Below, piece after piece: positions 1 through 64,000 of a stretch of DNA of 64,000 nucleotides. How positions within the stretch are numbered: position 1 is the stretch's first letter; each line of letters opens with the position of its first letter. Both the position numbers and the translations under genes were made by a program. Under the pieces are notes generated by a model. The model made no database searches. It saw only the letters and a list, made by a program, of their open reading frames with translations, and had not been told where the DNA came from. The DNA is from Streptomyces sp. 7-21 (GTDB lineage: Bacteria; Actinomycetota; Actinomycetes; Streptomycetales; Streptomycetaceae): the NCBI RefSeq assembly GCF_016741785.1, contig NZ_JAERRL010000002.1, forward strand, positions 124,001 to 188,000. The letters are read 5' to 3'.

Positions 1-26
1 CGTTACCAGGTTTTCCAGGAGCAGCA

Positions 27-743
27 GTGAAGCGCAGCAAGAGCCTCCGTGGCGCCGACGCCAAGGTCGACAGGACCCGCGTCTACGCGCCGCTGGAAGC
101 CGTTCGTCTCGCCAAGGAGACGTCCACGACCAAGTTCGACGCGACCGTCGAGGTCGCCTTCCGGCTGGGTGTCGACCCCCGCAAGGCCGACCAGATGGTC
201 CGCGGCACCGTGAACCTGCCGCACGGCACCGGTAAGACCGCCCGGGTCCTGGTCTTCGCGACCGGTGACCGTGCCGCAGCAGCCGAGGCCGCGGGTGCCG
301 ACATCGTCGGCTCCGACGAACTGATCGAGGAGGTCGCCGGCGGCCGTCTCGACTTCGACGCGGTGGTGGCCACCCCGGACCTCATGGGCAAGGTCGGCCG
401 TCTCGGCCGGGTGCTCGGTCCCCGCGGCCTGATGCCGAACCCGAAGACCGGCACGGTCACGCCGGACGTGGCCAAGGCCGTCAGCGACATCAAGGGCGGC
501 AAGATCGAGTTCCGCGTGGACAAGCACGCGAACCTCCACTTCGTTATCGGCAAGGTGTCTTTCGAGGACACCCAGCTGGTGGAGAACTACGGCGCCGCGC
601 TGGAGGAGATCCTGCGGCTGAAGCCCTCGGCGGCCAAGGGCCGGTACCTGAAGAAGGCCACCATCACCACCACGATGGGCCCCGGCATCCCCGTGGACAC
701 CAACCGCACCCGCAACCTCCTGGCGGAGGAAGCCGCTGCCTGA
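27..743 (+). CDS. rplA: 50S ribosomal protein L1
   Basis: L1 forms the mobile L1 stalk of the large subunit, helps release E-site tRNA, and represses its own operon by binding the rplK leader. The 238-residue protein opens with [16 protein letters not shown] and carries the family signature [15 protein letters not shown] near residues 131-145. It is full length for actinobacterial L1 (about 240). The start is GTG, preceded by the purine-rich CCAGGAGCAGCA. In related genomes rplK lies just upstream, so this is probably the second gene of rplK-rplA with rplK outside the window. A strong hairpin follows 28 nt after the stop, ending the operon. Confidence 0.98.
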
Positions 744-771
744 ACTGGCTAATACTGAGCGGTAGTTGACG

Positions 772-808
772 TGCCTGTCGTCGTTCTGTCACAGAACGAC
801 GACAGGCA
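772..808 (+). terminator. Long perfect inverted repeat after rplA
   Basis: Two 18-nt arms (772-789 and 791-808) are perfectly complementary around a single C, so the real hairpin would open to a 5-nt loop with about a 16-bp stem. There is no U-tract, as is common for actinobacterial terminators. It sits between rplA and the lipoprotein gene and very likely ends the rplK-rplA transcript. Because it is symmetrical it could also stop transcription on the other strand or bind a dimeric protein. Confidence 0.8.
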
Positions 809-891
809 TAGTCATGCTGTGACCAGGCTGCCAACGTTGATCCTGGCTGGCTTGTCTATCACTCGTACTCCGATGATTCGGGGGGGGACTC

Positions 892-1779
892 ATGGGCACC
901 ATTCGCAGGATCAGCGTCGGCGTCGCCGCGGCGGCGCTGCTTGCCGGCACAGCCGCGTGCGGCTCCGAGGAGACGGACGACCGCTCCCAGGGCAGCGGCG
1001 GCGAGAACACCTCCGCCCGCGCCGCCTTCGAGGCGCTGTCGGCCGCGGCGGAGTCCACCGAGAACGTCACCTCCGCCGACTTCGAGGGCGTGACCCGCTC
1101 GCCCGACACGATGGGCGGCGAGGTCGAGATAACCGGCTCGATGAGCTGGGAGTCGACGCTGGTCATGGAGATGTCCATGACCGGCGAACAGTTCACCGCC
1201 GACCCGAGCGTTCCCTCGGTCATCGACGTCGTCTGGCTCGACGGCGTGATGTACATGGACATGGGCGAAGAGTTCGCGGCCGAGACGGGCGGCCGGAACT
1301 GGATGCGGATGGACCTGATGGCCATCGCCGAGGCGAGCGGCGACCAGGACACCGCTGACACCCTGTCCTACGGCCTCTCCGAGAGCAACCAGGACCCGGC
1401 GCAGCAGGTCGCGCTGCTGCTGCAGTCACCCGAGATCGAGCACGTCGGGCAGGAGACGCTCGACGGCGCCACGGTCGACCACTACCAGGGGACGATCTCC
1501 GTTGAGGACGCGCTGAATGCCGACTCCGACGCCCTGACCGACGAGGAGCGCGAGACCATCGTCGGCTTCATGGAGTCCCAGGGCATCGACAGCTACGACA
1601 TCGAGGTCTGGCTCGACGAGAACGACTTCCCCATCCAGATCCACCAGTCCTACGAGACGGCCCTGGGCCCGGTCGAGTCCGAGATGCGGTACAGCAACCT
1701 GGGCACCGAGGTGTCCGTCACCGAGCCGCCGGCCGACGCGGTGGTGGACTGGCTGGACCTGCTGGAGCAGCTGGAATAG
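892..1779 (+). CDS. Predicted secreted lipoprotein of unknown function
   Basis: The 295-residue product begins with a short basic n-region, a hydrophobic stretch (about residues 8-21) and a lipobox-like LLAGTAAC with Cys23, so it should be lipidated and held on the outer face of the membrane. The mature part is acidic and resembles LppX/LprG-like Streptomyces lipoproteins that fold as a half-barrel able to hold lipid, with a C-terminal region containing LDENDFPIQIHQSYE. A lipoprotein gene (or two) lies at the same place between rplA and rplJ in Streptomyces coelicolor, from memory. The ATG is preceded by a G-rich stretch ending GGGACTC. It is not functionally tied to the ribosomal genes around it. 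Confidence 0.85.
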   Translation: MGTIRRISVGVAAAALLAGTAACGSEETDDRSQGSGGENTSARAAFEALSAAAESTENVTSADFEGVTRSPDTMGGEVEITGSMSWESTLVMEMSMTGEQFTADPSVPSVIDVVWLDGVMYMDMGEEFAAETGGRNWMRMDLMAIAEASGDQDTADTLSYGLSESNQDPAQQVALLLQSPEIEHVGQETLDGATVDHYQGTISVEDALNADSDALTDEERETIVGFMESQGIDSYDIEVWLDENDFPIQIHQSYETALGPVESEMRYSNLGTEVSVTEPPADAVVDWLDLLEQLE

Positions 1780-1802
1780 GCCGCCTGACGCCCATCCGCT
1801 GA

Positions 1803-1841
1803 CCGCCGTTCGCCGGGGCCGATTTGCCCGGCGAACGGCGG
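1803..1841 (+). terminator. Terminator hairpin after lipoprotein gene
   Basis: A perfect 15-bp stem (1803-1817 with 1827-1841) encloses the 9-nt loop GCCGATTTG, 23 nt after the lipoprotein stop. It should end the lipoprotein transcript. Its loop and right arm overlap the rplJ promoter. Confidence 0.85.
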
Positions 1842-1853
1842 CTGTCGTACGCT
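1824..1853 (+). promoter_or_regulatory. HrdB-type promoter for rplJ-rplL
   Basis: A -35 box TTGCCC (1824-1829) is followed after 18 nt by a -10 box TACGCT (1848-1853), a good match to the vegetative sigma pattern TTGAC-N17-18-TAnnnT. Transcription would begin near 1860, giving a leader of about 220 nt. The -35 box lies in the loop and right arm of the preceding terminator. Confidence 0.7.
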
Positions 1854-1859
1854 GCCGCA

Positions 1860-2083
1860 GAAGCCAGAGACCGCTGGTTGTTGCCCCGGGCGATCCGGAG
1901 GCGGCCGAAGGATCCGCAGATCGCGGACGACCCGCGCAGGTGACCGTGGAAGACGCATACGTCGTGCTGTGTCCGCCCTGAGCGCCTGCGCCAGGGCGTT
2001 TGTTGTGTATCCGGTCCCCTTCCGTGCGGTCCGCTGCAACCGGTCGTTACCGGCAAGCTACCCGGAAGGAGGGCAAGAGGTTT
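1860..2083 (+). promoter_or_regulatory. Long rplJ leader, probable L10 autoregulatory leader
   Basis: About 220 nt separate the predicted start of transcription from the rplJ ATG, with no coding sequence. It contains short GC hairpins, for example around the GCGCCTGCGCCAGGGCG stretch near 1981-1997. In many bacteria this position carries the L10(L12)4-binding leader with a kink-turn that represses translation; I infer the same role here from position and length, not from a folded model. Confidence 0.5.
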
Positions 2084-2635
2084 ATGGCGAGTCCCGACAA
2101 GGTCGCGGCCGTCGCGGAGATCCGCGAGAAGTTCGAGAACGCGAACGCCGCCGTGGTCACCGCGTACACCGGCCTCACCGTGGCACAGCTCAAGGAGCTG
2201 CGCCGCGCGCTCGGTGAGAACGCGCAGTACCGCGTGAGCAAGAACACGCTGACGAAGATCGCGGCGAACCAGGCCGGGGTCGACAGCCTGGACGAGTACC
2301 TCACGGGCTCGACGGCCGTCGCCTTCGTGACCGGCGACCCGGTCGAGGCGGCGAAGGGCCTGCGTAACTTCGCCAAGGAAAACCCGGCGCTGGTCATCAA
2401 GGGCGGCGTGCTCGACGGCAAGCCGCTCAGCGCCGACGAGATCGACAAGCTGGCCGACCTGGAGCCGCGCGAGGTGCTGCTCGCCAAGCTGGCAGGCGGC
2501 ATGAAGGCGTCCATGGCCAAGGCCGCGGCGACCTTCGAGGCCCCGCTCACGAAGCTCGTCCGCACGGTGGACGCGCTCCGCGAGAAGGCCGAGCAGGGCG
2601 GCGGCGACGCGTCCGCGTCCGCCGGCGCCGAGTAG
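2084..2635 (+). CDS. rplJ: 50S ribosomal protein L10
   Basis: L10 anchors the L7/L12 dimers to the ribosome and forms the base of the stalk that recruits translation GTPases. The 183-residue protein begins [18 protein letters not shown] and contains the L10 core with [13 protein letters not shown]. The ATG at 2084 is chosen over upstream in-frame starts because AAGGAGGG lies 10 nt before it and the family starts here. The C-terminal helix, where L12 binds, ends in a short Gly/Ala/Ser tail. It is co-transcribed with rplL 56 nt downstream. Confidence 0.97.
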
Positions 2636-2691
2636 CACCCCTCCGGGCTCCACCCGGAACATCCCGCCCCACGAGTGGAAGGACCGCCATC

Positions 2692-3084
2692 ATGGCGAAG
2701 CTGAGCCAGGACGAGCTGCTTGAGCAGTTCGCCGAGATGACCCTGCTCGAGCTCTCGGAGTTCGTGAAGAAGTTCGAGGAGAAGTTCGACGTCGAGGCCG
2801 CCGCCCCGGCCGCCGTCGCCGTCGCCGCCCCGGGCGGTGGCGCTGGCGGTGCCGCCGAGGCCGAGCCGGAGAAGGACGAGTTCGACGTCATCCTCACCGG
2901 CGCCGGCGACAAGAAGATCCAGGTCATCAAGGTCGTGCGTGAGCTGACCTCGCTGGGTCTGAAGGAGGCCAAGGAGCTGGTGGACAACCCGCCGAAGCCG
3001 GTTCTCGAGAAGGTCAACAAGGAGACCGCCGACAAGGCCAAGGAGCAGCTCGAGGGCGTGGGCGCGGGCGTCGAGGTCAAGTGA
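2692..3084 (+). CDS. rplL: 50S ribosomal protein L7/L12
   Basis: L7/L12 is the multi-copy stalk protein that recruits and stimulates elongation and initiation GTPases. The 130-residue protein has the expected three parts: an N-terminal dimerisation helix pair (about 1-33), an Ala/Gly/Pro hinge (about 35-60), and a C-terminal domain with [20 protein letters not shown] that contacts the GTPases. The start ATG follows GTGGAAGGACC. It ends the rplJ-rplL operon; a hairpin lies 34 nt after the stop. Confidence 0.98.
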
Positions 3085-3117
3085 CCCGCTGACGTCCTTC
3101 CGCCCGCAGCGGCGGCC

Positions 3118-3147
3118 GGGGCGATCACCCGATAGGGTGGTCGCCCC
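3118..3147 (+). terminator. Hairpin after rplL
   Basis: A 13-bp stem (3118-3130 with 3135-3147, one G-T pair) closes a 4-nt GATA loop. It is placed to end or attenuate the rplJ-rplL transcript before the rpoB promoter. Confidence 0.75.
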
Positions 3148-3464
3148 TTCGCGTTGCCGTGACCCCTCGCGGCCGCGGTGCCACCGAACGGTATGGTGGC
3201 CTACGGCCCTTCCTCCGGCGCCGTTGGTGCCGCTGACGGTCCGCCGGGTGGCCCCCGGACGGGTGGCGAGGAGGCCGGGGCCTTGACGAACCGCGGACGA
3301 GCACGCGATTCTCGGGTCGGTCGCCAGATCATTCATGATCCGAGGCATGGATTCACGGCGAAGCGGGAAGTGATGCGGCAGGTGGGTCCGAGCCCGGGAC
3401 CGAGGCGACCGGGAGCGGTGCTCACGCAACGCCGAGGGTGCCTCCTCGACGCTTGATAGCGGCA
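3148..3464 (+). other. Non-coding gap between rplL and the rpoB promoter
   Basis: About 320 nt contain no credible gene; a 92-codon open frame here has no recognisable protein features. The only clear structure is a short inverted repeat GATCAT/ATGATC at 3327-3340, which could be a small operator but has no support beyond symmetry. Confidence 0.5.
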
Positions 3465-3494
3465 TTGGACATCAGTGTGTCTTGTGGCTACACT
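3465..3494 (+). promoter_or_regulatory. HrdB-type promoter for rpoB-rpoC
   Basis: TTGGAC (3465-3470) and TACACT (3489-3494) are separated by 18 nt. Transcription should start near 3501, leaving a leader of about 90 nt before the TTG start of rpoB. The match to the vegetative consensus is one of the best in the window. Confidence 0.8.
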
Positions 3495-3589
3495 GACCCT
3501 TTGCGCTGCCTGTAAGCTTCCCCTACCCGTCACCAGGGAGCCTCAGGAGCAAGCGCGCAGAGAGTCCGAGCCCTCGGAAGGACCCCCTC

Positions 3590-7072
<3,483 letters not shown>

Positions 7073-7171
7073 CGGGTCTGGTTCCAGGGGGAGGGCCGAG
7101 CGCCCTCCCCCGGACAGTCCCCGGACCCCGAAGACCGTGACTGACACGACCCGAAAGAGGGATTGACGAGA

Positions 7172-11071
<3,900 letters not shown>

Positions 11072-11093
11072 CAAGGCGCTGCACGGCCCTGTG

Positions 11094-11129
11094 CGGCCCG
11101 GCCACCGGCACCCGCCGGCGGCCGGGCCG
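11094..11129 (+). terminator. Terminator after rpoC
   Basis: A 16-bp GC stem (11094-11109 with 11114-11129, one mismatch) with a tight ACCC loop is followed by TTCGTCT. It lies 22 nt after the rpoC stop and closes the rpoBC operon. Confidence 0.8.
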
Positions 11130-11159
11130 TTCGTCTAGAGCGGAGCGGGCAATCCCATT

Positions 11160-11188
11160 TTGACCCTGGCCCTTGCGCTCGGTACTCT
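11160..11188 (+). promoter_or_regulatory. HrdB-type promoter for rpsL-rpsG-fusA
   Basis: TTGACC (11160-11165) and TACTCT (11183-11188) are exactly 17 nt apart, a near-ideal vegetative promoter. It would give a leader of about 180 nt before rpsL. Confidence 0.85.
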
Positions 11189-11298
11189 CTGACCTTGTGC
11201 CTGGGGTGTTCCCTGCGCTTATTCGGCGTTAGCCGAGGCGGCAGCCAGAACTCCGGGATCTGCATTACTACCGCGCTCGCGGGGTCCCGTGCAGTCTT

Positions 11299-11323
11299 CG
11301 ACACGCCCGACCGCGTGGGTCGG
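11299..11323 (+). promoter_or_regulatory. rpsL leader element shared with the S10 leader
   Basis: These 25 nt are identical to 23582-23606 in the S10 leader. They contain four consecutive blocks: CACGC (11302-11306), CCGACC (11307-11312), GCGTG (11313-11317), GGTCGG (11318-11323). Block 1 pairs with block 3 and block 2 with block 4, so the element can form one of two mutually exclusive hairpins or a compact pseudoknot. It lies 54 nt before the rpsL start. I infer a cis-acting RNA control site for ribosomal protein operons; no ligand is known to me. Confidence 0.6.
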
Positions 11324-11376
11324 GGAGTGTTCCAGGTTAGCTTTACCGAGATCGGCACAGAGAAACCGGAGAAACG

Positions 11377-11748
11377 GTGCCAACGATCCAGCAGCTGGTC
11401 CGGAAGGGCCGGCAAGACAAGGTCGAGAAGAACAAGACGCCCGCGCTTGAGGGTTCGCCCCAGCGCCGTGGAGTGTGCACCCGTGTGTTCACCACCACAC
11501 CGAAGAAGCCGAACTCGGCCCTGCGCAAGGTCGCGCGTGTGCGTCTGAGCAATGGGATCGAGGTCACCGCTTACATTCCTGGAGAGAACCACAATCTCCA
11601 GGAGCACTCCATCGTGCTGGTGCGCGGGGGGCGTGTGAAGGACCTGCCGGGCGTGCGTTACAAGATCATCCGCGGTTCTCTTGACACCCAGGGCGTCAAG
11701 AACCGCAAGCAGGCTCGCAGCCGCTACGGCGCCAAGAAGGAGAAGTAA
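11377..11748 (+). CDS. rpsL: 30S ribosomal protein S12
   Basis: S12 sits at the decoding centre and controls translational accuracy; it is the streptomycin-response protein. The 123-residue protein begins [12 protein letters not shown] from a GTG start. Lys43 in TTTPKKPNS and Lys88 in [10 protein letters not shown] are the wild-type residues, so the sequence predicts streptomycin sensitivity at this locus. It is the first gene of the str operon, with rpsG starting 2 nt after its stop. Confidence 0.98.
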
Positions 11749-11750
11749 GC

Positions 11751-12221
11751 ATGCCTCGCAAGGGCCCTGCCCCGAAGCGCCCGGTCCACGTTGACCCGGT
11801 CTACGGGTCTCCTCTGGTGACGTCTCTCATCAACAAGGTGCTGCTGCACGGCAAGCGCTCCACCGCTGAGCGCATCGTGTACGGCGCCCTTGAGGGCCTG
11901 CGGGAGAAGACCGGCAACGACCCGGTCATCATCCTCAAGCGTGCCCTGGAGAACGTGAAGCCGACCCTTGAGGTCCGCTCCCGCCGCGTCGGTGGCGCGA
12001 CCTACCAGGTGCCGGTCGAGGTCCGCCCGGGCCGCTCGTCCACGCTCGCGCTCCGCTGGCTGGTGGGCTACGCCCGTGCCCGCCGTGAGAAGACGATGAC
12101 GGAGCGGCTGATGAACGAGCTGCTGGACGCGTCGAACGGCCTCGGCGCTTCTGTCAAGAAGCGCGAGGACACCCACAAGATGGCCGAGTCCAACAAGGCC
12201 TTCGCGCACTACCGCTGGTAG
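11751..12221 (+). CDS. rpsG: 30S ribosomal protein S7
   Basis: S7 nucleates assembly of the 30S head by binding the 3' major domain of 16S rRNA and contacts E-site tRNA. The 156-residue protein, [16 protein letters not shown] to the C-terminal FAHYRW, has the family length. Its ATG lies 2 nt after the rpsL stop, with GAAGGAGAAG in the end of rpsL acting as ribosome binding site. fusA follows after 36 nt. Confidence 0.98.
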
Positions 12222-12257
12222 TCGCGGCCCACCGAGACCGAGAGAAGAGCAAGCCAG

Positions 12258-14381
12258 ATGGCTACCACTTCACTTGACCTGGCCAGGGTCCGGAACATCG
12301 GGATCATGGCCCACATCGACGCGGGCAAGACGACGACCACCGAGCGGATCCTCTACTACACCGGCATGAGCTACAAGGTCGGTGAGGTCCACGACGGTGC
12401 CGCCGTCACCGACTGGATGGAGCAGGAGCAGGAGCGGGGGATCACCATCACCTCCGCCGCTGTCACCTGCCACTGGACCGTCGATGGCGTCGACAACACG
12501 ATCAACATCATCGACACGCCCGGTCACGTGGACTTCACCGTCGAGGTGGAGCGCTCGCTGCGCGTCCTGGACGGCGCGGTGACGGTGTTCGACGGCGTCG
12601 CCGGTGTCGAGCCCCAGTCCGAGACCGTCTGGCGTCAGGCCGACCGCTACGGCGTGCCGCGGATCTGCTTCGTGAACAAGCTGGACCGCACGGGCGCCGA
12701 CTTCTTCCGCTGCGTCGACATGATCGTGGACCGCCTCAACGCGACTCCGCTGGTCATGCAGCTGCCTATCGGTGCCGAGGCCGACTTCCAGGGTGTCGTG
12801 GACCTCGTCCAGATGAAGGCGCTGGTCTACTCGCCCGAGGCCAAGCTCGGCGAGATGTACGACGTCGTCGACATCCCCGAGAACATGCGCGAGCAGGCCG
12901 ACGAGTGGCACAACAAGCTCGTCGAGGCCGTCGCGGAGAACGACGAGGAGATGATGGAGCTGTACCTGGAGGGCGGCGAGCCCTCCGCGGAGCAGCTCGC
13001 GGCGGCGATCCGCCGGGTCACCCTCGCCTCCACGGGCGGCGACGACGGCATCACCGTCACTCCGGTGTTCTGCGGCACCGCGTTCAAGAACAAGGGCGTG
13101 CAGCCCTTGCTCGACGCGGTGGTGCGCTACCTGCCCTCGCCGCTCGATGTCGAGGCCATCGAGGGGCACTCGCCGAAGGACGCCGAGGAGATCATCGCCC
13201 GCCGGCCGTCCGAGGAGGAGCCGCTCGCGGCCCTGGCGTTCAAGATCATGAGCGACCCGCACCTGGGCAAGCTCACGTTCGTCCGGGTCTACTCCGGTGT
13301 GCTCACCTCCGGCGCCCAGGTCATGAACTCCGTGAAGGGCAAGAAGGAGCGCATCGGCAAGATCTACCGGATGCACGCGAACAAGCGTGAGGAGATCGAG
13401 AGCGTCGGTGCGGGCGACATCTGCGCCGTCATGGGCCTGAAGCAGACCACCACGGGTGAGACGCTCTCGGACCCGAACAACCAGGTCATCCTGGAGTCCA
13501 TGGACTTCCCGGCCCCGGTCATCGAGGTGGCCATCGAGCCGAAGTCCAAGGGTGACCAGGAGAAGCTGGGCGTCGCGATCCAGCGGCTGGCCGAGGAGGA
13601 CCCGTCCTTCCAGGTCAAGGCCGACGAGGAGACCGGCCAGACCATCATCGCCGGCATGGGCGAGCTGCACCTGGACGTGCTGGTCGACCGCATGAAGCGG
13701 GAGTTCAAGGTCGAGGCCAACGTCGGCAAGCCGCAGGTTGCCTACCGGGAGACGCTGCGGCGCCCGGTCGAGAAGGTCGAGTACACGCACAAGAAGCAGA
13801 CCGGTGGCTCCGGCCAGTTCGCGAAGGTCCAGATCAGCCTGGAGCCCCTGGAGGGCGACGGCTACGAGTTCGTCAACCAGATCACCGGTGGCCGCATCCC
13901 CCGGGAGTACATCCCCTCGGTGGACGCGGGCTGCCAGGAGGCGATGGAGTTCGGCGTGCTCGCCGGCTACCCGCTGACCGGTGTGAAGGTGATCCTGACC
14001 GACGGCGCGTACCACGAGGTGGACTCGTCGGAGATGGCCTTCAAGATCGCCGGTTCCATGGCGTTCAAGGAGGCCGCGCGGAAGGCCAGCCCTGTCCTGC
14101 TCGAGCCGCTGATGGCCGTCGAGGTCACCACGCCCGAGGAGTACATGGGTGACGTCATCGGTGATATCAACTCCCGCCGTGGCCAGATCCAGGCCATGGA
14201 GGACCGCAGCGGCGCCAAGGTCGTCAAGGCGCTGGTCCCGCTGTCGGAGATGTTCGGTTACGTGGGTGACCTGCGGAGCAAGACCTCCGGCCGTGCGAGC
14301 TACAGCATGCAGTTCGACTCCTACGGCGAGGTACCCAAGAACGTCTCCGAGGAGATCATCGCGAAGGCGAAGGGCGAATAA
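12258..14381 (+). CDS. fusA: Elongation factor G
   Basis: EF-G is the GTPase that drives translocation and, with RRF, ribosome recycling. The 707-residue protein has the P-loop AHIDAGKTT (18-26), the switch [10 protein letters not shown], the NKLD guanine motif and the full five-domain length, ending in the domain IV/V region with [20 protein letters not shown]. The start ATG is preceded by GAGAGAAGAGCAAGCC. It belongs to the rpsL-rpsG-fusA operon; tuf is 175 nt downstream behind a hairpin. Confidence 0.98.
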
Positions 14382-14407
14382 CCCTTAAGCTGGAGCAATG
14401 GGGTGAT

Positions 14408-14446
14408 CGGGGGCCTTTGCGGCCCCCGGCCGCCGGCCCTTAACAA
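14408..14446 (+). promoter_or_regulatory. fusA-tuf intergenic hairpin and candidate tuf promoter
   Basis: An 8-bp hairpin (14408-14415 with 14421-14428, loop TTTGC) could attenuate fusA read-through. Overlapping it is a possible promoter, TTGCGG (14417-14422), 18 nt, TAACAA (14441-14446). In some Streptomyces the tuf1 gene is known to have its own promoter in this gap, which fits, but the -10 box is imperfect. Confidence 0.4.
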
Positions 14447-14556
14447 GCGAAACGGTCAAGGGCGTCCCCTCGGGGTCCTGACCGGTTCGGTACGACCACC
14501 TGAAACCTTCCGCAAGACGCGGAGGGCGTACAGCACCAGTCCACAGGAGGACCCCA

Positions 14557-15750
<1,194 letters not shown>

Positions 15751-15791
15751 CCCGGGCCGCCTGAGGGCGGCAGAGCCTCACGGCCTGCGCA

Positions 15792-15826
15792 GGGCCCCGC
15801 TCCCGTACCGCACGGGGGCGGGGCCC
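15792..15826 (+). terminator. Terminator after tuf
   Basis: A 15-bp stem (15792-15806 with 15812-15826, one T-G wobble) closes the loop ACCGC. It ends the str cluster. A smaller GCCGCC/GGCGGC hairpin lies immediately after the tuf stop. Confidence 0.85.
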
Positions 15827-16022
15827 GCTGCCTTTCCGGTGTCGCCGGCTGGGCGCCGGCAGGTGCCGTCCCGGCGAGGGCTGCCCGCCCTCCCTTCCGC
15901 CGTCCCCCCGTCGCCCGCTCGGCGCGCAATCCGACCGTTCGCCGAGTGGCGGCGTCGGCCGCCTGCCCGTGTCGTGTGACGCTCCTTACATTTCCCGGAG
16001 CAGTCCCCGACAGGAGCCGGTA

Positions 16023-16421
16023 ATGACGACGACGCGTTCCGTCCCCGAAGGAACAGAACCACCGCCGGGCGAGGACCTCACGGCCCGCTCGGTGGCCATG
16101 CACGACGACCCCCGCTTCCACGATCTGCGCGCCCGGCTGCTGCGGTTCGTGGTGCCCGTGAGCATCGGCTTTCTCGCCTGGTACCTGCTGTACGTGCTGA
16201 TGTCGGCCTATGCCCGCGGCGTGATGGCCACGGACATCGTCGGCAGCTTCAACGTGGCTCTGGTGTTCGGCCTGCTCCAGTTCGTCACGACGTTCGGCAT
16301 CGCGATCGCCTACTCCCGTTACGCCGGCCGCCGGTTCGACCCGCTCGCCGACGAGCTGCGCGGGGAACTGGAGTCCGGCGGCCCGGCCGTGCCGCCTGCC
16401 AGGAAGGGGGACGAGGCGTGA
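16023..16421 (+). CDS. DUF485 membrane protein, symporter partner
   Basis: This 132-residue protein has a 45-residue cytosolic N-terminus, two membrane segments (about 48-68 and 82-103) and a short charged tail, the layout of the DUF485/YjcH family. In many bacteria a DUF485 gene sits directly before an acetate/solute symporter and is thought to be a small accessory subunit. The start ATG at 16023 is chosen because AGGAG lies 6 nt before it and the upstream extension is unlike the family. Its stop overlaps the next start by 4 nt, so the two are translationally coupled. Confidence 0.85.
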   Translation: MTTTRSVPEGTEPPPGEDLTARSVAMHDDPRFHDLRARLLRFVVPVSIGFLAWYLLYVLMSAYARGVMATDIVGSFNVALVFGLLQFVTTFGIAIAYSRYAGRRFDPLADELRGELESGGPAVPPARKGDEA

Positions 16422-18121
16422 TCACGCTGGCACAGGCTTCCGGCTCGCAGGAGCGGCTGATCACCGTCATCCTGTTCGGCCTGCTCATCGCCACCACCAT
16501 CGGCATCACCGTGTGGGCGAGCCGCCGCACCAAGTCGGCCACCGACTTCCACTCCGCCGGCCGGGGCTTCAGCGGCATCCAGAACGGCTTCGCCATCGGC
16601 GGCGACTACATGTCGGCCGCCTCCTTCCTCGGCATCGCCGGCATGATCGCCCTCTTCGGCTACGACGGCTTCCTGTACTCGATCGGCTTCCTCGTCGCCT
16701 GGCTGGTGGCGCTGCTGCTCGTCGCCGAGCTGCTGCGGAACTCCGGCCGGTTCACGATGGCCGACGTCGTGTCGTACCGGATGCGGCAGCGGTCCGTCCG
16801 CACCGCCGCGTCGGTGTCCACGCTGACCGTCTCGATCTTCTACCTGCTGGCCCAGATGGTCGGCGCGGGCGCGCTGGTCGCGCTGCTGCTGGGCATCGAG
16901 GAGGGCGAGACGTACCTCGGGATGAGCGCCGACACCACGAAGATCGTCGGCATCGTCGTCGTCGGCATCCTGATGGTCATCTACGTGTCGTTCGGCGGCA
17001 TGACCGGCACCACCTGGGTGCAGATCGTCAAGGCCGTCATGCTCATGGGCGGCGCTCTGCTGGTGACCCTGCTGGTGCTGGCGATCTACGACTTCAACCT
17101 CGGGTCGCTGATGAACGACGCCGCGGCGGCCAGCGGCGCCGGCGACGCGTTCCTCGAACCAGGGCAGCGGTACGGCGTCGAGGTCGCGGGCGACGCCTGG
17201 CAGACCATGGTCAACAAGCTGGACCTGATCAGCCTCGGCCTCGCCCTGGTGCTGGGCACGGCCGGACTGCCGCACATCCTGATCCGCTTCTACACCGTTC
17301 CGGACTCCCGGACCGCGCGGAAGTCGGTCAACTGGGCCATCGGCATCATCGGCTGCTTCTACCTGCTGACCCTGGTGCTCGGCTTCGGCGCCGCCGCGCT
17401 GGTGGGAGCGGAGGCCATCGCGGGCCAGAACAGCGCGGGCAACACCGCGGCGCCCATGCTCGCCCAGGAGGTCGGCGACCACTTCGGCGGCGAGTTCTGG
17501 GGCGCGGTGATGCTGGCGTTCATCGCGGCCGTCGCCTTCGCGACCATCCTGTCCACGGTCGCCGGGCTGACGATCGCCTCCTCGTCCTCGCTGGCGCACG
17601 ACTTCTACAACGCCGTGCTCCGCAAGGGGCAGGCCTCGGAGAAGGAGGAGGTGCGGGTCGCCCGGTTCGCCGCCATCGGCGTGGGGGCGGTCGCCATCGT
17701 CCTCGCCGTCTTCTCGCAGAACCTCAACGTCGCCTTCCTGGTCGCCCTGGCCTTCGCCATCGCGGCCTCGGCCAACCTGCCGGTGATCCTGCTCAGCCTG
17801 TTCTGGCGGCGGTTCAACACCACCGGTGCGCTGGCCGGCATCTACGGCGGCCTGATCAGCTCCGTCGGCCTGGTGTTCTTCTCGCCCGTCGTCTCCGGCA
17901 AGGGCGTCGACGCCGAGGGGAACAGCCTGTCCCTCTTCCCCGCGAGCGTGGACTTCCACTGGTTCCCGCTGGAGAACCCGGGCCTGGTGTCCATCCCGCT
18001 GGGCCTGCTCTGCGCCATCGTCGGCACCCTGCTGTCGAAGGAGTCCGACGACGAGCGTTTCGCCCGTCTCCAGGTGCGCGCCCTGACCGGCGCGGGAGCC
18101 GAGCGCGCGTCCTCCCACTGA
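16418..18121 (+). CDS. Sodium/solute symporter, ActP-like cation acetate symporter
   Basis: A 567-residue integral membrane protein of the SSS family with about 13 hydrophobic segments. Marks of the acetate branch include ATDFHSAGRGFSGIQNGFA near the start, GGDYMSAASFLGIAG at about 64-78 and GTAGLPHILIRFYTVP at about 284-299. It should import a small carboxylate (acetate, perhaps pyruvate or propionate) with Na+ or H+. GTG start overlaps the DUF485 stop (GTGA). A perfect hairpin 66 nt downstream ends the two-gene unit. Substrate is inferred from family only. Confidence 0.88.
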   Translation: MITLAQASGSQERLITVILFGLLIATTIGITVWASRRTKSATDFHSAGRGFSGIQNGFAIGGDYMSAASFLGIAGMIALFGYDGFLYSIGFLVAWLVALLLVAELLRNSGRFTMADVVSYRMRQRSVRTAASVSTLTVSIFYLLAQMVGAGALVALLLGIEEGETYLGMSADTTKIVGIVVVGILMVIYVSFGGMTGTTWVQIVKAVMLMGGALLVTLLVLAIYDFNLGSLMNDAAAASGAGDAFLEPGQRYGVEVAGDAWQTMVNKLDLISLGLALVLGTAGLPHILIRFYTVPDSRTARKSVNWAIGIIGCFYLLTLVLGFGAAALVGAEAIAGQNSAGNTAAPMLAQEVGDHFGGEFWGAVMLAFIAAVAFATILSTVAGLTIASSSSLAHDFYNAVLRKGQASEKEEVRVARFAAIGVGAVAIVLAVFSQNLNVAFLVALAFAIAASANLPVILLSLFWRRFNTTGALAGIYGGLISSVGLVFFSPVVSGKGVDAEGNSLSLFPASVDFHWFPLENPGLVSIPLGLLCAIVGTLLSKESDDERFARLQVRALTGAGAERASSH

Positions 18122-18186
18122 CCTCCGCGCGCCTCACCGCGCTGCAACGCACCACGAGACCGCCGGGCCTCCCACCCGGCACCCTC

Positions 18187-18219
18187 CCCGGGGCCCGAGT
18201 GCCCTCCTCGGGCCCCGGG
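18187..18219 (+). terminator. Terminator after first symporter
   Basis: A perfect 13-bp stem (18187-18199 with 18207-18219) closes the loop TGCCCTC. A second GC-rich hairpin (GCGTCCCC with GGGGACGC) follows directly, making a double terminator. Confidence 0.85.
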
Positions 18220-18290
18220 CGTCCCCCTCCGGTCCGCCGCCGGGGACGCCCCGCCGCCGCGCCTCCCGGCAGCAGAATTCGGGTAATCGG

Positions 18291-18320
18291 GTGACCTGGC
18301 CACGAGGTTGCCGTCACACT
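18291..18320 (+). promoter_or_regulatory. Promoter of the DUF5954 gene, probably leaderless
   Basis: GTGACC (18291-18296), 18 nt, CACACT (18315-18320). The -10 box ends 6 nt before the ATG at 18327, so transcription would begin at or next to the start codon. No ribosome binding site is visible before that ATG. Confidence 0.5.
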
Positions 18321-18326
18321 GGGCAC

Positions 18327-19355
18327 ATGAGGGATCACCCGTGGAACACGCCGCGTCACCTGACCATCAGGGTCACCCGGCGCGACGACCCCGTCTCCGC
18401 CGTCACCGAGCAGGACGCCTGCCGCGCCGCCGTGCGGTACCCGAGCATCGTCATCCGCGGCCCCGTCTTCGGCTACGCCGAGCAGCGCCCCGAGGACGCC
18501 CCCGCCTGGCGCCTGCTCAGCGACGTCGCCGACGGCTATCCCCAGCACTCCCGCGACGGCCTCATCTCCCATCTGTGGACCAAGGCCCAGACCGAGACGC
18601 GCCCCGGCGACCGGCTGCGCGCCCACCTGATGGCCGCCATCGCCCGCCTCCAGCGCGAGCCGCCCGCCAACGAACTCACCGCGGGCACCACCCGCTATCG
18701 CGTCGTCCGCGCCGACGAGTTCGCCCGCATCGGCCCCGACGGCATCGAAGGACCCCGCCCCACCGACCCCGACGACCCCCGCCGTGACATCGGCGCTCCC
18801 GGCCGCCGCCCCAGCTGCCGCACCACCGGCTTCCTCATCGACCACGCCCGGGCCACCGGCATCGCCGAGTCCATCCAGCGCATGGAGCTGCTCGCCCTGC
18901 GCTACCGCTCGCCCCGCATCCCCCGCGCCGCCCGCGAGGACTCACGCCGCGCCGTGCGCACCCACCCCGGCGTCGTCCTGCTGCCCGCCGCCTTCACCTT
19001 CGCCGAACGCAAGGGCACCTCCTGGGAGCCGATGGCCGGCCTGCTGCCCACCCCCCAGGACGCCCGCGCCGTGCTCTTCAGCTACCTCACGGAGTTCCTC
19101 CCGGCCCTCGAACGCGACGTCCCGCACGAGCACGCCCGGCGCTACGCCGCCGCCGCCGAGGCGTACCGCTCCGGCCCCCCGCGCGACGAACTGCGCGTGC
19201 TCGGCCGCCGCTTCCGCGTCATCCGCGTCGAACGCATGATGCGCATCGGCCCCGACGGGCCCGAGCCGCCCCGCCCCAGCGACCTGGACCCCTACGGCCC
19301 CACCCGGCTCGACCCCTACCCGGGCGCCCCGCCCGCACCGCCCGCCGGCGGCTGA
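18327..19355 (+). CDS. DUF5954 family protein, internally duplicated
   Basis: A 342-residue soluble protein of unknown function matching what I remember as the actinobacterial DUF5954 family (opening RHLTIRVTRRDDPVSAV). The two halves are related: both contain a YPS/HPG-VV-PVFGYAEQ / AAFTFAER type strand near the start and end with RYRVVRADEFARIGPDG (about residues 115-131) or RFRVIRVERMMRIGPDG (about 302-318), each followed by a PRPxD proline stretch. I start at ATG 18327 rather than GTG 18291 because the latter lies in the promoter. It stands alone between two transporter units; no role can be read from context. Confidence 0.75.
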   Translation: MRDHPWNTPRHLTIRVTRRDDPVSAVTEQDACRAAVRYPSIVIRGPVFGYAEQRPEDAPAWRLLSDVADGYPQHSRDGLISHLWTKAQTETRPGDRLRAHLMAAIARLQREPPANELTAGTTRYRVVRADEFARIGPDGIEGPRPTDPDDPRRDIGAPGRRPSCRTTGFLIDHARATGIAESIQRMELLALRYRSPRIPRAAREDSRRAVRTHPGVVLLPAAFTFAERKGTSWEPMAGLLPTPQDARAVLFSYLTEFLPALERDVPHEHARRYAAAAEAYRSGPPRDELRVLGRRFRVIRVERMMRIGPDGPEPPRPSDLDPYGPTRLDPYPGAPPAPPAGG

Positions 19356-19430
19356 GCGGGCGCCGCCGCGCGCCCCGTCCGGATCGACCAGACCGCGTCC
19401 TAGCCCTACAAGCCGGGCACCCGCCTGGAC

Positions 19431-19436
19431 TACCGT
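19431..19436 (+). promoter_or_regulatory. -10 box of the kinase operon, leaderless layout
   Basis: TACCGT fits TAnnnT and ends 7 nt before the ATG at 19444. There is no ribosome binding site and no good -35 box. An alternative GTG start at 19435 lies inside this box, which argues for the ATG. Confidence 0.4.
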
Positions 19437-19443
19437 GCGGGCC

Positions 19444-20580
19444 ATGCTGGACCGGATGCGAGCACGCAGAGCCGAGTCGCGCCCCGGGGCGGACCACACC
19501 GTGCGCGTGCTGCGCGCGGTCGCCGGCCTCGGCGACGACCTGCGCGAGGGCCTGTCCGGGCGCGGCGGCACCCAGGCCGCCAAGCGGCTGCGCCGGCTGC
19601 TTCAGGCCCGCACCGTCGTCCTGGCCGATCTCGACGGACCCGTCGCCACGGCGGGCCCCGCGCCCCAGGGCGACGAGGCCGACGCGCTCGCCGCGCTGCT
19701 GGCCCAGACCTACGAGCAGGCCGCCCTGGCCCGGCGCCCGCCCTGGTGCGCCGTGCCCCTGCTCGTCGCGGACGACCTGACCGGCGCGATCGCCGTCCGC
19801 TACGGCGACGGCCCGGCCGGCAGCGCCCGCGACGGCGACCCGGCCCGCGAAGCCGAACTCGACGCCCTCGCGCCCCTCGTCGCCCGCGCCCTCGACCACG
19901 CCGCGCTGCGCCGCGCCCGCAGCCGCATCGCCCAGGCCGAGCTGCGCACCCTGCGGGCCCAGATCTCCCCGCACTTCCTCCACAACGCGCTCGCCGTCAT
20001 CGGGGCGCGTATCCGCACCGACCCCGACCGCGCCCGCACCCTGCTCAACGACTTCGCCGACTACCTGCGCTACAACTTCTCCACCAAGGGCGACTACGCC
20101 ACCGTCGCCGACGAACTCCAGGCCATCCAGACCTACCTGGAGCTCCAGCGCGCCCGCTTCGACGACCGCATGGACCTCACCGTCCGGATGGCCCCCGAGA
20201 TCCTGCCGGTCGCCATCCCGTTCCTCGTCATCCAGCCGCTCGTGGAGAACGCCGTCCGCCACGGCCTGGAGCCCAAGCCTGGCCCCGGCTCCATCAGCGT
20301 CTCCGGCTACGGCGAGGGGCCGTTGTGCGTGATCGAGATCGAGGACGACGGCGTCGGCATGGACCCCGCCTACGCCCAGGCCCTGCTCGCCGGGACCGGC
20401 CCGCCCAAGGACGCCGCCGGCGACGTCGGCCGCCGCCGGGTGGGCCTGGCCAACGTCGACGAACGCCTGCGCACCGTGTACGGGCCCGAGTACGGGCTCG
20501 TCATCGAGACCGCGCCCGGCAGCGGCACCAAGGTCGTCGTCCGGGTGCCCCGGTTCCAGCGAGGGGTGCTGGCCACATGA
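19444..20580 (+). CDS. LytS-type sensor histidine kinase
   Basis: A 378-residue kinase without membrane segments. Residues about 45-150 look like a GAF-type sensory region. A coiled helix leads to the His_kinase (PF06580) motif QISPHFLHNAL with phosphoacceptor His177, and residues about 260-370 form the ATPase domain with the N-box PLVENAVRHGLEPK, DDGVGM and GLANVDERLRTVYG. This is the LytS/BtsS/YehU class that pairs with LytTR regulators. Here the membrane-spanning 5TM sensor of LytS is missing, so it likely senses a cytosolic signal. The stop overlaps the next start (ATGA), so kinase and regulator are coupled. Confidence 0.9.
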   Translation: MLDRMRARRAESRPGADHTVRVLRAVAGLGDDLREGLSGRGGTQAAKRLRRLLQARTVVLADLDGPVATAGPAPQGDEADALAALLAQTYEQAALARRPPWCAVPLLVADDLTGAIAVRYGDGPAGSARDGDPAREAELDALAPLVARALDHAALRRARSRIAQAELRTLRAQISPHFLHNALAVIGARIRTDPDRARTLLNDFADYLRYNFSTKGDYATVADELQAIQTYLELQRARFDDRMDLTVRMAPEILPVAIPFLVIQPLVENAVRHGLEPKPGPGSISVSGYGEGPLCVIEIEDDGVGMDPAYAQALLAGTGPPKDAAGDVGRRRVGLANVDERLRTVYGPEYGLVIETAPGSGTKVVVRVPRFQRGVLAT

Positions 20581-21389
20581 CCGGAATCACGGGAATGACC
20601 GGGACGGCCGCGCCGGCGCGGTCCGCCCGGCTGCGCGCCCTCGTCGTCGAGGACGAGGCGTCCACGCGGCAGGAACTGGCGTCCCTGCTCGCCGCGATGC
20701 CGGAGATCGCCACCGTCCGCGAGGCGGACAGCGGCGAGTCGGCCGTGCGGCTGCTGGGCACCGAGACGTTCGACGCCGCGTTCCTCGACATCTCCATGCC
20801 GGGACTGGACGGCATGGAACTCGCCCGCCTGCTGGCCGTGCTGTCCTCGCCGCCCGCCATCGTCTTCGTCACCGCCTCCGAGTCCCACGCCGTCGAGGCG
20901 TTCGGTATCGGGGCCGCGGACTACCTCCTCAAGCCGCTGCGGCCCGAGCGCCTGGCCGAGGCCGTCTCCCGCGTCCTGGCGCTGCGCCGCCCCGGGCGCG
21001 GCCCGGCCGCCCCGGCCGCGCCGGCGCAGCAGCCCGCCGACGAACTGGCCGTCGTGCAGATCGAGACCGGGCGCCACACCCTGTTCATCCACCGCGACGA
21101 CATCCAGTTCGCCGAGGCGCACGGCGACTACGTGCGCCTGCACACCGCCGAGGGCAGCCACCTCATCCGGCTGTCCCTGTCCTACCTGGAGGAGGTCTGG
21201 GCGTCCGCCGGGTTCGTGCGCGCCCACCGCGGCTACCTGGTGTCCGTCAACTGGGTCCGCGACCTGCACGTCACCAGCTCCTCCGGGCTGCTCGCCCGCA
21301 CCCCCGCCGGGGACGTTCCGGTCAGCCGCCGCCACGCCAGGGAGCTGAAGGAACGGCTGCTCGCCGCCGTCCGGGACGAGCAGCGGTGA
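20577..21389 (+). CDS. LytTR response regulator
   Basis: A 270-residue regulator with a receiver domain (about 20-135; acidic pocket VVEDE, phosphoacceptor Asp71 in FLDISMPG, Lys119 in LLKPLRP), an Ala/Pro-rich linker, and a C-terminal LytTR DNA-binding domain (about 160-265; FAEAHGDYVRLHT, RAHRGYLVSVNWV). LytTR proteins usually bind direct-repeat sites upstream of a transporter; the target here is most simply its own operon with the symporter two genes downstream, as with BtsSR-btsT in E. coli. Overlaps neighbours on both sides by 4 nt. Confidence 0.92.
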   Translation: MTGITGMTGTAAPARSARLRALVVEDEASTRQELASLLAAMPEIATVREADSGESAVRLLGTETFDAAFLDISMPGLDGMELARLLAVLSSPPAIVFVTASESHAVEAFGIGAADYLLKPLRPERLAEAVSRVLALRRPGRGPAAPAAPAQQPADELAVVQIETGRHTLFIHRDDIQFAEAHGDYVRLHTAEGSHLIRLSLSYLEEVWASAGFVRAHRGYLVSVNWVRDLHVTSSSGLLARTPAGDVPVSRRHARELKERLLAAVRDEQR

Positions 21390-21775
21390 GCCAGCAGCGG
21401 CGGGTGCGGATCACCAGCCCGCAGACCCGGATCGCGCTCTCCCGGCGCCACCGGCCGGCCCAGCACCTGGTGCCGCTGCCCGCACCCGGCACCGAGGACG
21501 AGGCGCTCGACGCCCGGGCCCGGGCGGTCTTCGCGCGGCAGCGGCGGCTGGCCGTGCGCACCATGGCCGCGCTGGGCACGCTGCTGTTCGGCCTGTCCGG
21601 CCTGCTCGGCGCCTTCCCCGGGCTCGGCGATGTCGCCGTCGCGGGCATCCCCGCCTCCTGGCTGCTGCTGATGACCGCGTCCTATCCGCTGCTGCTGCTC
21701 ATCGCGGCGCTGCACGTCCGCGCCGCGGAGCGCATCGAGGACGACAGCCGCCGCGGCGGCGGACAGGGCACATGA
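21386..21775 (+). CDS. Two-helix membrane protein, DUF485-like symporter partner
   Basis: A 129-residue protein with a basic N-terminal half, two strongly hydrophobic segments (about 60-79 and 88-109), and a short charged tail. The layout and its place directly before an SSS symporter copy those of the DUF485 gene at 16023, although sequence similarity by eye is weak. GTG start overlaps the regulator stop (GTGA), and its own stop overlaps the symporter start (ATGA). I infer a small subunit of the downstream transporter. Confidence 0.75.
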   Translation: MSQQRRVRITSPQTRIALSRRHRPAQHLVPLPAPGTEDEALDARARAVFARQRRLAVRTMAALGTLLFGLSGLLGAFPGLGDVAVAGIPASWLLLMTASYPLLLLIAALHVRAAERIEDDSRRGGGQGT

Positions 21776-23223
21776 CCGGCCTGCTCGCCATCGGACTGCT
21801 GCTGGCCGCCAGCATGGCCATCGGCGTCTACGGGGTGCGCGCCGCGCGCACGACGCCCGACTTCCTGGTCGCCTCGCGCCGCATCGCCCCCGGCTGGAAC
21901 GCCATGGCCATCGCGGGGGAGTACGTCTCGGCGGCCTCCGTGCTGGGGCTGGCGGGCATGATGCTCAAGGACGGCGTGGGCAGCCTGTGGTACGCGGTCG
22001 GCTTCACCGCCGGGTACGTCGCGGTCGTCGCCCTCGTCGCCGGGCCGATGCGCCGCTCCGGCGCGTACACCGTGCCGGACTTCGCCGACTACCGGCTGGG
22101 CTCGCAGGCCATCAGGAAGCTGTGTGCGGTCATCGTCCTGGTCATCATGTGGATGTACCTGGTGCCGCAGTTCAAGGGCGCCGGGGTGGTGCTGCACCTG
22201 GTCAGCGGCACGCCCTACTGGGTGGGCGTGGTGCTCGCCGGGTTGGTGGTCTGCGTCTCGATCGCCGCCGGGGGCATGCGCTCGGCCACGTACGTGCAGG
22301 GCTTCCACTACCTGGTCAAGCTCGTCTTCATCGCGGTGCCCGCCGTCTTCCTGTTCGCGCACGCGGGCCCGGAGGCCCGGCAGCGGGCGCTGACCGTGGA
22401 GACCGGCGAGTGGAGCAGGCCGCTGCTCGACCTGGCCGGCGCCGGGGAGCCGCTGCTGTCCACGTGGTCCGTGCTGCTCGCCACGACGCTCGGGGCGGCC
22501 GGGCTGCCGCACGTCATCATGCGGTTCCACACCAGCGCCACGGCGCGGGTGGCCCGGCGGGTGGCGGTCGGCGTCATCGTGCTGCTGGGGCTGTTCTACC
22601 TCTTCCCCGCGGTGTACGGGCTGCTCGGCCGGGTCTTCACCCGCGATCTGGTCGGCAGCGGCGACACGGACACCGTCACGGTGGTGCTGCCGGGCGAGAT
22701 CATCGGCGGGGTCTTCGGAGAGGTGCTGACGGCCGTGGTCGCGGCGGGTGCCTTCGCCGCCTTCCTGTCCACGTCCTCCGGGCTGCTGATGGCGCTGGCC
22801 GGCGGGCTCTCGCACGACCTCTCGCGCGCCAGCCTGCCGCGGCTGCGGGCGGCGGTGGCGGCGGGGGCGCTGGTCGCCGTCGTGCTGTCGCTGCCGGCGG
22901 AGCGGGTGGACATCAACGTGCTCGTCGGCTGGGCGTTCGCGGTGGCCGCCTCGACGTTCTGCCCGCTGCTGGTGCTGGGCATCTGGTGGCGCGGCCTGAC
23001 GCTGGTGGGGGCCGCCGCCGGGCTGACGACGGGGGTGTGCGCGGCGTCGGGGGCGGCGCTGGCCTCGGTCGTGTGGGACCCGGGGCCCGGCTGGCTGGTG
23101 GTGCTGCTGGCCCAGCCGGCCGCCTGGACGGTGCCGCTGGCGTTCGCGGTGATGGCGGGGGTCTCGCTGCTGGGCACCCCGCCCGACTGGGCCGAGCGCG
23201 CCGTGCTCCGGCTGCACGTCTAA
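21772..23223 (+). CDS. Sodium/solute symporter (SSS family), second copy
   Basis: A 483-residue multi-span membrane protein with SSS signatures: TPDFLVASRRIAPGWNAMA near 24-42, AGEYVSAASVLGLAGMMLK at about 44-62 and TLGAAGLPHVIMRFHTS near 240-256. It is shorter and diverged from the first symporter, so the two probably differ in substrate or affinity. Being last in a four-gene operon with a LytS kinase and LytTR regulator suggests control by an external or internal carboxylate such as pyruvate; this is inference from BtsSR and LytST systems. Confidence 0.88.
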   Translation: MTGLLAIGLLLAASMAIGVYGVRAARTTPDFLVASRRIAPGWNAMAIAGEYVSAASVLGLAGMMLKDGVGSLWYAVGFTAGYVAVVALVAGPMRRSGAYTVPDFADYRLGSQAIRKLCAVIVLVIMWMYLVPQFKGAGVVLHLVSGTPYWVGVVLAGLVVCVSIAAGGMRSATYVQGFHYLVKLVFIAVPAVFLFAHAGPEARQRALTVETGEWSRPLLDLAGAGEPLLSTWSVLLATTLGAAGLPHVIMRFHTSATARVARRVAVGVIVLLGLFYLFPAVYGLLGRVFTRDLVGSGDTDTVTVVLPGEIIGGVFGEVLTAVVAAGAFAAFLSTSSGLLMALAGGLSHDLSRASLPRLRAAVAAGALVAVVLSLPAERVDINVLVGWAFAVAASTFCPLLVLGIWWRGLTLVGAAAGLTTGVCAASGAALASVVWDPGPGWLVVLLAQPAAWTVPLAFAVMAGVSLLGTPPDWAERAVLRLHV

Positions 23224-23339
23224 CGTGGAGATGAGCGGGGAGGCGCAGGGCCGTGACCGGCGCCCGGCGGGTAGCCGGCGGGCGGTCCGCGGCGGCGGTC
23301 AGCAGGACGTCCGCGGTAAGCGGGGCGCTGTCCGGCCGA
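23224..23339 (+). other. Non-coding gap before the S10 promoter
   Basis: About 115 nt of GC-rich sequence after the second symporter. Imperfect GC inverted repeats around 23254-23286 may act as a terminator, but no clean stem is visible. No gene is supported. Confidence 0.4.
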
Positions 23340-23370
23340 TTGGCGGGCGTCGCGCCTCCTGTGGCACACT
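23340..23370 (+). promoter_or_regulatory. Candidate promoter of the S10 operon
   Basis: TTGGCG (23340-23345) and CACACT (23365-23370) are separated by 19 nt. The -10 box resembles that of rpoB (TACACT). Transcription would begin near 23377 and leave a leader of about 290 nt, which holds the shared structured element. Confidence 0.5.
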
Positions 23371-23572
23371 GACCAGGTTGCTCGGTTGAGAGCTGATGTC
23401 GCGCGCCTCCCGCCGGGAGGACTGGAAGCGAGTCCCACTGTATTCGTCGCGCCTGATCAGGCGCGGAAATACCGGGATCTTCCGGGAAGCGCTGGCGGAG
23501 CTTGATACCAGGCACCCGGTGGAAGTTCTCCCCCCACTCCTCCCCGAGGAAACACCCTGCGGTGAAATCCGG

Positions 23573-23606
23573 GGTCGGGCGCGACACGCCCGACCGCGTG
23601 GGTCGG
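23573..23606 (+). promoter_or_regulatory. S10 leader switch element shared with rpsL leader
   Basis: Positions 23582-23606 are identical to 11299-11323 upstream of rpsL, with blocks CACGC (23585-23589), CCGACC (23590-23595), GCGTG (23596-23600) and GGTCGG (23601-23606). Here there is also an upstream partner: GGTCGGGCG (23573-23581) can pair perfectly with CGCCCGACC (23587-23595) around a CGACA loop. CCGACC can therefore pair upstream or downstream, a layout typical of an attenuation or antitermination switch. It ends 64 nt before rpsJ. Confidence 0.6.
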
Positions 23607-23670
23607 AGAGGAAGGAGCCCGGACACCGGGTCCAGAGCGTTGACCACGAAGACAGGACTGCGAAGTAGCC

Positions 23671-23979
23671 ATGGCGGGACAGAAGATCCGCATCCGGCTC
23701 AAGGCCTACGACCACGAGGTCATCGACAACTCGGCGAAGAAGATCGTCGAGACGGTGACCCGCACGGGTGCGTCGGTCGCGGGCCCGGTGCCGCTGCCCA
23801 CGGAAAAGAACGTGTACTGCGTCATCAAGTCGCCGCACAAGTACAAGGACTCGCGCGAGCACTTCGAGATGCGTACGCACAAGCGTCTGATCGACATCCT
23901 CGACCCGACCCCCAAGACCGTTGACTCGCTGATGCGCCTGGACCTGCCCGCCGGCGTGGACATCGAGATCAAGCTCTGA
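23671..23979 (+). CDS. rpsJ: 30S ribosomal protein S10 / NusE
   Basis: S10 is part of the 30S head and, as NusE, joins NusB and NusG in transcription antitermination and coupling. The 102-residue protein ([16 protein letters not shown] to GVDIEIKL) has the exact family length. It is first in the S10 operon, and rplC follows after 14 nt. A dual role in antitermination is notable given the switch-like leader just upstream. Confidence 0.98.
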
Positions 23980-23993
23980 GAGGTGCGGAGAAG

Positions 23994-24650
23994 ATGACTG
24001 ATCACACCACTCGGAAGGTCAAGGGCGTCCTCGGTCACAAGCTCGGCATGACCCAGGTCTGGGACAGCGAGAACCGCGTGGTCCCGGTGACCGTGGTCAA
24101 GGCCGGGCCCTGCGTCGTTACGCAGGTGCGCACCAAGGACCGCGACGGCTACGAAGCTGTCCAGATCGCCTACGGCGAGATCGACCCGCGCAAGGTGAAC
24201 AAGCCCATGAAGGGCCACTTCGCCAAGGCCAACGTCACGCCGCGGCGTCACCTCGTCGAGATCCGCACCGGCGACGCCAGTGAGTACACCGTCGGCCAGG
24301 AGCTCACGGCCGACGTGTTCGAGTCCGGCACCAAGGTCGACGTGACCGGCAAGAGCAAGGGCAAGGGCACCGCCGGTGTCATGAAGCGCCACGGCTTCGG
24401 CGGCCTCGGCGCCTCGCACGGTACCCAGCGCAAGCACCGCTCGCCCGGCTCCATCGGTGGCTGCGCCACCCCCGGCCGTGTGTTCAAGGGCCTGCGCATG
24501 GCCGGGCGCATGGGCAACGAGCGCGTGACCACCCAGAATCTGACCGTCCACGCCGTCGACGCGGAGAAGGGCCTGCTCCTCATCAAGGGCTCCGTCCCCG
24601 GTCCCAACGGCGGCCTCGTCCTGGTCCGCACCGCGGCCAAGGGGGCCTGA
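23994..24650 (+). CDS. rplC: 50S ribosomal protein L3
   Basis: L3 is an early assembly protein whose long loop reaches toward the peptidyl transferase centre. The 218-residue protein shows [14 protein letters not shown] at the start and the conserved central loop [18 protein letters not shown] around 130-150. Length and ends match actinobacterial L3. ATG follows GAGAGGTGCGGAGAAG. Confidence 0.98.
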
Positions 24651-24657
24651 GGTTCAC

Positions 24658-25350
24658 ATGAGTACCCCAACCACCATTGACATCCTGTCGCCCAAGGGCG
24701 AGAAGGCCGGGACGGTCGAGCTGCCCCCGGAGATCTTCGACGCCAGGGTCAGCGTGCCGCTGATGCACCAGGTCGTCGTCGCGCAGCTCGCCGCCGCCCG
24801 CCAGGGCACGCACAAGACGAAGACCCGCGGCGAGGTCCGCGGCGGTGGCAAGAAGCCGTACCGCCAGAAGGGCACCGGCCGCGCCCGCCAGGGCTCGATC
24901 CGCGCGCCGCAGTTCACCGGCGGTGGCGTCGTGCACGGTCCGGTGCCGCGCGACTACTCGCAGCGCACCCCGAAGAAGATGAAGGCGGCCGCCCTGCGCA
25001 GCGCCCTCACCGACCGGGCGCGCAACGACCGCATCCACGTCGTGACCGGTGTGGTGGACGGCGGCATCTCCACCAAGGCCGCCCGTGCCCTGCTGGAGAA
25101 GATCAGCGACCGCAAGAAGCTGCTGCTCGTCGCCGACCGCACGGACGAGACGTCGTGGCGCTCGGCCCGCAACCTGCCGCAGGTGCACCTGCTCGACCCG
25201 GGCCAGCTCAACACCTACGACGTGCTCGACTCGGACGACGTGATCTTCACCAAGGCGGCGTTCGACCGCTTCGTGGCCCGCGCCACCGGCAAGGCCCGTG
25301 AGGCCGCGGCGACCACGCTGGACAAGCAGCCTGAAGGGAGCGACGCCTGA
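24658..25350 (+). CDS. rplD: 50S ribosomal protein L4
   Basis: L4 lines the constriction of the peptide exit tunnel and, in enterobacteria, also represses the S10 operon. The 230-residue protein has the tunnel-loop stretch [19 protein letters not shown] at about 61-79. The ATG lies 7 nt after the rplC stop. The C-terminal tail is Ala-rich. Its stop overlaps the rplW start (TGATG). Confidence 0.97.
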
Positions 25351-25685
25351 TGAGCGAGCCCGTCAGCGAGGTGATCTCCAGCAAGGAGTTCACCGACCCG
25401 CACGACATCCTGGTCAGGCCGGTGGTCTCCGAGAAGAGCTACGGACTGCTGGACGAGAACAAGTACACGTTCATCGTCGATCCGCGTGCCAACAAGACGC
25501 AGATCAAGCAGGCCGTCGAGGAGATCTTCTCCGTCAAGGTCACCAGCGTGAACACGATCAACCGGCAGGGCAAGCGCAAGCGCACCCGCACCGGTTACGG
25601 CCGGCGCCCCAACACCAAGCGCGCCATCGTGACCCTCGCAGAGGGCGACAGCATCGACATCTTCGGCGGCCCGTACGTCTCCTGA
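25350..25685 (+). CDS. rplW: 50S ribosomal protein L23
   Basis: L23 sits at the tunnel exit and is the docking site for trigger factor and SRP. The 111-residue protein contains [19 protein letters not shown] and the basic loop [20 protein letters not shown]. An N-terminal extension of about 15 residues before the core is common in Streptomyces. Start overlaps the rplD stop by one nucleotide. Confidence 0.97.
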
Positions 25686-25727
25686 CGGGGACACGGCCGT
25701 CCGATACCGGACAGGACTGAAGAGAAG

Positions 25728-26564
25728 ATGGGTATCCGCAAGTACAAGCCGACGACTCCGGGCCGTCGTGGCGCCAGTGTCGCCGACTTCGTCGAGATCA
25801 CGCGGTCCACGCCGGAGAAGTCGCTGGTCCGCCCCCTGCACAGCAAGGGTGGCCGTGACAACGCCGGCCGCGTGTCCGTGCGCCACCAGGGCGGTGGCCA
25901 CAAGCGCGCGTACCGCCTGATCGACTTCCGGCGGCACGACAAGGACGGCGTGCCGGCGAAGGTCGCGCACATCGAGTACGACCCCAACCGCACCGCGCGC
26001 ATCGCGCTGCTGCACTACGCGGACGGCGAGAAGCGCTACATCCTCTGCCCGGCCAACCTCAAGCAGGGCGACCGCATCGAGAACGGCCCCGGCGCCGACA
26101 TCAAGCCGGGGAACAACCTCCCGCTGCGGAACATCCCGGTGGGTACGATCATCCACGCCATCGAGCTGAAGCCCGGTGGCGGCGCGAAGTTCGCCCGCTC
26201 CGCCGGTGCCTCCGTGCAGCTGCTGGCGAAGGAGGGCCGCATGGCCCACCTGCGCATGCCCTCCGGTGAGATCCGGCTGGTCGACGTCCGCTGCCGCGCC
26301 ACCGTCGGCGAGGTCGGCAACGCCGAGCAGTCGAACATCAACTGGGGCAAGGCCGGCCGCATGCGCTGGAAGGGCGTCCGCCCGAGCGTCCGCGGCGTCG
26401 TGATGAACCCGGTCGACCACCCCCACGGTGGTGGTGAGGGCCGCACCTCCGGTGGCCGTCACCCCGTTTCGCCCTGGGGCAAGAAGGAAGGCCGTACGCG
26501 TTCGCCCAAGAAGGCGAGCAACAAGTACATCGTCCGTCGCCGCAAGACGAACAAGAAGCGCTAG
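25728..26564 (+). CDS. rplB: 50S ribosomal protein L2
   Basis: L2 supports the peptidyl transferase centre and subunit joining. The 278-residue protein begins [15 protein letters not shown] and holds the C-terminal signature [20 protein letters not shown] near residues 226-245, including the conserved histidine implicated in peptidyl transfer. Length fits the family. ATG follows GACTGAAGAGAAG. Confidence 0.98.
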
Positions 26565-26575
26565 GAGCAGGGCCG

Positions 26576-26857
26576 ATGCCGCGCAGTCTGAAGAAGGGGC
26601 CCTTCGTCGACGACCACCTGATGAAGAAGGTCGAGTCGCAGAACGAAGCGGGCACCAAGAACGTCATCAAGACCTGGTCTCGCCGCTCGATGATCGTCCC
26701 GGCCATGCTGGGCCACACGATCGCGGTGCACGACGGCCGCAAGCACGTCCCGGTGTTCATCACCGAGTCGATGGTCGGCCACAAGCTCGGCGAGTTCGCG
26801 CCGACGCGCACCTTCCGCGGCCACGTCAAGGACGACCGCAAGTCGCGTCGTCGCTGA
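26576..26857 (+). CDS. rpsS: 30S ribosomal protein S19
   Basis: S19 is on top of the 30S head and forms bridges with the large subunit and contacts to A-site tRNA via its C-terminal tail. The 93-residue protein begins [18 protein letters not shown] and ends in the basic [12 protein letters not shown]. The ATG lies 11 nt after the rplB stop with AGGAGCAGG upstream. Confidence 0.98.
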
Positions 26858-26906
26858 CCAGCGGGTGTGAAGCCAAATCGACATGAGTGACACCGAAGGG
26901 ACAACC

Positions 26907-27254
26907 ATGGAAGCCAGGGCCCGCGCGCGGTACATCCGCGTCACGCCCATGAAGGCCCGCCGGGTGGTGGACCTCATCCGTGGCAAGGACGCCACGGAGG
27001 CTCAGGCGGTCCTGCGTTTCGCCCCGCAGGCCGCGAGCGTTCCGGTGGGCAAGGTGCTCGACAGCGCCATCGCCAATGCCGCCCACAACTACAACCACAC
27101 GGACGTCGACACGCTCTACGTCAAGGAGGCGTACGTCGACGAGGGTCCGACCCTGAAGCGGTTCCGCCCGCGCGCCCAGGGCCGCGCGTACCGGATCCGC
27201 AAGCGGACCAGCCACATCACGGTGGTCGTCGGCAGCAAGGAGGAGTCCCGGTAA
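26907..27254 (+). CDS. rplV: 50S ribosomal protein L22
   Basis: L22 spans the large subunit and its hairpin lines the exit tunnel where macrolide resistance changes arise. The 115-residue protein begins [20 protein letters not shown] chose ATG 26907 because GAAGGG lies 6 nt upstream and it is the Streptomyces start; an in-frame ATG at 26883 would add MSDTEGTT. The hairpin region [19 protein letters not shown] is intact. Its stop overlaps the rpsC start. Confidence 0.96.
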
Positions 27255-28096
27255 TGGGTCAGAAGGTCAACCCGCACGGGTTCCGCCTTGGCGTGACCAC
27301 CGACTTCAAGTCGCGCTGGTACGCCGACAAGCTGTACAAGGACTACATCAAGGAAGACGTCGCGATCCGCCGCATGCTCACCCAGGGCATGGAGCGCGCC
27401 GGTATCTCCAAGGTGGAGATCGAGCGCACCCGTGACCGGGTCCGCGTCGACGTCCACACCGCCCGGCCGGGCATCGTCATCGGCCGCCGCGGCGCGGAGG
27501 CCGACCGGCTGCGCAGCAACCTGGAGAAGCTGACCGGCAAGCAGATCCAGTTCAACATCCTTGAGGTCAAGAACCCGGAGCTGGACGCGCAGCTCGTCGC
27601 CCAGGCGGTGGCCGAGCAGCTGTCCTCCCGCGTCTCCTTCCGCCGTGCGATGCGCAAGTCGATGCAGAGCACGATGAAGGCGGGCGCCCGGGGCATCAAG
27701 ATCCAGTGCGGCGGCCGTCTCGGCGGCGCCGAGATGTCCCGCTCGGAGTTCTACCGCGAGGGCCGCGTGCCCCTGCACACGCTCCGCGCCAACGTGGACT
27801 ACGGCTTCTTCGAGGCCCGTACCACCTTCGGCCGGATCGGTGTGAAGGTCTGGATCTACAAGGGCGACGTCAAGAACATCGCCGAGGTCCGTGCCGAGAA
27901 CGCGGCTGCCCGCGCGGGCAACCGCCCGGCGCGCGGTGACCGCTCCCGCGGGCGCGGGGAGCGTGGCCGCGGACGCAAGCCGCAGCAGCAGCAGAACAAC
28001 CAGCAGAACAACGAGGCCAGGGGTGCCGAGGCGCCGAAGGCCGAGAACGCTGCTGCTCCGGCCGCCGAGACCACCACGGGAACGACGGAGAGCTGA
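27254..28096 (+). CDS. rpsC: 30S ribosomal protein S3
   Basis: S3 is at the mRNA entry tunnel and contributes helicase activity together with S4 and S5. The 280-residue protein begins [17 protein letters not shown], has the KH domain with [17 protein letters not shown] (about 72-88), and the C-terminal domain [14 protein letters not shown]. After about residue 215 there is a long low-complexity tail, first Arg/Gly, then Gln/Asn ([16 protein letters not shown]), then Ala/Glu/Thr, typical of actinobacterial S3 but variable. Start overlaps the rplV stop. Confidence 0.98.
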
Positions 28097-28099
28097 GCC

Positions 28100-28519
28100 A
28101 TGCTGATCCCCCGCAAGGTCAAGTACCGCAAGCAGCACCACCCCAAGCGCAGGGGCATGGCCAAGGGCGGTACCGAGGTCGCCTTCGGCGAGTACGGCAT
28201 CCAGGCCGTTACCGGCGCTTACGTGACGAACCGGCAGATCGAGGCCGCTCGTATCTCCATGACCCGTCACATCAAGCGCGGCGGCAAGGTCTGGATCAAC
28301 ATCTTCCCGGACCGTCCGCTGACCAAGAAGCCCGCGGAGACCCGCATGGGTTCCGGTAAGGGCTCGCCCGAGTGGTGGGTGGCGAACGTCAAGCCGGGCC
28401 GGGTGATGTTCGAGCTGTCCTACCCGAACGAGAGAATCGCTCGTGAGGCGCTGACCCGCGCCGCTCACAAGCTTCCGATGAAGTGCCGGATCGTCCGGCG
28501 CGAGGCAGGTGAGTCCTGA
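28100..28519 (+). CDS. rplP: 50S ribosomal protein L16
   Basis: L16 organises the A-site tRNA binding region and is needed late in 50S assembly. The 139-residue protein begins [17 protein letters not shown] and includes [19 protein letters not shown], where the arginine hydroxylated in E. coli would sit nearby. Length is typical. Its stop overlaps rpmC (TGATG). Confidence 0.98.
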
Positions 28520-28806
28520 TGGCCGTCGGTACCAAGGTTTCCGAGCTGCGGGAGCTGAACGACGAGGAGCTCCTCGTCAAGCTGCGCGAGGCCAAGGAGG
28601 AGCTGTTCCGCCTCCGCTTCCAGGCGGCGACGGGGCAGCTGGAGAACAACAGCCGCCTGAAGGCCGTCCGCAAGGACATCGCCCGGGTCTACACGCTGAT
28701 GCGGGAGCGCGAGCTCGGCATCGAGACGGTGGCGCCGGTGGCCGGTGGCGACGCTGACAAGACCGCCGAGTCCGCCGGCCAGGACGAGGCGGTGGAGAAC
28801 GCCTGA
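28519..28806 (+). CDS. rpmC: 50S ribosomal protein L29 with acidic tail
   Basis: L29 lies near the tunnel exit beside L23. Residues 1-73 form the normal two-helix L29 ([19 protein letters not shown] to [10 protein letters not shown]). About 20 residues of acidic/alanine tail follow ([18 protein letters not shown]), making the 95-residue protein longer than the roughly 74-residue Streptomyces coelicolor L29 that I recall. Start and stop overlap both neighbours, so the tail is not caused by a missed stop. Confidence 0.95.
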
Positions 28807-29087
28807 TGAGTGAGAGCACTGTGACCGAGACGAACGCGCGCGGCCGGCGCAAGACCCGCGAGGGCCTCGTGGTCAGCGACAAGATGGACAAGACCGTCGT
28901 CGTCGCCGTCGAGGACCGGGTCAAGCACGCGCTGTACGGCAAGATCATCCGCCGCACCAGCAAGCTCAAGGCGCACGACGAGCAGAACGCCGCTGGCGTC
29001 GGTGACCGCGTTCTTCTGATGGAGACCCGTCCGCTGTCCGCGACCAAGCGCTGGCGCGTCGTGGAGATTCTGGAGAAGGCGAAGTAA
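28806..29087 (+). CDS. rpsQ: 30S ribosomal protein S17
   Basis: S17 is an early-binding 16S rRNA protein of the 30S body. The 93-residue protein has the core [19 protein letters not shown] and the C-terminal [18 protein letters not shown]. Its ATG overlaps the rpmC stop (TGATG), and rplN begins 4 nt after its stop. Confidence 0.98.
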
Positions 29088-29090
29088 CCA

Positions 29091-29459
29091 ATGATCCAGC
29101 AGGAGTCGCGACTGCGAGTCGCCGACAACACGGGCGCGAAGGAGATCCTCTGCATCCGTGTGCTCGGTGGTTCCGGCCGCCGCTACGCGGGCATCGGCGA
29201 CGTGATCGTGGCCACCGTCAAGGACGCGATCCCCGGTGGCAACGTGAAGAAGGGCGATATCGTCAAGGCCGTCGTCGTGCGCGCCGTGAAGGAGCGCCGC
29301 CGTCCGGACGGTTCGTACATCCGCTTCGACGAGAACGCCGCCGTCCTTCTCAGGAACGACGGGGATCCCCGCGGCACCCGCATCTTCGGGCCGGTCGGCC
29401 GTGAGCTGCGCGAGAAGAAGTTCATGAAGATCATCTCGCTCGCGCCGGAGGTGCTGTGA
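29091..29459 (+). CDS. rplN: 50S ribosomal protein L14
   Basis: L14 lies at the subunit interface and forms bridge B8 with 16S rRNA. The 122-residue protein begins [19 protein letters not shown] and ends [13 protein letters not shown], the standard length. It sits in the middle of the spc part of the cluster. Confidence 0.98.
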
Positions 29460-29461
29460 GC

Positions 29462-29785
29462 ATGAAGATCAAGAAGGGCGACCTGGTTCAGGTCATCACC
29501 GGCAAGGACCGCGGCAAGCAGGGGAAGGTCATCAAGGCTTTCCCCCGCGAGGAGCGTGTCATCGTCGAGGGTGTCAACCGGGTCAAGAAGCACATCAAGG
29601 CGGGCCAGACGCAGCGCGGATCGAAGACCGGCGGCATCATCACCACGGAGGCCCCGATCCACGTCAGCAACGTGATGCTGGTCGTCGAGCAGGACGGCAA
29701 GAAGGTCACCACCCGCGTCGGCTACCGCTTCGACGACAACGGCAACAAGATCCGCGTTGCCCGGCGGACCGGTGAGGACATCTGA
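29462..29785 (+). CDS. rplX: 50S ribosomal protein L24
   Basis: L24 is one of the two assembly initiators of the large subunit. The 107-residue protein begins [19 protein letters not shown] (KOW motif). I chose ATG 29462 rather than GTG 29456, which overlaps the rplN stop, because GGAGG ends 10 nt before the ATG but only 4 nt before the GTG. The stop overlaps the rplE start. Confidence 0.96.
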
Positions 29786-30348
29786 TGACCACTGCCACTG
29801 TCCCTGTGCCGCGCCTGAAGGTGCGGTACCGCGAAGAGATCTCCGGCAAGCTGCGTGACGAGTTCGGCTACAAGAACGTCATGCAGATCCCGGGCCTGAC
29901 CAAGATCGTGGTCAACATGGGCGTGGGCGAGGCCGCCCGCGACTCGAAGCTGATCGAGGGCGCCGTCCGCGACCTCGCCACGATCACCGGCCAGAAGCCG
30001 GTTGTGACCCGGGCCAGGAAGTCCATCGCGCAGTTCAAGCTGCGTGAGGGCCAGCCGATCGGCGCCCACGTGACGCTGCGCGGCGACCGGATGTGGGAGT
30101 TCCTCGACCGCCTGCTGTCGCTGGCGCTGCCCCGCATCCGTGACTTCCGTGGCCTGTCGCCCAAGCAGTTCGACGGCCGGGGCAACTACACCTTCGGCCT
30201 GACCGAGCAGCTGATGTTCCACGAGATCGACCCGGACCACATCGACCGGGTGCGCGGCATGGACATCACCGTGGTCACCACGGCCAAGACCGATGAGGAG
30301 GGGCGCAGCCTGCTCCGCCACCTCGGATTCCCGTTCAAGGAGGCATGA
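29785..30348 (+). CDS. rplE: 50S ribosomal protein L5
   Basis: L5 binds 5S rRNA and contacts P-site tRNA. The 187-residue protein contains the conserved [19 protein letters not shown] and the closing [19 protein letters not shown]. Starts on the last base of the rplX stop. The next gene begins 4 nt after its stop. Confidence 0.98.
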
Positions 30349-30351
30349 GCC

Positions 30352-30537
30352 GTGGCTAAGAAGGCTCTGATCGCCAAGGCGAGCCGCAAGCCGAAGTTCA
30401 AGGTGCGCGCCTACACGCGCTGCCAGCGCTGCGGCCGTCCGCACTCCGTGTACCGCAAGTTCGGCCTGTGCCGTGTGTGCCTGCGACAGATGGCCCACCG
30501 CGGCGAGCTGCCGGGCGTGACCAAGAGCTCCTGGTAA
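30352..30537 (+). CDS. rpsN: 30S ribosomal protein S14, zinc type
   Basis: S14 completes the 30S head. The 61-residue form is the short zinc-binding (type Z) variant, with the four ligands in [20 protein letters not shown]. Start codon is GTG, 3 nt after the rplE stop. In Streptomyces a longer zinc-free paralogue is usually kept elsewhere for zinc starvation. Confidence 0.97.
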
Positions 30538-30598
30538 CCCTTACTACGCCGCAGGTCCCGGAGGGGAAACCGCGGCGAGAGAGGCCGAAGGCCGTTTC

Positions 30599-30997
30599 AT
30601 GACCATGACCGACCCGATCGCAGACATGCTGACCCGTCTGCGGAACGCTAACTCGGCGTACCACGACACCGTGGTCATGCCGCACAGCAAGATCAAGTCG
30701 CACATCGCGGAGATCCTCCAGCAGGAGGGCTACATCACCGGATGGCGGACCGAGGACGCCCAGGTGGGCAAGAACCTCGTCCTGGAGCTGAAGTACGGCC
30801 CCAACCGCGAGCGTTCCATCGCCGGCATCAAGCGGATCTCGAAGCCGGGCCTGCGGGTCTACGCGAAGTCCACGAACCTGCCGAAGGTGCTCGGCGGTCT
30901 CGGGGTGGCGATCATCTCCACCTCCCAGGGCGTCCTCACCGACAAGCAGGCACAGCGCAAGGGCGTGGGCGGGGAAGTCCTCGCCTACGTCTGGTGA
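30599..30997 (+). CDS. rpsH: 30S ribosomal protein S8
   Basis: S8 binds the central domain of 16S rRNA and, in E. coli, represses the spc operon. The 132-residue protein begins [18 protein letters not shown] and ends [12 protein letters not shown]. The 61-nt gap before it is wider than most in the operon and contains the start-proximal GAGAGAGGCCGAAGG. Confidence 0.98.
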
Positions 30998-31016
30998 CGG
31001 AAGGGACTGACGAAGC

Positions 31017-31556
31017 ATGTCGCGCATCGGCAAGCAGCCCATTCCCGTTCCCTCCGGCGTTGACGTCACCATCGACGGCCGCACGGTGGCCGTGAAGGGC
31101 CCCAAGGGGTCCCTGAGCCACACCGTGGCCGCGCCCATTGAGGTCTCCCGCGCCGAGGACGGCACGATCGTCGTGACGCGGCCGAACGACGAGAACCGCA
31201 ACCGGGCCCTGCACGGCCTGTCCCGGACCCTGGTGGCCAACATGATCACCGGGGTGACCGAGGGCTACGTGAAGCGCCTGGAGATCAGCGGCGTCGGCTA
31301 CCGCGTGCAGGCGAAGGGCTCCAACCTGGAGTTCTCCCTCGGCTACAGCCACCCGATCGTGGTGGAGCCGCCGGAGGGCATCTCCTTCAAGGTCGAGTCC
31401 CCGACCCGCTTCAGCGTCGAGGGCATCGACAAGCAGAAGGTCGGCGAGGTCGCGGCCAACATCCGCAAGCTGCGCAAGCCCGACCCGTACAAGGCCAAGG
31501 GCGTCAAGTACGAGGGTGAAGTCATCCGCCGCAAGGTCGGAAAGGCGGGTAAGTAA
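31017..31556 (+). CDS. rplF: 50S ribosomal protein L6
   Basis: L6 lies near the factor-binding site and the sarcin-ricin loop. The 179-residue protein begins [19 protein letters not shown] and has the C-terminal signature [20 protein letters not shown]. The ATG is preceded by GGAAGGGACTGACGAAGC. Confidence 0.98.
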
Positions 31557-31559
31557 GCC

Positions 31560-31943
31560 ATGGCATACGGTGTCAAGGTCGCCAAGGGCGACGCGCGCAA
31601 GCGGGCCGCCGTCAAGCGGCGCCACATCCGTGTCCGCAAGAAGGTGTCGGGCACGCCCGAGCGTCCGCGCCTGGTCGTGACCCGCTCCAACCGCCACATG
31701 GTGGCGCAGGTCATCGACGACACCCAGGGCCACACCCTGGTCTCCGCCTCGTCCCTGGACGCCTCCATCCGTGGCACCGAGGGGGACAAGAGCGCCAAGG
31801 CCAAGCAGGTCGGCGCCCTGGTCGCCGAGCGGGCCAAGGCCGCTGGCATTGAGGCCGTCGTGTTCGACCGTGGCGGCAACAAGTACGCCGGGCGCGTCGC
31901 CGCGCTGGCCGACGCCGCCCGTGAGGCGGGGCTCAAGTTCTGA
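31560..31943 (+). CDS. rplR: 50S ribosomal protein L18
   Basis: L18 delivers 5S rRNA to the central protuberance with L5. The 127-residue protein contains the typical [19 protein letters not shown] and ends [14 protein letters not shown]. Begins 3 nt after the rplF stop. Confidence 0.98.
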
Positions 31944-31978
31944 GCCGGTCCCGTCGAGAGAGATTGGAAAGGTAGATC

Positions 31979-32581
31979 ATGGCTGGACCACAGCGCCGCT
32001 CTGGCGGCGGCGGTGGCGGCGAGCGGCGGGACCGTAAGGGCCGGGACGGCGGCTCCGCCGCTGAGAAGACCGCGTACGTCGAGCGCGTCGTCGCGATCAA
32101 CCGCGTCGCCAAGGTAGTCAAGGGTGGCCGTCGCTTCAGCTTCACCGCGCTGGTCGTGGTGGGCGACGGTGACGGCACCGTGGGTGTCGGGTACGGGAAG
32201 GCCAAGGAGGTGCCGGCCGCCATCGCCAAGGGCGTTGAGGAGGCCAAGAAGCACTTCTTCAAGGTCCCGCGTATCCAGGGCACCATCCCGCACCCGATCC
32301 AGGGCGAGGAGGCCGCGGGCATCGTGCTCCTCAAGCCGGCCTCTCCCGGTACCGGTGTGATCGCCGGTGGCCCGGTGCGTGCCGTGCTGGAGTGCGCCGG
32401 CATCCACGACGTGCTCAGCAAGTCGCTCGGATCGGCGAACCCGATCAACATCGTGCACGCCACGGTGGCCGCTCTTAAGGGTCTTCAGCGGCCCGAGGAG
32501 ATCGCTGCCCGCCGGGGCCTGCCGCTCGAGGACGTCGCCCCCGCGGCTCTGCTGCGGGCGCGTGCCGGGGTGGGGGCGTGA
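31979..32581 (+). CDS. rpsE: 30S ribosomal protein S5
   Basis: S5 affects decoding accuracy and forms part of the mRNA entry channel; spectinomycin resistance maps in its loop. The 200-residue protein has a Gly/Arg-rich N-terminus ([16 protein letters not shown]), then the dsRNA-binding fold with [20 protein letters not shown], whose loop carries no obvious resistance change. The stop overlaps the rpmD start. Confidence 0.98.
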
Positions 32582-32763
32582 TGGCGCGGCTGAAGATCAC
32601 TCAGGTCAGGTCCCGTATCGGGGCGAAGCAGAACCACCGTGACACCCTGCGTTCACTGGGGCTGCGGAAGATCAACCAGTCGGTCATCAAGGAGGACCGT
32701 CCGGAGATCCGCGGCATGGCCAACACGGTGCGGCATCTCGTGAAGGTCGAGGAGGTGGACTGA
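32581..32763 (+). CDS. rpmD: 50S ribosomal protein L30
   Basis: A 60-residue protein, [17 protein letters not shown] to HLVKVEEVD, the normal size of bacterial L30. ATG 32581 shares its A with the rpsE stop (TGATG); a GTG one codon upstream is possible but the ATG matches the family start. rplO begins 2 nt after the stop. Confidence 0.97.
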
Positions 32764-32764
32764 G

Positions 32765-33256
32765 ATGGCGGAGCTCTCCAAGGAGCCGAAGGACGGCGAG
32801 CAGCCGGGCAGTGGCCCGATCAAGCTCCACGACCTCAGGCCCGCACCCGGCGCCAAGAAGTCCAAGATCCGTGTGGGTCGTGGTGAGGCGTCCAAGGGCA
32901 AGACGGCTGGCCGGGGAACCAAGGGTTCCAAGGCCCGCAAGCAGATCAGGACGGGCTTCGAGGGCGGGCAGCTGCCGCTGCACATGCGGCTGCCCAAGCT
33001 CAAGGGGTTCAACAACCCTGCCCACAAGCAGTACCAGGTCGTCAACGTCGAGAAGCTGGCCGAGCTCTACCCCGAGGGCGGCGAGGTCACGATCCCGGAC
33101 CTGGTGGCCAAGGGCGCGGTGCGCAAGAACGAACTGGTCAAGGTGCTCGGCCAGGGTGAGATCTCCGTGGCGCTTCAGGTGACGGTGGACGCCGTCTCCG
33201 CCTCCGCCAAGGAGAAGATCACCGCGGCCGGTGGCTCCGTGACCGTGCGTTCCTGA
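32765..33256 (+). CDS. rplO: 50S ribosomal protein L15
   Basis: L15 is a late assembly protein deep in the large subunit. The 163-residue protein has an N-terminal extension of about 12 residues relative to the Streptomyces coelicolor form, then [20 protein letters not shown] and [20 protein letters not shown]. It is the last gene of the S10/spc run; a strong hairpin follows, so secY is probably separately transcribed. Confidence 0.97.
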
Positions 33257-33284
33257 TCCGGCCCCGCGTTGGCCTGATCGCCCG

Positions 33285-33320
33285 TGACCGGGGATGTCCA
33301 CCGATGGACGTCCCCGGTCA
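33285..33320 (+). terminator. Terminator after rplO
   Basis: A 16-bp stem (33285-33300 with 33305-33320, one G-T wobble) closes a CCGA tetraloop. It separates the S10/spc operon from secY-adk-map. Confidence 0.85.
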
Positions 33321-33449
33321 GTCATTCCGGCCTGGCGTCAACGCCGGTAAGGTGGCGTTCGTTGTCGCCACCGCAGCCTTTGAACTGTCACCTGTTGGAC
33401 CTCACAACCGTCACCTCTCGCGCACGACGCGGGGGGCGCAGGAGGAGCC
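33321..33449 (+). promoter_or_regulatory. Region upstream of secY with weak promoter candidates
   Basis: After the rplO terminator secY needs its own promoter. Candidates are TAAGGT (33348-33353) as a -10 box without a clear -35, and TTGAAC (33380-33385) with CACAAC 17 nt later (33403-33408). Neither is convincing. The secY GTG is preceded by GGAGGAGCC. Confidence 0.3.
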
Positions 33450-34774
<1,325 letters not shown>

Positions 34775-34775
<1 letters not shown>

Positions 34776-35428
34776 TGCGAATCGTCCTCACCGGACCCCC
34801 CGGCGCGGGCAAGGGCACGCAGGCCGCGCTGCTCGCCGAGCACCTGTCCATCCCGCACATCTCCACGGGCGACCTCTTCCGCGCCAACATCCGCCGCGGC
34901 ACCCCGCTGGGGCGGAAAGTCGAGTCGATCCTGCGTGATGGCGGACTGGTGCCGGACCAGGTCACGGTGGAGATGGCGGCGGACCGCATGCGCCAGCCCG
35001 ACGCGGCGAACGGCTTCCTGCTGGACGGCTTCCCGCGCAACATCGCCCAGTCCGAGGCGCTGGACGCGCTGCTGCGCGAGTGGGGCGTCAAGCTCGACGC
35101 CGTCCTGGACCTGGAGGTGCCCGAGGCCGAGGTGGTCAAGCGCATCGCCGGCCGCCGCTCGTGCCGCAACGACAGCAGCCACATCTTCCACGTGGAGTAC
35201 AACCCGCCGAAGACCGAGGGCGTCTGCGACGTGTGCGGCGGCGAGCTGTACCAGCGCGAGGACGACCAGGAGGACACGGTCCGCCGGCGGCTGGCGGTCT
35301 ACCACGAGGAGACCGAGCCGATCATCGACTACTACCGCGCCCAGGGCCTGGTGGTGACGATCTCCGCGCTCGGGACGGTCCCCGAGGTGACGCGGCGGGC
35401 GCTGGACGCCCTGCCGGAGCGCGACTAG
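34775..35428 (+). CDS. adk: Adenylate kinase, zinc-lid type
   Basis: Catalyses ATP + AMP to 2 ADP. The 217-residue protein has the P-loop GPPGAGKGT (7-15), the AMP-binding STGDLFR, the DGFPRN motif, and a long lid domain with Cys130 and the Cys151-x2-Cys154 pair, suggesting structural zinc. Full length. Coupled to secY by start/stop overlap, the usual secY-adk-map order. Confidence 0.98.
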
Positions 35429-35455
35429 GCCGTCCGGGGGAGGGACGTCACACAG

Positions 35456-36292
35456 ATGGTCGAGATCAAGACGCCGGAGCAGATCAGCCGGATGCGGGCC
35501 GCCGGGCTGGTGGTCGCCGAGATCCACCGGGCCACCGCCGCGGCGGCCGTGCCCGGCGCCACGACCAAGGACCTGGACGACATCGCCGCCCAGGTGCTGG
35601 CCGATCACGGCGCCAAGCCGAACTTCCTGGGCTACGGCGGCTACCCGGCCCACATCTGCACCTCGGTGAACGACGTGGTGGTGCACGGCATCCCGGACCG
35701 GGAGACCGTGCTGAAGCCGGGCGACATCATCTCCATCGACGCCGGCGCGATCGTGGACGGCTGGCACGCCGACGCCGCCGTGACCGTGTTCGTCGGGGAG
35801 GGCCACCCGCCGGAGGTGCGTGAGCTGAGCCGGGTGACCGAGGCGTCCCTGTGGGCGGGCCTCGCCGCGGTGCGGCGGGGCAACCGGCTGGTGGACATCT
35901 CCAAGGCCATCGAGGGGTACATCAGGCGCCAGCCGCTGCCGCCGTCCGGCAAGTACGGCATCATCGAGCAGTACGGGGGCCACGGCATCGGCTCCGCCAT
36001 GCACATGGACCCCCACATCCTGAACTACGTGGACCGCGGCCGCGGCCGCGGTCCGAAGCTCGTGCCGGGCATGTGCCTGGCGATCGAGCCCATGGTGTCC
36101 CTCGGGACGCCGAAGACCCACGTGCTGGCCGATGAGTGGACCGTGAAGACGGACGACGGCACGTGGGCCGCGCACTGGGAGCACTCCGTGGCGCTGACCG
36201 AGGAGGGCCCCCTGGTGCTCACCGCGCCCGATGGCGGCCGGGAGCGCCTCGCGCAGCTGGGCGTCACCGTGGCGCCCGATCCACTGGCCTGA
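35456..36292 (+). CDS. map: Methionine aminopeptidase, type I
   Basis: Removes N-terminal methionine from nascent proteins. The 278-residue enzyme has all five metal ligands of the pita-bread fold: Asp95 in IDAG, Asp106 in DGWHADAA, His176 in GGHGIG, Glu211 in AIEPM and Glu242 in WEHSVAL. It is the short type Ia core, without an SH3-like N-terminal extension. It follows adk by 27 nt and ends this operon. Confidence 0.97.
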   Translation: MVEIKTPEQISRMRAAGLVVAEIHRATAAAAVPGATTKDLDDIAAQVLADHGAKPNFLGYGGYPAHICTSVNDVVVHGIPDRETVLKPGDIISIDAGAIVDGWHADAAVTVFVGEGHPPEVRELSRVTEASLWAGLAAVRRGNRLVDISKAIEGYIRRQPLPPSGKYGIIEQYGGHGIGSAMHMDPHILNYVDRGRGRGPKLVPGMCLAIEPMVSLGTPKTHVLADEWTVKTDDGTWAAHWEHSVALTEEGPLVLTAPDGGRERLAQLGVTVAPDPLA

Positions 36293-36316
36293 CGCGGGCG
36301 CCGGGGCCCGCCCGCG
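36293..36316 (+). terminator. Hairpin after map
   Basis: A perfect 8-bp stem (36293-36300 with 36309-36316) with further possible pairing inside, directly after the map stop. Probably ends secY-adk-map transcription. Confidence 0.6.
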
Positions 36317-36372
36317 CCCGCCCTGACCCGCGGGTGGCATAACCCGGCGCCTCGCTGGGCATGGATCATGGA

Positions 36373-36402
36373 TTCGTCTTTTCGGGTGGGGTGCCGTAGA
36401 CT
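36373..36402 (+). promoter_or_regulatory. Promoter of infA and the alpha operon
   Basis: A strong -10 box TAGACT (36397-36402) has TTCGTC (36373-36378) 18 nt upstream as a weak -35. Transcription would begin near 36409, about 68 nt before infA. Confidence 0.6.
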
Positions 36403-36476
36403 GGTGCGTCGGTCCTGGTACACCCGCGTGTCAGGGCTGTCCAGGTAGCCGATCCCGGAAGGTGAAGCGCTCAGGC

Positions 36477-36698
36477 ATGGCCAAAAAACAAGGGGCCATC
36501 GAAATCGAGGGCACCGTCGTCGAGTCTCTGCCGAACGCGATGTTCAAGGTGGAGCTTCAGAACGGGCACCAGGTCCTCGCGCACATCAGCGGCAAGATGC
36601 GCATGCACTACATCCGCATCCTCCCCGATGACAGGGTCGTGGTGGAGCTGTCCCCCTACGACCTGACCCGAGGGCGGATCGTCTACCGCTACAAGTAG
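36477..36698 (+). CDS. infA: Translation initiation factor IF-1
   Basis: IF-1 blocks the A site during 30S initiation complex formation. The 73-residue OB-fold protein begins [16 protein letters not shown] and ends RIVYRYK, the exact family length. I use ATG 36477; a GTG five codons upstream overlaps the GGAAGGTG binding site. It heads the alpha operon. Confidence 0.98.
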
Positions 36699-36727
36699 AT
36701 CGTTCGAGACCCGGAGAGCCTCATTCC

Positions 36728-36841
36728 ATGAAGGTCAGGCCGAGCGTCAAGAAGATCTGCGACAAGTGCAAGGTGATCCGCCGCCACGGGCGGGTCATGG
36801 TCATCTGCGAGAACCTGCGCCACAAGCAGCGCCAGGGCTGA
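36728..36841 (+). CDS. rpmJ: 50S ribosomal protein L36, zinc type
   Basis: A 37-residue protein, [19 protein letters not shown] onwards, with the CxxC (Cys11, Cys14) and a downstream Cys and His that form the zinc site, so it is the C-plus form. The ATG follows CCCGGAGAGCCTCATTCC. Its length hides it from simple gene finders, but sequence and place (between infA and rpsM) are diagnostic. Confidence 0.97.
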
Positions 36842-37033
36842 CCGCGGACCAGTACTCACGCAGAGTCTTCGCGCGACGCGCAACGACAACAGAACACGTC
36901 CATGCGCAGTCACCCGACCCCCCGCCGCGCGCGGGGACGATACCCCCGGTCGGAGGCCGGGGACCCTCGGAGCCCACAGCCCGGGGGAACGGTGCTGCGC
37001 CAGACCTCCGACTAGCACACAGGAGTAGCAGTA
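36842..37033 (+). promoter_or_regulatory. Structured leader before rpsM
   Basis: 192 nt without a gene. CCGACC (36914-36919) can pair with GGTCGG (36948-36953), enclosing an inner hairpin CCCCGC (36920-36925) with GCGGGG (36931-36936). The outer pair uses the same six bases as the rpsL/S10 leader element, but the rest differs. Likely a ribosomal-protein control site (S4 or S13 in other bacteria); inference only. Confidence 0.4.
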
Positions 37034-37414
37034 GTGGCACGCCTCGCAGGCGTCGATCTCCCGCGCGACAAGCGCGTCGAGGTCGCTCTCACCTACGTCT
37101 TCGGCATCGGGCGCACCCGTGCCAAGGAGACGCTCGCCGTCACCGGGGTCAACCCGGACACGCGCGTCCGCGATCTTGCCGAGGAGGACCTCGTCAAGCT
37201 CCGCGAGTACGTGGACAACAACCTCAAGGTCGAGGGTGACCTCCGCCGTGAGATCCAGGCCGACATCCGCCGCAAGGTCGAGATCGGCTGCTACCAGGGC
37301 CTGCGCCACCGCCGTGGCCTGCCCGTCCACGGCCAGCGCACGAAGACCAACGCCCGCACCCGCAAGGGCCCGCGCCGCGCCATCGCCGGCAAGAAGAAGC
37401 CGGGCAAGAAGTAG
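37034..37414 (+). CDS. rpsM: 30S ribosomal protein S13
   Basis: S13 is at the top of the 30S head, bridges to the large subunit and contacts P-site tRNA through its basic tail. The 126-residue protein begins [16 protein letters not shown] and ends with the basic [12 protein letters not shown]. Start GTG after ACACAGGAGTAGCA. Confidence 0.98.
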
Positions 37415-37457
37415 TCCGCTTCGGGTACGGACCGACCACCTCCAGGGAGTTTGATAC

Positions 37458-37862
37458 ATGCCTCCGAAGGGCCGCGGCGCCGGCGTCAAGAAGGTGCGCC
37501 GCAAGGAAAAGAAGAACGTCGCCCACGGGCACGCTCACATCAAGAGCACGTTCAACAACACGATCGTCTCGATCACCGACCCCAGCGGGAACGTGATCTC
37601 CTGGGCCTCCGCCGGCCACGTCGGCTTCAAGGGCTCGCGCAAGTCCACGCCCTACGCGGCGCAGATGGCGGCCGAGAACGCCGCCCGCCGCGCGCAGGAG
37701 CACGGCATGCGCAAGGTGGACGTCTTCGTGAAGGGTCCCGGCTCCGGCCGTGAGACCGCGATCCGTTCCCTCCAGGCCACGGGTCTCGAGGTCGGGTCGA
37801 TCCAGGACGTCACCCCCACTCCGCACAACGGCTGCCGCCCGCCCAAGCGCCGGCGCGTCTGA
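37458..37862 (+). CDS. rpsK: 30S ribosomal protein S11
   Basis: S11 lies on the 30S platform near the Shine-Dalgarno interaction. The 134-residue protein has the central [19 protein letters not shown] and the closing [16 protein letters not shown], where the Asn-Gly converted to isoaspartate in other species is present. The ATG follows CCAGGGAGTTTGATAC. Confidence 0.98.
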
Positions 37863-37908
37863 GCGCGGAACCAGCCCTTTCCAGCAGGAGCAGGAGACCT
37901 AAGAGACA

Positions 37909-38535
37909 ATGGCGCGTTACACCGGGGCCGACTGCAAGCGTTGCCGTCGGGAAAAGCAGAAGCTCTTCCTCAAGGGAGCTAAGTGCGAGAGCGCGAAGTG
38001 CCCGATCGAGATCCGTCCTTACCCCCCGGGTGAGCACGGGCGCGGGCGCACCAAGGACAGCGAGTACCTGCTGCAGAAGCGCGAGAAGCAGAAGTGCGCG
38101 CGCATCTACGGCGTCCTTGAGAAGCAGTTCCGCGGGTACTACGAGGAGGCCAACCGCCAGCAGGGCAAGACCGGCGAGAACCTGCTGCGCATCCTCGAGT
38201 CCCGCCTGGACAACGTGGTCTACCGGGCCGGCTTCGCCAAGTCCCGCGACCACGCCCGCCAGCTGGTCCGGCACGGCCACATCATGCTCAACGGCCGGAA
38301 GACGGACATCCCCTCGGCGCGGGTCGCGCCGAACGACATCGTCGAGGTCCGCGAGTCCTCCCGTAACCTCACGCCGTTCCAGGTCGCGATGGCCGAGGCG
38401 GGGGAGAAGAACGTGCCGGCGTGGCTGGAGGCCATCCCCTCCCAGCTGCGGATCCTCGTCCACTCGCTCCCCGAGCGCCAGGTGATCGACACCCAGGTGC
38501 AGGAGCAGCTCATCGTCGAGCTTTACTCGAAGTAA
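37909..38535 (+). CDS. rpsD: 30S ribosomal protein S4, zinc (C-plus) type
   Basis: S4 initiates 30S assembly and acts in accuracy and mRNA unwinding; it often represses the alpha operon. The 208-residue protein has a four-cysteine N-terminal zinc knuckle: Cys9, Cys12, Cys26, Cys31 (DCKRCRREKQK, then KCESAKC), the same spacing as in Thermus S4. The S4 RNA-binding domain (SRLDNVVYRAGFAKSRDHAR) follows. This is unlike the zinc-free S4 that Streptomyces coelicolor encodes away from this operon, and that genome has no rpsD here, as far as I recall. Base use looks like that of its neighbours. Confidence 0.97.
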   Translation: MARYTGADCKRCRREKQKLFLKGAKCESAKCPIEIRPYPPGEHGRGRTKDSEYLLQKREKQKCARIYGVLEKQFRGYYEEANRQQGKTGENLLRILESRLDNVVYRAGFAKSRDHARQLVRHGHIMLNGRKTDIPSARVAPNDIVEVRESSRNLTPFQVAMAEAGEKNVPAWLEAIPSQLRILVHSLPERQVIDTQVQEQLIVELYSK

Positions 38536-38548
38536 CGAGGGGCTCGTT

Positions 38549-38593
38549 CCGGCGGGCGGGAGCCGTGTCGTCCCGTACGGCCCCGCCCGCCGG
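38549..38593 (+). terminator. Hairpin between rpsD and rpoA
   Basis: A perfect 12-bp stem (38549-38560 with 38582-38593) with a 21-nt loop that contains a further CCGT/ACGG pair. It could partly stop transcription before rpoA, making rpoA-rplQ a separate or attenuated unit. No firm promoter for rpoA is visible in the following 70 nt. Confidence 0.7.
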
Positions 38594-38665
38594 CGCACAA
38601 TCGCATACAGCACTGTTGTCTGGCTCGGCATCAAATAGCGGTTGCCGAAGACTGGAGTCATCCCC

Positions 38666-39688
38666 ATGCTGATCGCTCAGCGCCCCACCCTCACGGAAGA
38701 GGTCGTCGACGAGTTCCGCTCACGGTTCGTGATCGAGCCGCTGGAGCCGGGCTTCGGCTACACCCTCGGTAACTCCCTGCGGCGTACGCTGCTCTCCTCC
38801 ATCCCTGGCGCGGCCGTCACCAGCATCCGCATCGACGGTGTGCTGCACGAGTTCTCGACCGTGCCCGGCGTCCGGGAGGACGTCACCGACCTCATCCTCA
38901 ACATCAAGCAGCTCGTCGTCTCCTCCGAGCACGACGAGCCCGTGGTGATGTACCTGCGCAAGCAGGGCCCCGGCGTGTGCACGGCCGCGGACATCGCCCC
39001 GCCGGCCGGCGTCGAGGTGCACAACCCCGACCTGGTGCTCGCCAGCCTGAACGCCAAGGGCAAGCTGGAGATGGAGCTGACGGTCGAGCGTGGGCGCGGG
39101 TACGTGTCCGCCGTGCAGAACAAGCAGGCGGGCCAGGAGATCGGCCGGATCCCCGTGGACTCCATCTACAGCCCGGTGCTGAAGGTGACCTACAAGGTCG
39201 AGGCCACCCGTGTGGAGCAGCGCACGGACTTCGACAAGCTGATCGTCGATGTCGAGACCAAGGAGTCCATGCGTCCCCGCGACGCCATGGCCTCCGCGGG
39301 CAAGACCCTCGTCGAGCTCTTCGGCCTGGCCCGGGAGCTGAACGTGGACGCCGAGGGCATCGACATGGGCCCGTCCCCGACGGACGCCGCCCTGGCCGCC
39401 GACCTGGCCCTGCCGATCGAGGAGCTGGAGCTGACGGTCCGCTCCTACAACTGCCTCAAGCGCGAGGGCATCCACACGGTCGGCGAGCTGGTCGCCCGTT
39501 CCGAGGCCGACCTGCTCGACATCCGCAACTTCGGCGCCAAGTCGATCGACGAGGTGAAGGCCAAGCTGGCCGGCATGGGCCTGTCGCTGAAGGACAGCCC
39601 GCCCGGATTCGACCCGACCTCGGCTGCCGACGCGTTCGGCACCGAGGACGAGGGCGACACCGGCTTCGCCGAGACCGAGCAGTACTGA
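38666..39688 (+). CDS. rpoA: DNA-directed RNA polymerase subunit alpha
   Basis: Alpha dimerises to start polymerase assembly and binds activators and UP-element DNA through its C-terminal domain. The 340-residue protein begins [19 protein letters not shown], has the dimerisation motif [20 protein letters not shown], and the C-terminal domain with [18 protein letters not shown] and [14 protein letters not shown]. An acidic tail closes it. Start ATG is the conserved one; an upstream in-frame codon would add eight unlike residues. Confidence 0.98.
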
Positions 39689-39691
39689 CCC

Positions 39692-39709
39692 GCGCCCCGT
39701 CCGGGGCGC
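39692..39709 (+). terminator. Small hairpin between rpoA and rplQ
   Basis: GCGCCCC (39692-39698) pairs with GGGGCGC (39703-39709) around GTCC, directly after the rpoA stop. More likely a weak attenuator or an RNA stability element than a full terminator, since rplQ follows. Confidence 0.45.
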
Positions 39710-39762
39710 CCCCTGACACCGGTACCTGATACGGCCGGTGCAGAGACACGAGGAGAGACACC

Positions 39763-40275
39763 ATGCCGAAGCCCACGAAGGGCCCCCGGCTGGGCGGTAG
39801 CCCTGCCCACGAGCGGCTGATGCTGGCGAACCTCGCCACGTCGCTGTTCGAGCACGGCCGCATCACCACCACCGTGGCCAAGGCGCGCCGGCTGCGCCCG
39901 GTCGCGGAGCGGCTGATCACCAAGGCGAAGAAGGGCGACCTGCACAACCGCCGCCAGGTCATGCGGACCATCCGGGACAAGAGCGTGGTGCACACGCTGT
40001 TCACGGAGATCGGCCCGCAGTTCGCCAACCGCCCCGGGGGCTACACCCGCATCACCAAGCTGGGCCCGCGCCGCGGCGACAACGCCCCGATGGCGGTCAT
40101 CGAGCTCGTCGAGCCGCTGACCGTGCAGCAGGAGGCTGTGGGCGAGGCCGAGGCCGCCACGCGGCGTGCGGTGAAGGAGGCCGACGAGGCGAAGGCGAAG
40201 TCCGCGGAGCAGGACGCCGCCGACGCCGAGACCGAGGCCACCAACGACGAGGCCAGCGAGTCCAAGGACTCCTGA
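39763..40275 (+). CDS. rplQ: 50S ribosomal protein L17 with acidic tail
   Basis: L17 lies near the tunnel exit. Residues 1-125 are the normal L17 fold ([33 protein letters not shown]). About 45 further residues are acidic/alanine low complexity, giving 170 in total, longer than the roughly 120-residue E. coli protein; such tails are common in actinobacteria. Last gene of the alpha operon. Confidence 0.97.
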
Positions 40276-40290
40276 CCCGGCGTGTGCGTA

Positions 40291-40329
40291 CCGCTGGGCC
40301 TGTCCCGTTCCCCGGGGCGGGCCCAGCGG
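40291..40329 (+). terminator. Terminator after rplQ
   Basis: A perfect 10-bp stem (40291-40300 with 40320-40329), with inner CCG/CGG pairs possible in the loop. Its location supports a truA start downstream of it and ends the alpha operon. Confidence 0.7.
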
Positions 40330-40382
40330 CGTTTCCGGGTCGGCGTGAGAAGGAATGCGGCTTGACGACGCACAGGAACGCC

Positions 40383-41246
40383 ATGAATCCCACGGACGCC
40401 GCGGCCACCGCGGATCCCGCCGGCCAGGTGCGGGTGCGGCTTGACCTGTCCTACGACGGGCGGGAGTTCTCCGGCTGGGCCCGGCAGCGGGGCCTGCGGA
40501 CGGTGCAGGGCGAGATCGAGGACGCGCTGCGCGTGGTCATGCGCACGCACCAGACGTTCGAGCTGACCGTGGCCGGCCGGACCGACGCCGGGGTGCACGC
40601 CCGGGGCCAGGTGGCGCACGTGGACCTGCCCCGGGAGCTGTGGCGGGAGCACGGCCCGCACCTGCTGCGGCGCCTGGCGGGGCGGCTGCCGCACGACGTG
40701 CGGGTGTGGCGCGTCACCGAGGCGCCACCGCACTTCGACGCCCGCTTCTCGGCGGTCTGGCGGCGGTACGCCTACCGCGTCAGCGACCACCCGGGCGGCG
40801 TGGACCCGCTGCGGCGCGGCATGGTGCTGTGGCACAACCGGCCGCTGGACGTGGCCGCGATGAACGAGGCGGCCGTGCTGCTGCTGGGCGAGCACGACTT
40901 CGCCGCCTACTGCAAGCGGCGCGAGGGCGCCACGACGATACGGACGCTGCGGGAGCTGCGGTGCGAGCGGCTGCCGGACGGGATCGTGGAGATCACGGTC
41001 CGGGCCGACGCCTTCTGCCACAACATGGTGCGCGCGCTGGTGGGGGCGCTGCTGTTCGTGGGGGACGGGCACCGGGAGCCCGCCTGGCCCGCCGAGGTGC
41101 TGGCGCGCGGCGTGCGGGACTCGGCCGTGCACGTGGTGCGGCCGCACGGGCTGACGCTGGAGGAGGTCGGCTACCCGCCGGACGAGCTGCTGGCGGAGCG
41201 CAACCGGGAGGCGCGGCAGGTGCGCAGCCTCGGCACCGCCGGGTGA
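40383..41246 (+). CDS. truA: tRNA pseudouridine synthase A
   Basis: TruA makes pseudouridine at positions 38-40 of the tRNA anticodon stem. The 287-residue enzyme has the catalytic-Asp motif [19 protein letters not shown], the RYAYRV strand and [18 protein letters not shown] use ATG 40383; a TTG at 40362 with AAGGA 7 nt before it is a real alternative that would add seven residues. In Streptomyces truA also follows rplQ. Confidence 0.93.
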
Positions 41247-41274
41247 CCCGCCGGGGGAGTCTCCCTCACCCGGG

Positions 41275-42138
41275 TCAGGACTGGTTCTCGCGCTCTTCCA
41301 CGAGCGCGCTGGCCGAGGCCGAGGCCTGCGCCTCGCCGCGCTGCACGATCAGGTTGAAGGCGATGGAGTCGCCGTCGCGGGCCGCCTGCTGGGCCGGGGT
41401 GTCCTCGCCGCTGTCCGGGGAGCCGTCGGCGTTGCCCGCGATCGTGAAGTAGGCGTAGCGCCCGGTCTGGTTGCTGGTGGTGCGGCAGCCGCCGCCCTGG
41501 CAGAACGACGGGGCGTCTCCGCTGGTCAGCGGCAGCAGGTTCGGCACGGCGGCGTCGCGCGCCGCGACGGCGTCCTCCTCGCTGGGGAACTGGGCGACGC
41601 CCACCGTGACGGCCACTCCCTCCCGGGTGAAGGTGGCCCGCAGCAGGGCCTCGCAGCCGTGCTCCTCCAGCACGGCGCCCAGCTCGGGGCTGGCCGCCGC
41701 CGCGCAGTCGTTGACGCCGTGCGTGGCGACCTGGTCGTACGTGCGGTCGGAGATGGTCGCCGTCTCGCTGGGGAAGAAGTCGTCGGCGCGGAAGGGCGCG
41801 GTGTCCTTCTCCGGGTCGGCGATGAACTCGCTGGGCGAAGGCAGCGGCGGCAGCGAGGTGTCGTCGAACGACGGCGTGGCCCCGCCGCCCTGCGGCTCCT
41901 CGGCCGGGTCGGGCAGGGCGGCGGCACCGCTCGTGGTGCCGCCGTCGCTGTCGTCGCTCTGCGTGACGATGGCGAGCGCCACGACCGCGCCGACGGCGAT
42001 GGCGGCCACCGCGCCTCCGGCGATCGTGGCCCACCGCTTGCGGGCACGCTGGCGCTCCGCTTCGGCCGCCAGTGCACTCCAGTCAGGCGTCTGCGACCCC
42101 CCGGGACCCCAGCTGGGTCCCCCCTGCCCAAAGCTCAT
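41275..42138 (-). CDS. Single-pass membrane protein of unknown function
   Basis: A 287-residue protein with a cytosolic Gly/Pro/Trp-rich start ([14 protein letters not shown]), a basic cluster, one membrane segment (about 39-60) and an acidic extracellular domain of about 225 residues that contains paired cysteines ([31 protein letters not shown]) likely to form disulfides. I recognise it as a conserved Streptomyces type but not its role. The ATG at 42138 lacks a ribosome binding site and is 6 nt after a TATCCT -10 box, so it is probably leaderless; a GTG at 42162 is the alternative. It is convergent with truA and divergent from rplM. Confidence 0.8.
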
Positions 42139-42144
42139 GGGGGG

Positions 42145-42150
42145 AGGATA
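42145..42150 (-). promoter_or_regulatory. -10 box for the leaderless membrane protein gene
   Basis: On the minus strand TATCCT (TAnnnT type) ends 6 nt before the ATG at 42138. No good -35 box is seen at 17-18 nt. Confidence 0.4.
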
Positions 42151-42195
42151 ACCGGCAATCACCGGCTGCGACGCGGGGCGGGGGCGGATCCCGTT

Positions 42196-42225
42196 TTGAC
42201 CCGCGTCCCGGGGGGCAGGTACGCT
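42196..42225 (+). promoter_or_regulatory. HrdB-type promoter for rplM-rpsI
   Basis: TTGACC (42196-42201) and TACGCT (42220-42225) are 18 nt apart. Transcription would begin near 42232, leaving a leader of about 170 nt before rplM, enough for an L13/S9 control structure, though none stands out. Confidence 0.8.
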
Positions 42226-42405
42226 GCTTGGTCGATAATGCGTATGGCTTGCTCGATCTCACGTGAGGGGCCTTGCGCCGGTCCACCAGGACGGTTGCCA
42301 GCGGACAGCACCGGGTCGCGTCACCGTGTGCTCGTCCGCTCTGTACGTGATCGCCGGGTGGCCTTGTCAGGATTTCGACATCAAAGACAAGCGAAGGCTA
42401 CGACC

Positions 42406-42849
42406 GTGCGTACGTTCAGCCCTAAGCCCGGCGACATCCAGCGCCAGTGGCACGTCATCGACGCCACCGACGTCGTGCTGGGTCGCCTGGCCTCACAGGC
42501 CGCCTCCCTGCTGCGGGGCAAGCACAAGCCCGTGTACGCGCCGCACGTTGACACTGGTGACTTCGTCATCATCATCAACGCCAGCAAGGTGCACCTCTCC
42601 GGCAACAAGCGGACCCAGAAGCTGGCCTACCGCCACTCCGGTTACCCCGGTGGTCTGCGGTCGGTCCGCTACGAGGAGCTGCTGGAGAAGCACCCGGAGC
42701 GCGCCGTGGAGAAGGCCGTCAAGGGGATGCTGCCGAAGAACACGCTGGGCCGCCAGATGTTCTCCAAGCTGAAGGTGTACGCGGGCCCCACTCACCCGCA
42801 CGCCGCCCAGCAGCCCGTCCCGTTCGAGATCACCCAGGTCGCGCAGTAG
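42406..42849 (+). CDS. rplM: 50S ribosomal protein L13
   Basis: L13 is an early 50S assembly protein. The 147-residue protein begins [19 protein letters not shown] from GTG, includes [18 protein letters not shown] and [11 protein letters not shown], and has the family length. GAAGG lies 10 nt upstream. rpsI follows after 36 nt. Confidence 0.98.
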
Positions 42850-42885
42850 TCGGCCATCCCTAGACGAGAAGAATCAAGGAGAACC

Positions 42886-43398
42886 GTGGCCGACCAGCAC
42901 ACCACCGAAACCCTCGACGCCGAGGTCCCCGAGGTCGAGGAGTACACCACTGAGAGCTCTCCTGAGGACTTCGCCGCCACCGACGAGTCCTTCGGCAGCT
43001 TCGGTGACCCGCTTCCCGGCACCGGCACCGGCCGCCGCAAGAGCGCGGTCGCGCGCGTGCGCATCAAGCCCGGCAGCGGCAAGTGGAAGATCAACGGGCG
43101 CTCTCTGGAGAGCTACTTCCCGAACAAGGTGCACCAGCAGGAGGTCAACGAGCCGTTCAAGGTTCTTGAGCTCACCGACCGGTACGACGTCGTGGCCCGC
43201 ATCAGCGGCGGCGGCATCTCCGGCCAGGCGGGTGCCCTGCGGCTCGGTGTGGCCCGTGCCCTCAACGAGGCCGACGTGGAGAACAACCGCGGCCCGCTGA
43301 AGAAGGCCGGTTTCCTGCGGCGCGACGCCCGTGCCGTGGAGCGGAAGAAGGCCGGTCTGAAGAAGGCGCGCAAGGGCACGCAGTACAGCAAGCGCTGA
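42886..43398 (+). CDS. rpsI: 30S ribosomal protein S9
   Basis: S9 has a long C-terminal tail ending in Lys-Arg (QYSKR) that touches P-site tRNA. The 170-residue protein has an acidic N-terminal extension of about 45 residues before the core [19 protein letters not shown]; such extensions are usual in actinobacteria. Start GTG after CAAGGAGAACC. Confidence 0.98.
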
Positions 43399-43433
43399 CC
43401 AGCCGCTTCCATCCTTTCAGCGTTCTTTGCTGA

Positions 43434-43464
43434 TGCCCCGGCAGCACGTTCGGCTGCCGGGGCA
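43434..43464 (+). terminator. Rho-independent terminator after rpsI
   Basis: A perfect 12-bp stem (43434-43445 with 43453-43464), loop ACGTTCG, followed by TTGCTTTTTAT. It is the only hairpin in the window with a true T-rich tail. Confidence 0.92.
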
Positions 43465-43538
43465 TTGCTTTTTATACGGTTAACGCTGCGGGGGGTACTG
43501 TGACGGGCCGCTCAAGGGTGTACGACTCGGAGGACAAA

Positions 43539-44906
43539 GTGGGACGACTCTTCGGTACGGACGGCGTGCGCGGCGTCGCCAACGCGGATCTCACGGCCGA
43601 GATGGCGCTCGGTCTGTCGGTCGCGGCGGCCCGCGTCCTCGCCGCCGGGGAGGGCGGTGCCCACGGCAACGGCGGCCGGCCGGTCGCGGTGGTGGGCCGC
43701 GACCCGCGCGCCTCCGGGGAGTTCCTTGAAGCGGCCGTGGTGGCGGGTCTGGCCAGCTCGGGCGTGGACGTGCTGCGCGTCGGCGTGCTGCCGACCCCCG
43801 CCGTGGCCTACCTGACCGGCTCGCTGGGCGCCGACTTCGGCGTGATGCTGTCGGCGAGCCACAACCCGATGCCGGACAACGGCATCAAGTTCTTCGCGCG
43901 CGGCGGGCAGAAGCTCGCCGACGAGGTGGAGGACCGCATCGAGGCCGCGTACCGCGCCCATGCGGCCGGGGAGCGCTGGGAGCGCCCGGTCGGCGCGGGC
44001 GTTGGCCGGGTCACCGATTACGGCGAGGGCTTCGACTCCTACGTCTCCCACCTGGTCAGCGTGGTGCCGAACCGCCTCGACGGCCTGCGCGTCGTCATCG
44101 ACACCGCGCACGGCGCCGCCTCACGCGTCGCGCCGGAGGCGTTCGCGCGCGCCGGGGCGGACGTGGTGACCATCGGCGCCGACCCGGACGGCCTGAACAT
44201 CAACGACGGCTACGGCTCCACCCACCTGGACGCGCTCCGCTCCGCCGTCACCGCGCACGGCGCCGACATGGGCATCGCCGTCGACGGCGACGCCGACCGC
44301 TGCCTGGCGGCCGACGCCGAGGGGCGCGAGGTGGACGGCGACCAGATCATGGCGGTGCTGGCGCTGGCCCTGCGCGAGGCGGGAGCGCTGCGGCACGACA
44401 CCCTGGTCGCGACCGTGATGTCGAACCTGGGGCTGACGCTGGCGATGGAGCGCGCCGGGGTGCGGCTGGCGCGCACCCAGGTCGGCGACCGGTACGTGCT
44501 GGAGGAGATGAAGCGCGGCGGCTTCGCCCTCGGCGGGGAGCAGTCGGGGCACGTCATCGTGCTCGACCACGCCACGACGGGCGACGGCACGCTCACCGGG
44601 CTGCTGCTGGCGGCGCGGGTGGCGGCCACGGGCCGGCCGCTGGCGGACCTGGCGTCGGTGATGGAGCGGCTGCCGCAGGTGCTGATCAACGTGCCGGACG
44701 TGGACCGCAGCCGGGTGTCGGAGTGCCGGGAGCTGGCCGACGCCGTGGCGGAGGCCGAGCGGCAGCTGGGCGAGACCGGGCGGGTGCTGCTGCGTCCCTC
44801 GGGGACGGAGCCGCTGGTGCGGGTCATGGTGGAGGCGGCCGACGCCGACCAGGCGCGGGCCGTCGCCACGGTGCTGGCCGATGTCGTGAAGTCGCAGCTG
44901 GGCTGA
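43539..44906 (+). CDS. glmM: Phosphoglucosamine mutase
   Basis: GlmM converts glucosamine-6-phosphate to glucosamine-1-phosphate for peptidoglycan precursors. The 455-residue enzyme begins [19 protein letters not shown], has the phosphoserine motif SASHN (Ser107), the metal loop DGDADR, the sugar-binding GGEQSGH and the phosphate-binding RPSGTEP. GTG 43539 is chosen because GGAGGA lies 4 nt upstream and the family starts there. Its pathway partner GlmS would be expected nearby, but only a degenerate fragment-like gene is present at 45896. Confidence 0.96.
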
Positions 44907-44925
44907 GCGCCGCCGCCCGGCCCGG

Positions 44926-45861
44926 TCACAGCCGCCGCAGGCGGACGCGGCGCACCGCGTGGTCGGCGCCCTTCCGCAGGACCAGCGTGGCCCGCCCCCG
45001 GGTGGGGGCGATGTTCTCGGCGAGGTTGGGCCCGTTGATCCGTTCCCATACGCCCTGCGCGTAGGCGAGCGCCTCCTCCTCGGGCATCGCGGCGAAGCGG
45101 TGGAAGTAGGACCGCGGGTCGTGGAACGCGGTGGCGCGCAGCGTCAGGAAGCGGTCGAGGTACCAGCGGCGGATGTCGTCGGGCCGGGCGTCCACGTACA
45201 CGGAGAAGCCGAAGTAGTCGGCCAGCCCGAGCCGCCCCGGCGGCGCCTGCTGGAGCACGTTGAGGCCCTCCAGGATCAGCACGTCGGGGCGGCGCACGAC
45301 CTGCCGCTGCCCCGGGACGATGTCGTACCGCAGGTGGGAGTAGACCGGGGCGCTGACCTCCTCGCGCCCCTCCTTCACCTGCGCGACGAACCGGGTCAGC
45401 GCGCGCCGGTCGTAGGACTCGGGGAAGCCCTTGCGCTCCATCAGCCCGCGCCGCCGCAGCTCGGCGTTGGGCCGCAGGAAGCCGTCGGTGGTGACCAGCG
45501 CGACGCGCGGGTGCTCCGGCCAGCGGGCCAGCAGCTCCCGCAGCAGCCGCGAGACCGTGGACTTGCCGGCGGCGACGCTGCCGGCGACGGCCACCACGAA
45601 CGGCGTGCGCAGCCGCGTCTCCTCGGCGCCGAGGAAGGTGCCGACCGCGCCGCGCAGCCGCTCGGAGGCCGTGACGTACAGGTTCAGCAGCCGGGACAGC
45701 GGCAGGTACACCTCGCGCACCTCGTCCAGGCCGATGACGTCGCCGAGTCCGCGCAGCGCCGCCACGTCGGCCGCGGTGAGCGGCAGCGGGGTGCGTGCCC
45801 GCAGGGCGCTCCACTGCTGGCGGCTCAGCTCTATGAAGGGTGAGTCTGACGAGGTACCCAC
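44926..45861 (-). CDS. coaA: Pantothenate kinase, type I
   Basis: CoaA phosphorylates pantothenate, the first and rate-limiting step of coenzyme A synthesis. The protein (311 residues from GTG 45861) has the P-loop [45 protein letters not shown] and the C-terminal [14 protein letters not shown]. An ATG at 45897 would give 323 residues, but that codon overlaps the start of the divergent gene and has no ribosome binding site. Convergent with glmM across 19 nt. Confidence 0.92.
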
Positions 45862-45883
45862 GTGATCATTGTCCGGTTCCGGA

Positions 45884-45889
45884 TACGCT
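45884..45889 (+). promoter_or_regulatory. -10 box for the GlmS-like gene, leaderless layout
   Basis: TACGCT ends 6 nt before the ATG at 45896, with no ribosome binding site between. It lies inside the divergent gap with coaA. Confidence 0.45.
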
Positions 45890-45895
45890 TCCCGC

Positions 45896-46651
45896 ATGTG
45901 CGGCTTCGTCGGTTACGTGGGAACCCAGTCCGGTGCCCGTTCCGCCCTCGACGTGGTCCTGACGGGCCTGGCGGGACTGGAGCGGCGGTGCGGTGAGCGG
46001 CCGGGCTGCGACGCGGCGGGGGTGGCCGTGCTGGCCGACGGCGGCCTGGCCACGGCCGCGACCCCGGGCCGCCTGCCCGAGCTGCGGGCGCTGATCGACC
46101 GGCGGCCGCTGCCGTTCGGCGGTATCGCCATCGGCCACCTGCGGCGCGCCGCCGGCGCCCCGGCCACCGGCGAGGACGCGCAGCCGCAGCTGGACAACGC
46201 CGGGCGGGTCGCGGTCGTCCAGGACGGCGAGATCAGCAACACCGCCGAGCTGCGCACCGAACTCGTGGAACGCGGCCACGAGTTGGTGTCCGACACCGGC
46301 GCCGAGGTGGTGGCGCACCTGCTGGCGGAGGCGTTCTCCTCCTGCTGGGGGCTGGATGAGGCGATGCGGCAGGCGTGCCGCTCGCTGCGCGGCACGTTCG
46401 CGCTGCTGGCGGTACACGCCGACCAGCCCGACACGCTGGTCGCCGCCCGGCGAGGGCTGCCGCTGGCGGTGGCGCTGGGAGCCGGCGAGGCGTTCGCGGG
46501 CCCGGACGCGGAGGCGTTCGACGGCCTGGCGGCGCGGGAGGTGCTGGCGTTCGGCGCCGGTGAGCCGGAGCACGTGGCGCTGCTGCGGCGCGAGTACGAC
46601 GAGGTGCGCTGCGAGGTCACCGACGCCGATGGCGCGGTGGTGCTCGGGTGA
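45896..46651 (+). CDS. Stand-alone degenerate GlmS-like glutaminase domain
   Basis: A 251-residue protein that aligns with only the N-terminal class II glutaminase domain of GlmS (glucosamine-6-phosphate synthase, about 610 residues). It keeps MCGFVGYVG with Cys2 as potential nucleophile, [22 protein letters not shown], and [21 protein letters not shown]. The EYRGYDSAG stretch became [13 protein letters not shown], the GHTRWATHG motif became [10 protein letters not shown] (Arg83 kept, Trp and His lost), and HNGIIEN became QDGEISN (Asn to Asp110). Both sugar-isomerase domains are absent; acpS begins on its stop codon. It therefore cannot make glucosamine-6-phosphate and is probably a pseudoenzyme or regulatory remnant. 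A full GlmS should exist elsewhere. Confidence 0.85.
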
Positions 46652-47016
46652 TCGTCGGGGTCGGCATCGACGTGGCGGGGATCGAGCGGTTCGCCGTGTC
46701 GATGCGCCGCACGCCGCAGCTGGCGCGGCGGCTGTTCGTGGAGGCGGAGCTGTGGCTGCCCAGCGGCGAGCGGCGCGGCATGGCGTCGCTGGCGGCGCGG
46801 TTCGCCGCCAAGGAGGCCGTGGCCAAGGCGCTGGGGGCGCCGCCCGGCCTGCGGTGGACCGACGCCGAGGTGTGGCAGGACGGCTCGGGGCGCCCGCACC
46901 TGAAGGTGCGGGGGAGCGTCGCCGAGCGCGCTGCCCTGCTGGGGGTCAGGACCTGGCATCTGTCGCTGAGCCATGACGCGGGTGTGGCCTCGGCGTTCGT
47001 CATCGCCGAGGGCTGA
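46648..47016 (+). CDS. acpS: Holo-[acyl-carrier-protein] synthase
   Basis: AcpS transfers phosphopantetheine from CoA to acyl carrier proteins. The 122-residue enzyme has the metal-binding [13 protein letters not shown], the [13 protein letters not shown] helix and the closing [19 protein letters not shown], the normal AcpS layout. GTG start overlaps the upstream stop by 4 nt. CoA supply by coaA next door is a functional link. Confidence 0.95.
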
Positions 47017-47088
47017 CGGCGCGGGGCCGGTTACCCCGACGGCGTAGCTCAGGGGGCGCGAAACGGACGGCACGCCAAGACTTGAGGC

Positions 47089-47409
47089 ATGCCAGACGTT
47101 GAGGAGAAAAAGGACGGCGCCAGGGATGAGGACGCCCGCAGCGGATCCGGTCCGGTGCGCGGGGCCTCCTCGGCTGCCCGACGTGCCTGCCGCCGCCTGG
47201 AACGGCTCACCGGCCACGCGGTGGACGGCGTGTGCGGCGTCACCCGCGAGGAAGACGGCTGGTGCGTGGACATCGACGTCGTCGAGGTCGCGCGCATCCC
47301 GGACACCACCAGTCTGATCGCTACCTATCAGGTGCACGTGGACGACGACGGCACGTTGCTGGGGTGCCGCAGGGTGCGCCGGTTCCGCCGCTGTGCCACC
47401 GACTGCTGA
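47089..47409 (+). CDS. gvpO: Gas vesicle protein GvpO
   Basis: GvpO (PF05800 type) is an accessory gas vesicle assembly protein. The 106-residue protein has a charged N-terminus and the conserved LTGHAVDGVCGVTREEDGW, VEVARIPDTTSLIATYQVHV. It is first of ten contiguous gvp genes in the actinobacterial order O-A-F-G-Y-Z-J-L-S-K. No clear vegetative promoter is visible in the 72 nt before it; an alternative sigma factor may be used. Confidence 0.92.
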   Translation: MPDVEEKKDGARDEDARSGSGPVRGASSAARRACRRLERLTGHAVDGVCGVTREEDGWCVDIDVVEVARIPDTTSLIATYQVHVDDDGTLLGCRRVRRFRRCATDC

Positions 47410-47442
47410 GGGCGAGGGCCCCGGCGTGAGGAGAACCCCGCT

Positions 47443-47949
47443 ATGACCGTCACCACGACCTACCGGGACGAAGTCGCCTGCGTCCCCCGCGCGGGCACCC
47501 TGTACGACGTCATCGACATCATCCTGGACCGGGGCATGGTCATCGATGTCTTCGTGCGGGTCTCGCTCGTGGGCATCGAGATTCTGAAGATCGACGCACG
47601 GATCGTGATCGCCAGCGTCGACACCTACCTGCGTTTCGCCGAGGCGTGCGACCGCATCGACCTGGAGACGGACAGCCGCAGCCGCACCGTGCCCGAGCTG
47701 TTCGGCGGCGCCGGGCCGGCGAAGGCGGCGGCCGGCAAGGGCCTGAAGAAGGCCGCGCGCGGCACCGGCAAGAAGGCCAAGAAGGCGCTGACCGGCCACG
47801 ACGGCGACGAAGAAGACACGGACGACCAGGAACAGGAGGGGCACGAGGACGGGCCCGAGGACGGGCACGAGGAATCGTCCAGCCACCGCACGCGGAAGCG
47901 CACCGCCAGCCGCCGTGCCCGCGAGGAGTCGAAGGGGTCGCGGAAATGA
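47443..47949 (+). CDS. gvpA: Gas vesicle structural protein GvpA, long-tailed
   Basis: GvpA builds the gas vesicle wall. Residues about 18-75 are the GvpA core ([40 protein letters not shown]). Beyond the core lies a tail of about 90 residues rich in Lys, then Asp/Glu, then Arg/Ser, giving 168 residues instead of the roughly 70 of cyanobacterial GvpA. Streptomyces GvpA proteins are also extended, by my recollection near 145. The stop overlaps gvpF (ATGA). Confidence 0.92.
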
Positions 47950-48680
47950 GCGGAGCGGGGCTGTACGTCTACGGCGTCGTCCGGGCGGGCCACCCGGTTC
48001 CGGCCGGGCTGGGCGGCGTGGGGTCGCCGCCCGCGCGGCTGCGGCTGCTGACGGCGGGTGAGCTGGCGGCCGTGGTCAGCCCGGTGCCCGCGGAGCTGCT
48101 GGCGCGGCGGCGCGACGTGATGGCGCATCAGGACGTGCTGCTCGCGCTCGGCGCCGACGGGCCCGTCGCCCCGATGCGGTTCGGCGCCGTGGCGCGCGAC
48201 GAGGAGGCCGTGCTGCGGGAGCTGGCGGCCAACGAGCCCGGGCATCTGCGGACGCTGGAACGCCTCGACGGACGGCTGGAGATCAACGTCAAGGCGTTCC
48301 CGGTCGAGGGCTCGCTGGCGACGCTGCTGCAGCAGGACCCGCAGCTGCGGCGGCTGCGGGAGGCGGCCCGGGAGCGGCCCGGCTACCACGCCCGGGTGCG
48401 GCTCGGCGAGGCGGTCGCGGGCGGCCTGCGGCGCCGCGCGGCGGACGCGGCCAACCGCGTGCTGCGCGCCCTGACACCGCTGTCGGAGGCGGTGGCCGAG
48501 GGGCCGGAGGTGGCGAACTGCGTGCGGAACACCTCCTTCCTGCTGCGCCGCCGCGACGTGACGGCGTTCCGGGAGGAGGCCGCGCGCCGGGCGGCGGCCC
48601 TGGCGGAACGGGCGGAGGTGCGGGTCAGCGGCCCGCTGCCCTGCTTCAGCTTCGCCGCGGACCCCGGCGGGAGGACCTGA
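47946..48680 (+). CDS. gvpF: Gas vesicle protein GvpF
   Basis: GvpF/L family protein thought to act at vesicle nucleation. The 244-residue protein begins [19 protein letters not shown] and has family motifs [25 protein letters not shown] and [14 protein letters not shown] overlaps the gvpA stop; the next gene starts 2 nt after its stop. Confidence 0.93.
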
Positions 48681-48681
48681 C

Positions 48682-48960
48682 ATGGGGCTGTTCAGCCAGC
48701 TGCTGCTGCTGCCGCTGGCGCCGGCCCGCGGCACGGCCTGGTTCGCCCAGAAGGTCGCCGGGGAGGCCGAGCGGCAGTACTACGACCCGGCGCCGCTGAT
48801 GGAGCAGCTGGCCAGCCTGCACCGGGACCTGGAAGACGGCCGCATCAGCATGGCCGACTTCGAACGCGAAGAGGAAGACCTGCTGCGGCGCATCCAGCGG
48901 ACGCAGACGGCCGTGAGCCGCGAACTCCCCGAACCCCCACCGGAAGGCACGCATGACTGA
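48682..48960 (+). CDS. gvpG: Gas vesicle protein GvpG
   Basis: A 92-residue helical protein with the GvpG pattern: hydrophobic MGLFSQLLLLPLAPARGTAW start, then EAERQYYDPAPLMEQLASLH and a charged helical part (DFEREEEDLLRRIQRTQ). Accessory assembly factor. Overlaps the next gene by 8 nt. Confidence 0.9.
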   Translation: MGLFSQLLLLPLAPARGTAWFAQKVAGEAERQYYDPAPLMEQLASLHRDLEDGRISMADFEREEEDLLRRIQRTQTAVSRELPEPPPEGTHD

Positions 48961-49405
48961 CAACAGCACGACAGCCCTGGCCGCCGGGCTCGTGGGCGGC
49001 TATCTGCTGGGGCGTACGAAGAAGACGAAGATCGCCCTGGCCCTCGCCACGTACGCGGCCGGACGGGCGCTGGGGAGCCCGCGCGAACGGGTCATGTCCG
49101 GCCTGCGGACGGTGGCCGAGCAGGCCGGGCTGACCGGGCTCGGCGACCAGCTGCGTGAGGAGGTCAGCCGCGCGGGCCGCGCCGCCGCGACGGAGGCCGC
49201 CGAGCGCAGGCTCGGCACGCTGGCCGAAACCCTCCAGGCCCGGACCAAGGCGCTGCGCGGACCGGAAGCCTCCGGAAACGGCTCGGAGGAACCGGGCGAG
49301 CCGGATGAGCCGGAGGAGCCGGAGGACGCAGCGGAGCCGGAGAAAACAGAGAAGCCGCGCAGGTCGCAACAGCGCCCCACGGCGGGCTCACGAAAGGGCG
49401 GGTGA
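48953..49405 (+). CDS. gvpY: Gas vesicle cluster protein GvpY-like
   Basis: A 150-residue protein with a glycine-containing hydrophobic start (AAGLVGGYLLGRTKKTKIAL), an amphipathic middle and an acidic/proline-rich tail made of EEPGEPDEPEEPED. It occupies the gvpY position in Streptomyces gas vesicle clusters. Function unknown; probably membrane or vesicle associated. Confidence 0.75.
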   Translation: MTDNSTTALAAGLVGGYLLGRTKKTKIALALATYAAGRALGSPRERVMSGLRTVAEQAGLTGLGDQLREEVSRAGRAAATEAAERRLGTLAETLQARTKALRGPEASGNGSEEPGEPDEPEEPEDAAEPEKTEKPRRSQQRPTAGSRKGG

Positions 49406-49411
49406 CGGACC

Positions 49412-50482
49412 GTGACGGAGGAGAACCGGCAGGACGGCGGTGGCGACGGGGCCCTCTCGAGCAGCCTGGAGCGGGTGGCCAAGGAGCTGGTGGAGTTCGC
49501 CGCGGCGCAGGTGCACCACGTGGTCAGCAAGGCGGGCGGCCGGGTGACGGACGTGGCCGAACGCGCCGGGGAAAGCGTGCAGGGGGCCGCCTCGCTGCCG
49601 AAGCTGGGCGCGCGGATGGCGGGCGGCGCCACCAAGAAGGGCGCGAAGAGCGTCGCGGGCACGGTCAAGCAGGCCGTGGGCGGCGGGGGCGGTGACGGAG
49701 ACGACGGCGACGGCGGGGGTGGCGGGGGTGGCGGCGGCAAGGGCAAGGGCGGCGGCACCAAGGTCACGAACATCATCGAGACCATCGACGTCGGCCTGCC
49801 GCTGCGCGACTGCTACAACCACTGGACCGAGTACGAGAGCTTCGGCGACTTCATGAAGGGCGTGCAGGGCGTCCAGCGGTCGGACGAGGTGGAGAGCGAC
49901 TGGAAGCTGAAGATCGGCCCCTCCAGCCGCGGCTGGCACGCCACCGTGCAGGAGCAGGTGCCCGACGAGCGCATCGAGTGGACCTCGGAGGGGGCTAAGG
50001 GCAGCACGCGGGGCGTGGTCACGTTCCACGAGCTCGCCCCGCGCCTGACGCGGATCGTGGTGGTCGTCGAGTACTACCCGGCGGGGTTCTTCGAGAAGAC
50101 CGCGAACCTGTGGCGGGCGCAGGGGCGTCGGCTGCGGCTTGACCTCAAGCACTTCCAGCGCCACGTGACGCTGGAGGCCGATGAGGTGCCGGAGGGCTGG
50201 CGCGGCACGATCCGGGACGGCGAGGTCGTGGTCAGCCATGAGGACGCGCTCGCCGACGAGAAAGGCGGGGACGAGGAGGAAGACGGCGACAGCGAGGACC
50301 GCGAGGAGGACGGCGAGCACGAGGACGAACACGACGGCGAAGACAGCGAAGACAGCGAAGACAGCGAAGACGACGAAGGTGACGAGGACGACGAGGACGA
50401 GGACGACGAGGACGAAGACGAAGACGAAGAGGACGACGACGAAGACGACGAAGACGACGATGAGGAGCGTGAGCGGTGGTAA
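49412..50482 (+). CDS. gvpZ: Gas vesicle cluster protein GvpZ-like, SRPBCC domain
   Basis: A 356-residue protein in three parts: an N-terminal region (1-90) with Ala/Lys-rich helices; a poly-Gly/Asp linker (about 91-113); a SRPBCC/START-type ligand-binding domain (about 117-255; ETIDVGLPLRDCYNHWTEYE, FEKTANLWRAQGRRL); and a tail of about 75 almost pure Asp/Glu residues ending RERW. SRPBCC domains bind hydrophobic ligands or act as cyclase-like folds. Matches the gvpZ position in Streptomyces. Start GTG; overlaps gvpJ by 7 nt. Confidence 0.8.
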   Translation: MTEENRQDGGGDGALSSSLERVAKELVEFAAAQVHHVVSKAGGRVTDVAERAGESVQGAASLPKLGARMAGGATKKGAKSVAGTVKQAVGGGGGDGDDGDGGGGGGGGGKGKGGGTKVTNIIETIDVGLPLRDCYNHWTEYESFGDFMKGVQGVQRSDEVESDWKLKIGPSSRGWHATVQEQVPDERIEWTSEGAKGSTRGVVTFHELAPRLTRIVVVVEYYPAGFFEKTANLWRAQGRRLRLDLKHFQRHVTLEADEVPEGWRGTIRDGEVVVSHEDALADEKGGDEEEDGDSEDREEDGEHEDEHDGEDSEDSEDSEDDEGDEDDEDEDDEDEDEDEEDDDEDDEDDDEERERW

Positions 50483-50841
50483 ACCGTGCCTCGCGGCCGC
50501 CGGAGCCGTACGGCGTCGTCGAGCCGGTGGAGCCCTGCCCGCCGCGCCCTGACACGCTCGCCGACATCCTCGAACGCATTCTCGACAAGGGCATCGTCAT
50601 CGCGGGCGACATCAAGATCGATCTGCTGGACATCGAACTGCTGACGATCCGCCTGCGCCTGTTCATCTCCTCCGTCGAGACCGCCAGGAAGGCAGGGATC
50701 AACTGGTGGGAGACGGAGCCGTCCCTGTCCACCCGCGCGGCGAACGACTCGCTCGCCGACGAGAACCGGCGCCTGCGGGAGCGCCTCGCGTCGCTGGAGA
50801 ACCGCGACACCCGCAAGCGCAAGGAGCAGGAGCCGACATGA
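50476..50841 (+). CDS. gvpJ: Gas vesicle protein GvpJ
   Basis: GvpJ is a GvpA-related minor wall or tip protein. The 121-residue protein has the core TLADILERILDKGIVIAGDI and DLLDIELLTIRLRLFISSVE, then a coiled helical tail (DENRRLRERLASLENRD). GTG start overlaps the gvpZ stop; the stop overlaps gvpL (ATGA). Confidence 0.92.
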   Translation: MVNRASRPPEPYGVVEPVEPCPPRPDTLADILERILDKGIVIAGDIKIDLLDIELLTIRLRLFISSVETARKAGINWWETEPSLSTRAANDSLADENRRLRERLASLENRDTRKRKEQEPT

Positions 50842-51692
50842 CCGACGCCCGCACGACCGCCCCCGCCACCTGCGTCTTCGCCGTCTGCCCGGCGGGCCGG
50901 GCACCGGACCTCGCGGGCGTGCCCGGGCACGCCGAGGCCACGGGCCGCCTGCGGGTGCTGCGTGCTGGGCCGCTGGACGCCGTGGTCCAGTCCGTGCCCG
51001 CCGCTGCCTTCTCGCAGGAGGAGCTGCGGCGGCGGCTGTCCGATCCGGTGGCGCTCGAGGTATGCGCCCGGGCGCACCACGAGGTCGTCGCGGCCGTGGC
51101 GAAGTCCGCGCCCACCGTGCCGCTGCCCCTGGCGACGCTGTACTTCGGCGACGACCGCGCCGCCGAGGCGCTGGCGGCCCGGACCGAACGCTTCCTCGCG
51201 GTGCTTGACCGCGTCACGGGGCGCGAGGAGTGGGGCGTGAAGGTGTCGTTGGCCCACGCGCCGCCCGCCGACGCGCCCGCCGGGGAGGACGGCCCGGCGC
51301 CGCCGCCGTCCGGACGCGCCTACCTCGACCGGCTGCGGGCCCGCCGCGACGCCCGCGCGGCCCGCCGCGACGCCGCCGCGGCGGCCGCCGAACGCGTCGA
51401 CGCCGCGCTGCGCCGCCTCGCCGTGGCCGCGCGCAGGCTGCGGCCGCACGAGGCGGCAGCCCGTGCCGGACGGCCGCAGGTGCTCAACGCCGCCTATCTC
51501 GTGGACACCGCCAGGGCGCCCGAGCTGGTCGCCGCCGCCGACGCGCTGGCCCGCGAGCCGGACGTCGCCGCGCACGTCACCGTCGAGGTGACCGGGCCGT
51601 GGGCGCCGTACTCGTTCGCCTCAGCCGACGAGCCGGATGAGCCGGACGGGCCCGAGGGACCGGACGGTCCAGGGAGCGAGGACGCCGGATGA
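50838..51692 (+). CDS. gvpL: Gas vesicle protein GvpL
   Basis: Second GvpF/L-family protein, 284 residues, with the family features LRAGPLDAVVQSVPAAAFS, PLPLATLYFGDDRAA, EWGVKVSLAHA and the C-terminal VEVTGPWAPYSFA. The tail is a DEPDEPDGPEGPDGPG low-complexity stretch. ATG overlaps the gvpJ stop. Likely an assembly factor interacting with GvpA/J-type proteins. Confidence 0.92.
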   Translation: MTDARTTAPATCVFAVCPAGRAPDLAGVPGHAEATGRLRVLRAGPLDAVVQSVPAAAFSQEELRRRLSDPVALEVCARAHHEVVAAVAKSAPTVPLPLATLYFGDDRAAEALAARTERFLAVLDRVTGREEWGVKVSLAHAPPADAPAGEDGPAPPPSGRAYLDRLRARRDARAARRDAAAAAAERVDAALRRLAVAARRLRPHEAAARAGRPQVLNAAYLVDTARAPELVAAADALAREPDVAAHVTVEVTGPWAPYSFASADEPDEPDGPEGPDGPGSEDAG

Positions 51693-51919
51693 CGGCCGGT
51701 GAGACCGTTCCGTGGCACGGGCCCGACGGGCCGTACGGGCCGGTCGGCGTGCCGCTCGTCGACCTGCTCGACCGGGTGCTCAGCACCGGCATCGTGATCA
51801 CGGGAGACGTCGTGATCGCGATCGCTGAGGTGCCGCTGATCCGCCTGTCGCTGCACGCGCTGCTGTCGTCGGTCTCCGACCGCGTCGCCGCGCCCTTCGC
51901 CGATGGCGGGCCGCTGTGA
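51689..51919 (+). CDS. gvpS: Gas vesicle protein GvpS (GvpA-like)
   Basis: A 76-residue GvpA/J-type protein, with VPLVDLLDRVLSTGIVITGD and AIAEVPLIRLSLHALLSSV. Third GvpA-like protein of the cluster; the short form resembles M/S-type minor proteins. ATG overlaps the gvpL stop and its own stop overlaps gvpK. Confidence 0.9.
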   Translation: MTAGETVPWHGPDGPYGPVGVPLVDLLDRVLSTGIVITGDVVIAIAEVPLIRLSLHALLSSVSDRVAAPFADGGPL

Positions 51920-52200
51920 CGGCCGGGCGCGTGGACCTCGACGCCGACACCGTCGGCCGCGACCTGGCCGCGCTGGTGATGACCATCATCGAGCTGCTGC
52001 GGCAGCTGATGGAGCGCCAGGCGCTGCGGCGGGTCGAGGCGGGGGAGCTGACGGACGAGCAGGTCGAGCGCGTCGGCACCACCCTGATGCGGCTCGACGG
52101 CTGCGTGCGTGAGCTGTGCGACCGCTTCGGCCTGCGCCCCGAGGACCTCAACCTCGACCTGGGCCCCCTCGGCACCCTGCTGCCCCGCGACGGTCTGTGA
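51916..52200 (+). CDS. gvpK: Gas vesicle protein GvpK
   Basis: A 94-residue protein of the GvpK family: VGRDLAALVMTIIELLRQLM, ERQALRRVEAGELTDEQVER, and LCDRFGLRPEDLNLDLGPLG. Required for vesicle formation in other species. Last gene of the cluster; nnr lies convergent 24 nt further on. Confidence 0.93.
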   Translation: MTAGRVDLDADTVGRDLAALVMTIIELLRQLMERQALRRVEAGELTDEQVERVGTTLMRLDGCVRELCDRFGLRPEDLNLDLGPLGTLLPRDGL

Positions 52201-52224
52201 CGCCGCGGCGGACGGCAGCGGCGT

Positions 52225-53676
52225 TCAGCGGGCCGCGTCCCGCAGCCGGGACCACGCCGCCGGGAGGGCCTCGGCGACCGACGAGGCCGTCGGCGGCGCC
52301 GGAGCCAGCGAGCCCGCCAGGCCGTGGAGGAAGGCGGCGACCGAGGCGGCGTCCAGGGGCGCGAGCCCGGCGGCCAGCAGCGAGCCCGCCAGGCCGGAGA
52401 GCACGTCGCCGCTGCCCGCCGTCGCCAGCCAGGGCGTGCCGGTGGAGTTGACGCGGACCGGGCCGGTGGGTCCGGCCACCAGGGTGGTCGAGCCCTTCAG
52501 CAGCACGGTGGCGCCGAACCGCTGGGCGAGCTGGCGGACCGACGCCAGGCGGGAGGCCTCCACCTGCTCGCGGTCGACGCCCAGCAGCGCCGCGGCCTCC
52601 CCGGCGTGCGGGGTCAGCACGGTCGGAGCGGACCGGGCGCGCAGCCGCTCGGGATCGAGCAGCCGCAGTCCGTCGGCGTCCACCAGCACCGGCACGTCGC
52701 TGCGCAGCACGTCGTCGACCGTCTCGTGCGCCCCGGCGTCCGTGCCGAGCCCCGGGCCGACGACCCACGCCTGCACGCGGCCCGCGCGGTGCGGCGGCCC
52801 GTCCGACACCAGCGTTTCCGGGTGGCGCGCCAGCACCCCCGGCCCGGCGGGCCCCGCGTACCTCACGGCGCCCGCGCCGCCGCGCAGCGCCCCGGCGACG
52901 GCCAGCACCGCCGCACCCGGGTAGCGCGCCGAGCCGGCTGCCACGCCTACGACGCCGCGCCGGTACTTGTCGCTCTCGGCCGACGGCAGCGGCAGCAGCG
53001 CGGCCGCGTCCGCCTCGTCGAGCGCCTCGGCGTCCGGCTCGCCGGGGAGTTCCGGCGCCAGGCCGATGTCGGTGAACCGGACCTCGCCGGCGTGCTGCCG
53101 CGCCGGGTCGATGAGCAGCGCTGGCTTGTACGCGCCGAACGTCACGGTCAGCGTGGCCCGCACGGCCTGGCCGTGCACCTCGCCGGTGTCCGCCTCGACG
53201 CCGCTGGGCAGGTCCACGGCGACCACGGGCACGCCGCATTCGGCCGCGGCGGCGGCCAGGCCGGCCGCCGGGCCGGGCCGCAGTCCGCCGCGCCCGCCGA
53301 TGCCGGTGATGCCGTCCACGACCAGGTCGGCCCGGCGCACCAGCGCGGCGCTCGCGGCGTCCGCCGCGTCCCGGGCCGTGCCGCCCGCCGCGCGCAGCGC
53401 CGCGAGCCCGGCGGGGTGGGCGCGGCCGGGCGCCAGCAGCAGCGCGGTGACCCCGGCGCCGCGCCGGGCGAGCCGGGCCCCGGCGAACAGCGCGTCGCCG
53501 CCGTTGTCGCCGGCGCCGACCAGCAGCACCACCCGCGAGCCGTACGGGGGAACGACCCTGGCGCAGGCGGCGGCGAGCCCCGCCGCCGCGCGTGCCATCA
53601 GCGTGCCCTCGGGAAGGCGGGCCATCAGCGCCCGTTCGGCGGTGCGGACGGTGTCCACGCGGTAAGCAGTCCTCAT
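52225..53676 (-). CDS. nnr: Bifunctional NAD(P)H-hydrate repair enzyme
   Basis: Repairs damaged NAD(P)H hydrates: an N-terminal epimerase domain (YjeF_N, about 1-215; VVLLVGAGDNGGDALFAGAR, PVVAVDLPSGVEADTGEVHG) and a C-terminal ADP/ATP-dependent dehydratase (about 225-483; VVGPGLGTDAGAHETV, VLTPHAGEAAALLG, NSTGTPWLATAGSGDVLSG). 483 residues, full length for the fused form. ATG 53676 follows CACACT by 7 nt, without a ribosome binding site, so it may be leaderless. Divergent from alr across 63 nt. Confidence 0.93.
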   Translation of the reverse strand: MRTAYRVDTVRTAERALMARLPEGTLMARAAAGLAAACARVVPPYGSRVVLLVGAGDNGGDALFAGARLARRGAGVTALLLAPGRAHPAGLAALRAAGGTARDAADAASAALVRRADLVVDGITGIGGRGGLRPGPAAGLAAAAAECGVPVVAVDLPSGVEADTGEVHGQAVRATLTVTFGAYKPALLIDPARQHAGEVRFTDIGLAPELPGEPDAEALDEADAAALLPLPSAESDKYRRGVVGVAAGSARYPGAAVLAVAGALRGGAGAVRYAGPAGPGVLARHPETLVSDGPPHRAGRVQAWVVGPGLGTDAGAHETVDDVLRSDVPVLVDADGLRLLDPERLRARSAPTVLTPHAGEAAALLGVDREQVEASRLASVRQLAQRFGATVLLKGSTTLVAGPTGPVRVNSTGTPWLATAGSGDVLSGLAGSLLAAGLAPLDAASVAAFLHGLAGSLAPAPPTASSVAEALPAAWSRLRDAAR

Positions 53677-53739
53677 GGGCACCAGTGTGGCGGCCACGCC
53701 GGGGCGCGGCCGCGCTGGTTCCTGCGACACTGGGTGACG

Positions 53740-54888
53740 ATGAGCGAGCGAGTACCGTCGCGGCTGCGAGCCGAGATCGACCTTCAGGCGCTGCGGGCGA
53801 ACGTCCGGGCGCTGCGGGAGCGTGCCGCCGGCGGCGCCGGGGTCATGGCCGTGGTCAAGGCGGACGCCTACGGCCACGGCATGGTGCCATGCGCCCGCGC
53901 GGCCCGCGAGGCGGGCGCCGCCTGGCTGGGCACGGCGACGCCCGAGGAGGCGCTGGCGCTGCGCGCCGCCGGGGACAGCGGGCGGCTGCTGTGCTGGCTG
54001 TGGACGCCGGGCGGGCCGTGGCGCGAGGCCATCGAGGCGGACGTGGACGTCTCGGCCAGCGGCCTGTGGGCGCTGGCGGAGATCACCGCCGCGGCGCGTG
54101 CCGCCGGCCGGGTGGCGCGTGTGCACCTGAAGGCCGACACGGGCCTGGGCCGCAACGGCTGCCAGCCTGCCGACTGGCCGGAGCTGGTCGCCGCGGCGCG
54201 CGCCGCGGAGGCCGAGGGCACGCTGCGGGTCACCGGGGTGTGGTCGCACTTCGCACGCGCGGACGAGCCGGGGCATCCGTCGATCGCGGCGCAGCTGGAC
54301 GCGTTCACCGAGGCGCTGGCCGTGGCGGAGCGGGCCGGGCTCGACCCCGAGGTGCGGCACTTCGCCAACTCGCCGGCCACGCTCACGCTGCCCGCCTCCC
54401 ACTACGACCTGGTGCGGCCCGGCATCGCCGTCTACGGCCTGTCGCCCTCCCCCGAGCTGGGCGCGCCGCAGGACTACGGGCTGCGGCCGGTGATGACGCT
54501 GCGGGCCGCGCTCGCCAGCGTCAAGCGGGTGCCGCGCGGGCACGGCGTCAGTTACGGCCACCAGTACACGACGCCCGGCGACACCACCCTGGCGCTGGTG
54601 CCCGCCGGGTACGCCGACGGCATCCCGCGTCACGCCTCCGGCACCGGCCCGGTGCTGGTGGCGGGCAAGTGGCGCACGGTCGCGGGCCGGGTGGCGATGG
54701 ACCAGTTCGTGGTGGATCTCGGCGGCGACTCGGCCCGGCCGGGCGACGAGGCCGTGCTGTTCGGCCCGGGGGACCGCGGCGAGCCGACCGCTGAGGACTG
54801 GGCGCGCGCCGCGGGGACGATCGGCTACGAGATCGTCACCCGCATCGGGGCCCGCGTGCCGCGGGTCTACCGGGGGGAGCGGGCGTGA
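53740..54888 (+). CDS. alr: Alanine racemase
   Basis: Makes D-alanine for peptidoglycan using PLP. The 382-residue enzyme has the PLP lysine motif AVVKADAYGHGMV, LKADTGLGRNGC, YDLVRPGIAVYGL, SYGHQYTTPGDTTLALVPAG and the catalytic tyrosine region. Length and ends are normal. ATG follows GGGTGACG. Its stop overlaps the hydrolase start by 4 nt. Confidence 0.96.
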   Translation: MSERVPSRLRAEIDLQALRANVRALRERAAGGAGVMAVVKADAYGHGMVPCARAAREAGAAWLGTATPEEALALRAAGDSGRLLCWLWTPGGPWREAIEADVDVSASGLWALAEITAAARAAGRVARVHLKADTGLGRNGCQPADWPELVAAARAAEAEGTLRVTGVWSHFARADEPGHPSIAAQLDAFTEALAVAERAGLDPEVRHFANSPATLTLPASHYDLVRPGIAVYGLSPSPELGAPQDYGLRPVMTLRAALASVKRVPRGHGVSYGHQYTTPGDTTLALVPAGYADGIPRHASGTGPVLVAGKWRTVAGRVAMDQFVVDLGGDSARPGDEAVLFGPGDRGEPTAEDWARAAGTIGYEIVTRIGARVPRVYRGERA

Positions 54889-56030
54889 ACTGGGCGCGGG
54901 GCGCGGGCATCGCGGGCATCGCGGGCATCGCGGGCGCCGCCCTGGGGGCGGTGGCCACGGGCGTCGCCGTGGAACGGCTGACCGGGCACCGCTCGGTGCG
55001 CCGCCAGGCCCGGATGACGCTGGACGCGGCCGGGCCCTACGGCACGCTGCGCGGCACGCCGGGCACGGCCGTCGCCGAGGACGGCACCGAGCTGTACTAC
55101 GAGATTGACGAGCCGGACGTGCCGGACGTGCCGGACGGGCAGCCGGGCGGCGGGGCCAGGGGGGTGACCGTGGTGTTCAGCCACGGCTACTGCCTCAGCC
55201 AGGACGTGTGGCACTTCCAGCGCGCCGCCCTGCGCGAGGCGGGCGTGCGGGCGGTGTACTGGGACCAGCGCGGCCACGGCCGGTCCGGCTGGGGACCCGC
55301 GCCGGGCGGAGGCAGCGCGCCCGTCAGCATCGGCCTGCTGGGCCGCGACCTGCGGGCCGTGCTGGACGCGGCGGTGCCGAAGGGGCCCGTAGTGCTGGTG
55401 GGGCACTCCATGGGCGGGATGACGATGATGACGTTCGCCGGGCAGTTCCCCGGGTACGTGGCGCGGCGGGTGCGCGGCGCGGCGTTCCTGGCCACGTCGG
55501 CCGGCGGCCTCGGCGAGGTGACGTACGGGCTGCCCGCCCCGGCGGTGCGGGCGGCGCGGCGCGCGCTGCCCGCCGTGCTGCGGGCGCTCGGCTCCCGCCC
55601 CGCCCTGGCGGAACGCGGCAGGCGCGCGGCCAGCGACCTGTACGCGGGGCTGATCAGGCGGTACGCGTTCGGCCAGCCGCGTCAGGTGGATCCGGGGGTG
55701 GCGCGCTTCGCGGAGCGGCTGATCGAGTCGGTGCCGATCGACGTCGTCGCCCGTTTCTACCCGGCCTTCGCCGCGCACGACGCGTTCGCGGACCTGGCCG
55801 TCTTCGACGGGCTCAGCGCCGGCCTGCCGCTGCTGGTGCTGGCCGGCGACCGGGACGAGATCACCCCGCCCGCGCACAGCGAGCGGATCGCGGCCCGGCT
55901 GCCGCGGGCCGAGTCGGTGACGCTGCCCGGCGCCGGGCACCTGGTTCTCCTGGAGCGGCCCGGCGAGGTCAGCGCACGCCTCGCCGCGCTGCTGGCACGT
56001 AGCATCCCCTCCCATGAACCTGCGGTCTGA
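54885..56030 (+). CDS. Alpha/beta hydrolase with N-terminal membrane segment
   Basis: A 381-residue hydrolase with an N-terminal hydrophobic segment (GIAGIAGIAGAALGAVATGV) that may anchor it. The core shows VVFSHGYCLSQDVWHFQ, YWDQRGHGRSG, the nucleophile elbow GHSMGG, the acid in LAGDRDEITP and the His in PGAGHLVLLE. Substrate unknown. In Streptomyces such a gene regularly sits between alr and tsaE. GTG start overlaps the alr stop and it overlaps tsaE by 17 nt. Confidence 0.88.
   Translation: MNWARGAGIAGIAGIAGAALGAVATGVAVERLTGHRSVRRQARMTLDAAGPYGTLRGTPGTAVAEDGTELYYEIDEPDVPDVPDGQPGGGARGVTVVFSHGYCLSQDVWHFQRAALREAGVRAVYWDQRGHGRSGWGPAPGGGSAPVSIGLLGRDLRAVLDAAVPKGPVVLVGHSMGGMTMMTFAGQFPGYVARRVRGAAFLATSAGGLGEVTYGLPAPAVRAARRALPAVLRALGSRPALAERGRRAASDLYAGLIRRYAFGQPRQVDPGVARFAERLIESVPIDVVARFYPAFAAHDAFADLAVFDGLSAGLPLLVLAGDRDEITPPAHSERIAARLPRAESVTLPGAGHLVLLERPGEVSARLAALLARSIPSHEPAV
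54903..54929 (+). repeat. Three tandem 9-bp repeats in the hydrolase anchor
   Basis: The unit GCGGGCATC occurs three times (54903-54911, 54912-54920, 54921-54929) and encodes repeated Ala-Gly-Ile in the membrane segment. Copy-number change would lengthen the anchor in frame. Confidence 0.7.
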
Positions 56031-56562
56031 CGACTCCCCTGGCGCGTCCCCCGGCGCGCGGCCCGGCGGCGAAGCGGTCACGGTCACCGTCACCTCGGCC
56101 GGGCGGATGGTGCAGCTGGGCCGGTCGCTCGCCGCGCTGCTGCGCGCGGGCGACCTGGTCGTGCTCTCCGGCGAGCTGGGCGCCGGGAAGACGACGCTGA
56201 CCCGCGGCATCGGCGAAGGACTGGGCGTGCGGGGCGCCGTGACGTCCCCGACGTTCGTGATCGCCCGGGTCCACCCGCCGCTGGGCGACGGGCCGCCGCT
56301 GGTGCACGCGGACGCCTACCGGCTGGGCGGCGGCCTGGAGGAGATGGAGGACCTGGACCTCGACGTGGCGCTGCCGGAGTCGGTGGTGGTCGTGGAGTGG
56401 GGCGAGGGCAAGGTGGAGGAGCTGTCGGAGGACCGGCTGCACGTGGAGATCCACCGGCCCCGGGGCGCCGACGCCGCCGACGCGGACGCGCGCACGGTGA
56501 CACTGACCGGCCACGGCCCGCGCTGGCGCGGCGCCGGGCTGGCCGCCGCGGTGCGCGCCTGA
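56014..56562 (+). CDS. tsaE: tRNA t6A synthesis ATPase TsaE
   Basis: TsaE is the ATPase partner of TsaB-TsaD in making threonylcarbamoyladenosine at tRNA position 37. The 182-residue protein has the P-loop LSGELGAGKTTLTRGIGEGL, VTSPTFVIARVH, HADAYRLGG and VVVVEWGEG. N-terminal 20 residues are low complexity. ATG overlaps the hydrolase by 17 nt. tsaB, rimI and tsaD follow after an interruption of about 1.8 kb. Confidence 0.94.
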   Translation: MNLRSDDSPGASPGARPGGEAVTVTVTSAGRMVQLGRSLAALLRAGDLVVLSGELGAGKTTLTRGIGEGLGVRGAVTSPTFVIARVHPPLGDGPPLVHADAYRLGGGLEEMEDLDLDVALPESVVVVEWGEGKVEELSEDRLHVEIHRPRGADAADADARTVTLTGHGPRWRGAGLAAAVRA

Positions 56563-56594
56563 ACCGCGGCCGCGGGGTGAGCACGCCGCCGGCG

Positions 56595-56879
56595 CTACAG
56601 GGGCAGCGGCCCGTGCTTGCGCGCGGCCGCCGCAGCACCTCGGTCTCGGGCGTGCGCCGAGGGGCGTGAGCGCCACCCGGCGGCTGGTCCGTTCGAAGAG
56701 CGCGCCGCCGATCCTGCGCTCCAGCTTCCTGAACACCTGGCTCACCCGGGGCTGGGTGACGTGCAGCCGCGCGGCGGCCGCCCGAAGTGCGGCTCGTCCG
56801 CCAGGGTCAGGAAGATCTCGATGTCGCGCAGCTCCACACCGCCCGCCCCCTCCGGCGCGCCGGGGTGCGCGGCGATCAC
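56595..56879 (-). pseudogene. Remnant of a LysR-type regulator gene
   Basis: On the minus strand a frame from GTG 56879 reads through ELRDIEIFLTLADEPHFG; a one-base loss near 56796 then shifts the frame, and the helix-turn-helix continues as AARLHVTQPRVSQ and KLERRIGGALFERTSRR to VALTPLGA near 56660. The effector domain is missing. A third frame just after ends in RKHGPLPL before a TAG at 56597, possibly the original C-terminus joined by an internal deletion. The gene is clearly broken. It is divergent from the DUF5701 gene, which it may once have controlled. Confidence 0.8.
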
Positions 56880-56982
56880 CTCTGGCTTATGGCACGGTAT
56901 CCGATCCGGCGTTGTTCACCGCCCCGGCGGCTGCAATGGTGGGCGTGCCCGACGCCGTCCCCGTACGCCGATGAGGAGTGCC

Positions 56983-57654
56983 GTGACCACCAGCCCGTCC
57001 GCCGCCGTCGCGCCGCCCCTGCCGCCGCTCGCCGACCAGGCGGAGCGCCTGATCAGCCTCGGCGTGCCCGAGGCCACCGCAATCACCGCCGACGAGCTGC
57101 GCGCGTTCGCGTCGGCGGCCACGGGCGACGGGCGCGAGGCGCTGCTCGCCGTCCACCCGGACCGGGCCCCGGCCTCCGCCCTGGCGCCGCTGCTGCGCCA
57201 CGCCGGGAAGCCCGGCTTCGTCGTCACCGACATGGCCGACGTGGACCGGTTCACCCCCTGCGGTGCCGACCTGCCCGGCCCGCCGCTGTACCTGGTCACC
57301 GGCCTGGACCGCGGTGACCGCTTCGCCAACTGGAGCCCGGAGGAGGCCCTGCCCGTCCTGCGCGCGGAGGGGCGCACCCCGCTGCTGCTCACCGAGGGCA
57401 TCCACTGGCTGCTGCAACGGCCCGAGGTGCTCCAGCGGAACCACTGCTTCATGACCATCGGCTCCCGGCTGCGGAAGGCCAGCGGCGCGCTGGACGCCCG
57501 CACCCCCGCGATCTGGATCAGCAACGGCACGGGCCGGGACGGCCGCGAGCGGCGCGACGCCCCCAAGGTCGGCTGGTGCTGGTGGCGCAACCGCCACACC
57601 TGGCTGGGCATCGCCTCCGCCGCCGGCCGCGCCGCCGGGCTGCCTACGGGGTGA
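56983..57654 (+). CDS. DUF5701 family protein
   Basis: A 223-residue soluble protein that I recognise as the actinobacterial DUF5701 family, function unknown: LADQAERLISLGVPEAT, VTDMADVDRFTPCG, LLTEGIHWLLQRPEVLQ, FMTIGSRLRKASGALDART and GWCWWRNRHTWLGIASA. The GTG at 56983 has GAGGAG 4 nt upstream; ATG 56971 is an alternative. The stop overlaps the convergent gene by 11 nt. Not related to t6A synthesis as far as I can see. Confidence 0.85.
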   Translation: MTTSPSAAVAPPLPPLADQAERLISLGVPEATAITADELRAFASAATGDGREALLAVHPDRAPASALAPLLRHAGKPGFVVTDMADVDRFTPCGADLPGPPLYLVTGLDRGDRFANWSPEEALPVLRAEGRTPLLLTEGIHWLLQRPEVLQRNHCFMTIGSRLRKASGALDARTPAIWISNGTGRDGRERRDAPKVGWCWWRNRHTWLGIASAAGRAAGLPTG

Positions 57655-58237
57655 CCACGACCGGGACGCCGACGTCCGCGAAGGACCACATGGCGTCGCC
57701 GTCGTCCCGGGACTGGCGCACGCCGCCCGTCCGCGGGCCCGACTCCGGGTCGGGCACCGACCCGTCCAGCGCCGAAGAGAAGCCGAAGACCGTTCCGTCG
57801 TCGCCGACGTGGAAGACGACGACGTGCTCCACCGGCACCCCGTCGGATCCGGTGATCTCCGCGGTCCGCGAGGTCACCTCGTACTCGCCGGGCGCCGGGT
57901 CGACGGCGCTGGGGAAGACCTCGTAGGTCTCGGTGACGACCTCGCCGGTGCCGTCCTCGCTGATGTCCACCAGCCACACCCGGTCCTGCTCCAGCGAGTA
58001 CACCACCCGGCGTCCCTCGCCGGACTCCGGCGGCAGCGCGGGCGTCTCGGGCTGGCCGCCCTCCCCGCCGGAGCCGCCCCGCTCCCCGGCCGGGGTCTCC
58101 TGGTCACCGGACGCGGCGGGCGGCCGGTCCTCGGCCGCCGAGGCCTGGTACGCGAAGAAGGCCACGACGGCCAGCGCCGCCGCCGTGAGGCCGGTCACTA
58201 CGACTCCGGGACGTGTGCCCGCGGAACGACGTGTCAC
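57644..58237 (-). CDS. Signal-anchored exported protein of unknown function
   Basis: A 197-residue protein with a basic start (MTRRSAGTRPG), one membrane segment (about 12-34; ending FFAYQASA), a Gly/Glu/Pro linker and an extracellular domain with RRVVYSLEQDRVWLVDI, VVFHVGDDGTVFGFSSALD and RQSRDDGDAMWSF. I do not recognise a characterised family. GTG start after GGCAGG. Upstream of it are three direct 12-bp repeats. Confidence 0.75.
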   Translation of the reverse strand: MTRRSAGTRPGVVVTGLTAAALAVVAFFAYQASAAEDRPPAASGDQETPAGERGGSGGEGGQPETPALPPESGEGRRVVYSLEQDRVWLVDISEDGTGEVVTETYEVFPSAVDPAPGEYEVTSRTAEITGSDGVPVEHVVVFHVGDDGTVFGFSSALDGSVPDPESGPRTGGVRQSRDDGDAMWSFADVGVPVVVTP

Positions 58238-58251
58238 CTGCCCACCGCCTT

Positions 58252-58285
58252 TCCGTCTGTATGTCCGTCTGTATGTCCGTCTGTA
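58252..58285. repeat. Three tandem 12-bp repeats upstream of the exported protein gene
   Basis: The unit TCCGTCTGTATG occurs at 58252-58263, 58264-58275 and, lacking the last base, 58276-58286. The array starts 14 nt upstream of the minus-strand GTG, so it lies in that gene's promoter or 5' leader. AT content is higher than around it. Confidence 0.8.
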
Positions 58286-58398
58286 TCGTCCGTCCGTGCT
58301 GTCCGGCTGTGCGCGTACCGGCCCGTGAGGCCGGGTGCCCCCAGGAGTGCCGAACCTTACTGACGCTACCAGGGCACCGGGTGTCCCTCAGCTGGCCG

Positions 58399-58404
58399 TA
58401 GGCT
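58399..58404 (+). promoter_or_regulatory. -10 box for tsaB, leaderless layout
   Basis: TAGGCT ends 7 nt before the GTG start of tsaB. No ribosome binding site or clear -35 box is seen. Confidence 0.4.
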
Positions 58405-58411
58405 TGCAGGC

Positions 58412-59080
58412 GTGCTGCTGCTCGCACTCGACACCGCGACCCCCGCCGTCACCGCCGCCCTGCACGACGGCACGCGCGTGCTGGCCGCCGCCGCGCAGGT
58501 GGACGCCAGGCGCCACGGAGAGCTGCTGCTCCCGGCCATCGACCGGGTGCTGGCCGAGGCGGGCCGGAGCCTGGACGACGTCACGGCGCTCGTCGCGGGC
58601 ACCGGGCCGGGGCCGTACACGGGGCTGCGCGTCGGCCTCGCCACGGCCGCCGCGATCGGCGCCGCGCGCGGCCTGCCGGTGCACGGCCTGTGCACGCTGG
58701 ACGGCATCGCGTACGCGGCGGGCCTCGCCGGGGTGGCGGGGCCGTTCACCGTGGCCACCGACGCCCGGCGCAAGGAGGTGTACTGGGCCCGCTACGCCGA
58801 CGCCCGTACCCGGGTGGCCGGGCCCGCCGTGGACCGGCCCGCCGACGTGCCCGCCGAGGCGGCGTCGCTGACGGCCGTGGGAGAGGGCGCGCAGCTGTAC
58901 CCGGACGCGTTCCCCGCCGCCCGGGGCGATCTGCCGGGCCACGCCTCGGCCGCCGCGCTGGCCGCGCTGGCCGCCGAACGGCTCGGCGCCGGCGAGCCGC
59001 TGGACGAGCCGCTGCCGCTGTACCTGCGCCGGCCCGACGCCCGGGTGCCCGCCGGGTACAAGGCGGTCCTCAGGTCATGA
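58412..59080 (+). CDS. tsaB: tRNA t6A synthesis protein TsaB
   Basis: TsaB is the non-catalytic partner of TsaD in tRNA t6A37 formation. The 222-residue ASKHA-fold protein begins MLLLALDTATPAVTAAL and has GTGPGPYTGLRVGLATA and DARRKEVYWARY. GTG start with no leader. Its stop overlaps the rimI ATG. Confidence 0.95.
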   Translation: MLLLALDTATPAVTAALHDGTRVLAAAAQVDARRHGELLLPAIDRVLAEAGRSLDDVTALVAGTGPGPYTGLRVGLATAAAIGAARGLPVHGLCTLDGIAYAAGLAGVAGPFTVATDARRKEVYWARYADARTRVAGPAVDRPADVPAEAASLTAVGEGAQLYPDAFPAARGDLPGHASAAALAALAAERLGAGEPLDEPLPLYLRRPDARVPAGYKAVLRS

Positions 59081-59619
59081 CCGGCGGCGCGACCGGGACC
59101 GCGGGGCCCGCGGGGGAGCCGGCCGGGCTGCCGCCGCTGGCGGAGCTGCGCTGGTGGGACCTGGACGACGTGCTGGCCCTGGAACGGGAGCTGTTCCCCG
59201 AGGACGCCTGGACCCCGGGCATGTTCTGGTCCGAGCTCGCGCACGCCAGGGGGCCGCGCCGCACCCGCCACTACGTGCTGGCCCGGGACCCGGACGGCAC
59301 CCTGGCCGGATACGCCGGGCTGGCGGCGGCCGGGGACGCGGGCGACGTGCAGACCATCGCCGTGGCGCCGCGGCGGCAGGGCCGGGGGCTGGGCGCGCGG
59401 CTGCTGGCGGAGCTGCTGCGGGCGGCCGAGGAGGACTTCGGCTGCCGGGAGGTGTTCCTGGAGGTGCGGGTGGACAACGACCGCGCCCGGCGGCTGTACG
59501 AGCGGTTCGGCTTCGCGCCGCTCGGCGTCCGCCGCGGCTACTACCAGCCCGGCGGCCACGACGCCCTGGTGATGCGCCGGGGCGGGCCCGCGGGCGACGA
59601 CACGCGGGGAGAACACTGA
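59077..59619 (+). CDS. rimI: Ribosomal-protein-alanine N-acetyltransferase RimI
   Basis: GNAT acetyltransferase of 180 residues, with LRWWDLDDVLALERELFPED, AGYAGLAAAGDAGDVQTIAV, the acetyl-CoA loop RRQGRGLGARLLAELLRAA and EVRVDNDRARRLYERFGF. It should acetylate the N-terminus of S18 and possibly other proteins. An N-terminal Gly/Ala extension of about 20 residues precedes the fold. ATGA overlap with tsaB; tsaD follows after 25 nt. Confidence 0.93.
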   Translation: MTGGATGTAGPAGEPAGLPPLAELRWWDLDDVLALERELFPEDAWTPGMFWSELAHARGPRRTRHYVLARDPDGTLAGYAGLAAAGDAGDVQTIAVAPRRQGRGLGARLLAELLRAAEEDFGCREVFLEVRVDNDRARRLYERFGFAPLGVRRGYYQPGGHDALVMRRGGPAGDDTRGEH

Positions 59620-59644
59620 ACGATGACTTCCGTGAAGGTGCGAC

Positions 59645-60796
59645 ATGGCTGACGAGCCGCTGGTGCTCGGCATCGAGACGTCCTGCGACGAGACCGGCGT
59701 CGGCATCGTGCGCGGGCACACCCTGCTCGCCGACGCCGTCGCCTCCAGCGTGGACGCCCACGCCAGATACGGCGGCGTCGTCCCCGAGATCGCCAGCCGC
59801 GCGCACCTGGAGGCGATGGTTCCCACGATCAAGCGCGCCCTGGCCGAGGCGGGCGTGGCCCCCGGCGACCTCGACGGCATCGCCGTGACGGCCGGGCCCG
59901 GGCTCGCCGGGGCGCTGCTGGTGGGCGTCTCGGCGGCCAAGGCGTACGCGTACGCGCTGGGCAAGCCGCTGTACGGCGTGAACCACCTGGCCTCGCACGT
60001 CTGCGTGGACCAGCTGGAGCACGGGCCGCTGCCGGAGCCGACGATGGCGCTGCTGGTCTCGGGCGGCCACTCCTCGCTGCTGCTGGCGCCGGACATCACC
60101 GCGGACGTCCGGCCGCTGGGCGCGACCATCGACGACGCGGCGGGCGAGGCGTTCGACAAGGTGGCGCGGGTGCTGGGCCTGGGCTTCCCCGGCGGGCCGG
60201 TCATCGACCGGTGGGCCCGCGAGGGCGACCCGGACGCCATCCGCTTCCCGCGCGGGCTGACCGGGCCGAGGGACGCCCCGTACGACTTCTCGTTCTCGGG
60301 GCTGAAGACGGCCGTGGCGCGCTGGGTGGAGACGCGGCGCGCGGCGGGCGAGGACGTGCCGGTCGCGGACGTGGCCGCCTCGTTCCAGGAAGCCGTCACG
60401 GACGTGCTGACGCGCAAGGCGATCCGGGCCTGCAAGGACGAGGGCGTCGACCACCTGATGATCGGCGGCGGCGTGGCGGCCAACTCGCGGCTGCGGGCCA
60501 TGGCCGAGGAGCGGTGCGAGGCCGCCGGGATCCGGCTGCGGGTGCCGCGCCCGAAGCTGTGCACGGACAACGGCGCGATGGTCGCCGCGCTCGGCGCCGA
60601 GATGGTGGCGCGGGGCCGGGCCGCCTCCGCGTTCGACCTGCCCGCCGACTCCTCGCTGCCGGTCACCCAGCCGCACGTGCCCGGGCCGCACAGCCACAGC
60701 AGCCAGGGCCGCCAGGGCGGCGGCCACGAGCATGTGCACGAGATCAGCCGCACCAACCTGTACGAGCCCCGGCCTGAGCCCGCGGAGCGCGCGTGA
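59645..60796 (+). CDS. tsaD: tRNA N6-threonylcarbamoyladenosine transferase TsaD
   Basis: Catalytic subunit of t6A37 synthesis. The 383-residue protein has [15 protein letters not shown], the metal-binding His motif [32 protein letters not shown] and [13 protein letters not shown], all intact. After the core, about residue 345 on, there is an unusual His/Gly/Ser segment ([20 protein letters not shown]) before [12 protein letters not shown], so it is longer than the typical 340-residue enzyme. Its stop overlaps the next gene by 4 nt. Confidence 0.96.
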
Positions 60797-61059
60797 CGAT
60801 CGCCCTGATGTGGGAGGCCCGCGCCCGCGCCGGCGCCGGCGCTGAGCTGCTCGCCTGGGCCCGGGCCCAGCAGCTCACCCCGCCGCCCGCGCGGCGCGAG
60901 ACGTTCACGGCCGACCCCGACCGCGTGCTGGTCATCACCTGGTGGGACACCGGCGACCTCGCCGCGCCCGTGCCCGAGCTTCCCGACCCCCCACCGGAGC
61001 TGCTGCACCGCCCGGTCCACCGCTGGCGCTTCCGCCGCGAGCCGTCTCCTCCCGCCTGA
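60793..61059 (+). CDS. Small conserved hypothetical protein
   Basis: An 88-residue soluble protein, [20 protein letters not shown] then [11 protein letters not shown]. It starts with GTG inside the tsaD stop and looks translationally coupled. The alternating hydrophobic pattern and length suggest a small ferredoxin-like or ABM-type fold, but I cannot assign a family. Probably a Streptomyces-conserved tsaD neighbour. Confidence 0.7.
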
Positions 61060-61247
61060 CCGGCCACGGCGTGGCCTCCGCGCCCGGGGCGCGTCCCCCG
61101 GACGGCCCAGGGCAGCGGGTCCCGGACGGCCACCGGTGATACCAAGGCACAGGGGGGATGACACCGCGGCTCTCCCCGTGGCCTTCCGCAGCGGCCCGCC
61201 CCCCGGGCCGCGCCGCGAGCCATGCGGCGAGTCACGCGCGACCGACG

Positions 61248-61280
61248 CGACTGAACCGCGACTGAACCGCGACTGAACGG
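61248..61280. repeat. Three tandem 11-bp repeats upstream of enolase-family gene
   Basis: The unit CGACTGAACCG occurs at 61248-61258, 61259-61269 and, with one change, 61270-61280. The array ends 9 nt before the ATG at 61290 and overlaps the CGGAG ribosome binding site. The 11-bp period is close to one DNA turn. Confidence 0.8.
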
Positions 61281-61289
61281 AGCCGCCTC

Positions 61290-62435
61290 ATGGGCGACAT
61301 AGCGCCCGCCCCCGCCAGCGGACCAACGACGGCACCCGCGGTCTCCGCCCCGGTCGAGGCGGTGGAGGCCGCCGCGTACCGGGTGCCGCTCCCGGTCCCC
61401 GACGGCGGCACGGTCCTCGGCTGGGACGCCCTCACCGTCGTCGTCGTGCGGCTGCGCACCGCCGGGGTGACGGGCCTGGGCTACACCTACGCCGACGCCT
61501 CCTGCGTCCCGGTGCTCCAGGGCCCGCTGGCGGGTGCCCTGCGGGGAGCGGACCCGTGCGACGTCCCGGCCGCCCGGGACCGGATGCGCGCCGCCCTCGC
61601 CGGCCGGGCCCGTCCCGGCACGGCCGCCCGCGTCCTGGCCGCCGTCGAGACCGCCCTGTGGGACGCCAGCGCCCGGCTGCTGGACCTGCCGCTGTACCGG
61701 CTGTTCGGCGCCGCCCGCGACCGGGTGCCGGTCTACGGCTCCGGCGGCTTCACGCCGTTCGACGACCACCGGCTGCTCGGCGAGCTGGACGACTGGCTGG
61801 CGCGCGGCATCACGATGGTCAAGATCCCGATCGGCGAGGGGTTCGGCCGCGGCGTCGACCGGGACCTGCGCCGCGTCGCGTGCGCCCGCCGCGCCGTCGG
61901 CACCGCCGCCGAGGTGTTCGTCGACGCGCACGGCGGCTACGCCGCTGACCTCGCCGTGCGGGTCGGCGAGCGGCTGGCCGAATGGGGAGTCAGCTGGTAC
62001 GAGGAGCCGGTGGCCTGCGACGACCTCGACGGGCTGCGGTCGGTGCGCGAGCGGGTGGCGGCGGACGTGACGGCCGGCGAGTACGGCCAGGACGCGCGCT
62101 ACTTCGACCGCATGCTGGCCGCCGGGGCCGTCGACTGCCTCCAGCTCGACGTGACCCGCTGCGGCTTCGGCGAGTGGCGGCGCGCCGCGGCCCTCGCGCA
62201 GGAGCGCGGCACCGACGTCTCCGGGCACGGCGCCCCCAACCTCGCCGCCCACGTCGCCGCCGCCACGCCGGGGCTGCGCCACCTGGAGTGGTTCCGCGAC
62301 CACGAGTACGCCGAGACGCTGCTGTTCGACGGCGCGCTGACGGTCCGCGACGGCGCGGTGCGGCCCGACCCGTCGGCGCCGGGGCACGGCCTGGCGCTCC
62401 GCGAGGCCGACGCCGAGCCGTTCCGCGTCGCCTGA
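61290..62435 (+). CDS. Enolase-superfamily enzyme, mandelate racemase group
   Basis: A 381-residue enzyme with an N-terminal capping domain and a TIM barrel. The likely metal ligands are Asp212 (EVFVDAHGG), Glu239 (YEEPVACDD) and Glu264 (TAGEYG); the catalytic acid/base candidates are Lys178 (TMVKIPIGEG) and His313 (DVSGHGAPN). This is the mandelate racemase/galactonate dehydratase type arrangement, though the KxK motif reads KIP, so the base on one face is missing or altered. Acts on an unknown acid sugar or hydroxy acid. First 20 residues are Ala/Pro-rich. It stands alone, convergent with the next gene. Confidence 0.87.
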   Translation: MGDIAPAPASGPTTAPAVSAPVEAVEAAAYRVPLPVPDGGTVLGWDALTVVVVRLRTAGVTGLGYTYADASCVPVLQGPLAGALRGADPCDVPAARDRMRAALAGRARPGTAARVLAAVETALWDASARLLDLPLYRLFGAARDRVPVYGSGGFTPFDDHRLLGELDDWLARGITMVKIPIGEGFGRGVDRDLRRVACARRAVGTAAEVFVDAHGGYAADLAVRVGERLAEWGVSWYEEPVACDDLDGLRSVRERVAADVTAGEYGQDARYFDRMLAAGAVDCLQLDVTRCGFGEWRRAAALAQERGTDVSGHGAPNLAAHVAAATPGLRHLEWFRDHEYAETLLFDGALTVRDGAVRPDPSAPGHGLALREADAEPFRVA

Positions 62436-62454
62436 CGGCGCGTGCCCGGCCCGG

Positions 62455-64000
62455 TCACAGCCCCTGCTGGCGGGTGTACGCCGCGACCGTGTCCGTGATG
62501 GCCCGCCGCTCGCGCCGCACGGCGCGCTCCAGCATCCGCGCGGCGCCCTCCGCGTCGCCGCGTGCCCGCAGCAGCGCCGACAGCGCGTGCGCGGCCCGCG
62601 GATAGCCGGCCCCGGCCGCCGCCGCGAACCACGCCTCGGCCGCCTCCTCGTCGCCCCGCTCCCGCAGGCTGGCCGCCAGCAGGTGCATCCCCTCGGGGTC
62701 CAGCGCCGCGGCCGCGCGCGCCAGCCAGGCCGCCGCGCCCTCGCGGTCCCCGTCCCGCCGCAGCCGCCGCGCCAGCTCGGTCATGGCCCGGGCGTGCCCC
62801 GCCTCGGCCGCGCGCCGCAGCCACGTCTCGGGCCCCTCGTCCGTGCCGTCCCACCGGCCGGGGAGCCTGCCCAGCTGGTACATCGCCTCGACGTGCCCCG
62901 CCTGCGCCGCCCGGCGGAACCAGTACCGGGCGCGCACCGCCGCGAACCCCGTGCCGAAGGCGTTGCGGCGGTGGTACGGGCTCTGCCGCAGATACTCCAG
63001 GCCCAGCTCGTACATGGCCGTGTCGCTCTCGGCGTCCGCCGCGCGCGCCAGCCACGCGTCGGCCCCGGCGAGATCGCCCCGCGCCCGCAGCAGCTCGGCC
63101 AGATCGCTCATGGCCCGGGTGTCACCGGCCTCCGCCAGCGGCAGCCACGCCGATTCCGCCACCCGGGGGTGACCGGACCGCCAGGCCGTCCGGCCGACCA
63201 GCCACCGCTCCTCGCCGTCCTTCGCCTGGTCCAGCGCCGTGTCCCACACCAGCTCCGGGACGTCGCGGGCGGGCGGCGCCTCGTCGACCAGGTAGTCGAA
63301 CGCCCGCCACACCGACTGCTCCAGGTCGCCGGGCACCAGCAGGCTCGCCGCGCCCAGCCGCTGCCGGACCGCCCACGCCCACGCCTCGTCCAGCGGCTCG
63401 GGCCGCAGCGTGGCCATGCCCGCGAGGTAGGTGACGTGCAGCAGGTCGAGCAGCCGCCGGGGCACGGGCGAGGCCAGACCGGTGCGCGCCAGGTCCACGG
63501 CCGCCGCCACCAGGGCGTGGCCGCGCGGGTGCCCGCCCTCCTCCGCCGGGATCCGGGCACTCCGCCACTCGCGCAGCAGCTCCGGGCCCGCCGCCAGGTA
63601 CTCGGACACGCCGAAGTCCCGGTGCGGCAGCGCCTGCGCCAGCAGCGGGTCGCCGGTCGCTTCGGCGCGCCGCCGCTCCTCGCTGGACCACTCGCGGCTG
63701 ACCAGCAGCGGCCGGGCGGCGTTGACCACCCGCATGCCCAGCGCCTCGCCGGACTCGCGCAGCTCGCGGTAGTACTGGGTGCGCAGCGTCGCCACCACGG
63801 GCACGCGCGTACCCGTGAGCCAGTCGAGCAGCACGGGGCTGAGCGCGTCAGGACCCAGGTGCGACTGAAGGTCGTCGAGCCACAGCAGCCACGCCACGTC
63901 CCGTTCGGCGTCGTGGAGTCCGGGCAGCTGGGTGAGGTCGGAACCCGGATCGGGCGCGAGCACCCGGTGGTCCGGCAGCACGTCGCGCACGGCTTCGAAC
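62455..64000 (-). CDS. Sel1-repeat protein with NTPase-like region, partial
   Basis: The C-terminal 514 codons of a larger gene whose start lies beyond the right edge. The visible N-terminal part (about 230 residues) resembles a STAND-type NTPase fold, with WLLWLDDLQSHL like a Walker B and sensor strand VPVVATLRTQYYR. The rest holds at least six Sel1/TPR-like helical repeats with the AGxxxAMYELG pattern (for example RRAAQAGHVEAMYQLGRLPG, RRAAEAGHARAMTELARRL). Such proteins often act in signalling or conflict. The P-loop, if present, is outside the window. Confidence 0.8.
   Translation of the reverse strand, partial: FEAVRDVLPDHRVLAPDPGSDLTQLPGLHDAERDVAWLLWLDDLQSHLGPDALSPVLLDWLTGTRVPVVATLRTQYYRELRESGEALGMRVVNAARPLLVSREWSSEERRRAEATGDPLLAQALPHRDFGVSEYLAAGPELLREWRSARIPAEEGGHPRGHALVAAAVDLARTGLASPVPRRLLDLLHVTYLAGMATLRPEPLDEAWAWAVRQRLGAASLLVPGDLEQSVWRAFDYLVDEAPPARDVPELVWDTALDQAKDGEERWLVGRTAWRSGHPRVAESAWLPLAEAGDTRAMSDLAELLRARGDLAGADAWLARAADAESDTAMYELGLEYLRQSPYHRRNAFGTGFAAVRARYWFRRAAQAGHVEAMYQLGRLPGRWDGTDEGPETWLRRAAEAGHARAMTELARRLRRDGDREGAAAWLARAAAALDPEGMHLLAASLRERGDEEAAEAWFAAAAGAGYPRAAHALSALLRARGDAEGAARMLERAVRRERRAITDTVAAYTRQQGL

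Follow-up and report, generated by a model that had tools for sequence, protein, structure and literature searches.

Based on comparative analysis of actinobacterial leaders, we propose that a 25-mer found upstream of both rpsL and rpsJ is very probably a double-stranded DNA operator through which the regulator WhiA co-regulates the str and S10 operons. WhiA is a monomeric regulator that combines an HTH domain with a LAGLIDADG homing-endonuclease-like (HEN) domain. The element was noticed in the window, the 64,000-nucleotide stretch of DNA from a Streptomyces-type genome that was analysed here.

A repeated 25-mer at the head of two operons

Direct reading of the window confirmed an earlier sequence-only reading in which 11299–11323 and 23582–23606 were said to be identical; both have the sequence CGACACGCCCGACCGCGTGGGTCGG (Table 1). 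The composition of the element as four blocks, CACGC-CCGACC-GCGTG-GGTCGG (a-b-a'-b'), was also given correctly, and so was the unlikeness of the two leaders outside it: the first base 3' of the 25-mer already differs, and on the 5' side the match breaks off within two bases. A search for the 22-nt a-b-a'-b' part that tolerated up to three mismatches found two copies in the window, where 0.04 are expected by chance, and the same two in the whole 4.8-Mb genome, these being the only ones in this genome. The 3' end of the 25-mer lies 53 nt upstream of the GTG of rpsL and 64 nt upstream of the ATG of rpsJ. The str and S10 operons are ~7.9 kb apart, and the DNA between them (16418–23223) encodes two sodium:solute symporters, a DUF5954 protein, a histidine kinase and a LytTR response regulator. 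A partial look-alike at 12512–12531, CGACACGCCCGGTCACGTGG, corresponds to the DTPGHV codons of fusA and is a coding coincidence.

Table 1. Features of the window that bear on the proposed operator
Feature	Position	Strand	Basis
Probable main rpsL promoter, TTGACC-17-TACTCT	11160..11188	+	Sequence; 110 nt upstream of operator
Predicted WhiA-type bipartite operator of the str operon (rpsL-rpsG-fusA-tuf), in the transcribed leader	11299..11323	+	Conserved before rpsL in 105 loci; core match
Predicted WhiA HTH core, GACACGCC	11300..11307	+	Columns 2–9, nearly invariant except R7; GAYACRCY (PMC11701221), GACAC (PMC3781837)
Putative auxiliary part for the WhiA homing-endonuclease-like domain, CGACCGCGTGG	11308..11318	+	Columns 10–20
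rpsL, ribosomal protein S12, first gene of the str operon	11377..11748	+	ORF; Pfam PF00164 match
Predicted WhiA-type bipartite operator of the S10 operon	23582..23606	+	Identical 25-mer; 49 rpsJ loci; S. venezuelae ChIP peak
rpsJ, ribosomal protein S10, first gene of the S10 operon	23671..23979	+	ORF; tblastn query, neighbour order same in relatives

Conservation and placement in relatives

rpsL was found in 152 of the 158 genomes of the class, and 120 regions of at most 20 kb each were analysed. Upstream of rpsL a sharp conserved island with the consensus GNGCGACACRCCCGACCKCGKGGGTCGG extends across ~75 genera of Actinomycetia, and across the same genera a copy of the island is present at rpsJ where that gene begins its own unit. 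A position-weight-matrix scan of both strands of the 120 regions and the window gave 154 elements, 105 before rpsL and 49 before rpsJ, all in the orientation of the gene and 28–200 nt ahead of its start codon. Otherwise the scan picked up fusA in three loci, at its DTPGHVDF codons, and gave one weak hit in locus L089. Information content is high in columns 1–20 and drops to ~0.1 bit beyond columns –2 to 25, where the flanks are random. Columns 2–9 are nearly invariant except R7, columns 10–20 (CGACCKCGKGG) are kept in hosts and phages, and across 72 distinct elements the invariant bases are A3, C4, C8–G11, C16, G17 and G19.

The distribution of the element follows a pattern of one element per transcription unit: a separate rpsJ copy is absent where rpsJ starts within ~180 nt of tuf and usual where the gap is longer, families f17 and f18 (gaps of ~210–330 nt) being the exceptions. 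Nearly all of 148 genomes of the same order have at least two matches of the 22-nt part with up to three mismatches; among the matches listed, paired close copies are usual and a few genomes of family f3 have a single one. When 84,980 species genomes were scanned with CGACACRCCCGACCKCGKGGGTCG, 120 of the 122 matches listed lay before rpsJ (70) or rpsL (50), and the remaining two were less than 100 nt from the end of the DNA, with the downstream gene out of view. The organisms among the matches listed are Actinomycetia and one Acidimicrobiales MAG (L239), which carries its copy before rpsJ. Scattered occurrence outside ribosomal leaders, named in the sequence-only reading as evidence that would speak against it, is thus not seen among these bacterial matches; it is seen in phages, as described below. 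In a phylum-wide sample of 28 rpsL loci the full element was present in class members only. Outside the class, two loci that are presumably Coriobacteriia-like (L123 and L124) have GATACGCCCGGANNCGTGGC directly 5' of a TTTGACA box upstream of rpsL, with GATACGCCCGGANNCGTGGCGTTTGACA as a WhiA-like core abutting the –35 box, and a third locus (L141) has a one-base variant of GATACGCCCGGANNCGTGGCGTTTGACA upstream of rpsL. This arrangement resembles a WhiA core placed at a –35 box.

WhiA and the predicted bipartite site

The GACAC at the 5' end of the element identified WhiA as a candidate. WhiA of Mycoplasma gallisepticum binds GAYACRCY by its HTH domain and an auxiliary motif, which is clade-specific and lies downstream of the core, by its HEN domain (Fisunov et al. 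2024, PMC11701221). The core of the 25-mer, GACACRCC, fits this pattern, and it is followed by a conserved auxiliary part in columns 10–20, within which C10, G11, C16, G17 and G19 are invariant. In M. gallisepticum the protein sits before the rpsJ operon and represses it, in an ATP-dependent manner in mycoplasmas, and WhiA cores precede rpsJ operons in several phyla, Actinobacteria among them (PMC11701221). The element described here stands before the rpsJ operon in 49 sampled and at least 70 scanned loci, and likewise before rpsL. A search with TIGR00647 found whiA in 157 of 158 genomes of the class, this genome included (8.1e-109).

In Streptomyces venezuelae a WhiA ChIP-seq peak lies 75 bp from the rpsJ start (vegetative, 4.5e-11), rpsJ expression depends on whiA, and translation targets are down in the whiA mutant (Bush et al. 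2013, PMC3781837). At 12 Streptomyces rpsJ loci the element ends 62–92 nt before the start codon and therefore covers the position of the ChIP peak in most of them. rpsL is unnamed in the main text of that paper; we infer that WhiA also binds the rpsL copy and that the HEN domain contacts the auxiliary part in actinobacteria. Most Streptomyces WhiA sites have only GACAC in common, a sequence that occurs ~15,000 times per Streptomyces genome, and further determinants of WhiA specificity must exist (PMC3781837).

Family f33 allows protein and site to be compared. The rpsL element has been lost in this family, and at two rpsJ loci of its genus g60 (L107 and L171; L169 and L170 were left out) GACACGCC is kept while the following part is altered to GGGTTTGCRGAA. 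No full-length hits score lower against the model than the WhiA proteins of f33, and with a domain border drawn by eye the changes in these proteins at otherwise invariant positions amount to 24 of 110 in the HEN domain versus 7 of 69 in the HTH domain. This contrast, which is modest and represents one or two evolutionary events, agrees with a HEN domain that reads the auxiliary part.

Copies in viral genomes

In IMG/VR contigs, 63 stretches contain the 20-nt core CGACACRCCCGACCKCGKGG, and a looser pattern finds more. The matches are mostly intergenic and largely in contigs of 35–48% GC; a few lie inside reading frames and may be due to chance. Phage copies keep auxiliary columns 10–20 and not columns 21–25. 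Thirty viral records hold one to four copies each (loci L331–L451, for example L337, L339, L393 and L436), on one strand per contig, with both strands used only in the record of L375. In a first group of phages the genes on either side are encoded on the other strand from the element, and TGTGA-N6-TCACA sites are close by; a second group has it after a terminator-like hairpin; in a third, a –10-like box and a short ORF follow ~50 nt downstream. This intergenic placement, in some cases 5' of promoter-like sites and in others on the opposite strand, fits a DNA site. whiA was not detectable in the 30 viral records, many of which are fragments, and the named cultured phages searched gave weak matches alone, mostly within genes. 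The copies suggest that viruses exploit the same WhiA switch. We speculate, with the balance evenly poised, that uncultured actinophages carry the host ribosomal WhiA operator, so that host WhiA, perhaps as an energy or growth sensor, either controls phage promoters or is titrated off the ribosomal operons during infection.

Unlikely alternatives: RNA fold, antitermination and leader peptide

What is conserved, the DNA site or its transcript? A strict promoter pattern is present 5' of the rpsL element in 78 of 105 loci, versus 0.5 in shuffled sequence, at a median distance of 120 nt, and none was found between element and start codon in the same 105 loci. The rpsL element is therefore transcribed. 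At the rpsJ loci the strict pattern was recognised in none of 49. Transcription at rpsL is in keeping with an RNA switch or tight pseudoknot (a:a', b:b') in the mRNA leaders, to which a ribosomal protein such as S10, S12, S7 or L4 would bind; so are the fixed orientation in hosts, the ability of both helices to form in this genome, and the frequency of ribosomal-protein leaders, which are often confined to particular lineages (Eckert and Weinberg 2020, PMC7247131). Against it stands the fate of the pairing in relatives. Helix a:a' is complete in only 7 and helix b:b' in only 15 of 72 distinct relatives, the 3' arm b' decays in host copies, and in the viral copies this arm is absent and helix b complete in 0 of 24 distinct sequences. 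Two-sided changes occupy 2 of 792 cells in the 72 distinct elements, fewer than in shuffles, and the observed values were matched or exceeded in most shuffles. Neither helix covaries, the very outcome that the sequence-only reading had said would count against it. Its suggestion to consult Rfam likewise led to no family: Rfam 15 scans of the window and both leaders found nothing at either 25-mer. Moreover, some phage copies are in DNA that does not head the transcripts of neighbouring genes. The conservation of the rpsL element thus reads as that of a sequence-specific site, not of a fold, and we consider an RNA switch very unlikely. In place of S10/NusE, S12 or an antitermination complex, which had been suggested as trans-acting factors, the literature indicates WhiA acting on DNA; the broader idea, one cis element common to the two main ribosomal-protein operons for their joint regulation, is upheld as probable.

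In the Rfam scans an RT-13 match of 26.6 bits fell far under the gathering score of 69.1. Neither hairpins a and b nor a third one (CCCG:CGKG) had compensatory support; the pairs that hold are invariant ones. The window also contains, at 39692–39743, an L17-Actino-Proteobacteria ribosomal leader (RF03132, 61.9 bits). At 11195–11235, right after the presumed rpsL transcription start, the window and its relatives have a hairpin-like stretch (CUUGUGCCYGG...CCRGGCAC) whose structure, judged by eye, seems to be kept in rpsL leaders, those of the Coriobacteriia-like loci among them. This stretch may represent a genuine RNA leader element distinct from the 25-mer. Upstream of the promoter, three loci (L081, L113 and L116) have an extra CGACACGCC or its complement 5' of the rpsL –35 box, a 9-mer that is rare in those genomes, and a few lineages with small genomes likewise have CGACACGCC 5' of the rpsL promoter. 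Counted over whole small actinobacterial genomes, this sequence was not clearly enriched relative to the reversed control.

An element of the put, nut or ops kind, at which RNA polymerase or a NusG-type factor would bring about processive antitermination or pausing, would account for a single copy per long operon, 3' of the promoter and in one orientation in hosts, and also for the one to four mostly same-strand copies in phage contigs, some of them preceded by terminator-like hairpins. However, the element, which is in sense with the operon it serves in hosts, has its flanking genes on the other strand in phage family 1, and in phage family 4 a promoter-like –10 box follows downstream of it. 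Its core is, in addition, a known WhiA site, and the effect of such a site on elongation is weak (Fisunov et al., PMC11701221). Antitermination is for these reasons highly improbable. A third reading takes the element as the core RH(A/T)RPRGS of a leader peptide in the frame CGA CAC RCC CGA CCN CGN GGG TCG, which puts the variable columns 15 and 18 at the third positions of codons. This is scarcely credible: in many loci, the rpsL leader of the window among them, the frame has no start codon from the last stop up to the element, and neither starts nor stops are conserved in position. For lack of start codons the peptide RHxRPRGS was rejected.

A model for WhiA at the ribosomal operons

How might WhiA act at these sites? 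In the predicted arrangement GACACRCC is read by the HTH domain and the adjoining CGACCKCGKGG by the HEN domain, so that one WhiA protein would cover ~20 bp. One such operator would head each ribosomal-protein transcription unit, str and S10, and WhiA at both would set the output of the two operons together. The rpsL operator would lie in leader DNA 3' of the main promoter. The sign of the effect might be either way, repression as at the mycoplasma rpsJ operon or activation as suggested by the decrease of rpsJ in the S. venezuelae whiA mutant. The rpsL site is found ~120 nt past the –10 box, in a single orientation in hosts, versus 22–40 nt downstream of the transcription start for most Mollicutes sites, where the WhiA site has little effect on elongation and action on initiation is favoured (PMC11701221). 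In view of this greater distance the mechanism may differ, and WhiA could be envisaged to act as a roadblock or to reach a site further upstream by looping. On this model, what WhiA does in vegetative growth throughout the class would be to set the output of ribosomal proteins at two operon heads, sporulation targets having been added later.

Relation to known systems

The actinobacterial rpsJ site is already reported in substance. The rpsL copy, the 20–25 bp consensus, the restriction to a single site for each unit and the one to four phage copies are apparently undescribed in the main texts of the literature searched: a search by sequence string returned nothing relevant, no description of the element was found in the literature on actinobacterial ribosomal leaders, and Eckert and Weinberg (PMC7247131) list no leader for rpsL or rpsJ of Actinobacteria. 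Like the RNA leaders of ribosomal-protein genes (L17, L31; PMC7247131), the element stands upstream of operons and is transcribed at rpsL; unlike them, it has neither covarying structure nor an Rfam match. With the Mollicutes rpsJ operator (PMC11701221) it shares a GAYACRCY core, a downstream auxiliary motif and a place before rpsJ, downstream of the transcription start. It differs in its auxiliary sequence (CGACCKCGKGG here, GTTGT there), in lying ~120 nt past the rpsL –10 box, and, relative to the main text of that report, in the second copy at rpsL and the copies in phages. The WhiA sites of S. venezuelae (PMC3781837) are comparable in having a regulator from the same genus, a GACAC core and the rpsJ peak at 75 bp. 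In contrast to the consensus reported there, GACAC alone with no more found by MEME, the ribosomal sites carry a long, near-invariant extension, and this near-invariant 20-bp site offers a concrete full-length WhiA consensus to test.
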